64,000 bases of DNA from Marinobacter salsuginis (lineage in GTDB: Bacteria > Pseudomonadota > Gammaproteobacteria > Pseudomonadales > Oleiphilaceae). Where the stretch lies: positions 48,361 to 112,360 of the forward strand of contig NZ_BGZH01000006.1 of assembly GCF_009617755.1 (NCBI RefSeq), given 5' to 3'. Shown here one piece after another: positions 1-64,000 of this stretch (its first letter is position 1; each line of letters opens with the position of its first letter). A program made the translations under genes and the position numbers. Under the pieces are notes generated by a model, which was not told the origin of the DNA, ran no database searches, and worked only from the letters and a program-made list of their open reading frames with translations.

Positions 1-130
1 TAAAACGGGTGAAATTGTAGAGAAAGGCGGCCTTAACCTCATTTTCCGACCGAATCGACCCTGATGCATAGGCTGCGCTAAGGCAAAGGGAAATCAGCAA
101 TACAAACCAAAATTTAAGGTGATTCCTCAC
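1..130 (-). CDS. YfiR/DUF4154-like periplasmic protein, N-terminal part (cut by window edge)
   Basis: Reading leftwards from a GTG at 130, the frame is open to the window edge and encodes 43 residues. A signal peptide is visible (residues 4-21, hydrophobic stretch ending in AYA), followed by the motif VKAAFLYNFTRF near residues 32-43. That motif is the typical opening of YfiR/DUF4154 proteins. In the YfiBNR system YfiR is a periplasmic repressor of a membrane diguanylate cyclase. An in-frame TAG lies about 36 bases upstream with no ATG between, so GTG is the most likely start. The gene diverges from the solute-binding protein at 356. The family call rests on the N-terminus only. Confidence 0.65.
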   Translation of the reverse strand, partial: MRNHLKFWFVLLISLCLSAAYASGSIRSENEVKAAFLYNFTRF

Positions 131-355
131 ACGTCGTCCACGATGCAGGAAATTGATCTAGAAGAAAGCCACTGCTGCAGCCCGACATTACTGAAGGTAA
201 GCATTCGAAAGGCTGCCGTCAACTTTCACGTGAGTCGGTGCAAGTAATTGACATGGAGAGATTAACGGCATAGACCCATTAATTCTTAGTCATCTGGTAA
301 ACACCGTACTAGCTTAAAGTTAAAGGCACAACGCGTATTAAATGGCGATGCACCT

Positions 356-1000
356 ATGCTTTTTCGATTACTGCTAGTTTTAATCGGGATTTCGTTACCA
401 GCTCTTAGTGAAGAGCTGGTGCTAAGAGTAGCTATTCCAGCCGATGAGGAAGAGGTTGGTGCTTTTCTAGATTTCCAGCGCATTTCAGATTTGTTGAAGA
501 AAGTACCCGTACAAGTCAAGCCACTGAAGGTTCCAATTCGACGCGCTCATTTAATGTTTTTTCATGGGCAAGTAGACTGCATTTTAGACTTCCCTGAAAA
601 TTCAGGTCGAGAATCAATTTCTGAGAACTACTTGAGCAGTCCTCCGCTAAGCAGCTACCTGTTTTTTTTCTTCGTACCGGAGGACGCGTCTCCGCTCAAA
701 TCAGTCGATGAGGTACAAAAATTGGTTATCGGCGCCCCTAAACGCCACGAATATTTCCTGGGTCCTTTCATAAAAGACGTCCACGTGGAATGGGCACGAT
801 CCGAAGCGCAACTGGTAAAAATGTTGGAAATGAATCGAATTGACGCTATATTAGCCGCCTTACCATACATGGAGTCTTACCAAAGTCGCCTCAGATTTGC
901 TCCAGCCCATCCCTTGGCGTCTGCCAACAATCATCTAATATGCCGGAACACGGAAACCAACCTGAGATTGTTAAACGGCATCGTAGTCAAAGAACCTTAA
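356..1000 (+). CDS. Small periplasmic solute-binding (SBP family 3-like) protein
   Basis: The 214-residue protein has an N-terminal signal peptide (LLLVLIGISLPALSEE, cleavage near residue 18). The rest resembles the bacterial extracellular solute-binding fold seen in amino-acid binding proteins: VLRVAIPAD near the start, a middle segment on recognising and refusing ligand (DEVQKLVIGAPKRHEYFLG), and NRIDAILAALPYM, a usual hinge-proximal motif. It is short for a transporter subunit (about 250 residues), and no permease or ATPase gene is next to it. Many such orphans sit beside GGDEF/EAL genes and act as periplasmic sensors; this is inference from its position next to a YfiR-like gene and cyclic-di-GMP genes. 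Confidence 0.6.
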   Translation: MLFRLLLVLIGISLPALSEELVLRVAIPADEEEVGAFLDFQRISDLLKKVPVQVKPLKVPIRRAHLMFFHGQVDCILDFPENSGRESISENYLSSPPLSSYLFFFFVPEDASPLKSVDEVQKLVIGAPKRHEYFLGPFIKDVHVEWARSEAQLVKMLEMNRIDAILAALPYMESYQSRLRFAPAHPLASANNHLICRNTETNLRLLNGIVVKEP

Positions 1001-1154
1001 TCAAGGCGTTGTTATCCAATGCATTTCACTTCAGGCGATGAGTATACAGTGGCCTGAGAACTGCCACAGGAAATTTGTCGGCCACTGTGACCTGCCCCCA
1101 ATCTCTGAACCGCTCACTGCTTAGTAATGTCATTTAGTTGACCCTGACCCCGTA

Positions 1155-2006
1155 TTAGGTCCACCCAGAGTTGGAAAAATCCGGCTCCAATTGTTCCTGT
1201 TTTCTTCGTGAAACCGCATGTTTTCTGGCGTAGTCAGAGGGCGTGCACCACTCCAATGCGGAATGGGGTCGGACTTGGTTATAGAACGCTCGCCACGCTT
1301 CGATTTTCTCCCTGGCGTCGGCCAGTGACAAGAACCAGTTTTCGTTCAGACATTCCTGCCGGAGTCGTCCATTGAACGATTCTACCGTTGCGTTGTCGGT
1401 AGGTTTTCCAGGCCGCGAGAAGTCGATTTCGATGTTCCGCTCATAGGCCCAGCGATCCATGACCTTGCCGGCGAACTCCGAACCGTTGTCGGTCTTAAGC
1501 ACCTCCGGGTTGCCTCGGAAGCGGGCAATCGCCGTCAAGGCTTCCTGAACATCATGGCCCTTCAGGCTCTGTCCAACCACGATGCCGAGGCACTCCCTGG
1601 TGAACAGATCAATGATGGTCAGCAAGCGCAGTCGCCGACCATCAAACAGCGCATCTGAGACAAAGTCCATGCCCCAGATGTGATTGGGATGGGTGGCTCG
1701 TTGAAGTGGCTGACGGTTCTTGGCCGCCTTGTTGCGTTTAGGACGCTTTAGACGAAGTGACAATCCCTGGTCCCGATACAGCCGGTAAACCCGTTTGTGA
1801 TTGTCACGCCAGCCCTCTCGTTGCAGTTGGACATGCACGCGTCGGTAACCGTAGTGAAGCCGTGTGAGAGTGATCTCACGGATCCTCATCGATAATGCCG
1901 ACGAATCTCTTGCCACCGATTGGTATCGACAAGACGCCCGGGAAAACTGCAAGACCGCACACGCCTGGCGCTCGCTGACCCTGTATCGCTTTTGCAGGTC
2001 AGCCAC
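1155..2006 (-). CDS. IS3-family transposase OrfB (DDE catalytic part)
   Basis: The frame carries the rve/DDE integrase core: GMDFVSD (first Asp), LKTDNGSEFAG (second Asp) and NATVESFNGRLRQECLNENWF (Glu). It starts with an HTH_21-like segment (LHYGYRRVHVQLQREGW). The protein is normally made as an OrfAB fusion: the OrfB frame is open upstream through ALRPPRKRQLVADLQKRY to the A6G slippery site, so the residue drawn as the start may not be used. All catalytic residues appear intact. Confidence 0.92.
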   Translation of the reverse strand: MADLQKRYRVSERQACAVLQFSRASCRYQSVARDSSALSMRIREITLTRLHYGYRRVHVQLQREGWRDNHKRVYRLYRDQGLSLRLKRPKRNKAAKNRQPLQRATHPNHIWGMDFVSDALFDGRRLRLLTIIDLFTRECLGIVVGQSLKGHDVQEALTAIARFRGNPEVLKTDNGSEFAGKVMDRWAYERNIEIDFSRPGKPTDNATVESFNGRLRQECLNENWFLSLADAREKIEAWRAFYNQVRPHSALEWCTPSDYARKHAVSRRKQEQLEPDFSNSGWT

Positions 2007-2029
2007 CAGTTGGCGTTTACGAGGCGGTC

Positions 2030-2296
2030 TCAGAGCTTTTTTGCCACCACATCCTGAAGCATGGCCTTGTCCAGACTCAGGTCGGCCACCAGCTTTTTGA
2101 GGCGCTGATTCTCCTCTTCCAGCTGTTTCAGACGTTTCAGCTCGGATGGCCCCAGACCACCGTACTTCTTGCGCCAGGTGTAGAAAGTGGCATCGGAGAT
2201 GCCCATCTTGCGACAGACCTCCGGGACCGGTGTCCCCAATTCGGCTTGCTTCAGGGCGAAGGCAATCTGCTCTTCGGTGTAACGGGACCGCTTCAT
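2030..2296 (-). CDS. IS3-family transposase OrfA (helix-turn-helix and leucine zipper)
   Basis: This 88-residue protein has the classic OrfA layout: an HTH (residues 5-45, EEQIAFALKQAELGTPVPEV then MGISDATFYTWRKKYGG) followed by a leucine-zipper coiled coil (LKRLKQLEEENQRLKKLVADL). It binds the inverted repeats and tunes transposition. It ends in VAKKL at the A6G slip site from which the OrfAB fusion is made. Confidence 0.92.
   Translation of the reverse strand: MKRSRYTEEQIAFALKQAELGTPVPEVCRKMGISDATFYTWRKKYGGLGPSELKRLKQLEEENQRLKKLVADLSLDKAMLQDVVAKKL
2036..2044 (-). other. Programmed -1 frameshift site between orfA and orfB
   Basis: The minus strand reads GCAAAAAAG at the end of orfA, an A-AAA-AAG slippery heptamer. 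Slipping back one base moves ribosomes from the orfA frame (ending KKL-stop) to the open orfB frame (KALRPPRKRQ). This is the established mechanism in IS3-family elements; here it is inferred from sequence. Confidence 0.75.
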
Positions 2297-2587
2297 GGCA
2301 TGATCTCCTGCTCAGGGCTCTATCATGCCGGATTTTCCAGTTTTAAATGGACCTAAATTCTGGGGTAGGGTCATAGTCACAATTAATACAGTCACGCAAG
2401 TTGTCAATTCCAAAGTGAGAGGACACTTTTCTGACGGCGGCAGTGCAGTGCTGAAGATCGACTAGCTTGGCATTCAGCTGGAATTAAGGAACTGTCAATC
2501 TTTTGTCTAACCTTAGTAGGCGTAACCGCAAGTGCACCGGTCGGATTATTTTGGGTCTGGCCTAACTGTATAATAAAAGGCGCAAAA

Positions 2588-2950
2588 ATGGACAAACCAA
2601 CATTTGATGAATTGATAGCACTTTATACAAACGACCCAGAGGCATTTGAGCATTTGCGCCATGCATTAATTGAAATGGAAATCAGTGATGCTCCACCTCA
2701 GTTTCAGCGTCGGTTGCGTGGCCTTCAATTCCAAGTCGAATGCGCCAAGGAAACCTCAAAAACACCGCTGGCCAGCTGTATCAAGTTACAAAGCATGATG
2801 CTTGCCAGTGCCAAAGAGCTCAGGGGCGTTGTTCAATACCACTATGGTCCAGATACCCAACCTCACAAACAAAAGAGCCTGACCGTTGCTGAATCAGCCA
2901 CTGAAACGAACAATATTATCGAGTTCATAAAGCGCACTCCCAATTCCTAA
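2588..2950 (+). CDS. DUF3135 family protein
   Basis: The 120-residue soluble protein matches the DUF3135 pattern: a short acidic start (TFDELIALYTNDPEAFEHLR), the conserved PPQFQRRLRGLQFQVE motif around residues 36-51, and a SCIKLQSMM segment near 63-71. No signal peptide or membrane segment is present and no function is established for the family. The C-terminal 35 residues are polar and probably unstructured. A weak ribosome site (AAAGG) lies 8 bases before the ATG. It stands alone between the IS3 element and the GGDEF gene. Confidence 0.75.
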   Translation: MDKPTFDELIALYTNDPEAFEHLRHALIEMEISDAPPQFQRRLRGLQFQVECAKETSKTPLASCIKLQSMMLASAKELRGVVQYHYGPDTQPHKQKSLTVAESATETNNIIEFIKRTPNS

Positions 2951-3329
2951 GGCAGTTTTAAATTTTACGCGAAATTACGAAGGGTCCTAAGGCTGATGGC
3001 TGGTCTAGCGGCCTATGTAGACATTTCATCAGGTGCCATTGTTCTCGGTGTCCCGGAAGCGAGTATTCTACTTCAAGTAGAAATTCAGGGGCCCTTCCCC
3101 AACCAAGCCACACGACAGCTAGCCTTGCCGACTCAGACGCACCGAGAAAACCGATCAGAGTAATAAAAGGATAAAACACCTTTTTAGTGACGCCAATATA
3201 TACACACTGTTATTGTGAAATTGCAACTCGCCCGATTGCCTGTCACTCGTATTCCCTGGCAATTTACAAAGAGCGTGTTGCTTTTACCAGATACTCTGAC
3301 CGGATCAGCGCATCGCTTATCCGTTCGCC
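2951..3329. other. Intergenic region without a recognised gene
   Basis: No convincing gene, terminator or RNA was found. A minus-strand frame at 2958-3179 is open but has no family resemblance and no spaced ribosome site. Confidence 0.4.
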
Positions 3330-4742
3330 TTGGGAGAAGTGGTGCAATTCGTGCCGAAGTACAGTGGGGAACCGGTCAGCCTTGACCGCACAGTGGCGTC
3401 TACCAACCAGGGTGAAACGCATAGACGCAAAGCCCGGCTGCTGATTGCGGACGATGAGCCGCGGCTGTTGATGAGCCTGTGCTCGATACTGCAACATAGA
3501 GGTTTTGAAGTCGATGCGGCTAAAGATGGTCACACCGCTTGCCGGCAAGCAGAGTCATTCGTTTACGATCTGATCATATTGAATCTGCGAATGCCGGGCA
3601 AAAGCGGTTTTGAGGTCATGTCCTGGCTGCGAGACAAGGGGCTTAACCCGTCTATAATTATCATCAGTGGATTCTCGGACTTCCACACCGTCCGACGCGC
3701 TTTCCGACTAGGAGCCTCGGATTTTCTGCGTAAACCCTATGACGTCGATGAGCTGATTCAAAGCGTTAACAGCCAACTTCAACCAGAGCCAAGTTTGATT
3801 CCGTCCGATCAGAAGTTAGAGCAGTTGTTTCAACTCGCCTTTGACCAACTTCCGGATCCTATCTTTGCACTGGATAAACGCATGCGTATGAGCTTTTTGA
3901 ATCACCGCGCAGAACAACTTCTAGGATCACATCGGGCGGACCTGGTTGGTCGGCCTTTTACCTATCTGGTTCACGACGATGATCTTCCAAAGGCATCACG
4001 CTTATTCGATGATACGAAAACATTAGGCTCAGCCAGACAAGAATTAAAGCTTCGCTTCCGGGGTGTAGGCAAAGGCTATAAAGAGTGTGAAATTAACATT
4101 GTTTTTCCTTTCGAACGAAGTGAAATAGCGCAGTCAACCGAACTCGCACACGTTCCAACTTCCGCGCGCGTTTTCGGCTCGATACGGGATGTCACTGAGC
4201 GCAAGCAAACGCTGGCTTTAATGGAGTTTCGAGCGTCACACGATGCACTAACGGGGCTTCCAAATCGAACTTTATTCCTCGATAGGCTCGCTTTGGCTGT
4301 CAGCCAAGCGGCACGAAGTGAACAACAATTGGCGGTTCTATTTATCGACTTGAATGATTTCAAGCACGTCAATGACACCTTTGGGCATAACGTTGGCGAT
4401 GAGCTACTAAGAAATGTAGCCGCTCGCCTAAAAATGTCCTTGAGAGAGGGAGATACTCTTTCACGATACGGAGGAGACGAATTTACCGTATTATTGCCTT
4501 CTATTGAGGGTCCTCAGGACGCAAGTGTGGTTGCCGATAAACTTCTTCAATCGCTGAGCACTCCAATGAAGCTCGAAAATGACAGTGTAAGAATCCTTGT
4601 AAAGGTGTGTATCGGAATTGCCCTGTACCCAGAAGACGGTGCTGACACAAAAGAGCTTCTGAATAGCGCTGACAAGGCGATGTACCGAATCAAAGAGCAT
4701 AGACTGTCAACGTATAGTTTTTTCAATCGAAAACACAAGTAG
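3330..4742 (+). CDS. Receiver-PAS-GGDEF diguanylate cyclase with a degenerate receiver
   Basis: Domains in order: CheY-like receiver (about residues 35-150), PAS (about 170-300, ending SIRDVTERKQTL) and GGDEF (about 310-465). The GGDEF motif at 381-385 and the inhibitory RxxD site (REGD, five residues before it) are both intact, so cyclic-di-GMP synthesis with product inhibition is expected. In the receiver the acidic pair (ADDEP), Thr/Ser position (ISG) and Lys (RKPYD) are present, but the phospho-acceptor position reads ILNLRMPG: Asn85 in place of Asp, one base change (AAT for GAT). Aspartyl phosphorylation should therefore be lost. The start is uncertain: TTG at 3330, or GTG at 3342 with GGGAG just before it. 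A close paralogue lies inside the IS66 element (5916-7307). Confidence 0.88.
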   Translation: MGEVVQFVPKYSGEPVSLDRTVASTNQGETHRRKARLLIADDEPRLLMSLCSILQHRGFEVDAAKDGHTACRQAESFVYDLIILNLRMPGKSGFEVMSWLRDKGLNPSIIIISGFSDFHTVRRAFRLGASDFLRKPYDVDELIQSVNSQLQPEPSLIPSDQKLEQLFQLAFDQLPDPIFALDKRMRMSFLNHRAEQLLGSHRADLVGRPFTYLVHDDDLPKASRLFDDTKTLGSARQELKLRFRGVGKGYKECEINIVFPFERSEIAQSTELAHVPTSARVFGSIRDVTERKQTLALMEFRASHDALTGLPNRTLFLDRLALAVSQAARSEQQLAVLFIDLNDFKHVNDTFGHNVGDELLRNVAARLKMSLREGDTLSRYGGDEFTVLLPSIEGPQDASVVADKLLQSLSTPMKLENDSVRILVKVCIGIALYPEDGADTKELLNSADKAMYRIKEHRLSTYSFFNRKHK

Positions 4743-4853
4743 GTTCGTAAATCATAAACACCTATTTTTTGGTCCATACTACTTTATAGGTAAACCAATT
4801 TTCACGAACAATACAGTTCAGAAGTACTAACAGTTTTAACGAGGGAATCATTC

Positions 4854-5690
4854 GTGTTGGCTGTGAAATCGGAAGGAAACGTTGACGCATTTGACGAAGA
4901 GTTTGCCGTCTCGGTCTCAAAGCTACTTCGAATGCTCAGGCAAAGCTTTAATATGGACTTGGCATTCATTGGGAAGTTCGAGAATGATTCCCGGAGGATG
5001 GTGTACGTGGATTCGGACGATCCGCGCAGCACGGCTTCGAAAAACTTCTGTCTTACCCATCCCCAAAGACAGACATATTGTCGAAAAATTGCGGACGGAG
5101 AACTTCCATCGATTATTCCGGATACTAAAGCCAACGACATTACTCGAAATATGAAGGTTACCGAAGATCTTTCGATCGGCGCTTATCTGGGCGTGCCAAT
5201 CTTTCTATCCGACGGAGAGATTTACGGGACCTTGTGCTGTATCAAGTACTCCAAGGATCGAACATTGGAGAGACGTGACCCAGCTCTTTTAACTTTCGTC
5301 GCCAAAGTAATCGCCGATCGTATTGAGGTTCAACGCCGCAAAGAAGAACATCAGAACAATATTCGCGATCAGATTTATAGAGTTAGTGCGAACAACGATC
5401 TCGCAATGCATTTTCAGCCGATTTGGTCGATCGCTGACTCATCGGTCGTCGGATACGAGGCGCTTGCCCGATTCAATACACATCCTTACCGGACGCCTGA
5501 CGTTTGGTTTGAGGAAGCCCATCAGGCGGGTCTAGGTGATTACCTAGAATCGCAGGCAATAGCTAAGGCATTGAGTTACCGAGATAAAATTCCTAACAAT
5601 TGTTTTCTGAGTATTAACGCCTCTCCAGAAGCGGTTTTATCGGGAACTGTCTCCAGACTTTTCACACGCCAGAATGCTACTAAAATGTAA
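4854..5690 (+). pseudogene. GAF-EAL cyclic-di-GMP phosphodiesterase, 5' part, broken by the IS66-family element
   Basis: The GTG at 4854 has GAGGG 8 bases upstream. Residues about 15-165 form a GAF domain (LLRMLRQSFNMDLAFIG, GAYLGVPIFLSDGEIYGTLCC). The EAL domain begins near residue 180 with MHFQPIWSIAD, and YEALAR at 201-206 is the EAL signature. Codons continue to ...NATK and then run into the IS66 left end at 5687, adding Met and a stop. The remainder is at 12669-13044. Joining base 5686 to 12669 gives an uninterrupted 402-residue protein reading NATKIILEVTE, so the gene was intact before insertion. The truncated product has only the first EAL strands and cannot be a working hydrolase. Confidence 0.93.
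5679..5686. repeat. 8-bp target-site duplication (left copy) of the IS66-family element
   Basis: ACTAAAAT directly precedes the left inverted repeat and occurs again at 12661-12668 directly after the right one. An exact 8-bp duplication is the IS66-family hallmark and shows the whole 6974-bp unit inserted in one event. Confidence 0.95.
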
Positions 5691-5712
5691 GCGACCGGTA
5701 ATCCCATCTTGA
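5687..5712 (+). repeat. IS66-family terminal inverted repeat, left
   Basis: It begins GTAAGCG and ends CCCATCTTGA. It pairs with 12635-12660 at 22 of 26 positions. The 5713-5915 stretch that follows holds only the subterminal GATAGTGTCCA motif and no gene. Confidence 0.93.
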
Positions 5713-5915
5713 GTCAGACGTTGCCTTCGTGAAGATAGTGTCCAGTGGACAAATGGCTTGAAAAATCGCCCAGAGCTTGTCTTTTTGTTCTAGAAATATG
5801 GGCGGCGGTTTATTTGCGCCTCTTGTGTCGTTACCCTTCTCAAGATAAGCGCAAATTCTATACCTATCAGCAATCGCCGTGTTAGAGCTGATTTCAAGAC
5901 GTTTTCAGATTTGCA

Positions 5916-7307
5916 CTAGCTGTAAAAGCGAAAGCCGTTCTTTTTCTCCCGTTTCACGGCATACATGGCCATGTCTGCCCGCTCTACCAGCGTTTCCGCC
6001 TCATCACCGTTTTCAGGGTACAGTGCAATCCCGATGCTGGTTCCGATAGAAACGCGAAGGTCGCAGCCCGCAAAACGAAAAGGGGTTTCGAGCGAGGTCA
6101 AAAGTTTGCGTGCGACCGTTGCGGCATCCTTTTTTTCATCAAGCGAGGGCAACAGAGCCATAAATTCATCACCACCATAGCGAGCAAGCGTATCCCCTTC
6201 TCGCAAACAATTTTTCAGACCGGATGCGACTTTCTGCAATAGTTGATCACCAATCCCATGCCCGTATGCGTCGTTTACCGCTTTAAAATTGTCGAGGTCG
6301 ATAAAAAGCACAGCAAACTTTTGCCCATTACGTCTCGCCTGACTGACAGCCAGCCTAAGTCGGTCCATAAACAGGTTTCTATTAGGCAAATCGGTCAATG
6401 AATCGTGAGAAGCACGAAACTCCATTAATTCCAGTGTCTGTTTGCGCTCAGTTATGTCCCGGGCAATGCCCAAAAAAGGAGGATCCTCTGGAGAGAAGTT
6501 CGCTTGAGCTAGCGCGGGATTCACCCCAAGCGTAGAGGTAAGGATAATTTCAAAGTCCTTGTGACCAACTCCTCCACTGTGGGTCTTAAGCTTGATCTCT
6601 TGGGTAATTGGCTCGCCAGCCTCGGCTCTCTCAAAGAACAGTGGAAGCTTCGCAATGTCATCTTCATGAACGAGCCGGGAAAGCGGTTGACCAATTAACT
6701 CCTCTGCGGGCAATCCTGTAAGGCTCTCTACTTTATGGTTCAGATATTCAAAGCACTTTCGCTCGTCCAGTAAAAAAACCAGCTCGGGAAGATGGTCAAG
6801 TGTGCGCCTGAAAAGCTCGCCTTTTAGCGGGTTAGACCAGTCCGTAGTCGCCCTCGAACGGCTTTGTCTTCGTTCCAAAACTTTGTCACCAACAGCCTGA
6901 ATTAAATCATCGACATCGTAGGGTTTTTTTAGATAATCGCAGGCACCTAGTTTGAATGCTTGCCTTACGATGCGATAGTCGGAATGGCCGCTCATAATGA
7001 TGACCTGAGAATCAATGCCGGTCTCTTTCAACCAAGCCATAATCTCTAAACCGCTCTTCCCCGGCATCCGGATATCCAACAAAATCAGATCATAGGCATT
7101 ATCTTGCAGCTGCTGGCAGACGGCGTCGCCATCCATGGCCTCGTCCACCTCAAATCCTTTGTCACGCAGTATCGAGCATAAGCTTTCGAGCAAGCGCGGC
7201 TCATCGTCAGCAACAAGCAGCCGCCCCAAACGCTCTGACGCTCCGCTTGCGTCGGCGGAAAAAAGACGACCGTCATCACTGACGTTGTTTTTACTATGGG
7301 TCTGCAA
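5916..7307 (-). CDS. Receiver-PAS-GGDEF diguanylate cyclase (IS66 passenger)
   Basis: 463 residues: receiver (about 28-145), PAS (about 165-300, ending ARDITERKQTLELME) and GGDEF (about 305-460). The receiver has the acidic pair (ADDEP), phospho-acceptor Asp78 (LLDIRMPG), Ser (MSG) and Lys (KKPYD), so it should be phosphorylatable. GGDEF starts at residue 378 and the RxxD inhibitory site (REGD) is intact. The protein is clearly homologous along its whole length to the product of 3330-4742, with shared stretches such as RASHD-LT-LPNR-LF-DRL, but too diverged for a recent duplication. It is the most distal passenger of the element, read away from the two HDOD genes after a 227-base gap, so it may have its own promoter. 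Confidence 0.9.
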   Translation of the reverse strand: MQTHSKNNVSDDGRLFSADASGASERLGRLLVADDEPRLLESLCSILRDKGFEVDEAMDGDAVCQQLQDNAYDLILLDIRMPGKSGLEIMAWLKETGIDSQVIIMSGHSDYRIVRQAFKLGACDYLKKPYDVDDLIQAVGDKVLERRQSRSRATTDWSNPLKGELFRRTLDHLPELVFLLDERKCFEYLNHKVESLTGLPAEELIGQPLSRLVHEDDIAKLPLFFERAEAGEPITQEIKLKTHSGGVGHKDFEIILTSTLGVNPALAQANFSPEDPPFLGIARDITERKQTLELMEFRASHDSLTDLPNRNLFMDRLRLAVSQARRNGQKFAVLFIDLDNFKAVNDAYGHGIGDQLLQKVASGLKNCLREGDTLARYGGDEFMALLPSLDEKKDAATVARKLLTSLETPFRFAGCDLRVSIGTSIGIALYPENGDEAETLVERADMAMYAVKREKKNGFRFYS

Positions 7308-7534
7308 GGTTCACACCAGTAATATCGAGCAAGCGATTTGATTCATCGAACCTAAGAATTATACCAACATGTACATTTTTACGTCAGTAAAAGCGACTAA
7401 TGTTTTCCTCTCTCACTTTTGGCCGTAGACATAAGCGACAAGCGTTCATAAATTGTGTGTTGTAGATTGCTGGGCACATCCATTCTGTTAATCCCCCAAC
7501 GTAAGCGATTCGCCACAATTTCTGTATTTGCTTG

Positions 7535-8674
7535 CTACCGTTGCTCACAGCTATATTCATCCAACCCGAGTCGACTCAGAAGACGCAAACATTCTTCGCT
7601 TTTTCCCTCGCCAGCTGCTTTGAGCGCTGCTGTGCGCATCACGATCAGCGACTCGCGGGTGGCGGCCCGAGGAAGAATATGCACAGCCCCGATGAGTTCC
7701 CTGAGCGGGATTGGTAGATGCCATTGCACCTTCAGACGATTTCCAAAGGTAGGAGCCCAGGTCCCCAACCCACCTTCAATATGCTCTTCCGAAATGGAGC
7801 AGTTTTGGTCAATTGCCTCTTGCATCACCTTGAGCACTGCCAACTCACCAATGCGACTGAGCAGTGCAGCTACATGAATCTCCGCCGCGTTGATTTCAAG
7901 CCTCGCTGCAACCAGTTCGGCCTCGCGGGCCGTTTTTTCGGCGAGTTCAATAAACGCCTCGGCCCTCTCCGCAAGACGCGGGTCGCGCATGTGTCCGGAT
8001 ATATTCAACGACAATGCCATTGCTTGCCGGAGTGCCATATCGATCCCCAAGGTTGCAATGGCATCACGCAAATTACGGACGGGTTCACCGGTCTTTTTGA
8101 AAGATGCAGTGTTCGCGACATCCAGCAGACGAGATGTCAGCGCCATTTCGTCATTCCAGCGCTCGGCAAGCTGGGATGGATAGAGATCCTGACGACGTTC
8201 CATCAGTTTGATGACATCAGCCGTATTAATCTCGCAAGGAAGCTGGATGACCGTATCGACCGAGGATCGTAATCGTTGCTCCAGATCGATGGGTGACTGC
8301 TGCTCAAAAGCTTCCTGGTCAACCAGTGATTTCAGCCTTTCGTGAAGGAGCGACACATCGAAAGGTTTTACGATGTAGCTATTGATGCCGTGGTGTGCTG
8401 CCTGGCGCACAGATTTGCGATCCGAACGACTGGAAATCAAGACAACCGGTGTTTGTTTGTCATTTTCGCGAACGGCTCTTGCACAGGCCAGGCCCGACCC
8501 ATCCGGTAGGCTCCAGCCAGTAATTATCAAGTCAGCACCGTTTTCCCTCCAATACGCCAGAGCGCTCTCCATGGTCCCCGTTACAAAAACAGTGCCACCC
8601 GGATAGAGACCGCCAACAACTGTCTCCAAAAGGTCGGCCATCATTACGTCGTGCTCCAGAATTAACGTCCTCAA
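7535..8674 (-). CDS. Receiver-HDOD protein with degenerate receiver (IS66 passenger)
   Basis: 379 residues. Residues 1-120 form a CheY-like receiver (RTLILEHDVMMADLLE, ISS, VKPFD). The phospho-acceptor position reads IITGWSLPDGSG: Gly53 replaces Asp, one base change (GGC for GAC). Residues about 135-340 form an HDOD domain; its metal-binding HD pair is replaced (LLSRIGELAVL), as is usual for HDOD, which is thought to bind protein or nucleotide partners rather than hydrolyse. The start is TTG at 8674 with AAGGAAC 8 bases upstream; no ATG or GTG fits. It follows the second HDOD gene by 122 bases and probably shares its transcript. Confidence 0.82.
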   Translation of the reverse strand: MRTLILEHDVMMADLLETVVGGLYPGGTVFVTGTMESALAYWRENGADLIITGWSLPDGSGLACARAVRENDKQTPVVLISSRSDRKSVRQAAHHGINSYIVKPFDVSLLHERLKSLVDQEAFEQQSPIDLEQRLRSSVDTVIQLPCEINTADVIKLMERRQDLYPSQLAERWNDEMALTSRLLDVANTASFKKTGEPVRNLRDAIATLGIDMALRQAMALSLNISGHMRDPRLAERAEAFIELAEKTAREAELVAARLEINAAEIHVAALLSRIGELAVLKVMQEAIDQNCSISEEHIEGGLGTWAPTFGNRLKVQWHLPIPLRELIGAVHILPRAATRESLIVMRTAALKAAGEGKSEECLRLLSRLGLDEYSCEQR

Positions 8675-8796
8675 TGGGGGGTTCCTTCAAGCCTGATAGA
8701 GAAAAAGGGACAGCCAATCAGATCGGTTTTTGCATACCGTGCAGCTGCCTGTCAGCAGTGTGGGACGTGGTGGCCGAAGAAAAATCGTAGAGGTTA

Positions 8797-9837
8797 TCAA
8801 GCCGGGCTCGCCTCTTTTTCAAGCATCCCCGCAATCGCGCCACGTATCCTGTCGAACTGCGGCTCTTCCAGCAGCAGAACTTGACGAAGTTCCTCTTCGG
8901 TCAGAGTGGGGTGATTGACGTGACGCAATACCTCGCGGGTACCCAGCATAATTCCATCGCAGAGCGGGGTAGAATACTGCATCGGCGTTGGACGCGTCGT
9001 TGCAGGCAAACTGGCTTGGAAGCTAGAGGGTAAGCTCCACTTCTGGGCCACCAGTCGGGCGATTGCCCAATCGAACTGGCTGAAAACCGCACGAAACAGA
9101 CTGGGGGGTACCTCCTCTCGGTTGCAGCGGTCTTTGTAAAGCCTTTCCACTTCACGTCGAAGGGTGATGTAAGAGAGCGCCGGCAGTAAGCCCAATAGAA
9201 AGTGAGCACCGCTGTCCACACCTTTCGAGATGGCAACTGCTTCCGCTGATCTGGCGCATGTCATGCCCCACTGCCAGACTCGCTCACTGAACAGCGCTTC
9301 GGCATTGTCCCGCGCGGCCAGCATGGGTTGCATGATGGAAGCCGACACGACATTCCGAATGCCTCTGTGCCCTAACAGAAAGACCGCCTGGTCTACCGAC
9401 TCAATATGTTGATCTCCGGATCGGAAGAAGGGGCTGTTCGCGACCTGAAGAACCCGGTTGGTCAGTGCAGGGTCCTTCAAGATAATGCTAACCAGCTCCC
9501 GTCTGTCCGAGTTCTCCTTGGACAGGGCGTGCAACAGCTTGGGGAGAATCAGCGGCTGACGTGGCAACTCTTCCAGTTTGCCAGAGCTTATTCTGCTTTC
9601 CAGTTGGGCGACAATGGCGCTTGTGCGCTCGTCGGTTTTCTCCAGTTGGTGTGGCTCCACGTTCAAGAGCCAGGAGAGCAAGCCTTCTTGCAGACTTCCC
9701 GAGACCTCGTCTACGGCCAAGAAAACTGGATCGCTCGTCTCCTTATCGGCATGGCCCGGTTGGGAGGTAGTCGCGAGCTGCGATTTTGTCGTCGAGGTTC
9801 CGAAGAATTCCCTAACCCATTGAAGAGTGCGTCGCAC
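8797..9837 (-). CDS. HDOD domain protein (IS66 passenger)
   Basis: 346 residues with a polar N-terminal 70 residues and an HDOD domain at about 80-290: LPRQPLILPKLLHALSKE, VSIILKDPALTNRVLQVANS (the conserved DP-L--RVL--ANS motif), and VDQAVFLLGHRGIRNVV. The HD pair is absent (FLLGLLPALSYI), as in most HDOD proteins. The start is GTG at 9837 with AAGGGGA 6 bases upstream; an ATG three bases further up is in another frame. A consensus-like promoter lies at 10041-10067, so this gene is probably first in a passenger operon. Confidence 0.82.
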   Translation of the reverse strand: MRRTLQWVREFFGTSTTKSQLATTSQPGHADKETSDPVFLAVDEVSGSLQEGLLSWLLNVEPHQLEKTDERTSAIVAQLESRISSGKLEELPRQPLILPKLLHALSKENSDRRELVSIILKDPALTNRVLQVANSPFFRSGDQHIESVDQAVFLLGHRGIRNVVSASIMQPMLAARDNAEALFSERVWQWGMTCARSAEAVAISKGVDSGAHFLLGLLPALSYITLRREVERLYKDRCNREEVPPSLFRAVFSQFDWAIARLVAQKWSLPSSFQASLPATTRPTPMQYSTPLCDGIMLGTREVLRHVNHPTLTEEELRQVLLLEEPQFDRIRGAIAGMLEKEASPA

Positions 9838-9997
9838 CCATTTCCCCTTTTACTACGATAAAAAAGACTGTCTTCAGGAAGCATGACGATCGGACAGATC
9901 CTGACGCTGGAGTGTCCCTGACAGTTTTTAACACTCTCGAGACGCCCTCTCGCTTCGCTGTTATGAGCATCAACGAAGTGCAATGGCACTGCTGAAA

Positions 9998-10019
9998 AAC
10001 TAACACTTAACAGTTAGTT
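9998..10019. promoter_or_regulatory. Inverted repeat, possible operator upstream of the HDOD operon
   Basis: AACTAAC and GTTAGTT form perfect 7-base arms around an 8-base centre. It lies about 15-35 bases downstream of the expected transcription start of the promoter at 10041-10067, a place suited to repression. The rest of 9838-10248 holds no gene. Confidence 0.45.
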
Positions 10020-10040
10020 ACAATTAATCTAAGAGAGAGT

Positions 10041-10067
10041 TTTATAAACAGTTTAATGTTTTGTCAA
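10041..10067 (-). promoter_or_regulatory. Predicted sigma-70 promoter for the HDOD passenger genes
   Basis: On the minus strand TTGACA (10067-10062) is followed after 15 bases by TATAAA (10046-10041). The -35 box is perfect; the spacing is short. It points toward the HDOD gene starting at 9837 and sits between that gene and tnpC. Confidence 0.55.
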
Positions 10068-10248
10068 GAATATGAGACAGCGTTCACTCTTTATTGTCTT
10101 CTACTTGATCTGGAGGGTGAGTTAGACCGTGGTTTGTCTTGTGGGATTATCCGAAATTACGCTCAATCAAAAACGGCCAATTCCGCATGATAGAGCCTTT
10201 AGAGAGGAATCAAACAATCCAACATAAGGGGCCGGCCATTGCGACTTA

Positions 10249-11805
10249 TCAGGGTATGCAAGGCTTCCAGTTGTGGGGCAATAGCTCGTTGATGGCGTTG
10301 TTTTTCTGCGTCGGCAGCCGAGTCAGAACATCCTTTAGATAGGCATAGGGATCGTGCCCGTTCAGCTTCGCGGACTGGATCAGCGTCATGACCGCAGCTG
10401 CCCGTTGACCACTGCGCAGTGATCCCGCGAACAGCCAGTTGGAACGACCCAGCGCCCAGGGTCGGATCTGGTTTTCCACCCAGTTGTTGTCGATGGGCAC
10501 AGCGCCATCGTCCAGGTAGCGCGTCAGCGCTGCCCAACGTTTGAGGCTGTAATCCAACGCTTTGGCCGTGCCGGAGCCATCTGGCACCTTCTGGCGATGC
10601 GCCAGCATCCACTGATGCAGTGCGTCAGCCAGTGGTTTGGCTCTGGTTTGCCGGATTTCCCGTCGCTTATCCGGCGGCAGGTCTTTGGATTCTCGCTCGA
10701 TCTCGTAAAGCCCGCCGATGTATTCCAGGGCCTTGGCTGCCAACTCGCTCTTGTTGGCTTCGTGCAGGTCGTAGAACTTGCGCCGGGCGTGGGCCATACA
10801 ACCGATTTCGGTGATGCCATTACCGAACCCGGCTTTGTAGCCAGCGTAGTCGTCACAGACCAGCTTGCCCTGCCAGTCACCCAGGAAGTTCCGGGCGTAT
10901 TCGCCCGCACGGCTGGGCGCGAAGTCATAAACAGTGGCTTTGAGATCCGAGAACGGCGTGGTGCAGTAGGCCCAGACGTAGGCTTTGTGAGTCTTTTTCT
11001 TGCCCGGAGCCAGCATGCTGACCGGCGTTTCATCGGCATGCAGAACGCTGTGCTCCAACAGGGCATTTCTCAGTGCATCCACCAGGGGCTGCAACTGCAC
11101 ACCGCAGGCACCCACCCATTCGGCCAGGGTGGAGCGCGGGATTTCTAATCCGGCACGGCCGAAGATGCGTTCCTGGCGGTACAGCGGCAGATGGTCGGCG
11201 TACTTGGCCACCAGCACCTGGGCCAGCAGACCGGCGGTGGGGATGCCCTTGTCGATCACCTGCGCTGGAACCGGTGCCTGGATCAAGGTCTCGCATTCTT
11301 TGCAGGCCCACTTTCCCCGGATGTGGCGCTCCACCGTAAACTCACCCGGGACATAATCCAGCTTTTCACTGATGTCTTCACCGATGCGCTTGAGCTGGCA
11401 GCCACAACGGCACTGGGTATTTTCAGGCTCGTGGTGGATCAGGGTGCGGGGCAGTTCCGGTGGCAGCGGGGTGCGCTTGGGCTGCTGCTTTGGCCGAGCG
11501 GCTTTCTGCTCCTCGGTCATCGCCTGGTCCAGCTCGGCTTCGATGGCGGCCAGGTCGCTGTCGATCAGTTCGTCCAGCAGTTTCCCCTGAACCGCATCGA
11601 GTTGTTCACTACGACGGGCGTACTTGTGACGCTTGAGGATGGCTACTTCGTGGGTCAGCTTCTCGATGATGGCATTGCTGCGTACCAGCTCCCGCTCCTT
11701 CCGGCCCAAGGTTTGATCCTTGGCATCCAGAGAGTCCATCAGTTCCGTCGCCAGGGCACGGAGCTGATCGGCAGAGAGATGGTTGATATCGGGGCGCTGA
11801 GTCAT
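10249..11805 (-). CDS. tnpC: IS66-family transposase TnpC
   Basis: 518 residues, the usual IS66 transposase length. A coiled coil (about 25-110) is followed by a Cys-rich zinc-binding segment (TQCRCGCQL and KWACKECETL), then the DDE core: SVLHADETPV (first Asp), KLVCDDYAGY (second Asp) and VPIDNNWVENQIRPWALGR (Glu). The C-terminus ends with the IS66_C-like NAINELLPHNWKP. Catalytic residues are intact, so the element may still move. Confidence 0.95.
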   Translation of the reverse strand: MTQRPDINHLSADQLRALATELMDSLDAKDQTLGRKERELVRSNAIIEKLTHEVAILKRHKYARRSEQLDAVQGKLLDELIDSDLAAIEAELDQAMTEEQKAARPKQQPKRTPLPPELPRTLIHHEPENTQCRCGCQLKRIGEDISEKLDYVPGEFTVERHIRGKWACKECETLIQAPVPAQVIDKGIPTAGLLAQVLVAKYADHLPLYRQERIFGRAGLEIPRSTLAEWVGACGVQLQPLVDALRNALLEHSVLHADETPVSMLAPGKKKTHKAYVWAYCTTPFSDLKATVYDFAPSRAGEYARNFLGDWQGKLVCDDYAGYKAGFGNGITEIGCMAHARRKFYDLHEANKSELAAKALEYIGGLYEIERESKDLPPDKRREIRQTRAKPLADALHQWMLAHRQKVPDGSGTAKALDYSLKRWAALTRYLDDGAVPIDNNWVENQIRPWALGRSNWLFAGSLRSGQRAAAVMTLIQSAKLNGHDPYAYLKDVLTRLPTQKNNAINELLPHNWKPCIP

Positions 11806-11880
11806 GTCCCATAGTATGCCAAGCCCTTGTGCTGCAAGCGATTCGCAGTTCTGGCTATGGCGAAATTACTGCACTTGTGG

Positions 11881-12216
11881 TTACAGGATGGAGATGACGC
11901 CGCCGGCCCCTAGGCGCTGCCAGGGCAGGCCCTCAACCAGGGCGAATAACTGTTCCTCGGTCAGGCGCAGTTGGTCACCGCGCCAGGCTTCGCCCCAATG
12001 GAACTTGCCGCGGTTCAGCCGGCGGGCACACAGCCAGATGCCCAGGCCATCGTGGATCAGAACCTTCATCCGGTTGCCCCGTTTGTTGGCGAACAGGTAG
12101 GCGCAATGGGGCCTGGCAGAACCGAACACCTGAATAACCCGGGCCAGGGCCTTGTCGGGCCCGGCCCGCATATCCAGCGGTTCGGTAGCCAGCCAGATCT
12201 CGTCAATGCGGATCAT
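11881..12216 (-). CDS. tnpB: IS66 accessory protein TnpB (Orf2-like)
   Basis: The 111-residue product from the ATG at 12216 begins MIRIDEIWLATEPLDMRAG and contains the family signature HCAYLFANKRGNRMKVLIHD then GIWLCARRLNRG. The start overlaps the tnpA stop by four bases (ATGA), the usual translationally coupled layout in IS66; a longer frame upstream lies within tnpA and is not needed. TnpB is required for transposition together with TnpA and TnpC. Confidence 0.93.
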   Translation of the reverse strand: MIRIDEIWLATEPLDMRAGPDKALARVIQVFGSARPHCAYLFANKRGNRMKVLIHDGLGIWLCARRLNRGKFHWGEAWRGDQLRLTEEQLFALVEGLPWQRLGAGGVISIL

Positions 12217-12578
12217 CCCAGCAGGTCCCGTAACAGCGCAGCACACTGGTGCGCCTGCTCCGCAGGCCACTCCACCACGACCGAGCCACCGGCGCGGGGA
12301 ATCTTGATGCGGATGGTGCTACGCTTGTCTGGAACTGATTGGTTGCTCGGTGCAGAGGTTGCCGCTGGGAGAGCGACCGACACAAATCCCGATCTTTTCG
12401 GCGCTCGTCGCGCTTCATTAATCCAGCGCCGAACCATGTTGGTGTTGAGCCCATTCTCCAAAGAAATCCGGGAAACAGAAGCTCCGGGTTCTAGGCACTC
12501 AGCAACGATGTCGGCTTTAAACTCAGGAGAAAAGCGGCGACGCTTCTGATAGGGCTTGGTTGCGCTTACGTTGTTCAT
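12213..12578 (-). CDS. tnpA: IS66 accessory protein TnpA (Orf1-like, HTH)
   Basis: 121 residues with an IS3/IS911-type HTH at about 12-58: RRRFSPEFKADIVAECLEPG, SVSRISLENGLNTNMVRRWI. The C-terminus is short and variable. It is first in the tnpABC set, about 60 bases inside the right inverted repeat, and overlaps tnpB by four bases. Confidence 0.93.
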   Translation of the reverse strand: MNNVSATKPYQKRRRFSPEFKADIVAECLEPGASVSRISLENGLNTNMVRRWINEARRAPKRSGFVSVALPAATSAPSNQSVPDKRSTIRIKIPRAGGSVVVEWPAEQAHQCAALLRDLLG

Positions 12579-12634
12579 GTTAAGTGTCCACTAGAAAATA
12601 AGTGGACACTATCCTGACGGCAGCAGCGCCAGGA

Positions 12635-12660
12635 TCAAGATGGGATCACCAGACGGTTAC
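12635..12660 (-). repeat. IS66-family terminal inverted repeat, right
   Basis: The minus strand reads GTAACCG at the end and contains ATCCCATCTTGA, matching the left end at 22 of 26 bases. The duplicated target ACTAAAAT follows at 12661-12668. Confidence 0.93.
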
Positions 12661-12668
12661 ACTAAAAT

Positions 12669-13044
12669 TATTTTGGAAGTTACCGAGCATTCAAGAATTC
12701 TTGACTACCCTGAATTTCGAAATGCAGTACAGGTGATTCGAAAAATGGGGGCGCGGCTTGCGATTGATGATGCAGGCTCCGGATACGCGTCTCTGCAGCA
12801 CGTGATAGAGCTTGACGCCGATATTATCAAGTTAGATCTGAATTTGATTCGTAACATTCATTGTGATTATAAGAAACAAGCACTTGCGGCAGCTCTAGTC
12901 TCTTACGCACATCGAGTTAAAGCTCAAGTTGTCGCAGAGGGAGTGGAGTCCCAAGAAGAATTTAGCGTGCTAAAGGACCTCAAAATTGATAAAGTGCAAG
13001 GCTACCTAATTGGCAAACCTGAACCTTGGCCGTCCGTATCATAA
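12669..13044 (+). pseudogene. GAF-EAL phosphodiesterase, 3' part, separated by the IS66-family element
   Basis: This is the rest of the gene that starts at 4854. It reads IILEVTEHS (the metal-binding Glu of LEVTE), LAIDDAGSGYASLQHV (the DDFGxGYSSL motif), DIIKLDLNLIRNI and VVAEGVESQEEF, ending in GYLIGKPEP. These are the later catalytic motifs of an EAL phosphodiesterase and all look intact. Translation could begin at an ATG at 12640 inside the element, but the product would lack the GAF domain and the EAL strand. The frame joins exactly with 4854-5686. Confidence 0.93.
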
Positions 13045-13659
13045 TGTAGCAATCGCTCCCATTTTTAACAAGAACTACTCACACGCTTATAAATCGGGAT
13101 CGTAAAATTCGACTCCTTATCACAAGATAGATTTTTCAAGTACACATCTTTGGAGGGTTTTTCAAGTTAGGGAGGATAGCTGCGGGGCGCAAAAATAATC
13201 GGAAGATTTTACCTCGCCATTCCACCAACAGTCACGTGCTAACACATATGTGTTGAAAAAGAATGGTGCCAGGTGCCCCCGGCCAGGCTCACCACTGAGC
13301 AGGTGACGCAACCCGTATGCCGCTAAGGCTTCCACGGGCATTGCTGCAGGCAATAATCATAACCCAAACTATCCTAAAAAAATAGATTCCATACGAAGTA
13401 AGATCTAAAACTCTTGAAAGTATTTGCTACCACATTTTATAGGTATTTTTTACACATCGAAAAACCGCTAAGTAAACCGGATAATTTTACAGACCTTTGC
13501 AGTCATCCAATGGCGAACTCCCGATTCAGTACACATCGGGTGGCGTTCCACCAAACGTCTATTTAAAAGTGTTGGTAATGATCGGGCAGCGATATGCGAC
13601 GGTGCCCCACCATCGAGAAAATTCAACCCCCCTTTTTCAATGAGCCGCCATACAACACT
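13045..13659. other. Long AT-rich intergenic region with one perfect palindrome
   Basis: No gene is convincing here. The only clear structure is a 14-base perfect palindrome AACACATATGTGTT at 13241-13254. Short open frames have no family resemblance or ribosome sites. The stretch separates the broken EAL gene from the toxin-antitoxin pair and may be scar DNA. Confidence 0.4.
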
Positions 13660-14127
13660 TCAGAAATCAGAGCGCAGCCGATCATCAAATAGGAATGTTA
13701 TTTCAACGGCCGCTTCGATAACTGCTTCTGCGTCCGGGTGTTCCGGATTCAATAGGAGGTTATATTCTTGTGGAACGACACACGAACGGACCGCCAATGC
13801 CAGCGCTTCGCCTTCGATAAGGAAATCAGTCCCGATCTCTTGTGTGCCTGCCGACACTCTTGTTCCGTTCCAGTCTTTTGGGTAAACGTCATCGGCCAGG
13901 ACCATAATTTGGCTGTCTGGTACTTCGATTTGAAACAGTAGATAGTTCTGAAGACTGTCCTCTTCACCCAAATTAACCAGGATTTCTAGTTGAGCAAGTG
14001 CAATGCTCTCCGACAGATATACCGCCGAGTGATTGGGCAGATTCCAGCGCCCCCCATATTGGCGCGCACCAAACCCGGAAAACGCGGTATCCTTGTGTTT
14101 TCGTTTTGTAATACGGTACGCCTTCAT
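13660..14127 (-). CDS. RES-domain toxin (NAD-degrading type)
   Basis: 155 residues covering one RES domain. Signature positions are seen: YRITKRKHKDTAFSGFGARQ then YGGRWN (Arg and the GGRWN motif), VYLSESIALAQLEILVN (Ser/Glu region), and PQEYNLLLNPEHPD near the end (S/N-x-N-LLNPxHP). Known RES toxins degrade NAD+ and block growth; that activity is inferred here. It overlaps the Xre antitoxin gene by four bases, antitoxin first, as in the Xre-RES class of type II systems. Confidence 0.9.
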   Translation of the reverse strand: MKAYRITKRKHKDTAFSGFGARQYGGRWNLPNHSAVYLSESIALAQLEILVNLGEEDSLQNYLLFQIEVPDSQIMVLADDVYPKDWNGTRVSAGTQEIGTDFLIEGEALALAVRSCVVPQEYNLLLNPEHPDAEAVIEAAVEITFLFDDRLRSDF

Positions 14128-14630
14128 GCGTACACGCCGTGCTCAAGCTGACCAATCAGATCCCGTACCATGCGAATACCAGCCTCGGTATCCAGAAGAT
14201 CTATTGGGCACTGGTGCTCAAGGGCTCGCACCGGACGCTTCAGCCAACGTTGTGCCTTATCTCTATCACCTTCAAACAATTCCACGGCATCACGCATCAC
14301 CAGGTGCAAAGTCGCTACCCGATCCAGTTCTGCCTTGTTCACGGTGCCGTCTTCACGTCTGCGCAGCAAGGTGCGCGGGGAAATATCCAACAATGTGCAT
14401 AAAACAGTGTCGTCGATGTCGTAAAGGGCCTTCAGGGCATCCAGCTCCTTAGCCTTACCGCCGCGTCGGATTTTTTTTACGCCCTGAACGCCCGAGAATA
14501 CGTACTTTCCGGTGATAGTTGAGCGATGGGCTTTCACAGCACCACGCCCCCCATATACACCGCTAACATTCGCCTTCTCAGGCCCAAAATGCCCTTTAGA
14601 GCTCTGTTTTTTCTCAGTAATCGCTGACAT
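14124..14630 (-). CDS. Xre/MbcA/ParS-type antitoxin
   Basis: The product from ATG 14630 has 168 residues; this start has GGAGG 5 bases upstream, whereas the longer frame upstream does not. The N-terminal 50 residues are basic and polar; the centre holds an Xre-type HTH (LKALYDIDDTVLCTLLDISP, TLLRRREDG) and the C-terminus a DUF2384 segment (AVELFEGDRDKAQRWLKRPV, LLDTEAGIRMVRDLIGQLEHG). It neutralises the RES toxin and probably represses the operon. The long N-terminal tail is unusual for the family. Confidence 0.88.
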   Translation of the reverse strand: MSAITEKKQSSKGHFGPEKANVSGVYGGRGAVKAHRSTITGKYVFSGVQGVKKIRRGGKAKELDALKALYDIDDTVLCTLLDISPRTLLRRREDGTVNKAELDRVATLHLVMRDAVELFEGDRDKAQRWLKRPVRALEHQCPIDLLDTEAGIRMVRDLIGQLEHGVYA

Positions 14631-14641
14631 ATGAACCTCCC

Positions 14642-14673
14642 GCCATTTGGCAAAAATAGTATACCACAATGGC
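14642..14673 (-). promoter_or_regulatory. Predicted promoter and operator of the RES/Xre operon
   Basis: On the minus strand TATACT (14663-14658) is a good -10 box 28 bases before the antitoxin start; no strong -35 is seen. GCCATT and AATGGC arms (14642-14647 and 14668-14673) flank the -10 box, a layout suited to autorepression by the Xre protein. Confidence 0.5.
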
Positions 14674-14748
14674 GCCGGCATTTCTTTTAAATCGATCCTA
14701 CCCTTTTTAAGCCAACAGCGAAGAATCAAGAAAACACGTAAACACGAC

Positions 14749-15999
14749 TTAGCTGGTATCCAGTCTCACACTCTCACAATTCCCAGACACACTACCTGAA
14801 TCGGACAGCATTCTAATCGTCCGCGCCGGCACTAGAGAGCAACCACGATCAAACAACAAAGGAACCAAAAGCGAAGCAGCTATCTGATAGGTAGCATTTT
14901 TAACATTTGATTTGCCGGCGTTGAGCCGCTGCTTTGCCGTGGGAAAATCGACAACATTGCGGCCGGTCGGCGCGAGTAAGTGTTTGTGTTTTGCAACGGT
15001 TTGGCGGGAAAGTCCTGAAGCTTCTGCAACTGCCTTCTGTGTCAGTGGAATTCCCTGAGACTCGAGATTGGTGACCGCTGTACGAATCTTCTTCTCGGTT
15101 TTCTTAACGCGCTCTTTGTGCGTGTACTTGGCTGCTAATCGTTGCTTTTCTGGAAGTGGCATTGCGCGGTCTAACAGCATGGTGCCACGCGCGCAATCGG
15201 CGGCGCCGTAATACTTTGACCAGGTCCAGCGGGTGATTGACTTTACCGTCGCACGAACCTGGCTCTGACGAAGCTTGCTCGATTTGTAGTGACGCCCGGA
15301 AAATCGATTCTTGCTCCGTGCGTACTGCTCTACCCTCCTTATAAAAGAGCGTTCAGAGCCCTGTTCACGTTCCTGCCGCACGATCGCGTAGGCAAAAAAT
15401 CGAACCTGTTCGAACAACGTGCAATGTCGAGAATGGCTGACGGTTTCCAGGTCTGGAACACCGCGCCAGGGCGGCGCATATTCAAGCTCGCTCGCTGGCT
15501 GCAGCTCGCCGAGCGAATATTCGAAATTATGAAGCTCAGTAGTCTCCCACCAGGGGTGGCCTGGCGTCTTTGCCACAGGACCGCTATAAGCGAGATCCGC
15601 CCGTAATTTATGTGCCAACGAGCGATACACCGCTTTCATGAAATCAACCGGCTTCTGTCGAGCTCCTGGGCCAGAAAGAACCGGGGTGATCGCGTAGTAG
15701 AGGTGGGCACTGCTGGTTTTTGGGTTGCGCACGATCAGATTAGGGGGCGGCAATGCTGCGTCCTCCCAAATCATCGGATTAGCATGGTCAAGATCGAAAA
15801 CCAGCCAAGACACGACGTTCTTGCGATTGACCTGCATGTAAGGCCAATTTACCGCATTAGCCCTGGGTTTGATGTAAGCCGCGGTCTTGTTGTCGGAACA
15901 GCGACACAAATACGGCGCTTCATCAAAAACCCGGCGCAAGGACGACCCAGGCTTCGAGAACGCCTCGTTTTCCGGCCGTACGTCAGGTGATGTCGCCAC
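14749..15999 (-). CDS. ColE2-type plasmid replication initiation protein (Rep/replicase)
   Basis: 416 residues. Residues about 20-180 match the ColE2 replicase primase domain: NVVSWLVFDLDHANP (Asp-containing catalytic strand), NLIVRNPKTSSAHLYYAI and GHPWWETTELH. A PriCT-like helical part follows (about 195-270), then a C-terminal HTH (GIPLTQKAVAEASGLSRQTV). These proteins prime and start replication at an origin just downstream of their own gene, so the origin may lie near 14640-14750; I could not match it to the known ColE2 sequence. The start is GTG at 15999 with a poor ribosome site, consistent with the tight translational control known for ColE2 Rep. Confidence 0.88.
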   Translation of the reverse strand: MATSPDVRPENEAFSKPGSSLRRVFDEAPYLCRCSDNKTAAYIKPRANAVNWPYMQVNRKNVVSWLVFDLDHANPMIWEDAALPPPNLIVRNPKTSSAHLYYAITPVLSGPGARQKPVDFMKAVYRSLAHKLRADLAYSGPVAKTPGHPWWETTELHNFEYSLGELQPASELEYAPPWRGVPDLETVSHSRHCTLFEQVRFFAYAIVRQEREQGSERSFIRRVEQYARSKNRFSGRHYKSSKLRQSQVRATVKSITRWTWSKYYGAADCARGTMLLDRAMPLPEKQRLAAKYTHKERVKKTEKKIRTAVTNLESQGIPLTQKAVAEASGLSRQTVAKHKHLLAPTGRNVVDFPTAKQRLNAGKSNVKNATYQIAASLLVPLLFDRGCSLVPARTIRMLSDSGSVSGNCESVRLDTS

Positions 16000-16070
16000 G
16001 CAAAATTCCCCTGTCCGTGGGTGAATAAAGCGTGTAGAGCGGTTTCGTCGCCATTCTCTACCCTTATTTA

Positions 16071-16100
16071 TTGCAAAAGGGAGCCATGACGCGCTAATAT
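16071..16100 (+). promoter_or_regulatory. Predicted promoter for an RNA antisense to the rep leader
   Basis: TTGCAA (16071-16076), 18-base spacer, TATA-like TAATAT (16095-16100), read on the plus strand, opposite to rep. Expected start near 16107. Confidence 0.6.
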
Positions 16101-16106
16101 GAAGGC

Positions 16107-16218
16107 TGTGAGTGTGGTCCTTCGTTTAGCGCGGAGCTCGCACATCAGGCACTCAAGTTGCAGCTTGGTGCCCATTTTCTTGTAAAGGCCCGATTTACCA
16201 GATCGGGCCTTTTCTTTT
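16107..16218 (+). ncRNA. Candidate counter-transcribed RNA controlling rep (RNAI-like)
   Basis: A promoter (16071-16100) and a strong terminator (16187-16218) on the plus strand bound a transcript of about 110 bases lying across the leader of rep, which is read the other way. There is no open frame inside. In ColE2 plasmids a similar-sized antisense RNA (RNAI) binds the Rep mRNA leader and blocks translation, setting copy number. The assignment here is by position and signals, not by sequence match. Confidence 0.6.
16187..16218 (+). terminator. Rho-independent terminator of the antisense RNA
   Basis: GGCCCGAT and ATCGGGCC form an 8-base perfect stem with a 7-base loop, followed by TTTTCTTTT on the plus strand. 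On the minus strand it could also weakly end the HigA-like transcript, but the T-run is far better on the plus side. Confidence 0.85.
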
Positions 16219-16223
16219 GTCAG

Positions 16224-16547
16224 TTAGAAAAGCATATTCAATTCCTGTTGTGACTTCGCTTCTGGCTCCACGAGCCGAGGAATCCGGGACAAATACGACC
16301 CCTTCACTTGGTTTTGCCACCGATCATAATCGGCCTGCATTTCGAGCCATTTGACCGCAGGGATGCCGAAGCCTGCTTCCAGGCGCAGAGCCAAATCAAC
16401 AGTGATGTCAGCTTCGCCTTTAATCAGACGATAGAGCGTCATCCTTCCAATCTGAAGTGATTCTGCCGTCTGGCGCTTACTCAATTCGTGGCGCTCAACT
16501 TCGTGCCCCAGGTGAATGCCGGGGTGGATCGGGGCGGCGCTGGACAT
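16224..16547 (-). CDS. HigA-like helix-turn-helix regulator, orphan
   Basis: 107 residues from ATG 16547, which has GGAGG 9 bases upstream; the longer frame has no such site. The sequence is a HigA/VapI-family antitoxin: PIHPGIHLGHEVERHELSKR, an HTH (TAESLQIGRMTLYRLIKGEA) and LALRLEAGFGIPAVKWLEMQ. No HigB toxin is found on either side. It lies directly upstream of the rep leader, so it could regulate the replicon or be a remnant. Confidence 0.82.
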   Translation of the reverse strand: MSSAAPIHPGIHLGHEVERHELSKRQTAESLQIGRMTLYRLIKGEADITVDLALRLEAGFGIPAVKWLEMQADYDRWQNQVKGSYLSRIPRLVEPEAKSQQELNMLF

Positions 16548-16624
16548 GGTGCGGTTCCTCCGATGACAACCTATCCTGGAGTGTACCATAAGCGATACGT
16601 CGCGCAATCGCGTCACATGAGAAA

Positions 16625-16729
16625 CAACCCAAGGAAGGTTTGTCACAACCAGATGACGGCCCGGAGCAACCCAAAAACGGTGAAGAGCAACCCAACAACG
16701 GTGATAAGCAACCAGATGACGGCCCTAAG
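16625..16729. repeat. Five imperfect 21-bp tandem direct repeats (iteron-like)
   Basis: Units begin with CAACC at 16625, 16646, 16667, 16688 and 16709, exactly 21 bases apart. The common core is CAACC(C/A)A, then a variable part, then ACGG in the last four units. Two helical turns per unit is the spacing usual for replication or partition protein binding arrays. The array lies upstream of the HigA-like gene and runs into the last codons of 16725-17114. Confidence 0.75.
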
Positions 16730-17114
16730 CGCTTAGTTTTGTTGGCTCCATCACCGTGTTTAAACTAATTTCGCGGGCCCAATCTTTGACAACTTCGCAG
16801 GGCAGATTTCCGCCCTCCTCTGGCATGGTTGAAAGCACTTGATCAGCGAATAACTGATGAAGGCTCACAGCAATTGTTGAGCAGCGTCCAACTGGGAGCT
16901 CTATCTCTTCTCCAGGAAAGGCAATTGCCAGAATATTCAGTGCGATCGAATTCAGAACGTCGTTACGTCGGTTAGGTGTGCTAAACGATACCGAAGGATC
17001 CACCGAGACCGCTTGATAAAAATTGGTGGTGAATCCGCCCGTCTTCGCGTCCCGAAGACAGACAAACAGCGAGGTTGATACTGAGCGTCCTTTCGTCAGT
17101 GAAATCATCTTCAT
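16725..17114 (-). CDS. Hypothetical protein, 129 aa
   Basis: I do not recognise this protein. It is soluble, with no signal peptide or membrane helix, and mixed alpha/beta composition (SLFVCLRDAKTGGFTTNFYQ, IELPVGRCSTIAVSLHQLFA). An AGGAAG site lies 3-8 bases before the ATG, and an AT-rich dyad (GTATATAC and ATATAT arms) lies about 20-40 bases upstream. Its stop codon sits inside the palindrome CTAAGCGCTTAG (16725-16736), next to the 21-bp repeats. Being by rep, a maintenance role is possible. Confidence 0.6.
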   Translation of the reverse strand: MKMISLTKGRSVSTSLFVCLRDAKTGGFTTNFYQAVSVDPSVSFSTPNRRNDVLNSIALNILAIAFPGEEIELPVGRCSTIAVSLHQLFADQVLSTMPEEGGNLPCEVVKDWAREISLNTVMEPTKLSA

Positions 17115-17211
17115 GCTTCCTTCAATATATGTCCGTATATACTGGAGAAGTCTATGTTACGGATTGTAAAGTGTCTGTAGTAAGAAACAGGCAAATCCTG
17201 CCTTATAAAAC

Positions 17212-17814
17212 CTACAGGGTTTTATCTCTCAGCCGGTGGCTCAGTAGAAAAATCCCGTTACGCGACTCCACACCGAGCTTTTCACAGAGGCGATTCACAT
17301 AGGAACTAACGGTTTGCTGTTTCACTCCCAAAAAGTCACATATTTCCTTATTTGTCATGCCATCCCATATCAGTTTTAGGGTTTGGCTTTCGCGCTGTGA
17401 AAGGGCATCCAACGTGCTTTCACTGGACGACTTGGAGCTCGACAAAATACCCCCGGTCGCGCCTCTGCCAACTCTGGTTATCAGGTGGAGAGCCTCGTCA
17501 AATCCTCGATGAAGGTCAATGTAACCAGCACAACCTTTCGTAATCAGCACTTCAGGCGCCGACACTATGCCAATCACAATTATTTGTACGCCCGGAAAGC
17601 TAGCCATGATTTTCCGGATGTCTCTGAAACAAGATTGTTTGAGAAGATCGGCATCAACCAGGACTAAATCGGTCTCTTCCACGCTTTCCCAGAGTTCCAC
17701 CAGCGATTCAACTTGGTTCGAAACGTAAAAGTCCGGTAGCTTGTTGATGCTGGAGCTAAACGCATCTGCAAGTATGCGAAAGGGATAGACGATAGTGACG
17801 CTTACATAGCCCAT
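17212..17814 (-). CDS. LuxR/NarL-type regulator with degenerate receiver
   Basis: 200 residues. The C-terminal 65 residues are a LuxR-type HTH (LSQRESQTLKLIWDGMTNKE, ICDFLGVKQQTVSSYVNRLC, EKLGVESRN). The N-terminal 120 residues resemble a receiver, with Asp54 in VLVDADLL, but the usual acidic pair after the first strand is missing (VTIVYPFRILADAF) and no conserved Lys is clear. It is therefore probably not controlled by ordinary phosphorylation. It overlaps the upstream response regulator gene by 13 bases and is third in the operon 19168-17212. Confidence 0.85.
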   Translation of the reverse strand: MGYVSVTIVYPFRILADAFSSSINKLPDFYVSNQVESLVELWESVEETDLVLVDADLLKQSCFRDIRKIMASFPGVQIIVIGIVSAPEVLITKGCAGYIDLHRGFDEALHLITRVGRGATGGILSSSKSSSESTLDALSQRESQTLKLIWDGMTNKEICDFLGVKQQTVSSYVNRLCEKLGVESRNGIFLLSHRLRDKTL

Positions 17815-18782
17815 GTCGCCCTCCCTGATTCGGGCCCCATCAGGAGATCCCCTTTGAACCTTGCGTTGTCTGGCACCAGGAGTAGGCTGCCACCTAGCGG
17901 TTGGAGCTCCTGGATAACCAAAAGAAGAAGAGCGTTTCGCCGTATGGTTTTAGGATCCCGATCACCACACGGATCAAAAATGCTGTCCCCAAAAGGGGCG
18001 CCAGCATCAAAAGACAGAGATATCGTCCCGTTCGCGTGGCACTGTTTGAAAAAACTACTTCCCTGCCCTTCTGGGCATGCTTTGAGTAGCATCCACCAGT
18101 AAAAAAGTGCGCGTCGGCAGGTATCATTAAACTCTGACCCGAGCAACATCAAAGATTCGATGGATGAAAGAAAGTCGAGGATCAGCTCCTGTTCAGATGA
18201 CGAATCTATCAGCAGCAAATCAGACCAATCGAATGGCCTGAAGAAGGCAGAAAGCTCCAAGGCCTGATAAAAAGAAGTTTGTACCGTGGAATTGAAACCC
18301 AAGGCCTCGCACATTTGTGCAACGCCTGAGATCCTGGACTTTTGAATAGATGACCAGCGATCGTTCCCCGCCGCAATACGCCGTAGCTCTCGGCTTCGCG
18401 CCTGCAGAAGTCTACCGTGTGCCCTTACTATAAAATCTCGGACCTCGTCCGGATCCCAAGGCTTTTCAAGGTATCCGTCAATACCCGCCTCATTCACACA
18501 AATTTGAAGTGGGCCCACATCCGCATAGGCCGTCATAACCAGCCTGCGTATTGGCGGATATCGCTTGCTAACCTCTTTTAAAACTTCATCGCCAGTCATC
18601 CCAGGCATGCGTTGATCACTGATCAATACGTCAAACTGTTCACCGGCGTCCAGCGCGGTCAGCAACTCACTCCCTTCAAGAAAGGTCTTAATGTGAAAGT
18701 GCTCACCAAACTCCCATTGGAAAGCTCGCAAAGTTCTTGGTTCGTCATCAACAAAGGCCACTCTAATCTGAGGGGTGCTCAT
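17802..18782 (-). CDS. Response regulator with an unrecognised C-terminal output domain
   Basis: 326 residues. Residues 5-125 are a complete receiver: FVDDEP, phospho-acceptor Asp56 (LISDQRMPGMTG), Thr (MTAYA) and Lys (EKPWD), the subtype found before HD-GYP and similar outputs. A helix (ILLQARSRELRRIAAGN region) leads to about 190 residues that I do not recognise, rich in Leu and Ser, with SSSEQELILDFLSSIESLML and a Cys-containing tail. It may be an enzyme-like or helper output. It overlaps both neighbours (4 and 13 bases), so the three genes are co-translated. The likely partner is the hybrid kinase encoded divergently. Confidence 0.82.
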   Translation of the reverse strand: MSTPQIRVAFVDDEPRTLRAFQWEFGEHFHIKTFLEGSELLTALDAGEQFDVLISDQRMPGMTGDEVLKEVSKRYPPIRRLVMTAYADVGPLQICVNEAGIDGYLEKPWDPDEVRDFIVRAHGRLLQARSRELRRIAAGNDRWSSIQKSRISGVAQMCEALGFNSTVQTSFYQALELSAFFRPFDWSDLLLIDSSSEQELILDFLSSIESLMLLGSEFNDTCRRALFYWWMLLKACPEGQGSSFFKQCHANGTISLSFDAGAPFGDSIFDPCGDRDPKTIRRNALLLLVIQELQPLGGSLLLVPDNARFKGDLLMGPESGRATWAM

Positions 18783-19168
18783 ACGGCAGGCCCCTCCACC
18801 ATACGTTGAGCCGCCATAAGCGCGGAGTCTCGGAATAACTCTTTAATGGCTTTTGAGAGGCTGGCCAAATCAGAAATTCGAACCACACCGATCTGATTAA
18901 CCGCGAGCTTGATCGCACCGGCAGACGGGTTTTCCGCGAGCAGTATTCGATGTGTCGAAGTTTGGATCTGAGCAGGGTTCTTGAGCCAGGCTAAAGGCGG
19001 CTCATGCAGTATAAGGATCGCGCCGACCGGAAATGACGGTAGCGGTTGGTCATAGGAGTGAAAAATGACGTCGTCGCCAGGGAGGTGACGACCGATCACA
19101 TCAGGTTGCCCTGAAATACAGTGAATCACGCACAGTCCTTGTGGTGTTGGACGGTTTAGGGCTTCCAT
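18779..19168 (-). CDS. 129-aa protein, receiver-like fold, first in signalling operon
   Basis: I do not recognise a named family. The pattern of short hydrophobic strands and helices (GLCVIHCISG, DVIFHSYDQPL, GAILILHEPPLAWL, HRILLAENPS, IGVVRISDL) suggests a CheY-like pseudo-receiver without the acidic residues. The ribosome site is poor. The stop overlaps the response regulator start by four bases. Being first in the operon and divergent from the hydrolase/kinase pair, it probably takes part in the same pathway. Confidence 0.6.
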   Translation of the reverse strand: MEALNRPTPQGLCVIHCISGQPDVIGRHLPGDDVIFHSYDQPLPSFPVGAILILHEPPLAWLKNPAQIQTSTHRILLAENPSAGAIKLAVNQIGVVRISDLASLSKAIKELFRDSALMAAQRMVEGPAV

Positions 19169-19177
19169 TTTTCTGCA

Positions 19178-19199
19178 TCAGCAAAGTTAAATCTGCTGA
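19178..19199. promoter_or_regulatory. Inverted repeat between the two divergent signalling operons
   Basis: TCAGCA and TGCTGA arms separated by 10 bases lie in the 140-base gap between the two divergent starts (19168 and 19309). A shared operator is possible. No strong promoter boxes were recognised. Confidence 0.35.
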
Positions 19200-19308
19200 C
19201 TAGTGCCCATTTCAGCGATATGTTGTCCCGAATTGTGGCTCCGTGCCCGGAAATACCAATCGCTATCTAGTATTTTACACGCAAAGGATTTCAAAGGAAG
19301 ATTTGGAT

Positions 19309-20211
19309 ATGGCGCCTCTGCCCCCAAGGGAAATAGCGATCAATGGTTTCAGATGCCTTGCATTCAATGAGAACGCGCCAGGCACGCCCGTTGTACTAAT
19401 CCATGGTCTTCTTTGTTCCATTTATTTTTGGTGGCCTTCCCACCTATCTGTATTCGGCGACCGCCCAATCTTCGTCATTGGTTTGCCTGGTCACTATCCA
19501 TCGGCCTCACTTGGCCCTTCATCAAAACTGTCTGCTGATAGTCTTGCCAGTTCGGTACTTGAACAAATTAACCAGCTACTTGGAGCCACGACATCGTTTA
19601 TCCTGGTAGGACACTCAACAGGCGCGCATGCTGCGATAGCGGCCGCAGCCGTGGTGCCCGATCGAGTTCGAGGTCTCGTATCAATAGGTGGAGCAGTAAC
19701 CGGAAAGGAAGAAGGCGGCATCTACGCTGCTTTTCAATGGATGGCAAACAAGCTGGGCGGTTTAGGCCGGGCTTTGATTTCACCAGCGTTGCGGGTCAGC
19801 TCCCTAACTTTGGGCGTTCACAAACTGTTCATTGGTGATGTACTGGCAGAGCCCAAAAGCGTCATCAATCGACCCGACTTCCAAGCCTACTTGCCCTACT
19901 ATTTCCCCGCTCTTCAGAAAATCAGCGGCGTATCCATGGGCGTCTATTTTAGAGACTTGGCCAACATGGACCTCAGCCACATCATTCCGAGCATTCAATG
20001 TCCAGTGTTGGTAATGTGTGGCAACCGCGACCCGTATGTGTCCCTAGAACGAACTAAAGAGCTTTCAGATCTATTCCCCAACAGTAGTCTGGCGCTCATT
20101 GATGGGAGTGGGCACATGCCGATGTTTGAAAACTGGCCTCAATACCAGTCCGCTATTGAATCCTTTATGGCCAGGGTGGGCCAAAGTAATGCTCAAGTCG
20201 CTCACGCGTAG
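19309..20211 (+). CDS. Alpha/beta hydrolase in signalling operon
   Basis: 300 residues from ATG 19309, preceded by AAGGAAG 9 bases upstream; a GTG at 19243 would add 22 residues but has no site. The alpha/beta hydrolase fold is clear: VVLIHGLLCSIYFWWP (oxyanion loop), the nucleophile elbow GHSTGA with Ser103, acid CGNRDPYVS and His in DGSGHMPMFENWP. The triad is complete. There is no signal peptide, so it works in the cytoplasm. It overlaps the sensor kinase gene by 23 bases, so translation is likely coupled. It may make or break the signal sensed by the kinase; the substrate cannot be read from sequence. Confidence 0.88.
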   Translation: MAPLPPREIAINGFRCLAFNENAPGTPVVLIHGLLCSIYFWWPSHLSVFGDRPIFVIGLPGHYPSASLGPSSKLSADSLASSVLEQINQLLGATTSFILVGHSTGAHAAIAAAAVVPDRVRGLVSIGGAVTGKEEGGIYAAFQWMANKLGGLGRALISPALRVSSLTLGVHKLFIGDVLAEPKSVINRPDFQAYLPYYFPALQKISGVSMGVYFRDLANMDLSHIIPSIQCPVLVMCGNRDPYVSLERTKELSDLFPNSSLALIDGSGHMPMFENWPQYQSAIESFMARVGQSNAQVAHA

Positions 20212-23209
20212 CCTCACGCAGTTCAGCCCTGCTTTCGGTGATGTATCTCACTTAGAGCATTATCGCCCCGCTTATAAACAGAAAAACCTGGCTGATCGAG
20301 CTTACCTCAATCGAATTGGCTGCCTGATCTCGATTGTGATCGTAACTCTCGGCATCCCTCTGGATTACGTTGTTTACCCTGAGCAGTTTGTGCAGTTTGC
20401 GTTCCTGCGTGTCGCAGAAGTCGCGTTTCTTATGGCGATGTACTGCATTACCACCTTGCCATCCGTGAAGCCCTATCTATTCCTGGTCACAACAGCCTTC
20501 ACTTCATCGGTTATTTTAACGGTAGTGATCATTATCTATCAGACTGATGGAGCGACTTCGACCTACTATGCCGGCATCAATCTTGTGTTGCTCGGCATCG
20601 GATTTATGTTGGGGCTCTCATTCAAAGAAGCGCTGTTCTACACCTGTTTAACCCTTGCAAGTTATTTGGCTGTAAGCGCTGCCTCCGGAATCCCTGACGG
20701 TGCTTGGCGCATCGTGATTAATAACTCTTACTTCATATTTCTTACCGGTGTAGTTGCCAACATTGCTGCTTACTTTTCAGAGCGAGAGCGTTTTTATACG
20801 TTTTGCCAAGAGCAGGAAATTCAGCGGAAGAATTCCGAGCTGAAGGAAATGGATCGCCTGAAATCAGAATTCCTTGCTAACGTCTCCCACGAGCTCCGCA
20901 CGCCCCTTACAGTCATCGTTGGTCCTGCTAAACACCTGCTGGAAAACGAGGGCAACCAACTGTCCGAGCATTCCCGCGAGGTTATCGAGCGAATCGTCAG
21001 AAATGGCTCCCGATTGATTAAGCTGGTGAATGATGTTCTTGAAGTGATGAGCTTTGAGTCCGGCAAAAAGCACGCGAAACTCTCACCACTAGCCTTTGAT
21101 CGCGTCGTTAAATCCACGGCGGACCAACTCTCGGCTCTATTCCACTCTCAAAGTGGGCGGAAACTCCAAGTAAACATTGGTGATGAGGTCATTCCCGTGA
21201 GGGGCAGTGAAATGCAGCTGGAGCGTGTCTGCTTTAACCTCATACAGAACGCCTACAAGTTTTCGCCAGCCAAAAACGGAGAAGTCATCGTGTCCCTGGT
21301 CAGGCAAGGCAACAAGGCGGTGCTTACCGTGAAAGATAATGGCATTGGCATTGACCCGAAAGACCACAAAGTAATTTTCGAGAGATACCGTCAAGCCGAC
21401 GGATCGCAGACCCGCCGGTACCACGGAACAGGCATAGGATTGGCCCTCGTTAGAGAGATCGTCTCAGCCCATGGCGGAAGCATCGATGTTTCCAGCAAAC
21501 CCAATTTTGGAGCGACGTTTACTGTCTCCTTCCCTATTACAAACCAGGTAATCGATGAAACCTTCTCGACAGAGGATGAAAGAGTTGACCTCTTCCGAAG
21601 TGCAGAAGTTGACTGTCTCAACAGCTTCGAACAACGATCTGCCGTGAGCGCCGGCAATAAGCCATTGTGTCTCGTTGTTGATGATGAGCCAGATATGGCC
21701 GCCTATATCAGAACAGTGTTGGCGTCGGAATTCGAGGTACAGATCGCCGTTGACGCCTACGAGGGCCAGAAGCTGTTTGAGCAGACCAGGCCAAGCTGCG
21801 TGATCAGTGATCAGATGCTTCCTGGAATGAGTGGTGCGGAGTTTGTCGCCTGGTGCAGGCGCCAGCCGAATGGCCAAACAGTCCCGATCATTATGCTGAC
21901 CGCTAAAAACGATCCACTGACAAAACAGGCGGCGATCGATGCGGGATCCGATGCATTTCTAGGAAAGCCGTTTGATGCAATCGCTCTCCGTAAATCGCTT
22001 GCCGACCTCATGAAAAGTTCGGATAGAGGCGTCATCGCCCGCCCGAAACTCGTGATCGTTGATGATGAGGACGATATCGCTGCAGTCCTAGTAGACCTCT
22101 TCCAAAGCAGCTACGACATTATTCGTGTTGCCGACGGGGGATCCGCGGTTGAAACCATACGTGAATGCCAACCCTCGGCTGTGCTTCTCGACCACATGCT
22201 GCCAGACAAAGATGGCATCGACATACTTACAGAGTTGAAAGCAAGCAACGAGCTGCGATCAATCCCCGTAATACTTCTCACAGCGAACACAAAGAGCAAT
22301 GTTAAAGAGCAGGCTCTAAAGCTTGGCGTTGATGACTTTTTATCAAAGCCGTTTTCTGGCCCAGAACTCACCACGCGCGTTTTCAATTTGGTGCAACGCA
22401 CTCGCCTCGAAAGGCTGCTGGAAAGCAAAAACAGCGAACTCGAAAAGGCAATCTGCGAACTCAAAGCCAGTGAGGCTCAACTAATCCACTCAGAGCGCTG
22501 GAGAACACTCAACCACTTTGCCGGCGCACTCATCCATGAAATTGGGAACCCTCTGAATTACGCCCTGTCTGCTGCGCGTGTAGCCGCTAACCACAGTGAC
22601 GATGCCGTGCGGGTTGAAGCTTTGGCCGACGCCACAGAGGGGCTTCAACGCATTCAGCTAATGGTGCGCGAGCTGAGAGATTTCCTTGCCCCTACCGCAA
22701 CGCCATCTTTAGAGCTGAGACCGATATCATTGGTGGAGGTAATTGCGCGGGCAGCAAAACTGAACGCAGATCGCATGAGCCAGGTGACGCTCTCTGTGAG
22801 GGACGTCGAAGTAGAGGTTGTGGCGTCTGACTCCGCGCTTATGCATGTTCTCGGGAATCTGATCGATAATGCCCTTTACGCCATTTTGGAGAAACCAGTG
22901 GCTGACCCCCGCATCGATATCCAGGGAGCAATTGATGAAGAAGGACGATTTGTAACCCTCTCAGTTTCCGACAATGGCCCAGGTGTCCCTGCACATCTTG
23001 GCTCACAAATCTTTGAGCCCTTCATCCACTCCAACAAATCAAGCGGCCTCGGCCTCGGCCTATCTATTTGCAAGACGCTAATCGATAAAATGGGTGGGCT
23101 TATCGTTCTGGAACCCACTGACCATGGGGCCACCTTTAAAATAACGCTGCCTCTCGCACATCAGAGCCAGCCATCCCCGCTACTTACTGCATTACCTGAG
23201 ACCATCTAG
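20189..23209 (+). CDS. Membrane hybrid histidine kinase, HK-REC-REC-HK (1006 aa)
   Basis: The ATG at 20189 lies inside the end of the hydrolase gene. About six membrane helices (residues about 40-200) form an integral sensor domain with almost no outside loops and the motif YYAGINLVLLGIGF. Then: HisKA with His234 (NVSHELRTPL), HATPase (NLIQNAYKFSP, DNGIGI, GTGIGLAL), receiver 1 with Asp541 (ISDQMLPGMSG), receiver 2 with Asp668 (LLDHMLPDKDG), coiled coil, and a second kinase module with His783 (LIHEIGNPLN), NLIDNALYA, DNGPGVP and GLGLGLSI. Both kinases and both receivers keep their key residues. The lack of a periplasmic domain suggests a lipophilic or membrane-borne signal. Phosphate may pass to the response regulator at 17802-18782. 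Confidence 0.9.
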   Translation: MLKSLTRSLTQFSPAFGDVSHLEHYRPAYKQKNLADRAYLNRIGCLISIVIVTLGIPLDYVVYPEQFVQFAFLRVAEVAFLMAMYCITTLPSVKPYLFLVTTAFTSSVILTVVIIIYQTDGATSTYYAGINLVLLGIGFMLGLSFKEALFYTCLTLASYLAVSAASGIPDGAWRIVINNSYFIFLTGVVANIAAYFSERERFYTFCQEQEIQRKNSELKEMDRLKSEFLANVSHELRTPLTVIVGPAKHLLENEGNQLSEHSREVIERIVRNGSRLIKLVNDVLEVMSFESGKKHAKLSPLAFDRVVKSTADQLSALFHSQSGRKLQVNIGDEVIPVRGSEMQLERVCFNLIQNAYKFSPAKNGEVIVSLVRQGNKAVLTVKDNGIGIDPKDHKVIFERYRQADGSQTRRYHGTGIGLALVREIVSAHGGSIDVSSKPNFGATFTVSFPITNQVIDETFSTEDERVDLFRSAEVDCLNSFEQRSAVSAGNKPLCLVVDDEPDMAAYIRTVLASEFEVQIAVDAYEGQKLFEQTRPSCVISDQMLPGMSGAEFVAWCRRQPNGQTVPIIMLTAKNDPLTKQAAIDAGSDAFLGKPFDAIALRKSLADLMKSSDRGVIARPKLVIVDDEDDIAAVLVDLFQSSYDIIRVADGGSAVETIRECQPSAVLLDHMLPDKDGIDILTELKASNELRSIPVILLTANTKSNVKEQALKLGVDDFLSKPFSGPELTTRVFNLVQRTRLERLLESKNSELEKAICELKASEAQLIHSERWRTLNHFAGALIHEIGNPLNYALSAARVAANHSDDAVRVEALADATEGLQRIQLMVRELRDFLAPTATPSLELRPISLVEVIARAAKLNADRMSQVTLSVRDVEVEVVASDSALMHVLGNLIDNALYAILEKPVADPRIDIQGAIDEEGRFVTLSVSDNGPGVPAHLGSQIFEPFIHSNKSSGLGLGLSICKTLIDKMGGLIVLEPTDHGATFKITLPLAHQSQPSPLLTALPETI

Positions 23210-23255
23210 CCTGCATGTCCTTTGGCGCTGGGTTGTATATCGCAAACGGATTAAT

Positions 23256-23330
23256 TCATATAAAATTAATTGGTTTCGTACACAACTATAAATTCAATCG
23301 TAATTAATTGGATTGAATTCTCTAACCAGT
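23256..23330. promoter_or_regulatory. AT-rich region with TCATATA half-site and AATTAATTGG repeats
   Basis: TCATATAAAAT at 23256-23266 matches half of the dyad found at the tra operons, and AATTAATTGG occurs twice (about 23264 and 23304). It lies upstream of the tandem-RHH gene at 23388, suggesting autoregulation. Confidence 0.4.
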
Positions 23331-23387
23331 TGCAGCACCGGACGCCGCCATGATTGCCACGCCGGTGTGCAAACAGTGAGGCAGTAG

Positions 23388-23699
23388 ATGACGACCGCGA
23401 AAAAAGCTGAGAGAACCCTTCAACAAGTAAAAATGCCAGATGACCTTCACAGAGCAATCAAAATGAAGGCCGTGCAAGATGACGTTTTAATGCAAGAAGT
23501 GTTCGATGAAGCAATGGAGAAACTAATCGCGGACAGAAAAACCAAGAAGATCCAGTACCTTGCCTCCCCGCGCGAGGGCAAATCCAGATCCTTTTGGCTA
23601 CGGGACTCTATACTTGCCGAAGTACAATCGGCGGCAGAGCAAGACGACGTGCCTGTAAACCGGGTCGAATACACTGCCCTGGTTCGTTTTTTCGAATAA
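23388..23699 (+). CDS. Tandem ribbon-helix-helix (TraY-like) DNA-binding protein, paralogue
   Basis: 103 residues, with GAGG 9 bases before the ATG. Two RHH-like units are seen: QQVKMPDDLHRAIKMKAVQD-DVLMQEVFDEAMEKLI, and SRSFWLRDSILAEVQSAAEQ-DDVPVNRVEYTALVRFF. The joining part YLASPREGKSRSFWL is shared with the protein at 35881-36192 (YLASPRDGVYISIWL), as is the NRV-YT-LV ending, so the two are paralogues. F-plasmid TraY also has tandem RHH units. It follows the kinase gene, far from tra, and may be a second regulator of transfer or of plasmid cargo. Confidence 0.7.
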   Translation: MTTAKKAERTLQQVKMPDDLHRAIKMKAVQDDVLMQEVFDEAMEKLIADRKTKKIQYLASPREGKSRSFWLRDSILAEVQSAAEQDDVPVNRVEYTALVRFFE

Positions 23700-23707
23700 A
23701 ATTCAAT

Positions 23708-23728
23708 GGGCTTTCATGGAGAAAGCCC
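23708..23728 (+). terminator. Hairpin after the RHH gene
   Basis: GGGCTTTC and GAAAGCCC form an 8-base stem with a 5-base loop, 9 bases after the stop codon. The T-run after it is weak (GCTCTT). Confidence 0.55.
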
Positions 23729-23799
23729 GCTCTTAAACAAAAGCGAACATTCGTAGCGCCTCTTCACGTGCAGCATTAGCATTCAACGCCTCTGGGGGA

Positions 23800-24173
23800 G
23801 AAAGCTTTTCAAACATGGTGTGCCAGCAGGCCCAGTACTTCAGCACCATCGAGCCAACACTTACCGATCTGAAGCCGGGGTACGCGGAAGCCAAAGTACC
23901 TTTCAGTAGATTCCGCAGGTGATGACGGTGAATTATCTGGCCAAGGCCAAAACAGACCTGCGTGCGATTGCAGACGGAGACGGTATTGATTGGGAAGCAG
24001 CCGGTGAAAAAGTGGTACCGGTTTCAATGATCGATGAGGATGGGCAGACAGTATTTACTGCCCAGATCACGATGAATGTGCGCGGTGTCTTTATTCATAA
24101 GCTCAAGCCTGATGGCCACGGGCCAGAATGTATAAGAAATATTATCAATAAGTCGCTGAGAATATGGTATTAA
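23800..24173 (+). pseudogene. Decayed DUF4442/hotdog-fold thioesterase-like gene
   Basis: Two frames carry parts of one family. The first encodes YFSTIEPTLTDLKPGYAEAK followed by VPFSR and a stop at 23922; the second, from 23922, encodes MTVNYLAKAKTDLRAIADGD and VPVSMIDEDGQTVFTAQITM. These are respectively the N-terminal and C-terminal motifs of DUF4442 proteins, but the central helix segment is missing, so a deletion joined them out of frame. The tail after NVR appears unrelated. No working product is expected. Confidence 0.55.
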
Positions 24174-24207
24174 TGCCCGCAACACGCATATCGAAGGTAA
24201 TATTTAC

Positions 24208-24888
24208 ATGCAAGATATTGGGGTATCCGTCAGTGGGCTGGTGGGGCTAATTATTACCAGCTCGATACTCATTGCTGTACCTGGCCCAAGCATCATGCTT
24301 TTTATCGGGCAAGTTATTATGAAGGGCAGAAGTCATGCATTGCGTGGCGTGATCGGTAATGCAATTGGCATGTTAAGCATTGCGATACTTCTTTCTTTTG
24401 GACTTGGCCCTCTTATATTGAAATCCGATTTTGCTTTGCCTGCTATCCGAATGCTGGGTGCGGTCGCCTTGCTGCTTATCGGCATAGGGTATCTTGTAGC
24501 CTCAAAAGCGGCGAGTCCGGCTGCAACTGACCGGCCAGCAAAGAGAAAGTCACCGCTCACTGCGGGAGTGATAGTGGGTATCACCAACCCCAAGGCATTG
24601 ATCATGTTCGGAACCATAGTTCCAAGCTTCCTCAGCGGCAATCTTGCGAGCCCCACGAACGTCCTGATCATGTACTCGATGATACCTATCCTATTGGGTA
24701 TTGCGATCGATAGCGTGTGGGTTGTCGTTGCTCACAGCTTAAGCTCCCGCCTTTTTTCCAACGCAGACAGTGTGAGAATAGTAAACCGTATCGGAGGAGG
24801 CTTAATTATTCTGATGGCCCTTATGTTGGCACGCGAAGCTGTTTCTGGTTTTTTGTCAATCAACAGGTGGCCGGCACCGTGGGCGTGA
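24208..24888 (+). CDS. LysE/RhtB family exporter
   Basis: 226 residues with about six membrane helices. The LysE signature is present at the start (ISSSILIAVPGPSIMLFIGQ-type segment, PGP motif) and again in GITNPKALIMFGTIVPSFL (NPK motif). Members export amino acids or related molecules. It stands alone, followed by the Lrp gene on the other strand, and a second exporter of the same family lies at 25636. Confidence 0.85.
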   Translation: MQDIGVSVSGLVGLIITSSILIAVPGPSIMLFIGQVIMKGRSHALRGVIGNAIGMLSIAILLSFGLGPLILKSDFALPAIRMLGAVALLLIGIGYLVASKAASPAATDRPAKRKSPLTAGVIVGITNPKALIMFGTIVPSFLSGNLASPTNVLIMYSMIPILLGIAIDSVWVVVAHSLSSRLFSNADSVRIVNRIGGGLIILMALMLAREAVSGFLSINRWPAPWA

Positions 24889-25021
24889 CCGAACTGGGGG
24901 AAGCTTTCTCTATTTTTTAAAAACTGAGTGTGCCGTGGAACAGAACCGGGCCGCTGTTTTTCCCTCCGGTAGTGATCACGGGTATTCCGTATCTGAAGAT
25001 AATCGATGTCTGGTGGCCGGT

Positions 25022-25504
25022 TTACCCCGGCAAATGAATCAGCGGAAGTGGCGATTGGGGTTTGACGGTCTGGATCGCAAAGTTGCTTCGAATGTCCCGA
25101 ACCCCAGGTAACTTGAGCAGCGTATTGCTCAAAAACTCCTTGTAGGCGCGAAGATCGGGCACCGCAACCTGCAACAGGAAATCCGACTCCCCGGACACTA
25201 GGTGAGCCATCACCACTTCTGGCATAACACTCACCGCCTCGCAAAAAGCCTCGGCTTCCTTTTCCTGATGACGTTCCACTTTGATGCCAACGAATACGGT
25301 TAGCCCCAAACCCACTTTTTCCTGATCCAGGATGGCGCTGTAGCCCTTGATCACTCCGGATTCTTCAAGCAGCCGCACCCTTCGTGAGCAAGGCGACGGG
25401 GACAGGTCTATTCCCTCGGCCAGATCCGTGTTGGGCGCGCGGCCATCCGTCTGCAGTGCCTCCAGAAGTTTTCGATCAAATCGGTCTAACTTATGGGTTG
25501 GCAT
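25022..25504 (-). CDS. Lrp/AsnC family transcriptional regulator
   Basis: 160 residues from ATG 25504 (GGAG 9 bases upstream; an in-frame ATG at 25516 lacks one). The N-terminal HTH reads LDRFDRKLLEALQTDGRAPN then LSPSPCSRRVRLLEESGVI; the C-terminal RAM/AsnC ligand domain reads LTVFVGIKVERHQEKEAEAF then GESDFLLQVAVPDLRAYKEF. It diverges from the LysE exporter at 25636 with 131 bases between, so it most likely controls that exporter in response to an amino acid. Confidence 0.92.
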   Translation of the reverse strand: MPTHKLDRFDRKLLEALQTDGRAPNTDLAEGIDLSPSPCSRRVRLLEESGVIKGYSAILDQEKVGLGLTVFVGIKVERHQEKEAEAFCEAVSVMPEVVMAHLVSGESDFLLQVAVPDLRAYKEFLSNTLLKLPGVRDIRSNFAIQTVKPQSPLPLIHLPG

Positions 25505-25635
25505 TAGAATCTCCATATAAGGATAAAATTAGCGAATAGCACCAATTTTATATTCTTTTGTGGCTGACAACGCAACCATACGCTAAACAACGGACGGTAT
25601 AATCAAGGCTTTAATACCGACAAGAGACATGACCC

Positions 25636-26262
25636 GTGGCTGACCTTCTACTGTTCCTGACTGCGCTCGTTGCGATTTACCTTACGCCAGGACCGGACAT
25701 GTTCCTGGTGCTCGGTACCTCCGTGAGCAGTGGCCCCAGAAACGCCATGGCCGTCGCTGTGGGCCTTGCCATTGCCCGGGGCTGCCATGTCCTGCTGGCA
25801 GCGGTGGGGCTTGCAACTCTGTTTGCGACTCATCCCTGGACCTACCACACGGTACGATTACTGGGCGCGGCCTATCTGCTCTACCTGGGTTGGCAATTCT
25901 TCCGGACAGGTCATTCTCTCCCTGATCAACCCCAGTCAGCGGCAGGTACTCTGCCATCCGTGGGATATCTGGCTGATTTCCAAAGAGGGCTGGCAACCAA
26001 CCTGCTCAACCCCAAATCCCTGATCTTCTGCTCTGTACTGCTTCCGCAGTTCATCCACCCGGAACTCTCAGGCATTGCCGGACAGTTCGCCATACTGGCA
26101 CTGATTCTGGTGCTGACCGGGCTGGTCTTTGATTTTACCTACGCAGTTCTGGGGCGGGCACTCTCGGCAGCTACCAGCGGAAACGCCCGATACCACAGAG
26201 TCCAGAACAACCTCTTTGGCTGTCTGCTGACAGGCATCGGGCTGAAGGTTGCGTTGAGTTGA
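25636..26262 (+). CDS. LysE/RhtB family exporter, divergent from Lrp regulator
   Basis: 208 residues with about six membrane helices. Signatures: IYLTPGPDMFLVLGTSVSSG near the start and FQRGLATNLLNPKSLIFCSV in the middle, both typical of RhtB-type exporters. The start is GTG at 25636; the ATG at 25629 is out of frame. It is paired with the Lrp-type regulator, the common arrangement for substrate-induced amino-acid export. Confidence 0.9.
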   Translation: MADLLLFLTALVAIYLTPGPDMFLVLGTSVSSGPRNAMAVAVGLAIARGCHVLLAAVGLATLFATHPWTYHTVRLLGAAYLLYLGWQFFRTGHSLPDQPQSAAGTLPSVGYLADFQRGLATNLLNPKSLIFCSVLLPQFIHPELSGIAGQFAILALILVLTGLVFDFTYAVLGRALSAATSGNARYHRVQNNLFGCLLTGIGLKVALS

Positions 26263-26398
26263 TGCAGCGTAAGCGTCTGGCTATCACACCCTGCATGGGG
26301 ACGTGTATACTTGTGCAAGTTTAAGGCATCTGAGGTGGACCCCATCAGTTGGACAGCCTGAAGGTGCAGTTAAGCTCTGATCCGGCTGTATTCCCGGC

Positions 26399-27232
26399 TC
26401 AAGCTGCCAGGGTCATGGGTTGTTGGTAGTACACCTCATCCGGTGTTTGGTAATCAAGGGTTTGGTGGTACCGGGTCTGATTGTAATGCCGGAAGTACCG
26501 GTGGAGCGCCTGCTTCAAGTGGCGTCCATCCTCGAAGGCTGTGAGGTAGACGCACTCGTGCTTGACGCTGCGCCAGAGCCGTTCCACGAAGATGTTGTCA
26601 TGATAGCAGCCCTTGCCGTCCATGCTGATCCGAATGCCATGCTCCTTGAGAGCGCCTGTGAAGGCCTCACTGGTGAACTGGGCACCTTGATCAGTATTGA
26701 AGATTTCCGGCGTTCCATGGCGCTGTAGGGCTTCCTCCAGGGCATCGATGCAGAAGTCTGTGTCCATGGTATTGGAGACCCGCCAGGACAGCACCTTACG
26801 GCTGTACCAGTCGATAATGGCGACCAAATACATGAAGCCTCGGGCCAGCGGCACGTACGAAATATCCGTTGCCCACACCTGGTTGGGGCGGTCGATTTTC
26901 AGCCCTTTGAGCAGGTACGGATAAACTTTGTGCCCGTCGCCCGGAATGCTGGTTCTGGGGCGTGGATACACCGCCTGAATGCCCATGGTGCGCATTAGGC
27001 GCTGAACCCGCTTGCGGTTTATCAGGTGGCCTTTGCGCTCCAGATGGGCTCGCATCTTACGAGAGCCATAGTACGGCGTTTCCAGATGCTGCTGGTCAAT
27101 CAGGTACATCAGATCCAGATCCTCCTGACACTGTTCACGAGGGACGTAGTACACCGACGAGCGGCTCAGTTTGAGCAACTCGCACTGGCGCACAATGCTG
27201 ACTTGGGGATGACCATGCTCGATCATCGCCAA
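26399..27232 (-). CDS. IS3-family transposase OrfB
   Basis: The DDE core is intact: NQVWATDISYVPLARGF (first Asp), EIFNTDQGAQFTSEAF (second Asp), and DNIFVERLWRSVKHE (Glu). HTH_21-like and IS2-like parts precede it (YYGSRKMRAHLERKGHLINR). The frame continues open upstream of the drawn start, into the -1 frame of orfA, so the active protein is probably an OrfAB fusion made at TTTTTTG near 27266-27273. Confidence 0.92.
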   Translation of the reverse strand: MAMIEHGHPQVSIVRQCELLKLSRSSVYYVPREQCQEDLDLMYLIDQQHLETPYYGSRKMRAHLERKGHLINRKRVQRLMRTMGIQAVYPRPRTSIPGDGHKVYPYLLKGLKIDRPNQVWATDISYVPLARGFMYLVAIIDWYSRKVLSWRVSNTMDTDFCIDALEEALQRHGTPEIFNTDQGAQFTSEAFTGALKEHGIRISMDGKGCYHDNIFVERLWRSVKHECVYLTAFEDGRHLKQALHRYFRHYNQTRYHQTLDYQTPDEVYYQQPMTLAA

Positions 27233-27246
27233 CCGGCGTTGACGGC

Positions 27247-27531
27247 TTACTGATCGAGCTTGCGCGACAAAAAATCGCGTTCCACCGTCAGTCGGCCGAT
27301 CTCGCGGTAGAGTTCGTCAGAACTGGGCTCGTTGGACTGTTTGCCGGACCTTTTTTTGCCTTCGAAGAGGTCCGGAGCATTCTCCAACAACTCGCGTTTC
27401 CAGGTGCTAACCATGGTCGGATGAATCTGGAACCGGGCGGCAATTTCAGATGTGGTCTGGTCACCCTTGAGGGCGGCTAGGGCAACTTTGGACTTGAACG
27501 ATGGGCTGTATTGCTTGCGTTTCTTGCTCAT
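27247..27531 (-). CDS. IS3-family transposase OrfA
   Basis: 94 residues with an N-terminal HTH (YSPSFKSKVALAALKGDQTT, EIAARFQIHPTMVSTWKREL) and a C-terminal coiled coil (SSDELYREIGRLTVERDFLSRKL). It binds the element ends and starts the OrfAB fusion. Confidence 0.92.
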   Translation of the reverse strand: MSKKRKQYSPSFKSKVALAALKGDQTTSEIAARFQIHPTMVSTWKRELLENAPDLFEGKKRSGKQSNEPSSDELYREIGRLTVERDFLSRKLDQ

Positions 27532-27614
27532 GATTCTCCTCCTTGTGGAGATGATGAATCAGAGCTTAGGCACCTGTCCAAATTTCGGGGTCCACTTCAC
27601 TCTGCACTGGTCCG

Positions 27615-27628
27615 CTCTAACGTTAGAG
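27615..27628. promoter_or_regulatory. 14-base palindrome upstream of the EamA gene
   Basis: CTCTAACGTTAGAG is a perfect palindrome, and its half CTCTAAC recurs at 27673-27680. It lies 16 bases beyond the IS3 end and about 70 bases before the transporter start; an operator is likely but its regulator is unknown. Confidence 0.45.
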
Positions 27629-27675
27629 AAGAAATTGGGAGCGACACCGGGCCTTTTTGCGGACTCCGCATACTC

Positions 27676-27705
27676 TAACCATTTTGTAATCCCAACAAAT
27701 GGTTA
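27676..27705. promoter_or_regulatory. Inverted repeat overlapping the EamA gene start
   Basis: TAACCATTT and AAATGGTTA are perfect 9-base arms with a 12-base centre. The right arm contains the first possible ATG (27699), so it could act as an operator or as an mRNA hairpin limiting translation. Confidence 0.45.
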
Positions 27706-28586
27706 GAAACATGCAAAAGTCTCACGTATTCCTCCTGTTACTCATACTTGGAACGGCCTTCTGGGGAGTGTCGTTCTCTTTCGTCAAAGTCGGTGTGGCA
27801 GACGGCTCACCTTATGTCTTCCTAGCCTATAAATTTGCCCTGGCAGCAATAGTCCTCTCAGTACTGTTCGCGAAAAGACTCAACCGCCTGAACCGGAAAA
27901 CCATTGTCGCCGGCGCGTTGATTGGACTTCCGTTGCTCTTAGGGAACGTGTTTCAGACTATTGGGCTACAACACACCAGTGTCACCAACACCGCATTTAT
28001 CACCGGCCTGGATGTTCTTCTGATTCCGCTATTCAAGTGGGGCCTATTCCGAAAGTCAGTGCAAAACCGCATATGGATTTCCTGCTCAATTGCACTTTTC
28101 GGGCTTTATTTGATAGTCGCGCAATACGGTTTACACCTGAATGTTGGCGATCTATGGACGATGGCCTGTGCAGTGTTCTTTGCTTGCTATGTAATGACTG
28201 TAGGGTATTTCTCACATCGATGTGACGCAATGCTGACAGTGACAATTGCGATGACGGTATGCAGTCTCGGCAGTGGTCTCGCGGCACTGTTCGATAAGCA
28301 AGCAGTATGGATGCCTTCAGATACGCACTTTTGGGAGGGGATTTTGTTTGCGGGCCTGCTTGGTACCGCTTACATGTATGGTATACAAAGCTCCGCTCAA
28401 AGGTATCTTGAAGAAGAGAAAGTAGCATTAACCTATCTTTGCGAGCCTATTTTCGCAGCCATCGCCGGCATGATCATGCTCGGGGAGCCTCTCAGTCTTC
28501 GGACCATGGCTGGTGGGGGGTTAATCTTGATCGCGCTAGTAGTAGCAGAACTTGATTTCAAGCGCCGGCAACCGCGAGATGCTTAA
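27699..28586 (+). CDS. EamA/DMT family transporter
   Basis: 295 residues, ten membrane helices in two EamA repeats. Recognisable parts are GTAFWGVSFSFVKVGVADGS in helix 1, FQTIGLQHTSVTNTAFITGL in repeat 1, and RYLEEEKVALTYLCEPIFAA with MLGEPLSLRTMAGGGLILIA in repeat 2. Members move small metabolites outward; the substrate is unknown. The ATG at 27711 is an alternative start; neither has a clear ribosome site. Confidence 0.88.
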   Translation: MVRNMQKSHVFLLLLILGTAFWGVSFSFVKVGVADGSPYVFLAYKFALAAIVLSVLFAKRLNRLNRKTIVAGALIGLPLLLGNVFQTIGLQHTSVTNTAFITGLDVLLIPLFKWGLFRKSVQNRIWISCSIALFGLYLIVAQYGLHLNVGDLWTMACAVFFACYVMTVGYFSHRCDAMLTVTIAMTVCSLGSGLAALFDKQAVWMPSDTHFWEGILFAGLLGTAYMYGIQSSAQRYLEEEKVALTYLCEPIFAAIAGMIMLGEPLSLRTMAGGGLILIALVVAELDFKRRQPRDA

Positions 28587-28667
28587 CGGATCAGGGATCA
28601 TGCCTCTTGAGTTTGGCAGACTGGGTCAACGTCATCACCGCAGCGGCATTCCCGAACACTCGGAATG

Positions 28668-29621
28668 TCAGGCATTCTCACCAAACGTTTTGCGCCAAAC
28701 CCGAGGACTTACATGGTGACGCTGCTTGAAGTGTTGCCGGAAGGACGTTGCGGTATGGAAGCCGATTCTTTCCGCGATAGCTTCCACCGAAAGTGATGTG
28801 CTTTCCAGCAGCTCACGTCCTTGCCGCAGCCGCTCACCGACCAGCCACTCCATCACCGTCATGCCGGTTGCCTTCTGAAAATGGCGTGTGAAAGTGCGCC
28901 GGCTCATAGCGGTGCGGGCAGCCAACTCATCGATGCTGTGGGTGTCGGCCAGATGTTCCCGCAAGTAATCCAGTAGCCGGTTGATGTGGGCATCCTGGGT
29001 GGAAATCGCGACCGGCTGTTCGATGAACTGGGCCTGGCCGCCTTCCCGGTGCGGCGGAACCACCATAAGGCGGGCAAGGGTATTGGCGGTCTTCGCACCG
29101 TAATACTCCCGCACCAGAAACAGGCAGCAATCCAGCCCTGCAGCTGTACCAGCGGAGGTGACCAGCCGCTCATCCTCCACATAGAGGGCGTTGGTATCCA
29201 GGTTCACCCGCGGAAACCGCTTGAGAAAGTCCTGCTCTGCTAACCAGTGGGTTGAGGCCCGTTTGTTATCCAGCAAACCCGCATAGGCCAGTGCATAGGT
29301 GCCGTAACAAAGGCCCACCACATGGGCACCGCGCTTATGGCAACGGGTGAGGGCTTCCGACAGTTCGGGGGGTGGCGCTTCAGTTAGATCGTGCCAACCG
29401 GGTACTACAGCAATATCAACCGCATCCAATAGATCCAGGCCTCCGTCCGGCTGCACGGTCATGGCCCGCTCGGATGCCAGGGGCTTCCCGTCCGGGGTGA
29501 TTATCAGCAACTCGAACAAGGGGCCTTCGGGCAGGGCAATGCTGAACACCATGTAGGGTACGGAGAAATGGAAAGGGCTGAATTGCGGGTGAAGAACAAG
29601 CCCGACTTTCGGTAGCGCCAC
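28668..29621 (-). CDS. GlxA-type AraC family transcriptional regulator
   Basis: 317 residues: an N-terminal DJ-1/PfpI-like domain (about 5-190), with VVGLCYGTYALAYAGLLDNK carrying the nucleophile-elbow Cys and AGTAAGLDCCLFLVREYYG, then a C-terminal AraC HTH pair (HSIDELAARTAMSRRTFTRH, VEAIAERIGFHTATSFRQHF). It diverges from the metallo-hydrolase gene at 29767, which with the isochorismatase-like gene is the likely target. Confidence 0.92.
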   Translation of the reverse strand: MALPKVGLVLHPQFSPFHFSVPYMVFSIALPEGPLFELLIITPDGKPLASERAMTVQPDGGLDLLDAVDIAVVPGWHDLTEAPPPELSEALTRCHKRGAHVVGLCYGTYALAYAGLLDNKRASTHWLAEQDFLKRFPRVNLDTNALYVEDERLVTSAGTAAGLDCCLFLVREYYGAKTANTLARLMVVPPHREGGQAQFIEQPVAISTQDAHINRLLDYLREHLADTHSIDELAARTAMSRRTFTRHFQKATGMTVMEWLVGERLRQGRELLESTSLSVEAIAERIGFHTATSFRQHFKQRHHVSPRVWRKTFGENA

Positions 29622-29766
29622 GGTGTCACTCCTGCGGTTTATTTAACCTGATAATAACTGCTTGGCCCGATTCTTTCGATCATTGTCTCTCAGGTCAATA
29701 TTGGGGGTGATCAGATCTCCGTAGACTTTATTCCATCAACAAACATTCTGTTGGAGGACAAACACC

Positions 29767-30645
29767 ATGTTGACCAATACCTTCGCTGGCGCCCTGATGC
29801 TGGCTTCGATTGTTTTTACTGGCGCTGCTTTCGCTGAATCGGATTCCCGGGAATCCAGCCATCAGATACAGCAAATCCGTAATGCCACCATCAAGGTTAC
29901 ATACGGAGAGACCACCTTTCTGATCGACCCCATGCTGGCCGACCAGGGGGCTTACCCGGGCTTTCCAGACACATACCGCAGTGAGCTGCGTAACCCTTTG
30001 GTGGGCTTGCCCATGGCCGCTGAGGTTGTGATCGAGGGTACCGATGCGGTGATCTTGACCCATACCCACCTGGACCACTGGGACGATGCCGCCCGGAAGC
30101 TGTTGCCAAAGAACATTCCCCTGTTTGTGCAGAACGCGGCGGATGCCGGGATGGTTCGTTCACAAGGCTTCACGGATGTGCGCATTCTGGATGATGAGAC
30201 GGAATTTGGCGGCGTGGCCCTCCACAAAACCGGGGGGCAGCATGGCTCCGATACCCTCTATGCCATTCCCGAGCTGGCCGAGGCGCTGGGTGAAATCATG
30301 GGCGTGGTTTTCGAGGCCGAAGGGCAGAAAACCACTTATGTGGTAGGCGACACCGTATGGCGCGATGAAGTGGTGCAAACACTGGAGCGCTTCCAGCCGA
30401 ATGTGGTTGTGCTGAATACCGGGGCGGCGGAACTAATAGGCTTTGAGGGCGACCCGATCATCATGGGCAAAGAAGATACCCGGCGGATGCACCGCGCTTT
30501 GCCGGACGCGGCCATCGTCGCCGTACACATGGACGCGGTGAACCATATGACGCTGAGCCGCGAGGAGCTGGCAGAGTTCGTAGAGAACGAGGGAATTGCC
30601 CATCAGGTTTTGATCCCGGCGGATGGTGAGATTCTTTCTTTCTGA
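29767..30645 (+). CDS. Exported MBL-fold (UlaG-like) metallo-hydrolase
   Basis: 292 residues. A signal peptide (ALMLASIVFTGAAFAES, cut near residue 22) sends it to the periplasm. The metallo-beta-lactamase fold has the metal motif LTHTHLDHWDD, a later GGQHG, YVVGDTVW and a C-terminal AVHMDAVNH. A good ribosome site (GGAGG) lies 12 bases before the ATG. It is followed after 43 bases by the isochorismatase-like gene, so they are one operon under GlxA-type control. The substrate is unknown. Confidence 0.88.
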   Translation: MLTNTFAGALMLASIVFTGAAFAESDSRESSHQIQQIRNATIKVTYGETTFLIDPMLADQGAYPGFPDTYRSELRNPLVGLPMAAEVVIEGTDAVILTHTHLDHWDDAARKLLPKNIPLFVQNAADAGMVRSQGFTDVRILDDETEFGGVALHKTGGQHGSDTLYAIPELAEALGEIMGVVFEAEGQKTTYVVGDTVWRDEVVQTLERFQPNVVVLNTGAAELIGFEGDPIIMGKEDTRRMHRALPDAAIVAVHMDAVNHMTLSREELAEFVENEGIAHQVLIPADGEILSF

Positions 30646-30688
30646 CCAAAGCACATCTGAAACATATGACCAAATGAGGAACAGTCTA

Positions 30689-31231
30689 ATGAGCAAGCGA
30701 GCCGTTATTGTTGTCGATATCCAGAATGAGTACTTTGCCTCCGGCAAACTGCCGCTGGTGAACATTGAACAGGCAGCCGCCAAGGCGGCACAGGTGATAG
30801 ATGCAGCGCGTCAGAACAAAGACCTGCTGGTGCATGTTCACCATGAATTTCCGGACCCGAATGCGCCTGTATTCACTCCGGGTTCAGACGGCATCAACAT
30901 CCACGAATCCGTGGCACCGGAAGGTGATGAGCCGGTTATTCTGAAGAATTATCCCAACTCCTTCTTAAAAACCAACCTGAAAGAGCTGCTGGATGCCAAC
31001 GACATTGAGGAAGTGGTGGTGATCGGTGCCATGAGCCACATGTGCATTGAGGCTACCAGCCGTGCGGCCTCGGACTTTGGTTACAAGGTCACCGTGCTGG
31101 AAGATGCCTGCGCCACGATGGACCTGGAGTTCAACGGTGTGAAGGTGCCGGCGGCACACGTTCATGCCACGGCTATGGCGGCGCTTGGGTTTGCCTATGC
31201 GAGTGTACTGTCGACTCGGGAATACCTGTGA
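30689..31231 (+). CDS. Isochorismatase-family cysteine hydrolase
   Basis: 180 residues from ATG 30689, with GAGGAA 8-13 bases upstream. The catalytic set is visible: Asp in VIVVDIQNEYF, Lys in ILKNYPNSF, and Cys in GAMSHMCIEATSRAASDFGY, with the preceding cis-peptide region VVVIGAMS. Members hydrolyse amides such as nicotinamide or related compounds. It is downstream of the periplasmic metallo-hydrolase and followed by a terminator. Confidence 0.92.
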   Translation: MSKRAVIVVDIQNEYFASGKLPLVNIEQAAAKAAQVIDAARQNKDLLVHVHHEFPDPNAPVFTPGSDGINIHESVAPEGDEPVILKNYPNSFLKTNLKELLDANDIEEVVVIGAMSHMCIEATSRAASDFGYKVTVLEDACATMDLEFNGVKVPAAHVHATAMAALGFAYASVLSTREYL

Positions 31232-31282
31232 GGATCCTGCTCTTAGTATCTGTCGAGTGGTTGCTCCAGTAAACTGAATGCC

Positions 31283-31309
31283 GACCGGCTAGAAGCATTT
31301 AAGCCGGTC
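31283..31309 (+). terminator. Hairpin after the isochorismatase-family gene
   Basis: GACCGGCT and AGCCGGTC make an 8-base stem with an 11-base loop, followed by GTTTC. The T-run is short. Confidence 0.6.
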
Positions 31310-31543
31310 GTTTCAAGGGTGTCGCTCGACCAGGGTACATCGCACACCCATTGAGAACGGAGACAGAAAGCCTTCTTCCTACGCGCTGATCCACTGGCTC
31401 TTGGCCAACTCCGCTCTTGGCCGGCCCTCCATAGTGACGACCATCGTGGTGTAGATGTGCCAAAATCTCAATGCATCCCGCATTTCTGTCAGCACATTAA
31501 ACAAAAGCGGACCTTTTTGCCGCGACGAGATGGTCTATTGAAG

Positions 31544-31572
31544 AGAATCTGGACCGGGTAAATCCAGATTCT
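31544..31572. repeat. Inverted repeat after the CHAT gene
   Basis: AGAATCTGGA and TCCAGATTCT are perfect 10-base arms with a 9-base loop, 31 bases beyond the CHAT gene stop. It may stop transcription of that gene, although no T-run follows. The rest of 31232-31602 holds no recognised gene. Confidence 0.5.
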
Positions 31573-31602
31573 AAATACGCATGTACCGATTCTAGGGCAT
31601 TG

Positions 31603-34600
31603 TTACAAAAGCTTGGTGAGAAGTGCGTCACCATAGACTCGCATTGCAAGAGAGTACTGCGGAACTTCGCCTAACTTAGATGCAACCGCGTCATTAGCCT
31701 TTTTCGTCGCATCAAGAACGGTGGAGCCTGCCTCCCAAGCTCGCAAGAAGGGTTCAAGCCAGTTATATGTAACAATCACATTTAACGGCCACGGCGAGGC
31801 AATGACTGCCCGGGTTCCGTTATTCAGTAATTGTTTAGGGAGGCTGCTCGTCGAATTGTCCCACGGGTTCTTGTCAATGCGTCCGCCGCTGCAGACGAAT
31901 AAGATTACAAGTTCGACTCCGGCTAAGGAGGCGGCGAGTGCCGGGGGAGAAACAATGAGCTCCTCATCATCACGAATACTGTGTAAGTAATGTCCGCCGC
32001 GGTTGAGGCCTCCATGCGCAGTAACCACGGCTAAGCTCGCGTCTTGCATAGTTTTAGGAAGTTGGCGTTCGTTATTGACTGTAAAACCGAACTCCTCGAA
32101 ACAATTTCCTAGGCGGTCTAGTGCAATGTTGAGGGTAGGCTCTCGATCGCCCCCCTCCTGAGCACCGAATCTTGGTTTCTGCATATCTCCGAATCCGCAT
32201 TCCGGGTCAGCTGAGATCCACGCTTTATAGTTGGTACGAGGACTTCGCTGAGCACTGCGCGCTGTCGATAACCAAGTCAAAGACGGAATGTTACCGATTG
32301 CGCACTCTGTCCCAGCGAAGTGACCAAACGAAGAGCCCACAGGGAGAACAACTACGAGGTTAGCAGTCAATTGCTGTAGAAACGGTTCCGCCACTAATAT
32401 TAGCCTTTTGGTCTCAGGCAGTCGGAGATCAAGATTTTCCATTGTCAGATAGAAAATATTGTTGCCTTCCTCCCGATCGACGCGGCCATAGTCTCTCGGG
32501 TAGTTCTGCAGCCATTCTTGGAATCGATCTCGGAAGTTGCGCTCGTGCTTGGGCTGTTCGATAGCATAGGCTTTCCCGTCAGTGATACAGACGACACTGA
32601 GTTCATCTGAGGAGTTTAAGGCGAGAAAGGCGACACCGAGGCCCTCGTAGTTTAGCTCAACAGCATACTGACTCGGCCATTCCACCGTCATCGCGGGTGC
32701 GTCACTGAACAGATGGACGGTATGATCGGCGAGAATCTCGGTTGCAAATGCATCGTCTAGTGGGGTGGGGCTGCTCGTTACTTCAGAGCACAAAAGACGC
32801 CTGGCTGCTAACCCCAGCACAGCATAATCTTGTGCAACGTCTGAGGCATATGCAGCGCGCTCTACTTTTTGGAACAAAGCCAAAACATCTTTGGCGATCG
32901 GCTTGTCTACAGATATAGCTTTTACCATGTCAGCTATATTAGCTCCGAGTTGCTTTAACGCACTGTGTAGCGTTGTTTGCACCTCTGATGGAATCTTCAC
33001 GCCTGCACCTTCCGCTTTCCGCACCGTCTGCCCCAAAAGCACTGCAAGAGGGAGTAGGTGATTACGGTCTTCAAGTTCTTGTCTACAGGCTTTCACGACG
33101 TCGGTAAGGAGGGCCTTCAGTGGCTCGCTTGCGTCGTCATCAGTTTCCATGAGCCGAAGCGAAAGGTCCGCGTGGATGTAGCGGGGGTCTCGATCCGAAT
33201 TGAATCCATGCTCAGTAAGAATTCCTTTCAGGGTTGGCAGAGTCGCCCGAGACAGTCTGAAAAGACCTAAATCCCGCAGGATACGATGAATAACATAGAC
33301 TTCGCTCCAAAGGTCGGCTTTCTCGACCGGAACGTCGACGGCTAAGGCAGAAGCAAGACCGACAAGTGCAACAACATTGTTGTGGCAACGGTGATAAATA
33401 TCCCCGAATGCCTGCCAAGCCAAGCGACGCCGATATGCATTTGTTTGGCCCATTAAGAGAATTTGCTCGGCGAGATTTCGCGCTTGCTGGAATTTTCTTT
33501 CTACAGTAAGTTGGCTTCCCATCAACCGCATTAGTCGAATGTCTTCGTTACGCTCTTCTTGGGCATGAGGACAAATCGCACATGCAACAGCTACCATCTG
33601 CTGCATGAACACTAAGTCAACGTCCTCTCCCTTCTGGCCCATGATTCGATTAACCAGCAGGCTGACGGAGCGAACGATTTCATCAGGGCTTGCGAGTAAT
33701 AGTTCGCGAGGCGAAATCGTTACGCCAGGCTCGGCTCCACCTTGTTCGTTGAACCAGAGCAATACCTTCTTAATGGAAGTTTCGATTTTCTCATCAGACG
33801 CCATATCGTGAGCGTCAGCGCTGGCGTCGGTTGGACGTGCCAACGTCACGCCTTTTTGGACAAGATCTAACATCGTGAGCGCAAGGATGGGAATGCCCAA
33901 GTCGCCACATGACTCAACTGAGAGAAGTTCAGTGAGCCGTGACCGTACCGCACCGTCCTCGGGATGATTGGCAAGGAACTGAAAGGCAGTTAGAAAAAAG
34001 TAACGGTAATCGTCATGCTTATCTTCCGGGATGAGTTCCTTTAGCATCATCGATTTGATCGACGATATAAGAGTTTGGGTAGCCTGTCGGCCATAGAGCT
34101 CGGACGCCGTAAGGGTGCTCGCGATTTCGGCGGCCTCTCTCGAATAGCCCAGGCTTTGTGCACGCAATGCGCAACAAACGGTGGCAAGCTCCTTCCAATC
34201 AATACCCCATTCCGTTGCTTCTTGAATAACCACTTCAAAATTCGTTTCGTAAGAAGCTAACCGTGCCTGCAGGGTCTTATGGTGGTTAGTGAAACCCGCA
34301 GTTGTGAACAGGACGGAGTTGCTTTCGGCTAACCTACCGATATTCATAAGCAAACGACGATCGCGGTTTTCACGCAGTCGCGGCGAAAAGGAGAACAGCT
34401 CTGCTACTCGCTCATCGAATCTGGCTATTCTGTCGTTATCTTCAAGTTGGAGAGCAAGTTCGAGACCTTTTTCAAGCCACTCTTGGTCGCCAACACCATG
34501 AGTTCCTTTTGGCAGAATCTCGTTGGCTAGCTCTGCGTCGCCTGCTTGGTAAGCCAGGCTTGCCACTTGAATGAGCGCCCAAGTTTCACGTCCGTCGAGA

Positions 34601-35460
34601 TGAGGCCGTAGACGACGAATGAGTTCTAGGGTTTCTTTGTTGTGTCCCGTCCCCCTGAGCAGCTGAATGAGGGCATGCAGTTGGGCCTCAATTGGCAATA
34701 CGGAATCTTCTAGCTCAGTGATTACCTCAGAGATGCGGCCCTGAAGAACCATGGACTTCCATTTTTGCGCGTGCGCAATGAGCGCTTCTTCGGGGCTATT
34801 TTGGGTATGCAAGCCAACTACGTAGACGCTTTCTATGGAGCACAAAAGCTCGACATTCGCTGGGCTTTGAGCGGGGGTTTCCATGACGTGCACCAAGCCA
34901 TAACCGTCCAGCTCCTGCAAAACAGGAACGAGTTGCTGGCCCATCGAAGTCACGTGAGGGGTCCACCGGTCTTCGTTTGACCGAACTGCCGTAACACCGA
35001 AGGGTGGTGGTAGATCGAGTTTGGGGTCTCGATATTGGCTAGCGCTTGCGATCGCGATTAACCGTCGGTTCCCCTCTTTACGCACAACCTGTAACAGGTC
35101 ACTGATGTTGAGCGAGGAGGTATTAACAATGCGGACAAGCTGACGAAGGTTGGACTCTTCTGGTTTCGTTAGCTCATTGCCTTGCAGTTCTTGTGTTGCC
35201 AAGATCAGCGACTCGAATGCTGACTCCTTTGAGATCTCGGTAGCGGTTATTGGAGGGAGGATTATCGTTGCGCCCGTAAAGAGATACCTGCCGTCCTCGT
35301 CAATTGCAGCGTTAAGCAGACCTGTCACGGTTCTCCCCACCACCTCCCGAAGAGAACCGCCTTGGATTATGTCGGCAGAACCACGGTTGAAGCCATTGGC
35401 GAAGTATTCAGCAGGGTTAAAGCCTTGAATGCCGTGGAACGCCGGTTTTTGTTCATCCAT
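31603..35460 (-). CDS. CHAT-domain caspase-like protease, 1285 aa, possible defence protein
   Basis: The ATG at 35460 has AAGGAG 8 bases upstream. The C-terminal 300 residues form a CHAT (caspase HetF-associated) domain with catalytic His1149 (VVTAHGGLNRGGH) and Cys1190 (LFVCSGGRID), plus the usual SLPKQLLNNGTRAVIASPWP segment. Residues about 230-930 are almost all helical and look like TPR-type repeats (for example ALIQVASLAYQAGDAELANE). The N-terminal 200 residues I do not recognise. CHAT proteases with helical repeats act as triggered proteases in several bacterial immune and death systems. It stands alone: no partner gene lies within 400 bases on either side. It sits between cargo genes and the tra region. 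Confidence 0.85.
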   Translation of the reverse strand: MDEQKPAFHGIQGFNPAEYFANGFNRGSADIIQGGSLREVVGRTVTGLLNAAIDEDGRYLFTGATIILPPITATEISKESAFESLILATQELQGNELTKPEESNLRQLVRIVNTSSLNISDLLQVVRKEGNRRLIAIASASQYRDPKLDLPPPFGVTAVRSNEDRWTPHVTSMGQQLVPVLQELDGYGLVHVMETPAQSPANVELLCSIESVYVVGLHTQNSPEEALIAHAQKWKSMVLQGRISEVITELEDSVLPIEAQLHALIQLLRGTGHNKETLELIRRLRPHLDGRETWALIQVASLAYQAGDAELANEILPKGTHGVGDQEWLEKGLELALQLEDNDRIARFDERVAELFSFSPRLRENRDRRLLMNIGRLAESNSVLFTTAGFTNHHKTLQARLASYETNFEVVIQEATEWGIDWKELATVCCALRAQSLGYSREAAEIASTLTASELYGRQATQTLISSIKSMMLKELIPEDKHDDYRYFFLTAFQFLANHPEDGAVRSRLTELLSVESCGDLGIPILALTMLDLVQKGVTLARPTDASADAHDMASDEKIETSIKKVLLWFNEQGGAEPGVTISPRELLLASPDEIVRSVSLLVNRIMGQKGEDVDLVFMQQMVAVACAICPHAQEERNEDIRLMRLMGSQLTVERKFQQARNLAEQILLMGQTNAYRRRLAWQAFGDIYHRCHNNVVALVGLASALAVDVPVEKADLWSEVYVIHRILRDLGLFRLSRATLPTLKGILTEHGFNSDRDPRYIHADLSLRLMETDDDASEPLKALLTDVVKACRQELEDRNHLLPLAVLLGQTVRKAEGAGVKIPSEVQTTLHSALKQLGANIADMVKAISVDKPIAKDVLALFQKVERAAYASDVAQDYAVLGLAARRLLCSEVTSSPTPLDDAFATEILADHTVHLFSDAPAMTVEWPSQYAVELNYEGLGVAFLALNSSDELSVVCITDGKAYAIEQPKHERNFRDRFQEWLQNYPRDYGRVDREEGNNIFYLTMENLDLRLPETKRLILVAEPFLQQLTANLVVVLPVGSSFGHFAGTECAIGNIPSLTWLSTARSAQRSPRTNYKAWISADPECGFGDMQKPRFGAQEGGDREPTLNIALDRLGNCFEEFGFTVNNERQLPKTMQDASLAVVTAHGGLNRGGHYLHSIRDDEELIVSPPALAASLAGVELVILFVCSGGRIDKNPWDNSTSSLPKQLLNNGTRAVIASPWPLNVIVTYNWLEPFLRAWEAGSTVLDATKKANDAVASKLGEVPQYSLAMRVYGDALLTKLL

Positions 35461-35789
35461 GCATTTCTCCTTTTACTTTAGCTGTGAACTTCCTACGGCT
35501 AAGGAGGGTTGCTCCACAAAATGCCCCATTTGCTGCTCCGAAACTCAGATGTTCTCTCAGAGTACTTTTCACCAATAGTAAATTGCTAGGCCGACTCTCT
35601 AAATTCTTCTGATCATGATGCCGACATCAGCGCCCTGTAAAAGGGCCGCTTTATGGTCAATCTGAATGTTCGCTTTGCGACCCAAGCGCCTCCAACCAGA
35701 CAGGTGGAAACCGACTTTGCAGTGGGCAAGATGGACTGCAGTGACAGCGCAAGCCCTCCCCTATGGCCGAGCTGGCACGCCAATTTATT
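35461..35789. other. Intergenic region upstream of CHAT and tra regulator genes
   Basis: Apart from an imperfect hairpin near 35629-35652 (AGCGCCCT with AGGGCCGCT), no gene or clear promoter for the CHAT gene was recognised. Confidence 0.4.
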
Positions 35790-35817
35790 TAGACATTTTC
35801 ATATAATGCTATATAAT
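35790..35817 (+). promoter_or_regulatory. Predicted promoter of the TraY-like gene
   Basis: TAGACA (35790-35795), 16-base spacer, perfect TATAAT (35812-35817). The dyad at 35799-35820 covers the spacer and -10 box, so binding there would block transcription. Confidence 0.7.
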
Positions 35818-35820
35818 CAT
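35799..35820. promoter_or_regulatory. TATA-rich dyad operator, copy 1 (TraY-like gene)
   Basis: TCATATA, then ATGC, then TATATAATCAT. It agrees with the copy before traU (47392-47413) at 19 of 22 bases. The ATATA and TATAT arms are inverted about the 4-base centre. Confidence 0.7.
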
Positions 35821-35880
35821 TAATGATCCGTCGCGGCACGCCATGGACGGTGCCCATCAACTCACCAGGAAGCGACACCA

Positions 35881-36192
35881 TTGGACACGCATGAGACTCT
35901 CAAGCAACTAAAGTTGGGTGAAGACACTCGATCTGCGTTGAAATCCTATGCTGCTCAAGAAGGGATTTTTTTAAAGCAACTCTACCGCGATGCCGTGAGT
36001 TGGTTTCTCGCATCAAACGACCCTGAATACCTTGCCTCTCCCCGCGACGGCGTCTATATCAGCATTTGGTTGCCGGACCCTATCGTCATGGAAGTGAAAA
36101 CCCGAGCCGAAGAAGACAGTCAGCCGCAAAACCGCGTCATTTACACCTCCCTGGTGAAGTACCTCGCAAAGAAGTCGAAAAAAATCATATAA
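35881..36192 (+). CDS. Tandem ribbon-helix-helix, TraY-like transfer regulator
   Basis: 103 residues from a TTG at 35881 with AGGA 7-10 bases upstream; no ATG or GTG is in frame. Two RHH-like units: LKQLKLGEDTRSALKSYAAQ-EGIFLKQLYRDAVSWFL, and YISIWLPDPIVMEVKTRAEE-DSQPQNRVIYTSLVKYL. TraY of F has the same tandem build, binds near oriT, helps the relaxase and regulates the tra promoter. It is the first gene of the tra region and lies between two copies of the TATA-rich dyad. A paralogue is at 23388-23699. TraY identity is by structure and position, not by close sequence match. Confidence 0.7.
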   Translation: MDTHETLKQLKLGEDTRSALKSYAAQEGIFLKQLYRDAVSWFLASNDPEYLASPRDGVYISIWLPDPIVMEVKTRAEEDSQPQNRVIYTSLVKYLAKKSKKII

Positions 36193-36226
36193 AATTATAT
36201 ACAAGCGTATAAACCTGCTCTATACT
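36185..36226 (+). promoter_or_regulatory. Operator copy 2 and predicted promoter of the main tra operon
   Basis: TCATATA-AAAT-TATATAC (36185-36202) overlaps a possible -35 box TATACA (36198-36203); after 17 bases comes TATACT (36221-36226). The start codon of the first operon gene is 41 bases on. Confidence 0.6.
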
Positions 36227-36266
36227 CCATCTGTGTAAGTCACCGCCTGTAGGTTGCACAGATTAT

Positions 36267-36500
36267 ATGAAAACGACTAACTCTATATTAATAGCGACCG
36301 CACTCCTGAGCGGGATTACCACCCCCGCTCTGGCCAGCAAGCCCAAAAGCGAAGTGGTTTTCGATGAAGGCACTTGGGTCATTCTGGACCACGCTCGCCT
36401 CCCCAAGCCCAAGTTAGAAAAAATCGCGCGCGGTGTTCATATCGATCCTCGGCTCTTGCAGGAGCTGACCAAACCTCAATCACGGACGTCTTCCAAATGA
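36267..36500 (+). CDS. Small exported protein, first in the tra operon
   Basis: 77 residues. A signal peptide (SILIATALLSGITTPALASK, cut near residue 24) is followed by about 53 polar residues that I do not recognise (EVVFDEGTWVILDHARLPKP). The stop overlaps the DsbC gene start by four bases (ATGA), so the two are coupled. It may be a periplasmic helper of pilus assembly. Confidence 0.65.
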   Translation: MKTTNSILIATALLSGITTPALASKPKSEVVFDEGTWVILDHARLPKPKLEKIARGVHIDPRLLQELTKPQSRTSSK

Positions 36501-37213
36501 AATGCTCTCGAATGATCTCGGCAATCCTTCTGATTGCACTCTCAATCACAGCCCATGCAACGACCATCGAAGAGGTTAAGAACACCCTGGCTGCAAAGTT
36601 CACCAATTCTAAGATCCACGATGTCAGGCCTGGCCCTATCGATGGCCTTTACGAGGTGACGTTGAGCGGAGCCCAGGTGATTTACTTCTCGGCGAAAAAC
36701 AATGCTCTGGTGTTCGGGGAGATTTATGACCTTGAAGGTCAGTCGCTAACTGCAGAAGCCATTGCGCGAGCAAACCGCCTCCGGCTTGAAGACCTCCCTT
36801 ATGACCAGGCGCTCGTTCTTGGCCCCGAGAACGGCGTTCCCATTATCGAGTTCACAGACCCGGATTGCCCCTATTGCCTTGGCTACGACGAATTCATACG
36901 CGATTCGGCAGTACCAGTTAAGCGCGTGATTTTCTTCATGACAGCGATTCATCCTCAAACCGCACCGGCCAAAGCCCAACACATCCTGTGTTCGGAAGAC
37001 AAAGCCGCTGCCTTTGATGACATCTATTTGCGTCGAATCAAGCCTACAGCGACCTGTGACACCGGTGCTGAGCAGCTTCAGGTTCACGCCAACGTATCGA
37101 GTCAGTGGCGAGTTCAAGGAACACCGACACTGATCCTCGATGGGAGCCCTGTGACGGGCTTTAGGAAAGAGGTAATCGCCAATTACCTCGCCAACAAAAC
37201 CAAGGAGAGTTAA
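36497..37213 (+). CDS. DsbC-family thiol-disulfide isomerase of the transfer operon
   Basis: 238 residues from ATG 36497, overlapping the gene before it. A signal peptide (MISAILLIALSITAHAT) precedes an N-terminal DsbC dimerisation domain (VRPGPIDGLYEVTLSGAQVI) and a thioredoxin-like domain with CPYC in FTDPDCPYCLGYD and cis-Pro in VQGTPTLILDG. It works in the periplasm to pair disulfides in Cys-rich transfer proteins such as TraN, TraU and TraH. F-type systems often encode DsbC next to the pilus genes. Confidence 0.92.
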   Translation: MKCSRMISAILLIALSITAHATTIEEVKNTLAAKFTNSKIHDVRPGPIDGLYEVTLSGAQVIYFSAKNNALVFGEIYDLEGQSLTAEAIARANRLRLEDLPYDQALVLGPENGVPIIEFTDPDCPYCLGYDEFIRDSAVPVKRVIFFMTAIHPQTAPAKAQHILCSEDKAAAFDDIYLRRIKPTATCDTGAEQLQVHANVSSQWRVQGTPTLILDGSPVTGFRKEVIANYLANKTKES

Positions 37214-37215
37214 AA

Positions 37216-37581
37216 ATGAAAGTGTCTGCTTCTCAAACTGCTCACGCAGAACTGTCTCGCCTGAGCGCCATTGCCAAAGCCCGTTTTGGCTCATTCCGCT
37301 CCGCTGCCCCGGTAGCTGCCGTACCCATGCTCGTGCTGGGTTCGATGACTGCCAGCGCAATCACAGCTCCAGCTGCCGGTACCTTCGCATTTGACCTGTA
37401 CGACGTGGCTGTAAACGACATGCTGAAAGGCCCTGTTGGGTTCGTCGGCGGCCTGGCTGCGATTGTTCTTTCAGCAGTCCAGATCACCAAGAACTGGATG
37501 CTTGCTGCCGGTGGCGTTCTGGGCGGTACCGCCATGATCAAGGCTGACAGCATCACAACTTCGCTTGGCATGATCATCTAA
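37216..37581 (+). CDS. traA: F-type conjugative pilin TraA
   Basis: 121 residues with AAGGAG 9 bases before the ATG. A long positively charged leader ends at ASA (residues 46-48); cutting there leaves a mature pilin of about 73 residues with two hydrophobic segments (GPVGFVGGLAAIVLSAVQIT and WMLAAGGVLGGTAMI) joined by a short basic loop. F pilin has a leader of 51 and a mature part of 70 residues, the same plan. It is followed by TraL and TraE, the usual order. Confidence 0.88.
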   Translation: MKVSASQTAHAELSRLSAIAKARFGSFRSAAPVAAVPMLVLGSMTASAITAPAAGTFAFDLYDVAVNDMLKGPVGFVGGLAAIVLSAVQITKNWMLAAGGVLGGTAMIKADSITTSLGMII

Positions 37582-37605
37582 GCGAGCAATGACCGGAGGC
37601 CGACC

Positions 37606-37875
37606 ATGAACGAATCACGACTACCGATTTACCTTCATCAGCCGCTTCAAGTCCTTTGGTTTGACGCGCATGAAATGGCGATCATCGTGATTTTTTATCT
37701 TGGCGCCGCCATCTTTGGTGGCCTCGCCTGGATAACGCTGTTCATTGGTCCGGCCCTCCTTATTCCTATGAAACGAAAACGCGCCCGAGGCTGGTTCAGC
37801 CATCTGGCCTATGCCAACGGGTTCTTTGAACTCAAAGGCTATCCCGTTCCCACTGCCACCAAATTTCACGAGTGA
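37606..37875 (+). CDS. traL: Type IV secretion protein TraL
   Basis: 89 residues, the usual TraL size. It starts PIYLHQPLQVLWFDAHEMAI and has two adjacent membrane helices (VIFYLGAAIFGGLAWITLFI) before a basic, soluble C-terminus. TraL is the VirB3-like inner-membrane part of F-type systems. It lies between TraA and TraE, 3 bases before the latter. Confidence 0.9.
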   Translation: MNESRLPIYLHQPLQVLWFDAHEMAIIVIFYLGAAIFGGLAWITLFIGPALLIPMKRKRARGWFSHLAYANGFFELKGYPVPTATKFHE

Positions 37876-37878
37876 CCC

Positions 37879-38460
37879 ATGAAAAGTCTCTTCTCCAATC
37901 TGTTTGTCCAGGATTCGAGCAATGTCTTTGCCGAAAACCGGCTGCTCAAATTTGGGTTTGTGGCTGTGGTGATTTTTGCTGGTCTTCAGACAGCCACAAT
38001 TTCAACGAAGCTAGATGAACAACGCGTTCACCTGATCCCCATTGGTGGGCAAGGCGACTTCGTTATATCAGGATCCACGGCATCTGATGATTACTTGCGC
38101 TCGATGAGTCGTTACATCGTTCATATGGCGGGCGACCTTTCAGCCGCCACTGCCAGAAGGCAGCTGAATGAGTTGTTGCCACTCATTCACCCCGACGAAT
38201 ACTCCCGTTATCGCGATCTATTTACCCGACTGGCAGATGGTATTGAGCGCTACCCGACAGTCTCCTACGTCGTTCAATGGCGCGGTAATCGAGACATTAA
38301 AAAAGTAGGCGACGACACCATTCACGTTGCTGGCGTGAAAAAGCGGATTGTTGGTGACTCGGTGACCAGCACAGAAAACGTCACCTACCAGATCTCTTAT
38401 TCATTCGAGCAAGGAAGATTTTGGCTTACCGGCATCAAGGAGGTATCGAACGATGCTTAA
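37879..38460 (+). CDS. traE: Type IV secretion protein TraE
   Basis: 193 residues with one N-terminal membrane helix (FGFVAVVIFAGLQTATI) and a periplasmic domain that includes YLRSMSRYIVHMAGDLSAAT and YQISYSFEQGRFWLTGIKEV, typical TraE/VirB5-8-like positions. It overlaps TraK by eight bases. Confidence 0.92.
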   Translation: MKSLFSNLFVQDSSNVFAENRLLKFGFVAVVIFAGLQTATISTKLDEQRVHLIPIGGQGDFVISGSTASDDYLRSMSRYIVHMAGDLSAATARRQLNELLPLIHPDEYSRYRDLFTRLADGIERYPTVSYVVQWRGNRDIKKVGDDTIHVAGVKKRIVGDSVTSTENVTYQISYSFEQGRFWLTGIKEVSNDA

Positions 38461-39205
38461 TAAACAATTTTTCAACGCGGCACTGGCCGTGATGTTAGTA
38501 AGCTTGCCGGCGCTTGCTCACACCCAGGTTGTGAAGCCTGATGTTGTCACACCAGTGGAAATGTCCAATCGAGACATCAACAGAGTTACCTGTGTCGACG
38601 GTGCAATTAACGATGCTTTTTTCTCTCAAGAGAAAGGGATCGTGGTTGAGAACAACGGGAATAATAGCTTCATCAAATTTCTGATTCAGGATGATGGGCT
38701 GCACCAGGAATATGTTTCAGCGCGATCCGAGTTCTATCTGGTTTGCGCCGGCGAGATTTACACCTTAATGGTGTCTCCAAAGGACATTCCCGGGCAAACA
38801 ATCCGCCTTTCTACAGGCGCGAAAAACCGCATCAAAGACAACCAGGAACTGCTCTCTCCCCTTCCCGATGAAGAGCGCGCAGTCTATCTGACTATGGCGG
38901 CCCTTGAGGACGACATCCCGGACAGCTTTTCGGTCAGCACAAACACGAACAGTGAATGGGTGTCCCGCATGACCGCCGGCAAGCCAAACCCACAACTCGC
39001 GTTGCGCCGGACTATTCGAGTGGATGGGTTGGGGCTTTCCTTAAAAGAGTTTTTGGTCAGAACCAGCACCACGACCACCTTCAGCGAGACGGATTTCCTG
39101 AGCTCGGCCATTGGCGAATCGATCTTTGCGGTAACCATGGATCCGCTGAGCTTGGAACCTGGCCAAGTAGGCCGTTTGTTTGTGGTCTCTAAGGAGGGCT
39201 TCTGA
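38453..39205 (+). CDS. traK: Type IV secretion protein TraK (secretin-like)
   Basis: 250 residues with a signal peptide (LAVMLVSLPALAHTQ). The start of the mature part (VVTPVEMSNRDINRVTCVDG) matches the TraK/VirB9-like pattern. TraK forms the outer-membrane core with TraV and TraB. Its stop overlaps the TraB start by one base. Confidence 0.9.
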   Translation: MLNKQFFNAALAVMLVSLPALAHTQVVKPDVVTPVEMSNRDINRVTCVDGAINDAFFSQEKGIVVENNGNNSFIKFLIQDDGLHQEYVSARSEFYLVCAGEIYTLMVSPKDIPGQTIRLSTGAKNRIKDNQELLSPLPDEERAVYLTMAALEDDIPDSFSVSTNTNSEWVSRMTAGKPNPQLALRRTIRVDGLGLSLKEFLVRTSTTTTFSETDFLSSAIGESIFAVTMDPLSLEPGQVGRLFVVSKEGF

Positions 39206-40380
39206 TGAAGACTTGGTGGAATGGCCTCGGAGCCGAAGACAGACTCAAGTACCGGAAATATAGCATTGCCGCTGGTTTCCTCGCTCTCTTGCTGTTCGTT
39301 TACTATGCCTCCGGTCAAGACGAAAAAGAGCCAGTCAAAGAGGTTGAAACGACAGACCTATCTCTAGGTGCCGATCTCCTGGAAGACGACATCCGTGCAA
39401 AAGTAGACAAGGATTTGAAGCACGTCGGCGAGACACTTGCCGAAATGGAGCGTCGACAACGCCAATATGACTCTCTGCTTGCGGCGCTTGAGACCTCTCA
39501 GAACGATTTGAAGCGGCAGGGTCAGGGTGAAGAAACCGGAAAAGAGGAAATGGTGAATCCCCTTTCCGACTTCGAAGCCCCGGAAGGCGGAGGCGAAGTA
39601 TCTTATCCGGAGCCTCCAACCTATGTTCCCAGTTATAGCGCGTCCGAATCCTCCCTCAACGATATTCCGGTTGAAGCGAGAATTGTCGGCGGTATTGGCC
39701 GCGCCCCTGGTGCCGACTTTCAACCGGAGACAGTTTCAAAAAAAAAGAATTCGATCTACATGCCACCCAGCCACATGCCTGCAATTCTGCTGACTGGTAT
39801 TCGTGCCCTTACTTCGGAACTAGGTGACGCAAACCCTGAGCCTGTAATGCTTCGGGTTCAGGCGCCGGCGGTGCTTCCAAACAGTGTCAAAGCCAACCTG
39901 AAAGGCTGCTTTGTCATCGCCAATGCGACGGCAAATCTCGCTCAGGAGCGTGTAAACCTTCAGCTGGTCAGTCTTTCCTGCATGAGCCTGGATGGAACAG
40001 CGGTCATTGATCAGCCAGTTCAGGGGTTCGTCGCTGACAGTGACGGCGTGCGCGGGCTTACCGGTCCAGTTGTTTCAAAGATGGGCGCTCATGTAATGCG
40101 GATGATCGTCGCAGGCCTCTTCGAGGGAGCAGGAAACGGCATTGCGGGTGCGGCTGCTACAACCTCGACTTCGGCGCTTGGAACAACACAAATCGTCGAC
40201 ACAGACTCAATCGTTCAATCCGCCGGCGGTCAAGCTCTCAAGTCTGGCTCTGAAGCCGTCCAAAAACTGTTTTTGGATCTCGCAAAACAAACCGTTCCGA
40301 TCATTGAGGTCGGCGCAGCCAAAAGGCTGACCGTGGTCATCCAGAAAGGAACGGATCTCAGCATTATGGAGAAAGGCTAA
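39205..40380 (+). CDS. traB: Type IV secretion protein TraB (VirB10-like)
   Basis: 391 residues: one membrane helix (about 21-38), a coiled coil (DDIRAKVDKDLKHVGETLAE), a Pro-rich part, and a VirB10/TrbI-like beta-barrel domain with VLPNSVKANLKGCFVIANAT and FVADSDGVRGLTGPVVSKMG. It spans the periplasm and joins the inner and outer rings of the channel. It overlaps TraV by one base. Confidence 0.93.
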   Translation: MKTWWNGLGAEDRLKYRKYSIAAGFLALLLFVYYASGQDEKEPVKEVETTDLSLGADLLEDDIRAKVDKDLKHVGETLAEMERRQRQYDSLLAALETSQNDLKRQGQGEETGKEEMVNPLSDFEAPEGGGEVSYPEPPTYVPSYSASESSLNDIPVEARIVGGIGRAPGADFQPETVSKKKNSIYMPPSHMPAILLTGIRALTSELGDANPEPVMLRVQAPAVLPNSVKANLKGCFVIANATANLAQERVNLQLVSLSCMSLDGTAVIDQPVQGFVADSDGVRGLTGPVVSKMGAHVMRMIVAGLFEGAGNGIAGAAATTSTSALGTTQIVDTDSIVQSAGGQALKSGSEAVQKLFLDLAKQTVPIIEVGAAKRLTVVIQKGTDLSIMEKG

Positions 40381-40970
40381 TGAAAAAATTTACTCTGCTG
40401 TTAGCGGTTAGCCTCTTGGGCGGCTGTTCTCTGGTGCCTTATGAAAACGAGTTCTCCTGCAACCTACAGGACAACTTTGGAAAATGTATCTCTGTCGAAG
40501 ATGCTTATGAGGAGGCGGTGACAGGGGTAGAAAAGTATCCGCACATGACCAGGGCGTCCGAGCAAGCGCGGCAAGCCAGAGCGGAGCGAAAAAACAAGTT
40601 GGCTGGATCCCAGCGTGTAAAGGAGCAACCAATCGCTGTGTCGACATCCTATGACGCGCCGACGCCCTCTCACACAGAAGATCCTTCTTTTGCGCCCCCT
40701 CAGTCAGCATACAGCGGCTACCGCGACCAGGTTTATGATCAGCTTGGAACCATGATTCAGGCGCCTCGGACGCCTATGATCAAACCTCCGCGCTCAGTCC
40801 GCACCATGATTCTTCCCTACTCCAGTGAACTGAAACGCAACCGGCTATACATGCCCCGATTCGTCTACAGCATTGTCGAGGAACCGCGTTTCGTTATGGG
40901 CCAATACCTTTATAAGAAGCCGGAGCTTACTGACTCTCTGATTGACCAGGTGCAAGGGAGCAACCAATGA
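40380..40970 (+). CDS. traV: Outer-membrane lipoprotein TraV
   Basis: 196 residues. A lipoprotein signal ends in LLGGC with Cys16, followed by the Cys-containing SCNLQDNFGKCISVEDAYEE typical of TraV. A Pro-rich, disordered centre leads to LPYSSELKRNRLYMPRFVYS and VEEPRFVMGQYL. It anchors the core complex in the outer membrane. It overlaps TraC by four bases. Confidence 0.92.
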   Translation: MKKFTLLLAVSLLGGCSLVPYENEFSCNLQDNFGKCISVEDAYEEAVTGVEKYPHMTRASEQARQARAERKNKLAGSQRVKEQPIAVSTSYDAPTPSHTEDPSFAPPQSAYSGYRDQVYDQLGTMIQAPRTPMIKPPRSVRTMILPYSSELKRNRLYMPRFVYSIVEEPRFVMGQYLYKKPELTDSLIDQVQGSNQ

Positions 40971-43468
40971 CCGCTGAAGAGAAAGTAGGCCCCCTCTCAA
41001 GAATCTGGTCGTTGATCGTTGGCGACAATGGCGGCATCACGCACAGAGACCTTGAGCAAGAGCTTCGCCGAAACAAATTTTCTGACTTTTTACCATGGGT
41101 CAGTTTTGATGAAGAGCTGGGCGCCTTCCAGACCCTGGATAACCGCTACGGCTACCTTTTCGAGATCTGCCCTCTCACCTTTTTGGGCGGGCGTGACCTT
41201 AAACAATTAGAAACGTTTTTATCGGTCACCTACCCGAAAAGAACCCAGATCCAAATCATGCTGGCGCCTGATCACAATGTGAACGGCATCCTTCAGGCCT
41301 ATTCGCGCAACAAACAGCGCCGAACACCTCTGCTCCAGAAATCCATCGAGCAATACACCAGCTTCCTAAAAGCCGGCACTAAGGGAATGAGGTGCTATCA
41401 CGGCATTCCCGTTCGAAATTGGCGAGCGTTTGTCTGCATCAAGACTGTGAAACCTCTATCAAGTGAAGTGCTGTCGATCGCTGAAGAAACCTTGCAAGCC
41501 GCCCATCTTGCGCCCGCGCGGATGGGGGCAAATCATCTAGTTGCCTGGGCACGGCAGTTTTTCAACGATGCCGACGCCGATCCGAACGGCAATGTTGATT
41601 CCCGGCTTCCGCTGCGAAAGCAGATCATCAATGCTGAAACCAAAATTGAGTTCTCAGGTGGCGAAAAACCGTTTCGCTTGGGCAAGCGCTTTGGTCGAGT
41701 GATTACGCCAAAGGTTAACGCAAAATCCATCGATACCTTCACCACCAACACCCTGACCGGTGGCGTAATGGGCGCACCGGATGATCCCGATCAGATAACC
41801 ACGCCTTTTATTTTCAGCCTGAACATTGTTTTCGAAGACATAAAAACCTCTCTGCACCAAAAGGCCAGCGCCACCATGGCGCAAAAAGGCACAGGCTCTT
41901 TTGCAAAGGCCATTCAGAAAAGAACTGAGGAGTTTAGCTGGGCTCTGGACAAGCTCGAATCGGAACGGTTTATGACAATCATTCCATCCTTGGTCATCCT
42001 CGGAGATACCGAAGCTGAATGCATTGATTCGGTGTCGCGCGCCCGTCGACTCTGGGAATCCAAAGATTTCGTGATGCAGGAAGAATCGGTGCTTGAGAAA
42101 CCGATGCTGATTGCCTCTTTGCCGTTCGGTCTCTATGACATTGATAAAAACATCGGCTTGCTCGACCGACATTTCTACGCGCCACTGAGCGCCGTGGCTC
42201 GTTTCATGCCCATTCAAGGCGATTTTCGAGGATCCAGCGACCCCGCCCTACTCTACGTCGGGCGCAAAGGGCAGCTGGTCGGCATGGACGTGTTCGACAA
42301 GCGAGCACCCAACCATAACTTCCTCATTGCCGCCGGTTCGGGTGCGGGCAAGTCCTACACGCTCAACGATCTCTGCAAAAACTATTACGCTGCAGGCTCA
42401 TTGGTTCGAGTAACCGACATTGGTTACAGCCTTCAGAAGCAATGCGATATGGTCGGCGGCCGGTTTATGGATTTCGGCAAAGAGCGGATCACGATCAATC
42501 CGTTCAACACCAACTCCAAGGATGAGGATGACCGAAACGCGGACCTCATGACCACCGCCAACATCCTCGCTGAAATGGCATATTCCGCTTCTCGCCAACC
42601 GCTGCACGAAACGGAATGGACGTTGATCAAGGAAGCCGTTCGTTGGACTGCAGACCGCGGCGACATCGTCAACGGAATCGATGCTGTTCAACACTACCTG
42701 AAGTCCTATCCAAAACTCGCCTCAGACCAGGGCGAACCGCTGCCTAGTGCGGTCTCCAAGGCTCACGAACTCGCCTTCAACCTGCACGATTTCACGACGA
42801 AAGGCGTGTACGGGCGTTTTTTCAATGGCGCCGGCGGATTCGATATTTCGAACGATGGTTTCGTAGTCCTGGAACTTGAAAAGCTTTCAGGTCAAGCCGA
42901 GCTGTTCAACGTGGTGATTATGCAGGTGATGAACTCGGTCACCCAGGATCTTTACCTTTCCGATCGCTCCGAACAACGCTTCGTGCTGTTCGAAGAGGCC
43001 TGGCGATACTTTTCAGATTCCCGGGGGGAGGAGAACAACCGACTCGGCAACCTGATTGAAGAGGGCTATCGCCGCGCCCGCAAGTACTCCGGGGCCTTTG
43101 GCATTGTTACGCAGAGCCCGCTGGATCTCCGGAAATTCGGCCCTGTCGGACAGGTCATCAAGAATAACGCTGCATTCAAGTTTTACCTTGAATGCGAGGA
43201 CTACGCGAAGGCTGTAGATGAAGGGGTTCTCGACTACGAGGGCCTGGCTGTCGATCTCCTGACCTCCGTAAAAGCCAACAAACCCAAATACTCTGAGATC
43301 TTCTTTGATACGCCGTTTGGCCGGGGTATCGGCAGGCTGTCTGTGGATCCCTGGAATCACTGGATCGCAACGTCCGACGGCAAGGAGGTTGCCAAATATA
43401 ACGCACTGATTGCTCAGGGTATGACGCCAGCTCAGGCGGTGTCCAAACTATCCGGAGTGCCACTTTAA
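40967..43468 (+). CDS. traC: Type IV secretion ATPase TraC (VirB4-like)
   Basis: 833 residues. The N-terminal TraC domain (about 35-280) starts SDFLPWVSFDEELGAFQTLD; the C-terminal P-loop ATPase has Walker A at about 455-463 (AAGSGAGKSYT) and Walker B RFVLFEEAWRYFSD. It drives pilus assembly at the inner membrane. It overlaps TraV by four bases and the next gene by one. Confidence 0.95.
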   Translation: MTAEEKVGPLSRIWSLIVGDNGGITHRDLEQELRRNKFSDFLPWVSFDEELGAFQTLDNRYGYLFEICPLTFLGGRDLKQLETFLSVTYPKRTQIQIMLAPDHNVNGILQAYSRNKQRRTPLLQKSIEQYTSFLKAGTKGMRCYHGIPVRNWRAFVCIKTVKPLSSEVLSIAEETLQAAHLAPARMGANHLVAWARQFFNDADADPNGNVDSRLPLRKQIINAETKIEFSGGEKPFRLGKRFGRVITPKVNAKSIDTFTTNTLTGGVMGAPDDPDQITTPFIFSLNIVFEDIKTSLHQKASATMAQKGTGSFAKAIQKRTEEFSWALDKLESERFMTIIPSLVILGDTEAECIDSVSRARRLWESKDFVMQEESVLEKPMLIASLPFGLYDIDKNIGLLDRHFYAPLSAVARFMPIQGDFRGSSDPALLYVGRKGQLVGMDVFDKRAPNHNFLIAAGSGAGKSYTLNDLCKNYYAAGSLVRVTDIGYSLQKQCDMVGGRFMDFGKERITINPFNTNSKDEDDRNADLMTTANILAEMAYSASRQPLHETEWTLIKEAVRWTADRGDIVNGIDAVQHYLKSYPKLASDQGEPLPSAVSKAHELAFNLHDFTTKGVYGRFFNGAGGFDISNDGFVVLELEKLSGQAELFNVVIMQVMNSVTQDLYLSDRSEQRFVLFEEAWRYFSDSRGEENNRLGNLIEEGYRRARKYSGAFGIVTQSPLDLRKFGPVGQVIKNNAAFKFYLECEDYAKAVDEGVLDYEGLAVDLLTSVKANKPKYSEIFFDTPFGRGIGRLSVDPWNHWIATSDGKEVAKYNALIAQGMTPAQAVSKLSGVPL

Positions 43469-45402
43469 TGGATCGCTGGATTCTGCTCGTCCTCATAGGA
43501 CTTTTACCGGGATTTGTATCGGCAGATCCGGCATCCGTCACTGAGGCCGAGACCACTGTGGGCAATGCTAGAAGCAGCTACGGAAGCGCCGAAGCCATCC
43601 AACAGAACTTCACTACACCTCTGATGTCTGCCGACGCCATGAAGACGTTCGATGGCCAGAGCTTCGATGCCAATTTGGGCTGCAGCGGCTCGCAGAAGTT
43701 TTTGGAAATATTCGTTGCACCCTCGGCCAGCGGTGACATTGGCACCTTGACGGTCTCTCAAGATAGCGACCTGGACGGCACGATTGATCGGGTATTTACA
43801 CCAGGGGTTCCGGTGTCCGGTGTATGTGCAAACGGAGCTGTTTCGTGTAACGCAGGGACCTGGGACAACTGCTCGGGACTGTCTTGGGTGGTGAATGGCT
43901 CAGGCGAAATCGGCATGACCCCGATTCCCCTAAACAAGCTGGGCGGGTGCTATTGCGTGAATAACTCATGCGGGACTGGCCTAGTTATGAGCAACTTGGA
44001 CAAAGTCCTTAATGATTTGGGGGGAGGCGCAACCGGTGCGCTGACATCGCAAATGGACTATCTCACGGTTTCCGAAGTGGGTGTGACCGGACCGATGATT
44101 AAGTTTTACGCACAGAAGGCCGGTGACTGCGCTGCGGGCTCGCCAATGCTGAAAGCCTACAACAGCGCGCCGGGTAACCTCGCCAGCGATGCTTTCTCCG
44201 CCTCTGCCGCTGATCCGGAATTTAATATGATTACGACATCTCCGGCCGCTACAGCGGACCCTGTCCAAATCAAAAGCTGCCAAATAACCCGGAACGTGCC
44301 AGTGGAAGAAGTCACACTGAACGACATCATTGAATATGCCGGCGGTTCTGGAAACATTTTTCCATGCGGCCCAGATTGCCTTCAGCTTTCATTAGGGCAA
44401 GTTGGCGACAACTATTGGGCCGGTAGCTGCAAAATGTATGAGCACCAGGTTCAATTCAATGTCTTGGACCCAAGCCGGATTTTGGAAGCAAAAATCAACT
44501 ACGCAAAATTCGATGACTGGATGCAGATCTACGCCGATGCCGACCTGCTTTGGAATGGCCCCTACGGAAACTGGACAGGTACCGGACGACCACCGGGCGC
44601 TTGCGAGCTCTCAACCAACTGGGTCCGCTCGCCAAATGTCGACTTTAAGAGTTATCTGACGGGTGGACCCGTCGACTTCAAAATTAGAGTGGAAGTTACG
44701 GGGAATGGCGAAGGCTACGCGCTCGCAAAAATAAAGGTCGATACCGACTGTAAACTCAAACCTGACACCATTTCAAACAGCTGTAGTGCATACCAAAGTG
44801 ACCCTGAATGCACACTCATGGAAGAACAAGTGGACGGGGTTTGGACATATCAGAATTTCGTCAATACCGGTCTTACTCCGTTGCCGTCCACCCAAGTGAT
44901 CAATGGTTCAACCTGCTCGTTTACACCTTCACGCCCGTGGTGGCAAAAAACGCGCAAATATCGCTGTCAGGTCACCGGTACATACGATTTCGATGACGCG
45001 CTCGAACGGGCTGACAACGTTCAAGCCAGCACCACGAACACTGGCTATCAAGACTATTTGAAGCAGTCTAACGGTAGTGTTCTGACGCCGACAGAAAGCC
45101 TTTCTGTTCTGGAAGAGGTTTCAGTGCCTGCCTGCACACAGGCATGCAAGACCAGAAAGCCGCGCTTAGCAACTGACGCGGTTCAGAACGGCGTCGTGCA
45201 GGAGAACCGCACAGACCCCAATACCTTCGATTACTTCTTCCACGAGTGTTCCGCTGGCGTTTGTCCGGCTGGACCCGGAGAGACAGTCGTTCAGTCGTGT
45301 GGATGTCTTAATGAATTCGCAGAAGCCGCAGCAACATTGCAGGCCGTTCGCCAAGCATCAAGGGATACGATATGCAGTTCAGGCACAGCCAACCCGCTTT
45401 AA
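43468..45402 (+). CDS. Large cysteine-rich exported transfer protein (TraN-associated)
   Basis: 644 residues with a signal peptide (LLVLIGLLPGFVSADP). About 35 Cys residues are spread along the protein, including GGCYCVNNSCG and SCGCLNEF, which implies many disulfides and DsbC dependence. I do not recognise a named domain with certainty; parts such as IPLNKLGGCYCVNNSC recall conserved cell-surface proteins seen in large F-type systems. It precedes and overlaps traN by 31 bases, so it may act with TraN in mating-pair contact. TrbC-like or peptidase motifs are absent. Confidence 0.6.
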   Translation: MDRWILLVLIGLLPGFVSADPASVTEAETTVGNARSSYGSAEAIQQNFTTPLMSADAMKTFDGQSFDANLGCSGSQKFLEIFVAPSASGDIGTLTVSQDSDLDGTIDRVFTPGVPVSGVCANGAVSCNAGTWDNCSGLSWVVNGSGEIGMTPIPLNKLGGCYCVNNSCGTGLVMSNLDKVLNDLGGGATGALTSQMDYLTVSEVGVTGPMIKFYAQKAGDCAAGSPMLKAYNSAPGNLASDAFSASAADPEFNMITTSPAATADPVQIKSCQITRNVPVEEVTLNDIIEYAGGSGNIFPCGPDCLQLSLGQVGDNYWAGSCKMYEHQVQFNVLDPSRILEAKINYAKFDDWMQIYADADLLWNGPYGNWTGTGRPPGACELSTNWVRSPNVDFKSYLTGGPVDFKIRVEVTGNGEGYALAKIKVDTDCKLKPDTISNSCSAYQSDPECTLMEEQVDGVWTYQNFVNTGLTPLPSTQVINGSTCSFTPSRPWWQKTRKYRCQVTGTYDFDDALERADNVQASTTNTGYQDYLKQSNGSVLTPTESLSVLEEVSVPACTQACKTRKPRLATDAVQNGVVQENRTDPNTFDYFFHECSAGVCPAGPGETVVQSCGCLNEFAEAAATLQAVRQASRDTICSSGTANPL

Positions 45403-46844
45403 TTGGACTTTTAAGCCTCTTTCTCCCTCTCGGCTCAGTTTATGCGGCCAACTGGTCCTGTGGCCAAGATCTCAATATGAATGGTGATCTTGGCCAACCA
45501 GGTGAGACGGCTTCATGTTTTGAATCGCCAAGCGGGGGAGCGCTATGTCCAATTTCCGCCGTTGACTGTAGCTCAAGTCAACAAATGGTCTGCACGAACC
45601 CGGTTGCTTTGAATTTTGATGTAAAAGTCGCTCGGCAATTCGGGTCCTTCACGGTCGGATTCGATCTCAAGACTGGTGCCGTAACATCAGGCCCCACTGG
45701 CTTGGTCGCACAGATCCCAACGCTCGATTTCGACAGCATTTGCACAAACAACAATCCGATCAGTGCTACTGGTTCCACAACTTGGGACGCCCCGAGCCTA
45801 TCCGGTACCAACTTCCTGGGCACAACGCTTGTGAACCTAGTGACCACCCCAAGCTGTGCAAACGGTTTAGTCGGCACAATCCAGATCACTGACAATTACA
45901 CTGGGGGCCTCCCCTCACAAGCAGGCGGACAAGTTTCTTTCTCTACCACATCTGAAACCTGCGCCCTAGAAACCCAACACGCCTGCCCTTTAGGTAACAG
46001 CTATTCCTGCATGGAAAACGCCGCCGGACAACAACAGTGCAGCCCCAATGCCTGTGTTGATCTGGCAACCCAAGTGCCGGTGGTCGACGACATCGATACT
46101 GGAATGTATCAGGACGATGGCACGACCGCAGCCGATGGAACCTGCCTGGGACAGATGATGATTTTTGCAGGTAGAGCAATGAGGTGTGATAAAGCAGGAG
46201 TATCTACCGCGTTCCAGAATTGCTGCAAAAACACAGGCAAAGTGCTTGCGGATGACACCGGCGACTCTGGTTCCCCGACCCAGATGATTACTTCAGTCTA
46301 CGACTCGATTACGCAGGGCAAATCGGAGTATGAAGCTGCGTTGGCCGCCGGCGCACCTACGATGGTGGCGGCGAATGCGGCGGCCACGGTGGCTGGGGAT
46401 GTCATGTCAAACTATGGCGTAGTCGTAGATCCAACGGCCATGGTCGGCGCTGTAATCGACTACTTCACACAGTCCTGCGATCAAACATCTACGGAAACGG
46501 GTGTTCTTAATGGCTCAGGGTTTTGCTACGAGATTGGAGAATACTGCCGGGAAGAATGGGAATTTGTTGGGTGCGTCCAAAAAGCAAAATCGTATTGCTG
46601 TTTCAATTCGAAAATGGGTCGCATCATCCATCAACAAGGCCGAGCGCAGCTCAACTCTGTGGCCGGCTTCGGTACCCCGGAAGCTCCGAACTGTCGCGGG
46701 CTGACACCCGAGGAGTTCCAATCAATCGACTTTTCTAAGATCGATTTCAGCGAATATTACGGTGACCTGGTACCAGACACCATGACTCAAATTGAAGGGA
46801 AGATTTCTAATGGTGTTACGGATTTTTATAACAGTAATCAGTAG
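45372..46844 (+). CDS. traN: Mating-pair stabilisation protein TraN
   Basis: 490 residues with its own signal peptide (ALIGLLSLFLPLGSVYAAN). The C-terminal part is the conserved TraN signature: FQNCCKNTGKVLADD, FCYEIGEYCREEWEFVGCVQ, KAKSYCCFNSKMGRIIHQQG and RGLTPEEFQSIDFSKIDFSE. TraN sits in the outer membrane and holds donor and recipient together. The variable N-terminal domain likely decides which recipient receptor is used. The start lies inside the previous gene, and the stop lies inside traW. Confidence 0.9.
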   Translation: MQFRHSQPALIGLLSLFLPLGSVYAANWSCGQDLNMNGDLGQPGETASCFESPSGGALCPISAVDCSSSQQMVCTNPVALNFDVKVARQFGSFTVGFDLKTGAVTSGPTGLVAQIPTLDFDSICTNNNPISATGSTTWDAPSLSGTNFLGTTLVNLVTTPSCANGLVGTIQITDNYTGGLPSQAGGQVSFSTTSETCALETQHACPLGNSYSCMENAAGQQQCSPNACVDLATQVPVVDDIDTGMYQDDGTTAADGTCLGQMMIFAGRAMRCDKAGVSTAFQNCCKNTGKVLADDTGDSGSPTQMITSVYDSITQGKSEYEAALAAGAPTMVAANAAATVAGDVMSNYGVVVDPTAMVGAVIDYFTQSCDQTSTETGVLNGSGFCYEIGEYCREEWEFVGCVQKAKSYCCFNSKMGRIIHQQGRAQLNSVAGFGTPEAPNCRGLTPEEFQSIDFSKIDFSEYYGDLVPDTMTQIEGKISNGVTDFYNSNQ

Positions 46845-47388
46845 CTGTCTTGCCGGATCCCTGATTGCCGCCGAATCCCAAGTTCTTGGGCGCACCTATG
46901 AGATTGTTGAACCGGATGCACTGACTGAGATCCAGAGCAAGGTGGCTCAAGTTGATTGGGAAACAGTGATGAGTGACGGTGTTGCGCGCAATGCTGCCGC
47001 GCAAGCCGTGTCTCTGCCTCGCGCGCGGGAAGACCGCATTCGGTACCACATTCCTTATTACACGGCCGAATTCGATGTTAAGGACCAAAATGGGCAAATC
47101 ATCTATCCAAAGGGATTCCAATTTAATCCCCTGGAGCATGTTCGTCTTCCCCAGCGGCTTATGTTTATCTCAAAAGATGACCTTGCCTGGGCACAGGTTC
47201 ACCTAAAATCCACGGATATGGTCATGATCACCTCAGGTGATTACCGGGATATCGCCATGGCTTTGCAGCGCCCTGTTTTCATTCTTACCCCTCCTGTTCG
47301 CGACCGTCTCTCACTGCAGTTTGTTCCATCGATCGTGACACAAGAGGGCAGCACCCTCCGAATCGAAGAACACTCGATCAATCTCTAA
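46810..47388 (+). CDS. traW: Pilus assembly protein TraW
   Basis: 192 residues from ATG 46810, with AAGGGAAG 8-15 bases upstream; a TTG at 46792 would be less likely. A signal peptide (ITVISSCLAGSLIAAES) precedes the TraW signature LGRTYEIVEPDALTEIQSK. The protein is periplasmic. It overlaps traN by 35 bases and is followed by a 72-base gap with an operator before traU. Confidence 0.9.
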   Translation: MVLRIFITVISSCLAGSLIAAESQVLGRTYEIVEPDALTEIQSKVAQVDWETVMSDGVARNAAAQAVSLPRAREDRIRYHIPYYTAEFDVKDQNGQIIYPKGFQFNPLEHVRLPQRLMFISKDDLAWAQVHLKSTDMVMITSGDYRDIAMALQRPVFILTPPVRDRLSLQFVPSIVTQEGSTLRIEEHSINL

Positions 47389-47391
47389 AAT

Positions 47392-47413
47392 TCATATAGT
47401 GCTATATACTCAC
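47392..47413. promoter_or_regulatory. TATA-rich dyad operator, copy 3 (before traU), with possible promoter
   Basis: TCATATA, GTGC, TATATACTCAC: 19 of 22 bases match the copy at 35799-35820. TATACT at 47405-47410 can serve as a -10 box; no good -35 is seen. It is in the only sizeable gap inside the long tra operon, so it may start a second transcript. Confidence 0.65.
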
Positions 47414-47460
47414 ATATATTGTTAGGCTAAACTTAGGGAAATTCCCGGACGTTTCTAGCC

Positions 47461-48447
47461 ATGATGAGTATTCGAGCAATCTTGCTTCTTTTAACACTTA
47501 TAGGGGCTTACACGGCCCCTCAATCAGCCCTCGCGTCCAAATGCCCCTCTGGCGTCTTGAATCCTGTTACGGACGTCTCCTGGCAGTGCATCTTCCCGAT
47601 TCGCATTGGCGGGCTGAGCATCGGTAAAGGCGATTCAGGAATGCCCGATCCTGGTGCTGACTCCCCTTCCGTGCTCTGCAGCTGTAATTCAGGAGCGATC
47701 AATCGATACGGCATTGGTATTTCTATGTGGGAGCCCGCACGGCTGATTGATACCGTTTCAGATCCCTACTGCATGATGCCTCTCGGATTCAAGTTGATGA
47801 ACACCGGCGGGAAACTGGGCGGATCGCACATGCAGGAAGATGGTCAGTCCAAAACCTTCCAGCAGATGCATTACTACTTCTTTCCCGCATTTAGCATCTT
47901 GGGGCTGTTCTATGACATCCCCTGCATAGCAGAGCGAGAATTCGACGTAGCGATGATGACTGAACTCATCCCTACCTGGAACAACGAAATTCTCTCGCTG
48001 ATGATTCACCCCGAGTCGTTGCTGTTCGCCAACCCGGTCGCTCAACTGGCGTGCGCTGCGGATTCCTCTGGCGCCTTGGTTGGAAGGCCCGTTAATTCCC
48101 TCTTCTGGTGCATGGGATCGTGGTCAGGAGCCTATCCCCTGGCCGGGTCAATAACCGGCACGGATTACGTGACGGCGAATGCCGGGATCGCAGCCCGCGG
48201 AATCTACTTCATGGCTCGGATGGGACTACTAAAAGAATCCTCCTCAGATGGCTGCTATACCGCGCCAGTTCCCATTTGGTCCAAGGACAAATACAAGCTG
48301 CAACTGATGAAGCCTGTTCGGGACGATAGCTGCCGGCCGATCGGTCAAACCGGTTTGTTGTGGAGCCATTACAAGCACCCCCCCGCAGGCGGTGACAATT
48401 TTTCATGGATGGTGTTTAGGAGGCTCAACTGCTGTGTTTCTTATTAA
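47461..48447 (+). CDS. traU: Pilus assembly protein TraU
   Basis: 328 residues with a signal peptide (ILLLLTLIGAYTAPQSALAS). The TraU pattern is clear: CPSGVLNPVTDVSWQCIFPI, RIGGLSIGKGDSG, CSCNSG and WEPARLIDTVSDPYCMMPLG. Many Cys residues are conserved. TraU is periplasmic and works with TraW and TrbC in F-type pilus assembly and DNA transfer. Its 3' end overlaps trbC by 14 bases. Confidence 0.95.
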   Translation: MMSIRAILLLLTLIGAYTAPQSALASKCPSGVLNPVTDVSWQCIFPIRIGGLSIGKGDSGMPDPGADSPSVLCSCNSGAINRYGIGISMWEPARLIDTVSDPYCMMPLGFKLMNTGGKLGGSHMQEDGQSKTFQQMHYYFFPAFSILGLFYDIPCIAEREFDVAMMTELIPTWNNEILSLMIHPESLLFANPVAQLACAADSSGALVGRPVNSLFWCMGSWSGAYPLAGSITGTDYVTANAGIAARGIYFMARMGLLKESSSDGCYTAPVPIWSKDKYKLQLMKPVRDDSCRPIGQTGLLWSHYKHPPAGGDNFSWMVFRRLNCCVSY

Positions 48448-49201
48448 AAGTAACCTGGGGTTTGCCCTAACCCTCTGTCTAATGAGCCCATTAGCCTCTG
48501 CGGAATCGGATGCCATTCCCACACTTCCCGATCAGATCAACGTGCCGGAGGAATATCTGGCGATCGCGAAACAGGCCAAAGAACGGGTGATGGATTCACC
48601 GGCGATGAAGGCCCGCGTCTCCGAAGTCATGCAGGAGGTGAACAGCGACCAGTGGCAAGCCCGAAAGAATGAATTTCTCAGTCTGCTTCGGGCCGATGCT
48701 GGCCTCGATGCTGGCGATCCTGAAAACCCAGACCCTAAAGCAACTGGCTCCCGCGCCCTGCTATTCGTCTCAAGCTCCATTCCGGAAATCACCTTGCGGA
48801 ATTACGCCAGGGATCTTGAAAAGGTCGGTGGTGTGATGGTGATGCGCGGCATGATCGGTGGTCTCAAGAAAACACAGCCCACCATGGAATTCATGGCCAA
48901 GGTTCTTCGCAAGAACCCGACGTGTGAGGGGCCAAAGTGCGCAATGCGAGGGCTTGATGTCGTCATCGATCCCATCCAATTCAGGAATCACAACATCACC
49001 AAAGTCCCCGCCCTGGTCGTTGAGCAGAACTTTGATTTTCAAAGTTATTGCGAGAAAGGCGCTGCGACCCCCGGAATGCAACTGCCCGTGGTTTACGGGG
49101 ATTCAAGCCTACAAAGTCTCCTGAAACGCTTAACCACTATGACCGGCGGCGCACCGGCCGAATCCATTCTTGCCAAGCTGGAGAACCCAAATGCTCAATA
49201 A
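48434..49201 (+). CDS. trbC: Pilus assembly protein TrbC
   Basis: 255 residues from GTG 48434, which has AGGAGG 10 bases upstream and gives a signal peptide (NLGFALTLCLMSPLASAES); a GTG at 48392 is possible but lacks a site. The TrbC_Ftype domain shows ALLFVSSSIPEITLRNYARD, GGVMVMRGMIGGL, and DVVIDPIQFRNHNITKVPAL. It acts in the periplasm with TraW. Confidence 0.93.
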   Translation: MFLIKSNLGFALTLCLMSPLASAESDAIPTLPDQINVPEEYLAIAKQAKERVMDSPAMKARVSEVMQEVNSDQWQARKNEFLSLLRADAGLDAGDPENPDPKATGSRALLFVSSSIPEITLRNYARDLEKVGGVMVMRGMIGGLKKTQPTMEFMAKVLRKNPTCEGPKCAMRGLDVVIDPIQFRNHNITKVPALVVEQNFDFQSYCEKGAATPGMQLPVVYGDSSLQSLLKRLTTMTGGAPAESILAKLENPNAQ

Positions 49202-49658
49202 TAAAGTGAAAAATGTCCTTCTCACTTTGCTTGTAGGGGCACCTCTTGCCTTTGCAATTTCCTTCGTTTCAGACCACCTCAATATCACGGTCTCTGAGTC
49301 TGTCGATCACAGAATTTTTTGGGAAACCGACGCCATTGCCGGGCCAGGCGACTATGCGACATTCGAGCTTTCTCATGAATTGGCGGGCCATGAACCTGTG
49401 TTAATCAGCAAAAGGCTCATGTGCTGGGAGGGTCAAACAATAACCCAAAAGGATCTTGAGTTTTTTTGCGATGGAGAGTCTCTGGGGCGCGCCAAGACTG
49501 AAACGCTCAAAGGCGATCCTTTACCCCTATTTTCCTATTCGGGAGTAGTACCTGCCGGCAAAGCTTGGGCCTATGGATCGCATCCCGATTCTTTCGACTC
49601 ACGGTATTGGGGTTTTGTGGACGTCTCCAAAACCAAGCGCCTCAAAGCGATCTTTTAA
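49191..49658 (+). CDS. S26-family TraF-type signal peptidase of the transfer operon
   Basis: 155 residues from ATG 49191, overlapping trbC by 11 bases. One N-terminal membrane helix is followed by the S26 pattern: NITVSESVDHRIFW (Ser of the catalytic dyad probably in SES or ESV), the Lys region VLISKRLMCWEGQTI and DSFDSRYWGFVDVS near the end. TraF-type peptidases of IncP and TrhF of IncH mature pilins; here the likely substrate is TraA or another transfer protein. The usual Ser-Met/Pro box is changed, so activity is less certain. Confidence 0.78.
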   Translation: MLNNKVKNVLLTLLVGAPLAFAISFVSDHLNITVSESVDHRIFWETDAIAGPGDYATFELSHELAGHEPVLISKRLMCWEGQTITQKDLEFFCDGESLGRAKTETLKGDPLPLFSYSGVVPAGKAWAYGSHPDSFDSRYWGFVDVSKTKRLKAIF

Positions 49659-49669
49659 GGAGCCAACCC

Positions 49670-50500
49670 ATGAAATTTGTACTGACACTGCTCTTGCTCG
49701 CTCTTGCTGCCTCACAGGCAAACGCCATCCAGCAGCCGAACCAGGATACTCAGATCAAGGGGTATCACTGGTATGAAGAACCGGTTAAGCCTTCTAGCGA
49801 AGAAGATCCCGATAAGAAGGAGAGGCAACCACTTCCTCCACCGCCACCGGCAGCGGAGATGATGGATATGCACCCGGATGACTTAAAAGCCATGCTCGAA
49901 AACTACCTGAAGGAAGCTGTTTGGCTTAGAACTCCGGAGAGTGTACTTGCCTATTATCGAATTCAGGATGTCGTGCGCCGCAAGGCTGCCGGATTTACGG
50001 CCGTGTCCAACATGGTCATGCTGCAAAATCCAACTCTCAGCGGTGCATCACAGTACCCGATTACTTCCCCAGGCCGAAAAGCGGAACTTCAGCAGCGCGC
50101 CAATAACCAGGCTCAATACCTAGAAAACTTCAGGGGCAAATATGCCCTAGCACTTTTCTCGACTGAAGAGTGCCCGTACTGCTCGCCTCAAAGAAACATT
50201 CTCAAGTTAGTGTCAGATCGCACCGGGCTTGAAACTACTGAAGTCAATATAAACAAAAACCCATCCGCTCAAGCGCGATTCGATGTCCAAGTGACCCCGA
50301 TGGTTATTCTCATCGAGCGTAATAGCGAACGCTGGATGCCAATTGCAGTTGGGGTGGAATCAGCCACCAAAATCACCTCAAACGCATATCGCGCCATCCG
50401 CTATTTGAGAGGCGAGACATCCCCTGAGCAATTCCTCACACCCGAATATCGCCAGGGTGGATTCTTTGATCCGGGCGCGCCAAAGGGAGAATCGTTCTGA
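49670..50500 (+). CDS. traF: F-type pilus assembly protein TraF (thioredoxin-like)
   Basis: 276 residues from ATG 49670 with AAGGAG 8 bases upstream. A signal peptide (LLLLALAASQANAIQ), Pro-rich linker, the TraF motif GYHWYEEP near the N-terminus, and a thioredoxin fold with FSTEECPYCSPQ and cis-Pro QVTPMVILI. Unlike F TraF, it keeps a CxxC pair, so it can take part in disulfide chemistry. It is followed directly by traH. Confidence 0.93.
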   Translation: MKFVLTLLLLALAASQANAIQQPNQDTQIKGYHWYEEPVKPSSEEDPDKKERQPLPPPPPAAEMMDMHPDDLKAMLENYLKEAVWLRTPESVLAYYRIQDVVRRKAAGFTAVSNMVMLQNPTLSGASQYPITSPGRKAELQQRANNQAQYLENFRGKYALALFSTEECPYCSPQRNILKLVSDRTGLETTEVNINKNPSAQARFDVQVTPMVILIERNSERWMPIAVGVESATKITSNAYRAIRYLRGETSPEQFLTPEYRQGGFFDPGAPKGESF

Positions 50501-51879
50501 TGAAAAGGCTTATCCTCCCAACCCTAATCCTTTCGCTTTCCGCGCCAGTGGCCTCCGCAAACTGGACGGATGACTGGTTTGCTTCATCCACGTCCAGTGG
50601 CGCATCAAGCTACAAGAACCAGCAACGCGGTTTCTACTCTGCAGGCTCCTATTCAGCCCGCTTCAACGTGTCCAACGACCCGCTTCTCACTATTTCGCCC
50701 CCCAGGGTATCGGCAGGGTGTGGTGGTGTTGATCTTTTTCTTGGCGGGATGTCGATGCTCGACCCGGATTACCTGGTCGATAAGCTTCAGAACATGATTC
50801 AGGCAGCTCCTGCCGTCGCTTTCGACACAGCAATGAAAGTGATGAGCAAAGAACTCTCTGAGACGATGAAAAGTTTCGAAAAAATAATCAACGACTTGAA
50901 CGGAATTCAGATCAACGATTGCCAATTTGCCAAAAAGCTTGGCGAGCCCGTTGGTGATTTTATCGGGACCGCAGCTAGCAACCGTCTCAAAGCCCTGGAT
51001 AGCAAGGCGGCCACCGCACTTGGGTCAGTTACAAGCTGGTATGAAACGACTGAAAATCAAGTAGCAGCCAACCAGGAGCCATCCGTCGACGTCAAGCAGC
51101 TTACTGCCGATTGTCCGACCCAATTCAACAACATCTTCAAGACTGGCTCCCTACTACAGAATGCCGCTGACGAATTCGGTTTCCAGTACGTCGATACCAT
51201 GCGTGGATTCGTGGGTGATGTGATGATCAACGCAACGGCAGCCGTAAAAGCCCCCGTCATCGAACCGATTAGCTCATGCCCCAATAACGACGAATCCAGC
51301 ATCGATGATTTCGTTGTCGGCAATGCCGAAAAGAAAGTCAACGGTGCGGGTGGACCTGTTTGCCAAACGGATTCAGCGACTCCAGGCGGTCTTCTGGCGC
51401 TAGTGAGCAATCAGATGAATGCGATCGCCACCAAAATCGAGAACAAAACCGCTTTAAGTGCAGCAGATGAGGCGTTCCTGACCTCTTCTCCGATCCCAAT
51501 CCTGCCAATTATTGTCGATTCCATTGCACTGGGAGACAAAGCAATGGCGATCGCTCTCACGGAAGAAGTCGTCGCCTATGCCTATGCGTTTTATATGGTC
51601 GATGATCTCTACAACACCATCGACAACATGATCCGCGAAATCGACGCGGTTATGAACAGCACAGGCGCCGCCGGCCCACAATGCGACAGAACAGTTTACG
51701 CCGAGGTTGCCGACCATCTAACCGGAATAAAAAAAGACGCTTACCAATTCCGAATGGCCGCGCGAACCAGCTACCTCAAAAAAACCCAAGAGCAGATGGC
51801 ACACATCGCATTTACCGCTGCCCAGGCTAAGCGACAAGAAGAAGTTCTTCGGCGCAATGCAGAGGACATCACTCAATGA
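50500..51879 (+). CDS. traH: Pilus assembly protein TraH
   Basis: 459 residues with a signal peptide. The signature GCGGVDLFLGGMSMLDPDYL is at about 73-92, and CQFAKKLGEPVGDF follows near 147-160. The C-terminus is a coiled coil (KKTQEQMAHIAFTAAQAKRQ). TraH acts in the periplasm and outer membrane with TraF, TraU and TrbC. It overlaps traF by one base and traG by four. Confidence 0.95.
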   Translation: MKRLILPTLILSLSAPVASANWTDDWFASSTSSGASSYKNQQRGFYSAGSYSARFNVSNDPLLTISPPRVSAGCGGVDLFLGGMSMLDPDYLVDKLQNMIQAAPAVAFDTAMKVMSKELSETMKSFEKIINDLNGIQINDCQFAKKLGEPVGDFIGTAASNRLKALDSKAATALGSVTSWYETTENQVAANQEPSVDVKQLTADCPTQFNNIFKTGSLLQNAADEFGFQYVDTMRGFVGDVMINATAAVKAPVIEPISSCPNNDESSIDDFVVGNAEKKVNGAGGPVCQTDSATPGGLLALVSNQMNAIATKIENKTALSAADEAFLTSSPIPILPIIVDSIALGDKAMAIALTEEVVAYAYAFYMVDDLYNTIDNMIREIDAVMNSTGAAGPQCDRTVYAEVADHLTGIKKDAYQFRMAARTSYLKKTQEQMAHIAFTAAQAKRQEEVLRRNAEDITQ

Positions 51880-54800
51880 AGCGCACACTTCCGATAATCG
51901 CTCTGATCCTCGTGGCAGCGCTACCAAGCACAGCGTTTGCCCTGGATATGGATTTCTATACCTATGACGGCTTCACGGAAACGGTAAACGCCTTTAAACG
52001 CATTTCACTGGTATTTGCGAATAATCAGTACACCACATTATTCGCCGTGGCCGTGGTACTCGGCCTGTTACTCGGTGGTTTGTTCACAGTCGGTAAAGGC
52101 ATCATTAATTTCCAACAGTCGGCCACTGGCCTCAGCCTGTCCTGGTTAATGACGACCTTAATTGGCGTGGCTGTCTTTAAAGCATTGATCACTCCAACCG
52201 GCACTGTGCATGTATATGACCCGGTCCGAAATGCCTATGAAGCTGTGCCAGACGTTCCTGATTTGATTGTTTTGGTCGCTGGTATGACCAACAAAGCGGA
52301 GCGGGCAGTTCAAGAGATTGTGGATGCCTCGGCCGCTCATCCCTACGGGACAGAGGGAATGGGTGTTGGCTTCGAGCTCCTGCTCAACGCAACGTCGGAT
52401 AAAACCTTTTCCTCCGATTATTACCTCCAGAAGTCTATCCGACAGTATTTCAAAGACTGCTCAAAACTTGCTCTTGTCCTTCCCAGCTACGCAGTGGATC
52501 TTGCCGAGATTAAAAGCGGCACGGACGACTTGCTGAACCAGTTAGCCGATATGAAATCGCCTGCGATGTTTACGACCATGTATTCCTCTGGCGCGGGCAA
52601 GGCCGGCACAGTGATGAGTTGCTCAGACGCTTATGACAATGTCCTGGCGCCGGCTCTAAACGCCGCGCCAACATACGATGAGCACCTGAATTCCGTTTGT
52701 ACCAAAACCGGCTTTGATATAGCCGTACCCGCACAAAAAACAGCGTGCGAAACAAAGATTCAAAACATGAATCTTAACGTGTTTGGAGCCGCAGCCGCCC
52801 CACCTGCGCAATTGCTTAGAAACGTGGTCATTAGTAATGCAATCGCCAGCGTTATGCTTGATGAAAACCCAGATGCGGGGATCCGCGCCTTAACCAACCG
52901 GTCCATGGTCAACAACGGACTTGGAATTGCTGTTAGCGCGAACGAGTGGATGCCAAAGATTAGGGCTTCAGTTACCGCCATAGTGTTGGGACTGATCCCG
53001 ATTCTGGCACTTTTCATTGTGACGCCACTATTCCCCATGGCCCTGAAGCTTATCGTGGCTCTTCTCGGCTGGATAATGCTGTGGGGGGTCATGGATGTGA
53101 TCTTGGCACAAATTGCGGTCGACCAGGCCTACGATGCCGTTGACGAAATTCAGCGTCACAACATGGGGCTATCCGCAATGTTCCTTGCCCCCGAAAGTGC
53201 AACCCAGGCGCTTTCTCTTTTTGGAAAAGCCCGCGGCATGGGTATCACCATTTCGGCTTTCATCGCCGCCATGCTCTTCAAGATGTCGCCCTATGGCCTG
53301 ACGTCTCTGGCTGGAAATTGGTCGGGGCATGCTGACGGCGCAGGCTCTGACGCAGCGAACAAAGCTCAGTCCCCTGTAGAAAGCATGAACCATTTGAATT
53401 CGCTTGCGAGTGCTCGCGGATCCGCAAACCTCATGGCCGAGACCGGGTGGAACAATATCGCCTCTGTTTCTGAGCACAATCAAGCAGAAAGCCACTACCG
53501 AGGCCTCGAAACGATGTCTGGCATGGCAGATCTTGGCCACACCAGTCCGATCACCTCAGGTAAAGCATTGGGCGCATATGGAGCCGGTGGAGTTGTGGGT
53601 GGCGTTGCTGGCGCCGTCCAATCCAACGGTGGAGATAGCTCCCCTGAAGCTCTATTCAAGCAGGGGCTAAACACCTCGAATGTAGAAAGCCAGGTGAGGC
53701 ACGGGGCTGCCTCCGGCCGCAATCAGTCTGCCGCGACCTTTGGTATGTCTGTGAATGAGCAGGAAGCCATTAATACTGCACAGTCAGTTTCAATCAACAC
53801 AGGCAACACTCAGCGTGTAGGCACCATGCTTGACCGTATCGCAGAGCAGCACCCTGATCTATCGAGAGGACAAATTTTTGAGGCTTATGCGACAGCCACT
53901 AATGCTGACCTGTGGGGCAAGTTGAGCGCTACTAACTGGCATCCCGGCGAGATGGTCAAGTTCTCAGAATTTTCAGCAAACATGAATCAGTCAGAGCTTC
54001 GCGGAATGATGAGTTACATGGCAGAAACGGGCCAGTCTCCATCCCAGATTTATGAGGCAGTAGGTTCCGTGCGCGCTGCTTCTGATCACGGAACTGCGCT
54101 GGCATTGGATGAAGTTACGCCACAGCAGCTTGCTGTTTCTCAAGCAATCGAAACTATGAAGCGATCAGCAGATGGCCAAGCAACTTATGAACAGGGAATG
54201 ATGAGACCAGGAGGTATGTATGAATACCTCTTGGACACTGGAAGACTCCATCAGTCTGCCGTCGCTTCAAACCTCACCACAATGGAATTAATGTCCGATG
54301 GAACCGGAATGTCGATGCAAGAACTTGTTCTTCGCGATCGCCTGGCTTCGGCTGGCTCGTTTTCTATGTCCAAAGAAGAAATGCAGAGCGCACATGACGA
54401 AAACGGCTGGTTCACACAGCGTCAAATCGACGCGGTTGATGATGGGGCTCGGGTAACACTTGCTCTCGACAATGAGGGGAACATCGTTCACAGCAGCGCT
54501 CTGTCCGGTAACAACGCCGCCTCTGACAACCACATTCGCAAAGATAGGAGTTACACCGAAACTGACACCACCAGAATTGAAACCGGTGGGAGGGTCGAGC
54601 TCCCCAACGCGGCGCATTGGGCTCTTAGCAAGGATCCTGCTGATACAGCCCGCCTTGCCGACCAATTCCAGAAGTTTGCCGGCGATGGCGAACAAGGCAA
54701 CAAAGCAATGTTCCTGCATCAGCTTACTAGCGTGATCGATGCAGTGAACAGCTCAAACCTCTCAGAAAACGTGAGTGTGGGCGGCGCTTTCCAGGCCGGG

Positions 54801-55166
54801 CTTCAAACACCGTTGCAAGATCTTTCTCCTGTCCATGCCTCAGCGATGGTGAACGCTGGCATTACATACGCTGATCACGAAGACGCAAATATGAATCGCC
54901 AGGCCTTGGAGAAGCTTGCGGAATCTACGTGGAACGTCATGGAGAGCTACGAAACACAACCCGGCTCTCTCACACCAGAAAGGGACGCCGCGACAGCCGC
55001 TGCGCTGCACTTCCAAGACGGCTTCCAAAAACTTTACTCGGCGGCTGGAGAGGATGCGGATGCCCGCTACACAACACTTTCTGAACATGAAGGCAAGGAG
55101 CTACTTAACGATGGCGAGGAAGAGAAGACCCCGAATCGTAGGTCTCGCAGCAATGCTGGTCGTTAG
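51876..55166 (+). CDS. traG: Mating-pair stabilisation and entry-exclusion protein TraG
   Basis: 1096 residues. The N-terminal TraG domain (about 1-480) holds a signal-like segment and several membrane helices (VVLGLLLGGLFTVGKG, LIPILALFIVTPLFPMALKL, LIVALLGWIMLWGVMDVILA). The long C-terminal part (about 480-1096) is soluble and rich in Gly, Ala, Ser and Gln, usual for the periplasmic TraG part that takes part in recipient recognition. F TraG has 938 residues. It overlaps the lytic transglycosylase by 56 bases. Confidence 0.93.
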   Translation: MKRTLPIIALILVAALPSTAFALDMDFYTYDGFTETVNAFKRISLVFANNQYTTLFAVAVVLGLLLGGLFTVGKGIINFQQSATGLSLSWLMTTLIGVAVFKALITPTGTVHVYDPVRNAYEAVPDVPDLIVLVAGMTNKAERAVQEIVDASAAHPYGTEGMGVGFELLLNATSDKTFSSDYYLQKSIRQYFKDCSKLALVLPSYAVDLAEIKSGTDDLLNQLADMKSPAMFTTMYSSGAGKAGTVMSCSDAYDNVLAPALNAAPTYDEHLNSVCTKTGFDIAVPAQKTACETKIQNMNLNVFGAAAAPPAQLLRNVVISNAIASVMLDENPDAGIRALTNRSMVNNGLGIAVSANEWMPKIRASVTAIVLGLIPILALFIVTPLFPMALKLIVALLGWIMLWGVMDVILAQIAVDQAYDAVDEIQRHNMGLSAMFLAPESATQALSLFGKARGMGITISAFIAAMLFKMSPYGLTSLAGNWSGHADGAGSDAANKAQSPVESMNHLNSLASARGSANLMAETGWNNIASVSEHNQAESHYRGLETMSGMADLGHTSPITSGKALGAYGAGGVVGGVAGAVQSNGGDSSPEALFKQGLNTSNVESQVRHGAASGRNQSAATFGMSVNEQEAINTAQSVSINTGNTQRVGTMLDRIAEQHPDLSRGQIFEAYATATNADLWGKLSATNWHPGEMVKFSEFSANMNQSELRGMMSYMAETGQSPSQIYEAVGSVRAASDHGTALALDEVTPQQLAVSQAIETMKRSADGQATYEQGMMRPGGMYEYLLDTGRLHQSAVASNLTTMELMSDGTGMSMQELVLRDRLASAGSFSMSKEEMQSAHDENGWFTQRQIDAVDDGARVTLALDNEGNIVHSSALSGNNAASDNHIRKDRSYTETDTTRIETGGRVELPNAAHWALSKDPADTARLADQFQKFAGDGEQGNKAMFLHQLTSVIDAVNSSNLSENVSVGGAFQAGLQTPLQDLSPVHASAMVNAGITYADHEDANMNRQALEKLAESTWNVMESYETQPGSLTPERDAATAAALHFQDGFQKLYSAAGEDADARYTTLSEHEGKELLNDGEEEKTPNRRSRSNAGR

Positions 55167-55581
55167 TTCTTCGGTATTGGCGGACATAAATCAATGTTTT
55201 TCTGAGGCCGCAGGTCGCTACCAGATCCCGGCAAAGTTATTGAAAGCAATTGCCCTTGTTGAAAGTAATAACAAAACCGATGCGATAAACGGCAACAACA
55301 GCGATGGTTCCAGAGATTATGGGTTAATGCAGATCAACTCCCAGCATTTAGAGCGGTTGCAGCCCTACCGAATAACAGCTCCTGTTCTGGTTCGCGATCC
55401 TTGCACCAATATCCATGTAGGCGCCTGGATCCTTGCCGAAAACCTCGTTACCACAAAAGGCGACCTTTGGGCCGCTGTGGGAGCCTATAACGCAGGATTC
55501 TCAACCAAACCAAAAGTACAGCGCGCCCGCCGGCACTATGTGTCGAAGGTCCGTGATGCCCTAAACCATGTAGGAGAGTGA
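55111..55581 (+). CDS. Lytic transglycosylase of the transfer system
   Basis: 156 residues from ATG 55111 with AAGGAG 11 bases upstream, inside the end of traG. A signal peptide (IVGLAAMLVVSSSVLADI) precedes an SLT domain: YQIPAKLLKAIALVESNN (catalytic Glu in VES), DYGLMQINSQHL, CTNIHVGAWILAENL and GAYNAGF. It opens peptidoglycan for the channel, like VirB1 or F Orf169. Confidence 0.93.
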   Translation: MARKRRPRIVGLAAMLVVSSSVLADINQCFSEAAGRYQIPAKLLKAIALVESNNKTDAINGNNSDGSRDYGLMQINSQHLERLQPYRITAPVLVRDPCTNIHVGAWILAENLVTTKGDLWAAVGAYNAGFSTKPKVQRARRHYVSKVRDALNHVGE

Positions 55582-55585
55582 TGCT

Positions 55586-56569
55586 ATGGACCAGGAAAAA
55601 AACACCGAACAAACGCTTATCGAAGCATTTACTCGTCAGCAGACGGCCTTTGCCGACGCCATAATGTCAGAGACCCGGAAAGCTCGACGCAATGCGAATT
55701 TCAGGACGATTGGATTCATTCTGGTCATTGTCACTATTTTCACAATTAACATTCTTTACTCGCGAGGAATTCTCGGAGGCATAACGATCCCAAAAGGCGA
55801 ATCCTATGTTTCCCTAGTAAGAATTAATGGCCCTATAGAGGCAGGAAAACCTACAGCACTTAGTGAATTAGAAAACAACCTTTACCAAGCCTTCCACGAC
55901 GAAGATTCTAAGGGTGTTCTTCTAGTGATCAACTCGCCGGGTGGCACGCCCGTTCAGTCACACAAGCTTCACCAGTACCTAATGCAACTTAAAGAGGAAA
56001 CTGGCAAGCGCTTGGTGGTGTTAGGTGACGACATGCTCACGAGCGGGGCTTATATGGTCGCAGTTGCTGCCGATAAGATACTAGTGAATCCGGCTACGCT
56101 CACTGGTTCGATCGGCGTCTTCCAGCAATCCTTTGGCCTTAAAAATCTTGCGGAGAAGGCTGGTGTAACAGCTAGAACTATCGTAGCTGGCGACAACAAA
56201 AGGAGGCTTGACCCTTTCACGGATGCAAAACCTGAGGACCTTCTTAAAGTTCAATCGGTGCTCGATGAAATACACCAGCAGTTCATTGCCGTTGTGCGAT
56301 CATCCAGAAAAGATAAGCTGTCAGAGGCTGATGATCTTTTCAGCGGAGACTACTGGACAGGAACCGAAGCATTATCTCTTGGTTTAGTTGACGGAATATC
56401 CACTTACCATCGAGTGTTGAAAGAAGAGTTTGGCTCAGAACATGCCCTCGATTACAGCTTGAAACCAGGGCTATTCGGTAGGCTTCCGAGTGTTTCCGAA
56501 TCTATCGCCGACTCAATCGTCTCTCGGATCAGTAGCGAACTGAGCAATATCAATGGTCCGCGCCTCTAG
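55586..56569 (+). CDS. S49-family (SppA-like) membrane peptidase at the end of the tra operon
   Basis: 327 residues with one membrane helix (about 40-60). The S49 domain has VLLVINSPGGTPVQSHKLHQ, the catalytic Ser in DDMLTSGAYMVAVAADKILV, LTGSIGV, and the Lys region NKRRLDPFTDAKPEDL. In SppA the Ser and Lys form the catalytic dyad that degrades cleaved signal peptides. It starts 4 bases after the transglycosylase stop, so it is part of the operon. It is not part of the classical F system; similar genes occur in some large conjugative elements. It could clear pilin leaders or act on the envelope during mating. Confidence 0.88.
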   Translation: MDQEKNTEQTLIEAFTRQQTAFADAIMSETRKARRNANFRTIGFILVIVTIFTINILYSRGILGGITIPKGESYVSLVRINGPIEAGKPTALSELENNLYQAFHDEDSKGVLLVINSPGGTPVQSHKLHQYLMQLKEETGKRLVVLGDDMLTSGAYMVAVAADKILVNPATLTGSIGVFQQSFGLKNLAEKAGVTARTIVAGDNKRRLDPFTDAKPEDLLKVQSVLDEIHQQFIAVVRSSRKDKLSEADDLFSGDYWTGTEALSLGLVDGISTYHRVLKEEFGSEHALDYSLKPGLFGRLPSVSESIADSIVSRISSELSNINGPRL

Positions 56570-56932
56570 CTAACCTGTCCAGTTACAGGCTTCGCGTAGG
56601 CGAGGCCTGACGCGGCTGATCGCTTCGGTGTCGGTCCAGTGTTTATTACCACTAAAAATATTTCTCTCAATCTGACGGTATTCTTTGAACGATAACGTTT
56701 GAACAAGCTGGAAGCTTACACAGGAACACAGGCCTTGTTGTTCAATGCTAACCGAATCCAGATTGCCCTTCGTTAGATCTTCCAGACAGACTGCGTTTAT
56801 CTTAGAAACGCTAGTCACCTCTTTTATTGTCTGTATGTCGTAAACGTTTTGCTCACTCCAAACGATGGGGGAGCTCAAAATCAAAGCAAGCCCGCAGCCG
56901 AAACCTACAATTCCTTTCAACATTTCAATCAC
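56570..56932 (-). CDS. Small exported protein of the TraI/TraD operon
   Basis: 120 residues with a signal peptide (GIVGFGCGLALILSSPIVWS). The mature part has four Cys, with CSCVSFQLVQTLSFKEYRQI, and I do not recognise it. It is last in the minus-strand operon, overlaps the gene before it by four bases and converges on the S49 gene (no gap). A role in the donor envelope is possible. Confidence 0.65.
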   Translation of the reverse strand: MIEMLKGIVGFGCGLALILSSPIVWSEQNVYDIQTIKEVTSVSKINAVCLEDLTKGNLDSVSIEQQGLCSCVSFQLVQTLSFKEYRQIERNIFSGNKHWTDTEAISRVRPRLREACNWTG

Positions 56933-57390
56933 CTATTTCTGAGGTCCTTCTTGTTAGAATCTTCGAGCGCAACCTGAACAACTCCCCTTAGAACATCGCC
57001 TTTAATCTCATAGATTTCTCGGGCATAAATCACAGGCCAGAGGCAAACCCCGATAAAAAGAGTACCAACCACCATAAAAGGTAAGGGCAGAATAATCTGG
57101 CGCCCCATAACTTCCCACTCGGGGGTTTGAGCTTCGAGACCACTTGGCGTTAGCCAAAAGGTCAAAATCGCTACGGCTATTACGCCTGCGGCCCTAATTA
57201 CACCCCTCGTATAATGACAAAAGACGGCAAATGCGAGTGCCGCCGGAACAGCAAGAAAAACTCCCAATATGGCAGCATCTTCCATGTAAAGCTCCGGCAT
57301 AATAGTTCCGTCGTAAACGAACCAAGCCCACAGCGCCATACCAAAGGTCGGCGCGATAACGCATTTCATAAAACCTAATGTGTAAAGCAT
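56929..57390 (-). CDS. Membrane protein of the TraI/TraD operon
   Basis: 153 residues with four membrane helices (GMALWAWFVYDG region, ILGVFLAVPAALAFAVFCHY, AAGVIAVAILTFWL, ILPLPFMVVGTLFIGVCLWP) and a short charged C-terminus. I do not recognise a family. It lies 14 bases after traI. Entry exclusion genes are often found in this place in F-type plasmids, but no sequence match supports that. Confidence 0.65.
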   Translation of the reverse strand: MLYTLGFMKCVIAPTFGMALWAWFVYDGTIMPELYMEDAAILGVFLAVPAALAFAVFCHYTRGVIRAAGVIAVAILTFWLTPSGLEAQTPEWEVMGRQIILPLPFMVVGTLFIGVCLWPVIYAREIYEIKGDVLRGVVQVALEDSNKKDLRNR

Positions 57391-57404
57391 GACAAGCTCC
57401 TTTT

Positions 57405-60194
57405 TTATAAGGACAAGTCTTTCGCCGGTCCACCTTTTTCGCGCCCCAACGCCTTGTCCACGATTTCCTTAACCTTTTGAGTAACCTTCTCCATCCTGGT
57501 TTCTTTCACCAGGCCATCAGCAGCAAACATTTTCTCGACGCTCACGTTGCGACCTTCCAAGGCACTCGTTTTCTCGCCGGTACGCTCTTCAATACCTTTT
57601 GTAAGCTTGGCTCTATCGTCGGTATAAATCCGAGCATCTTCTTTAGCCCTGGACAATCCAACATAGAATGATTTCTGATTAACGAGGTTGCGCCGCCAAC
57701 TTTCTGCCAATGCCATTGCGGATCTGTAGGTCTGTCCCTGGGCAGAAACAATTGTTGAGGCATAAGCATGGTCCCAATGTTTATCCTCTTTCAGGTCCAG
57801 CGAGATTCGACGCCCATCCTGAAATTTTATTATGGCCGTTGACCCATCGATCCGCTCAATTTCCCCCTTTGCACCGTTCTTAAGATCCCGGTCCTTGTCA
57901 GTCTTGGTCCACCTTATGCGATCACCCTCTGCCAGGCGCTTATCTTCTTCACGATAAACCTCGACCCCATGCTTGGCACGACCAGCAACTTTATCAGGTC
58001 GCCACTCAACTTCCTGACCGTCCTTGTTAGCAAATATTACCTTTTCGCCGTCAACACGAAGGACTTTGACCAATTCATTTCGTTCAACCCCAATGGTTTT
58101 AAAATCCCTCGCAAACTGAACCAAATCACCTTTCTGGTAGCCCCGTGAACTTCCTTTTTCTACCCTTGTAAGCCCCAGACTCACCAACGCCTTTAATTCG
58201 GCTTTATCTTTCCCCAGGTCGCCAGATTGTTGCAGCTTCTCTCGGATGCCCTGATTCACAACAGCCCGCGTTTCATTATCCGGAACCATCAAAAGTGTGT
58301 CTGAGCGGTCCCTGGCGGTCATACCGGCATAGTCATCAATCACTCGTGTCACCAAAGTTTCACGATTCGGGTCTTCGTGAATCCGCCCCGCGACGTTCTT
58401 CATTGCTTTAGCAACTTGACCAACCATCGCATCTTTCACTGCTTGCAGAAGAATCGGATTGTTCTTCTGCCGCTGGATTTCAGTCATCTGAGCCGTCTTC
58501 ATGCCGCCTCTTACGAGCTGCGCGAACGGTTTACCCCACTCAACTGAACCGATCTGCGCGTGGTCACCAACCAACGCAACTCGGGCACCTTCCTTTCGAG
58601 CGTAGGTGAGCAGATCAGCCATTTGATTAGCGTTTACTAGAGAGCCTTCATCGACAATCCAGAGCTTCTTCTGATCCAGTCCCTTTCCGCCCTTCCCTTC
58701 CTCTTCCCGCGCCAATGCGTAGAGGTGGCTGGCAAGCGTTTGACTCCGAATCCCAGAGCCTTCCATTAGCGAATCGCTTGCAGATCCTGTTGGGGCAAAA
58801 CCACGAACCGAGTATCCCTTCCCCTCTGCGACCTCGCGCACCGCAGATAGCATGTAGGTCTTACCAGTACCGGCATAACCTTGAACGCCAACGACCCTAT
58901 CTTTCCCATTCAAGATGGTTGTTGCACCCTCCATCTGACCCCTGGTGAAACCCAAAGATTGTCCGTATTCCTTGACCGCTCCTTTGCCGGATATCGGCTT
59001 TAATTCATTTTGGCCAGTCTTCACCAGATCTACGATATACCGCTCTTTCTTTAGAGCTTGGGGGGTGGTGAGATACGCCTCATCTCGCGAAACCCCAGTG
59101 GCGTGAAGCAGGACTTTTTCCTGCTTGAGGCTGCGTATTGCCTGTTCTACGTCCTTAATACTGTGGTTGCCTACGCCCCACGCAAGGGTCATCTTGACCA
59201 GTTCACCTTCTGAGAAAACGGCCTCACGTTCCGCCAATTTCTTATAAGCAAAAATCGCGTCGTCTTTAGCGCGGTCAGGACTGTCCCTTTCAGCACTTGG
59301 CCGCGCCTCGGGGATGGTAGGAACCGTCAAACGAGCTTCTTGAAGCTCGCTCCGCCACCGTTCCTGCAATACATCTTCTGTCGTCGACTGCTTCGAATCG
59401 CGCGTCATTAATGATGCCCTATCCATGGCTTTGGCACCCTCCAGACCCCTTTCCTTTGCGGCAGCCTCAATATCCTTTCGCCGCTTGGAATAAAGATCTC
59501 GAAGCTCCTGAGACACCTCTTGAAGCTCAAATGTGCCGTTCTTGCCGCGCTCAATTGTGTAACCGAGCTCCTGGGCTTTCATGGCAAGTTCAGATCGGTA
59601 CACCTGTCCTGCAGCCACATTCGGATCGTACATTTTCCTGCTTTCGATGGATCGCCACTGACCATCATTCCTCAGCGTAGCGTTCAGTATCACGCTATGC
59701 GTATGCAATTGAGGATCCAGCGCCCTACTGGTCGTGTGCGTAAATGTCGCCGCAGCGAGGTTTTCAGTGCGTACAAACTGCGAAACCCCTTCTGAGGTAT
59801 TCCGGGCTCCAACCAGCCTATCTTCTATGTAACCGACAGCCGATTTGACCGCTTCTTTATGAGCGGCCATCAGGCGCTCATCACCTCCCATCAGCGCCAT
59901 AATCGAAACGGATTTAGGAGCTGAAAACGTAAAATCCCAACCTGGTTTATGTTCCAAGCCACCTTTCCCGTCCGACCGCCCCAGCGTGTCTCCAGTTGGC
60001 AACCGGCCCTCCAATGCTTGCTGAAATACCTTAATGTCCACCGGCCCTTCCAGGCCCATTAAGGCGGCACCCTTACCTACCCATTCGCTGGGAATTACCT
60101 CTTTCTCGCCGTTTTCATTTTTGCCGTAGTAATCCGCATCCTTGTAATAGGAACCAGCCTGTTTCGCGCTCCCGAGCGCCTTAATCGACAACAT
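57405..60194 (-). CDS. traI: MobF conjugative relaxase-helicase TraI
   Basis: 929 residues. The TrwC-type relaxase domain (about 1-300) has two Tyr pairs, Y16-Y17 and Y22-Y23, in AGSYYKDADYYGK; the metal-binding three-His site is in FTHTTSRALDPQLHTHSVIL. The helicase part has Walker A GYAGTGKTYML at about 438-446, DEGS, and C-terminal motifs to YVGLSRAKEDARIYTDD. TraI cuts one strand at oriT, stays attached and unwinds the plasmid. It is shorter than F TraI (1756) and nearer to TrwC size (966). Its start overlaps the traD stop by one base. Confidence 0.96.
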   Translation of the reverse strand: MLSIKALGSAKQAGSYYKDADYYGKNENGEKEVIPSEWVGKGAALMGLEGPVDIKVFQQALEGRLPTGDTLGRSDGKGGLEHKPGWDFTFSAPKSVSIMALMGGDERLMAAHKEAVKSAVGYIEDRLVGARNTSEGVSQFVRTENLAAATFTHTTSRALDPQLHTHSVILNATLRNDGQWRSIESRKMYDPNVAAGQVYRSELAMKAQELGYTIERGKNGTFELQEVSQELRDLYSKRRKDIEAAAKERGLEGAKAMDRASLMTRDSKQSTTEDVLQERWRSELQEARLTVPTIPEARPSAERDSPDRAKDDAIFAYKKLAEREAVFSEGELVKMTLAWGVGNHSIKDVEQAIRSLKQEKVLLHATGVSRDEAYLTTPQALKKERYIVDLVKTGQNELKPISGKGAVKEYGQSLGFTRGQMEGATTILNGKDRVVGVQGYAGTGKTYMLSAVREVAEGKGYSVRGFAPTGSASDSLMEGSGIRSQTLASHLYALAREEEGKGGKGLDQKKLWIVDEGSLVNANQMADLLTYARKEGARVALVGDHAQIGSVEWGKPFAQLVRGGMKTAQMTEIQRQKNNPILLQAVKDAMVGQVAKAMKNVAGRIHEDPNRETLVTRVIDDYAGMTARDRSDTLLMVPDNETRAVVNQGIREKLQQSGDLGKDKAELKALVSLGLTRVEKGSSRGYQKGDLVQFARDFKTIGVERNELVKVLRVDGEKVIFANKDGQEVEWRPDKVAGRAKHGVEVYREEDKRLAEGDRIRWTKTDKDRDLKNGAKGEIERIDGSTAIIKFQDGRRISLDLKEDKHWDHAYASTIVSAQGQTYRSAMALAESWRRNLVNQKSFYVGLSRAKEDARIYTDDRAKLTKGIEERTGEKTSALEGRNVSVEKMFAADGLVKETRMEKVTQKVKEIVDKALGREKGGPAKDLSL

Positions 60195-62029
60195 CAGAAC
60201 AGCGCTCCGTCGACGTAATCATTTTTCTTCGACTCAACAGGTGCAGTCGCCTCTAAATTCCCATCCTTCGCCTCCGGAGCGGCTTCGACCGCTTCAAGCA
60301 GATCACCCTTCAAATCGCGGTGGATGAAGCCCTCGGCAATTTTCTTCAGCGGCTTTCGCTTAAGTTTGAACTGTGCCACCGGGAACGAACGCCCAAGCTT
60401 TAAATAGCCCACCAGATCTGGCAAAAACTGGATCTCCGTGGGCAGAACAATGGGACGAACATGACGCTGACGATTCAACGAAACACCATCACGAATGTCA
60501 TTTACGCCGTAAGAAATGCCTTCATTAGTCTCCAATTGTTCGATGCTTCCTAAACCAAGACTGGCCCACTTGGCCGATCGCTCTTCGTTGAACCGAAATA
60601 CAGCCCAGGTCGAACACATGCCGGCCAGTGTGTCGGCTTCGTCGCGACCATAGATCGACACCAATTGGGGGTAGCTCTGGACTCCCAATACCCCGCATCC
60701 ACCGAACTTCCTGGACTGCGCCAGTGTGTCCGTAATCGTGGGAAGCCTGTTCAAGCTTGGCAGCTCATCGATCAGCAACCAGATCCTCCGGTCCCTGCAT
60801 GGTTCCATACTCAAAATCGCAGATGATGCAGTATCCAACCACGCGGTTATTAGCGGCTTAACAACGTCCTTTTGGTCGTCTTTTCGAGTGATAAAGACCC
60901 ACTGATCACCATCGTCGTTGCGCACCCATTCCTTGATAGAAAACGTCGGCCCATTATCCTGGAGGTACTTCAGCGGTCTGATGTAAGTGGCCATAACCGC
61001 TCGAACGGATGACGCCATTTTCTCAGCACCTTCAGACAGAATTGACGCGCCTTCTGTGCCTTTCAAAAAGCCGATAATTTCCTCCATATCGGCATTCAGA
61101 ATTTTGTCCACTAGCAACTTATTTGATCGCTGGGGATGGGTTGCCAGCTTTCGAGCCATAGCTGCAAAAACAATCCGCGCGGCGGTAGCCCAGAAAGGAT
61201 CGTTAGACTTCTGATCAGGAATGAACGAGGTCGCCAGCTGATCAAACTCATAATCCTCTTTACACTCGGTCCAGATGTCCCAAGCACGCCCCCTGGCGTC
61301 AAACGGACTCAAGATCACGTCATGCCCTTCGCGATAGAAGTTCTCGACCATTTCGCCGGATGGGTCGTAGAAAATCGCACGCTCACCCCGTTTCCGAATA
61401 ACCTCCGCCATTTCTTTATAGGTGACAGATTTGCCTGTCCCTGGCGCACCCACAATCAAAAAGTGAGCCGGCTCTGAATCCTTGGGGATCGGTATATTCG
61501 CGACGGTCATTCCGCCTGTTTTCGTCGTGCGCTTTATCGCTTTTGTCAGCTCCTTTGAATCGACTAGCTTCCCGCCACGAACAAATTCCTCGTTGGCAAA
61601 GTCCTCACCAGTGCTATTGAGGAATCGCCAGGCCACAAAACCAAAAACCGCCAATGCCAGAAACCCAAACACCACGCCAAAGGCCAGAGCATGTGTGCTT
61701 CGATCTAGCACTCGATGAATTTCCTGGTTCCGCAGGAAACCCACCGCCGGAATAGTCCGGCTACGACCGTCGGGGTAGGTAACAGATACGGTCGCATCGT
61801 CAATCTTCAGCCCTTCATATTTCACATAGGCTTCGATGTAACCGACTGCCAATGAGCGCTCAAGGGGCGTCGTTTTAACCCAATAGGTCGTCGCAATCGC
61901 CAGTACAAATAAGATCAAACAGAGCCTGGAGAATTGGACGACAACCTGCCAGATCATGCGCAAGTAATGGATGGTTGTCTGACCACCGCGCGTAAAGTTA
62001 CCGATGTTGGAGCCCCTGAAAATACTCAT
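60194..62029 (-). CDS. traD: Type IV coupling protein TraD
   Basis: 611 residues. Two membrane helices (about 30-50 and 105-130) flank a small periplasmic loop. The ATPase domain has Walker A VGAPGTGKSVTYK (about 193-201), Walker B WLLIDELPSLNRL (about 413-420), and DLVGYLKLGRSFPVAQFKLK near the end. It brings the relaxase-DNA complex to the channel. It follows the RHH gene with no gap and is followed by traI. Confidence 0.96.
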   Translation of the reverse strand: MSIFRGSNIGNFTRGGQTTIHYLRMIWQVVVQFSRLCLILFVLAIATTYWVKTTPLERSLAVGYIEAYVKYEGLKIDDATVSVTYPDGRSRTIPAVGFLRNQEIHRVLDRSTHALAFGVVFGFLALAVFGFVAWRFLNSTGEDFANEEFVRGGKLVDSKELTKAIKRTTKTGGMTVANIPIPKDSEPAHFLIVGAPGTGKSVTYKEMAEVIRKRGERAIFYDPSGEMVENFYREGHDVILSPFDARGRAWDIWTECKEDYEFDQLATSFIPDQKSNDPFWATAARIVFAAMARKLATHPQRSNKLLVDKILNADMEEIIGFLKGTEGASILSEGAEKMASSVRAVMATYIRPLKYLQDNGPTFSIKEWVRNDDGDQWVFITRKDDQKDVVKPLITAWLDTASSAILSMEPCRDRRIWLLIDELPSLNRLPTITDTLAQSRKFGGCGVLGVQSYPQLVSIYGRDEADTLAGMCSTWAVFRFNEERSAKWASLGLGSIEQLETNEGISYGVNDIRDGVSLNRQRHVRPIVLPTEIQFLPDLVGYLKLGRSFPVAQFKLKRKPLKKIAEGFIHRDLKGDLLEAVEAAPEAKDGNLEATAPVESKKNDYVDGALF

Positions 62030-62311
62030 CTAGATCATCCCCATCCGATCAAGCATTGAGCGAGCATCCTCTCGCGCCTCAGCAATCAAGCTTTCGTTTT
62101 GAGCACCCGCGAACCTCTGTGTAAGACATAGGGATTGGACCCCAATCTTTATAAGCGCGTCGATCTGCGCCTGGGTACCCTCGCTGGCAGCGACACCCCG
62201 CTCAATCAAGATGCGCCACATTTCCGCCTCAGTGGCGATCCCTCGTTTTTTCGTTTCCTGTTTAACGAATGCGATCGTTTCTTCCGACACCCGAATTGAA
62301 ACAGCTCTCAC
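62030..62311 (-). CDS. Small ribbon-helix-helix protein, relaxosome accessory (TraM-like position)
   Basis: 93 residues from GTG 62311 with AAGGAG 9 bases upstream. An N-terminal RHH unit (RAVSIRVSEETIAFVKQETK) and a helical C-terminus are seen. It is the first gene next to oriT and in one operon with traD and traI, where accessory proteins that bind oriT and TraD are normally encoded. TraM itself has the same plan of RHH followed by helices; sequence similarity is not evident. Confidence 0.7.
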   Translation of the reverse strand: MRAVSIRVSEETIAFVKQETKKRGIATEAEMWRILIERGVAASEGTQAQIDALIKIGVQSLCLTQRFAGAQNESLIAEAREDARSMLDRMGMI

Positions 62312-62341
62312 GGCTATGGCTCCTTATAGCTTTATATTTAT

Positions 62342-62359
62342 TCATATACTAGTATAAAG
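62342..62359. promoter_or_regulatory. TATA-rich dyad operator, copy 4, over the TraD/TraI promoter
   Basis: TCATATA-CTAG-TATAAAG, containing the perfect 12-base palindrome TATACTAGTATA (62345-62356). On the minus strand its TATACT is a good -10 box 40 bases before the RHH gene start. Binding here would block that operon. Confidence 0.6.
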
Positions 62360-62360
62360 A

Positions 62361-62500
62361 GCGTATGCGCGCCAGCACTACTGAAATCAGGGCCCGTACT
62401 CGGAGGCGCATACCGCATCGCCCACAGGGCGTATGCGCTCTATCCCTTGTGCCACAAGGGATAGAGTAAAGCAGCGTCAGCTGCGTAGGGTGTGACGAAA
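62361..62500 (+). other. Origin of transfer oriT with F-like nick region
   Basis: Hairpin arms GCAGC (62471-62475) and GCTGC (62480-62484) with a 4-base loop directly precede GTAGGGTGT, with the cut predicted between T62493 and G62494. In F the same plan occurs: a short hairpin, then GTGGGGTGT cut before GGTGC. Upstream is a 29-base hairpin with 14-base perfect arms (62438-62466, beginning CTCTATCCC). GCGTATGCGC occurs at 62361 and 62429, with an inverted GCGCATAC at 62406. The site lies beside traD/traI. Cutting the plus strand sends the right-hand side (ArdC) in first. Confidence 0.85.
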
Positions 62501-62570
62501 CCAAGGCGACCGCGTCGCTGAGGTCCAATCCCCTGCTCCATCCTGGTGTTTTAGGCACCGGGATCTTTAT

Positions 62571-62603
62571 CAGTAAACCAACGGTAAACCACAGGTAGAC
62601 CAG
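62571..62603. repeat. Three 11-bp direct repeats next to oriT
   Basis: Three units in a row follow (C/A)(A/G)GTA(A/G)ACCA-, starting at 62571, 62582 and 62593. One helical turn per unit puts them on one face of the DNA, as in arrays bound by TraM-type proteins or in operators. They end just before the ribosome site of the gene at 62615. Confidence 0.55.
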
Positions 62604-62614
62604 GAGAGTTCGAA

Positions 62615-62896
62615 ATGGCAAAACAGTCAGTATTTATTAAGTCACGCGAGGATACGGTAACCGTCTCAGCCAAGGTTCCACGCTCGCTCAAACTCCGAGC
62701 CGATAAGCTACGCGATCAGATCCAGGAAATTGACGACGAACTATCGTTTGATCTTTCTGTTTTGATCAGAGACGCCATTGAGGAAGCTGTCGACAAAGGT
62801 GAGAAGGAATTAACCAGGTTAAAGAAGACGGTGGAGAAAGAGTCGAACAACGCGTTCGGATCCTCTAACACTGAGCAATCGACGGAAACGCTTTGA
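62615..62896 (+). CDS. Small RHH-like protein in the leading region
   Basis: 93 residues with AGGAG 10 bases before the ATG. Residues about 15-62 resemble an RHH or helical DNA-binding unit (VTVSAKVPRSLKLRADKLRD, FDLSVLIRDAIEEAVDKGEK), and the C-terminus is a charged helix with a disordered tail. I do not recognise a named family. It lies on the first-entering side of oriT, directly after the 11-bp repeats, which it may bind. Confidence 0.65.
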   Translation: MAKQSVFIKSREDTVTVSAKVPRSLKLRADKLRDQIQEIDDELSFDLSVLIRDAIEEAVDKGEKELTRLKKTVEKESNNAFGSSNTEQSTETL

Positions 62897-62897
62897 T

Positions 62898-62926
62898 CGG
62901 CGTGGCCGCCATCCAGGTGGCCACGC
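62898..62926. repeat. Hairpin after the small RHH-like gene
   Basis: GGCGTGGCC and GGCCACGCC are perfect 9-base arms with an 11-base loop, directly after the stop codon at 62896. It may end the plus-strand transcript, although no T-run follows. Confidence 0.5.
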
Positions 62927-62944
62927 CCAGCTCAAAATCCAGAC

Positions 62945-62969
62945 ACAAAAAAAGGGCCTCGCGGCCCTT
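62945..62969 (-). terminator. Rho-independent terminator of ardC
   Basis: On the minus strand AAGGGCC and GGCCCTT form the stem around a 4-base loop, followed by a run of seven T. It lies 15 bases after the ardC stop. Confidence 0.85.
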
Positions 62970-62983
62970 CATTGTTTGCCCTC

Positions 62984-63850
62984 TCAGGCGGCTTGGTCCT
63001 CCCTTTCGCTTTCATGGGCTGCCAGGTACTCAAAACACAAATCGTGTGCCTTCTGTGCCAACGTGGCCGCTTTGAAAAGGGCTTTCTTGTCAAAGTCCAG
63101 GATTCGGATCCAGTGCGCCAGATAGCTCTTGTGCTGCAAATCACCCTGTAGACCAATCCGGCTGCACATCATCCAGCTACCCAACTCGGCGACCAGCTCC
63201 TCAAAGGCGTACGCGTCAGAGCCAAACTTACCGACCAATTCCCGATTCAGGCGGCTTTTGTGACCAGTCGCGTGAACCATTTCATGCAGGCGTGTGCAAT
63301 AGTAATCCTCGCCCTTAGCGAACTGTTCACGGGTTGGCATTCTGATGATGTCGAGGCTTGGGATATAGCAGGCCTGATCGCCACCATGGCGAGTCTCGAT
63401 CGGAAACGCCTCACAGATCGCTTCTGCATCTTCGATGGGAGCCCAGGTCGGCTCAACCTCAGGTGTTTCAAAGCCTTCAAACTGTTCGCGATTGAATACC
63501 GTGAAAGCCTTCATCACGGCATAGGATTCTTTCTCGCCGGTGTCGCTGTTCTCTTTCTCCATCGGCTTAAAGAAAATACAGGTTGTGCCCTTCTCACCTT
63601 TACGGACAAAAGCGCCTTGCTGCTTGCCCTGCTGGAAGGTCATCCACTGGTTTGATCGGTAGCCTTCAGCGCGTGCGCGCATGGCTAACAGAAGAACGTT
63701 CATACCGTTGTACGGCTTGCCAGTCGTACCGTTTACCGGCATGGCAAAAGATCCGTTTGATGTCCATGGACAAACCCAGGGCTTAACACCTTCTTTCAGG
63801 GCTGCCAAAAATTCTGAAGTGATTTCTTGATAGAGGTCGCGCTTTGCCAT
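62984..63850 (-). CDS. ardC: ArdC-type anti-restriction protein
   Basis: 288 residues. The N-terminal ssDNA-binding ArdC_N domain (about 1-120) includes EITSEFLAALKEGVKPWVCP, NGTTGKPYNGMNVLLLAMRA and WMTFQQGKQQGAFVRKGEKG. The C-terminal zincin-like domain (about 150-280) has the metal site LHEMVHATGHKSRL and EELVAELGSWMMC. ArdC proteins coat or shield entering single-stranded plasmid DNA from restriction. Its place on the first-entering side of oriT fits that role. GGAG lies 9 bases before the ATG, and a consensus promoter lies at 63924-63952. Confidence 0.93.
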   Translation of the reverse strand: MAKRDLYQEITSEFLAALKEGVKPWVCPWTSNGSFAMPVNGTTGKPYNGMNVLLLAMRARAEGYRSNQWMTFQQGKQQGAFVRKGEKGTTCIFFKPMEKENSDTGEKESYAVMKAFTVFNREQFEGFETPEVEPTWAPIEDAEAICEAFPIETRHGGDQACYIPSLDIIRMPTREQFAKGEDYYCTRLHEMVHATGHKSRLNRELVGKFGSDAYAFEELVAELGSWMMCSRIGLQGDLQHKSYLAHWIRILDFDKKALFKAATLAQKAHDLCFEYLAAHESEREDQAA

Positions 63851-63923
63851 GGTGGGAATCTCCTAACTCGCCTCGATAACCGGCGGCGAACCCGGAGGCC
63901 AGCACCCCGCTGACCATGTGATT

Positions 63924-63952
63924 ATTATCGGTTTTCCTTCCCTGTCTGTCAA
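63924..63952 (-). promoter_or_regulatory. Strong sigma-70 promoter for ardC
   Basis: On the minus strand a perfect TTGACA (63952-63947) and GATAAT (63929-63924) are separated by the ideal 17 bases. The start codon of ardC is about 74 bases on. This is the best promoter match in the window. Confidence 0.85.
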
Positions 63953-64000
63953 TCTCTTTGTATACCCTTCAAAGAATAAAAACCCATATAAATCAGCCTT

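Follow-up and report, generated by a model that had tools for sequence, protein, structure and literature searches.

The window analyzed here, a 64-kb stretch of DNA from Marinobacter salsuginis, raises the question of how genes for cyclic-di-GMP (c-di-GMP) and HDOD signaling came to lie between the ends of an insertion sequence, and whether they move with it. The explanation favored below, which as a joint account of origin, spread and host effect is very likely right, is that the element is an IS66 unit transposon with signaling passengers (tIS66). To our knowledge, insertion sequences have mostly been described with passengers of other types, e.g., resistance genes, and no published report was found of IS66 passengers being this c-di-GMP/HDOD cargo. 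Transposable second-messenger regulators would let a single jump alter the decision between swimming and attaching.

A mobile 7-kb unit

The element occupies positions 5687–12660 (6,974 bp) and, judged by the sequences of its TnpA, TnpB and TnpC with an IS66 DDE domain, is a member of the IS66 family. The genes tnpC (10249–11805; 518 aa), tnpB (11881–12270; 129 aa) and tnpA (12213–12578; 121 aa), assigned by Pfam, lie on the minus strand, and PF03050, PF13817, PF13005, PF13007, PF05717 and PF01527 scored above cut-off in their products. An 8-bp target duplication is a criterion of the family, and the element is bracketed on the plus strand by exact copies of ACTAAAAT at 5679–5686 and 12661–12668, the only two occurrences in the window. 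Its ends agree at 22 of 26 positions (44 of 58 over a longer stretch), align locally with a score of 44, where 1,985 random pairs drawn from the window reached at most 29, share the subterminal GATAGTGTCCA as previously recorded, and begin both terminal inverted repeats with GTAA, like the IS66 ends quoted in an excerpt of PMC12888890. A composite transposon with two full IS66 copies was considered and rejected, a single tnpABC being present.

Full-length copies were found in two other genomes (96% and 92%), and the three lie at different sites with the same outer boundaries and perfect duplications—ACTAAAAT, GTGATACC and GATCAATT, with 8/8 bases in each. Comparison of these copies shows that the whole 7-kb unit moves, since the same three genes are enclosed by the same pair of ends at each of three sites. 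Thus, the earlier note's reading of a single transposable unit with full tnpABC is borne out, and the check it proposed, namely a search for the same ends with the same three passengers and 8-bp duplications elsewhere, came out in its favor in all three full copies. It had also held that finding the three regulators without IS ends would speak against the unit; none were seen, the full cargo occurring in 3 of 124 Marinobacter genomes and only inside the element, and Rec-HDOD together with HDOD in 3 of 163 genomes from the host's family. The genus searches scored the two or three best first-look candidates per genome, such that extra copies within one genome could escape, and in the search of the element's own genome all 31 candidates were scored.

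By its domains, the gene split by the window copy is a GAF-EAL gene of phosphodiesterase type, with its 5′ part at 4854–5686 (Pfam GAF; EAL profile positions 6–102) and its 3′ part at 12669–13044 (EAL profile positions 118–236), both on the plus strand. The rejoined protein, with the duplication counted once and the EAL domain continuous, was used as a query and found uninterrupted relatives in 9/9 other genomes matching at E ≤ 1e-60.

The signaling cargo and its predicted effect

Between the left end and tnpC lie the three regulators that had been named from the sequence and are now supported by Pfam and alignment, all on the minus strand: a Rec-PAS-GGDEF diguanylate cyclase (5916–7307; 463 aa), a Rec-HDOD protein (7535–8674; 379 aa) and an HDOD protein (8797–9837; 346 aa). 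In the alignment, the window cyclase has the receiver aspartate as well as GGDEF and RxxD, which we take to be the active-site and inhibitory-site motifs. In the Rec-HDOD receiver, glycine replaces the phospho-acceptor aspartate; among 13 aligned sequences, including 10 database proteins chosen by hand out of 120 listed, this column holds glycine in the window protein, its two copies and four near relatives, and aspartate in the remaining six. The suggestion that the cargo has its own promoter was not upheld: a sigma-70 scan gave six sites against 3.6 (sd 1.9) expected and no convincing cargo promoter, with the sole coding-strand site at 7387–7358, upstream of the cyclase, and zero sites upstream of the HDOD gene.

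With an intact receiver on the cyclase and no kinase in the element, a host kinase would switch on c-di-GMP synthesis, and the HDOD proteins would serve as effectors, with reduced motility and stronger attachment as the likeliest outcome if SadB and GsmR are a guide. Interruption of the phosphodiesterase-type gene would push c-di-GMP in the same direction. SXT/R391 is an integrative conjugative element and not an insertion-sequence family, unlike the element in the window. Diguanylate cyclases are carried by such ICEs (Bordeleau 2010, cited in PMC4542580), which, going by the passages concerned, likewise bring c-di-GMP synthesis to the host on a mobile element. A diguanylate cyclase is also paired with an HDOD-type protein in the AdrA/SadB pathway of P. 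fluorescens, where, in the portion of PMC6543031 drawn upon, the cyclase acts via an HDOD-containing, c-di-GMP-binding protein to control flagella; SadB also has a YbaK-like domain and is set beside the cargo HDOD proteins by description only. Of the proposal that the cargo would rewire its host's second-messenger signaling at every landing site, a predicted effect of this kind is what stands; its generality does not, as the cyclase gene of the M. changyiensis copy carries a +1 frameshift (one of three copies) and the cargo genes are thus not all open everywhere.

This frameshift might also be taken to mean that the cargo is a decaying hitchhiker, mobile yet without a selected function in its recipients. 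The dN/dS values of the cyclase (0.34–0.45) and the HDOD gene (0.43–0.58, from just 4–9 nonsynonymous and 3–6 synonymous changes) point to mild constraint at most, and the HDOD relative P0124 (94% over 73% of the query) departs from the common sequence past about residue 245. Nevertheless, the HDOD and Rec-HDOD reading frames are open in all three copies, the dN/dS of Rec-HDOD is 0.16–0.22, and two database clusters, taken as sequences rather than loci, have 93 (P0001; 98% to Rec-HDOD) and 95 (P0121; 97% to HDOD) members. Decay of a functionless passenger is thus unlikely, though it has to be reckoned with.

Spread across Marinobacter species

The HDOD and Rec-HDOD genes are 98–99% identical between hosts, versus 82–93% in the rpoB/rpoC region (compared with the omission of a third ORF of 368 aa on the other strand, probably no gene). 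Between the window and M. flavimaris, dS is 0.012 for HDOD and 0.045 for Rec-HDOD versus 0.277 for rpoB and 0.449 for rpoC; between the window and M. changyiensis, the corresponding values are 0.020 and 0.058 versus 1.268 and 1.062. As the divergence of the HDOD genes is far below that of rpoB/rpoC, these genes have crossed Marinobacter species lines, and the element as a whole would have spread with them, probably aided by conjugative plasmids in view of the plasmid replication and conjugation genes on the window contig. This contig (C6) is not closed, a terminal overlap of 21–127 bases being absent. In PLSDB, 470 plasmid records match the element, of which none reaches 80% query coverage, and among the 20 matches listed the similarity is confined to the tnp part; Rec-HDOD found a single plasmid record at 33% (tblastn, E ≤ 1e-30) and the cyclase a single one at 52%, from Marinobacter nanhaiticus (E ≤ 1e-100).

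The same plasmid functions would suit a cassette whose main route was plasmid transfer or homologous recombination among IS66 copies, with transposition of the 7 kb being rare. Between copies, the dS of tnpC is 0.36–0.49, far above the 0.01–0.06 of HDOD and Rec-HDOD, and the closest match to a given tnp segment is in some cases a cargo-bearing copy and in others a cargo-free one; in their tnp part, the three copies resemble cargo-free IS66 about as closely as they resemble one another, such that recombination may account for some of the spread. However, three different perfect duplications at the same outer boundaries need separate transposition events, making recombination or plasmid transfer an improbable main route. 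In the unit transposon favored here, TnpA, TnpB and TnpC would move the whole 7 kb between two right-end-type ends, leaving 8-bp duplications.

It is more doubtful still that the cargo serves the element itself, its c-di-GMP/HDOD output tuning transposition or conjugation rather than host behavior. Cargo and tnp genes are co-oriented, as this would lead one to expect, and cyclase relatives also adjoin another class of transposon: they lie, 73–76% identical, beside Tn3-family transposase genes at eight loci in other Marinobacter, and about 150 bp of leader is shared in the three aligned (L069, L030 and L027). This region, presumably Tn4651-like, holds the cyclase as the window element does but with a Tn3 TnpA, a tyrosine recombinase and a KfrA_N protein (Pfam, L069 only); its transposon ends were not found, and no Tn3-type terminal repeats around the cyclase in L069–L071 were convincing. 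Yet no connection of the cargo to tnp control was seen, and siblings lacking the cargo (L011/L035 and L074), in which tnpC matches over its full length, likewise show 8/8 duplications. Finally, chance flanking of resident genes by two unrelated IS66 ends, with no mobile unit, might be argued from the 4/26 end mismatches and from a native left-end remnant adjoining tnpC, but is contradicted by the three copies with the same boundaries and other duplications and by the uninterrupted target relatives, leaving it virtually no credibility.

A possible route of cargo acquisition

What is new here, as read from the ends, is that the outer left end is of the right-end type and that a decayed native left end lies beside tnpC, in 3/3 full copies. 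The outer left end of the window copy (5687–5744, plus strand) is identical at 43–51/58 positions to seven right ends, versus only 25–27/58 to four native left ends; the tnpA-side right end lies at 12603–12660 (minus strand), and the decayed native IS66 left end, aligned with those of cargo-free copies, at 10223–10258 (plus strand), between cargo and tnpC. The signal is weaker in the M. changyiensis copy (36–40/58 to right ends and 26–28/58 to native left ends, ungapped). The earlier note had counted a second left end beside tnpC against the single unit; one is indeed present in all three copies, but only as a decayed fossil, and it is the outer ends that are bordered by the perfect duplications.

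The right-end-type outer end together with the fossil suggests birth from two inverted IS66 copies. Probably, two such copies enclosed the cargo, and the outer end of the second would have become the working left end while the rest of that copy was mostly lost (about 58–66 bp of an end survive on the element's left side); the left end native to the first copy would then have decayed. The two features thus offer a concrete, testable route for cargo acquisition by IS66. The cargo-free IS66 siblings of the genus (85–89% DNA identity for the five best hits) have the same right-end type, with their native left end immediately after tnpC, where the window element has its cargo. Of five such copies checked for duplications, all have 8-bp ones, and four measure 2.4 kb as against 7 kb, the exception being L009, which is extended by further DNA beside tnpA.

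Passenger-bearing IS66 elements are already known, e.g., ISPa75-fosZ in Pseudomonas, which, in the part of PMC12888890 used here, resembles the window element in its TnpA, TnpB and DDE transposase, a passenger downstream of the transposase, GTAA-starting ends and several target duplications, and has terminals proposed to be related to two different IS66 elements. It carries one resistance gene in 3.0 kb, whereas the window element carries three signaling genes in 7 kb and, unlike ISPa75-fosZ as described in that part, has the right-end-type outer left end and the fossil native left end.

Only tentatively can this be extended to a picture in which IS66 commonly gains passengers through trapping by inverted copies, with the second copy's outer right end taking the role of left end, the cargo is a portable c-di-GMP module carried between species by conjugative plasmids and shifting recipients toward sessile, attached life, and the cyclase lineage, also borne by Tn3, is a mobile second-messenger gene. 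Among 13 same-contig inverted pairs of right ends within 20 kb, 11 were checked for duplications, those outside being G026, with ends separated by 68 bp, and G027:C9, a 2.4-kb pair whose left end is native in type. Six pairings failed (L077, 0/8; L079, 2/8 and 2/8; L080, 2/8; L073, 1–2/8; the outer pairing of L074, 2–3/8), and L074 paired with its native left end gave 8/8. In a third cargo element, L078, the outer-end comparison does not separate right-end from native left-end type. A second element with right-end-type termini carries an MntP-family gene and has an 8/8 duplication, and in an element on an E. coli plasmid an inverted IS66 transposase remnant persists beyond the cargo.

The insertions and their sites

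The earlier note had read 5687–12660 (6,974 bp) as one transposable unit, on the strength of matched ends, an octamer duplication and the genes tnpA, tnpB and tnpC, and this reading holds: the terminal 26 bases of the two ends are identical at 22 positions, their alignment scores 44 against a maximum of 29 for 1,985 random pairs from the window, and the octamer ACTAAAAT is found within the window at the two unit borders only. All six genes, as identified with Pfam, lie on the minus strand, namely tnpA (12213–12578), tnpB (11881–12270) and tnpC (10249–11805), and the cargo genes for an HDOD protein (8797–9837), a Rec-HDOD protein (7535–8674) and a Rec-PAS-GGDEF cyclase (5916–7307). The M. salsuginis genome carries a single copy; two full-length copies are found elsewhere, in M. 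flavimaris LMG 23834 (96% identical) and M. changyiensis CLL7-20 (92%), and in the comparison which that note had suggested, these stand at other sites between perfect 8-bp duplications, GTGATACC and GATCAATT, respectively. Thus, the element is a mobile unit with three insertions. No open frame of at least 120 codons spans the insertion point in either of the latter two genomes.

In the window, the element interrupts a GAF-EAL gene, with EAL profile positions 6–102 on the left and 118–236 on the right (Pfam). Relatives of this gene at E <= 1e-60 occur in nine other genomes among the 124 of the genus, all as uninterrupted open frames, with identities of 60–75% in five and 33–37% in four. A second Rec-PAS-GGDEF gene (3330–4742; 49% identity to the cargo cyclase), with Asn replacing the receiver Asp, lies directly upstream of the interrupted gene; a relative of this neighbouring cyclase adjoins the GAF-EAL relative in one of three contexts inspected (L054).

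Cargo DNA is matched in 17 of the 124 genomes at E <= 1e-40 and at full length in three, while the Rec-HDOD/HDOD pair is present at E <= 1e-100 in 3/163 family genomes, with one further family genome having Rec-HDOD alone (77%). The nearest clusters of a large protein database are at 98% for Rec-HDOD (93 member sequences) and 97% for HDOD (95 member sequences). Passenger-bearing IS66 elements (tIS66) are already known, with one paper counting passengers in 7/25 Pseudomonas IS66 entries of ISfinder (PMC12888890), and SXT/R391 are known mobile elements with c-di-GMP synthesis (PMC4542580). Open-licence papers, as far as their text was covered, yielded no report of cyclase/HDOD cargo on IS66, a silence that is not proof of absence.

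Ends of the unit and its probable origin

In cargo-free siblings, i.e., IS66 copies without passenger genes, tnpC is directly followed by the native left end (GTAAGCGTCCGGCCATCACACCTTGTCA... or a variant of it). Five of these (L007, L009, L010, L011 and L074) were tested, and all have 8/8-base duplications; four are 2.4 kb in size, and L009 is about 1.4 kb longer on the tnpA side, the extra DNA (L009:3873–5250, on G010:C13) lying between tnpA and the right end with the duplication retained. The outer left end of the cargo element is of the right-end, i.e., tnpA-side, type and lies 4.5 kb beyond the native left-end position: over 58 bases (5687–5744), it has 43–51 matches to seven right ends versus 25–27 to four native left ends. 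The corresponding values are 44–50 versus 25–28 for the M. flavimaris copy and, with an indel, 36–40 versus 26–28 for that of M. changyiensis. By eye, the similarity extends into the tnpA leader palindrome, the middle of which is absent at the left end. A decayed native left end adjoins tnpC in all three cargo copies. The simplest history is probably one in which two inverted IS66 copies came to lie around the cargo and the second was cut down to its end.

We infer the birth of the unit from such an inverted pair, an origin supported by two further elements. The first, in another genome of the genus (L072:2165–5081), is a 2,917-bp IS66 element with the duplication CTTCAGGG and an MntP-family gene as cargo; its termini are of right-end type (40–44 of 58 bases versus 24–25), its tnpC is internally deleted and no native left end is recognisable in it. 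The second is a 4,525-bp IS66 element that is 100% identical between a genus genome (L078:1137–5661, duplication TAATCGGC) and the E. coli plasmid pYUSHP6-3 (L084:2875–7399), carrying cupin and chlorite-dismutase-family genes and keeping an inverted IS66 transposase remnant on the far side. Its outer end in L078 is near-equal in its matches over 58 bases (29–33 to right ends versus 31–32 to left ends), and the L078 assembly may be contaminated. On the E. coli plasmid, this element adjoins mer genes. Of 13 inverted right-end pairs seen, 11 with a spacing of 2.5–7 kb were tested, and perfect duplications flank five of these: the three copies of the present element, L072 and L078.

Divergence of cargo and transposase genes

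As a yardstick, we used the 11.5-kb rpoB/rpoC region (rpoB identified by TIGR02013, rpoC by position), which is 93.2% identical between the window genome and M. flavimaris and 81.9% between the former and M. changyiensis; in these two pairs, respectively, dS is 0.28 and 1.27 for rpoB and 0.45 and 1.06 for rpoC. In the same pairs, it is 0.012 and 0.020 for HDOD, 0.045 and 0.058 for Rec-HDOD, and 0.066 and 0.192 for the cargo cyclase. As the values for the HDOD and Rec-HDOD genes are far under those of rpoB and rpoC, the comparison demonstrates a recent crossing of species lines by horizontal spread of these genes. Divergence in the tnp genes mostly exceeds that of the cargo (0.364 and 0.495 for tnpC, 0.200 and 0.366 for tnpB, 0.092 and 0.337 for tnpA); tnpC by itself would not show cross-species transfer for the M. 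flavimaris pair. From one tnp segment to the next, the nearest relative is sometimes an IS66 copy with cargo and sometimes one without it. Together with the higher divergence, this suggests to us that the tnp part has recombined repeatedly with other copies of IS66.

Cargo proteins and the surrounding contig

In alignment, the cargo cyclase has an intact GGDEF motif and RxxD site, and its receiver keeps the Asp; in the M. changyiensis copy, the cyclase has a +1 frameshift and both HDOD genes are open. Relatives of the cyclase (73–76% protein identity) occupy eight loci in seven other genomes, a count that leaves out two shorter DNA matches, one of 157 bp (G102) and one of 205 bp (G114). In five loci (L028, L029, L069, L070 and L071), the neighbours include a TnpA of Tn3 type, a tyrosine recombinase and a protein of KfrA_N type (Pfam names assigned on L069). 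L030 has the KfrA protein along with fragments of the TnpA and the recombinase; L062, where the contig ends after a short stretch, shows part of KfrA, and L027 has none of the three. The cyclase lineage thus occurs with transposons of two classes, its relatives near Tn3-type genes and the cargo cyclase itself on IS66. A leader of about 150 bp is common to three aligned relatives.

Of 13 aligned proteins, seven have Gly at the phospho-acceptor column of Rec-HDOD (the window protein, both its copies and four that are closely related to it) and the remaining six have Asp; because of this Gly, ordinary phosphorylation at the site would be impossible. A free-standing relative (L031) adjoins an Hpt-Rec-GGDEF gene, and cyclase/HDOD pairing is thus also seen away from the element. 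A host kinase would feed its signal into the cargo cyclase, with the HDOD proteins acting as effectors. SadB, which contains an HDOD domain, is reported to bind c-di-GMP and to work on flagella downstream of a cyclase (PMC6543031); in Xanthomonas, the HDOD regulator GsmR influences motility genes (PMC4114195).

The whole contig (112,360 bp) is a probable conjugative plasmid, judging from its gene content: a replicase-family gene (14752–15837) with about 65% DNA identity to plasmid replication genes, and conjugation genes for a relaxase of TrwC type, a coupling protein of TrwB/TraD type, TrbI-like, TraC, TraU and TraG, those for the relaxase, coupling protein and TraC/TraU/TraG spanning 39205–62029. 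Closure of the contig ends into a circle was not found. TraU is matched in M. flavimaris (G009) on a contig other than that of the element copy and has no match in M. changyiensis (G006). Close to the replication gene, a RES-domain protein gene adjoins a putative antitoxin gene (13663–14729), by position a possible toxin-antitoxin pair. An ArdC-type anti-restriction protein with ArdcN and zincin-like domains is encoded at 62987–63850.
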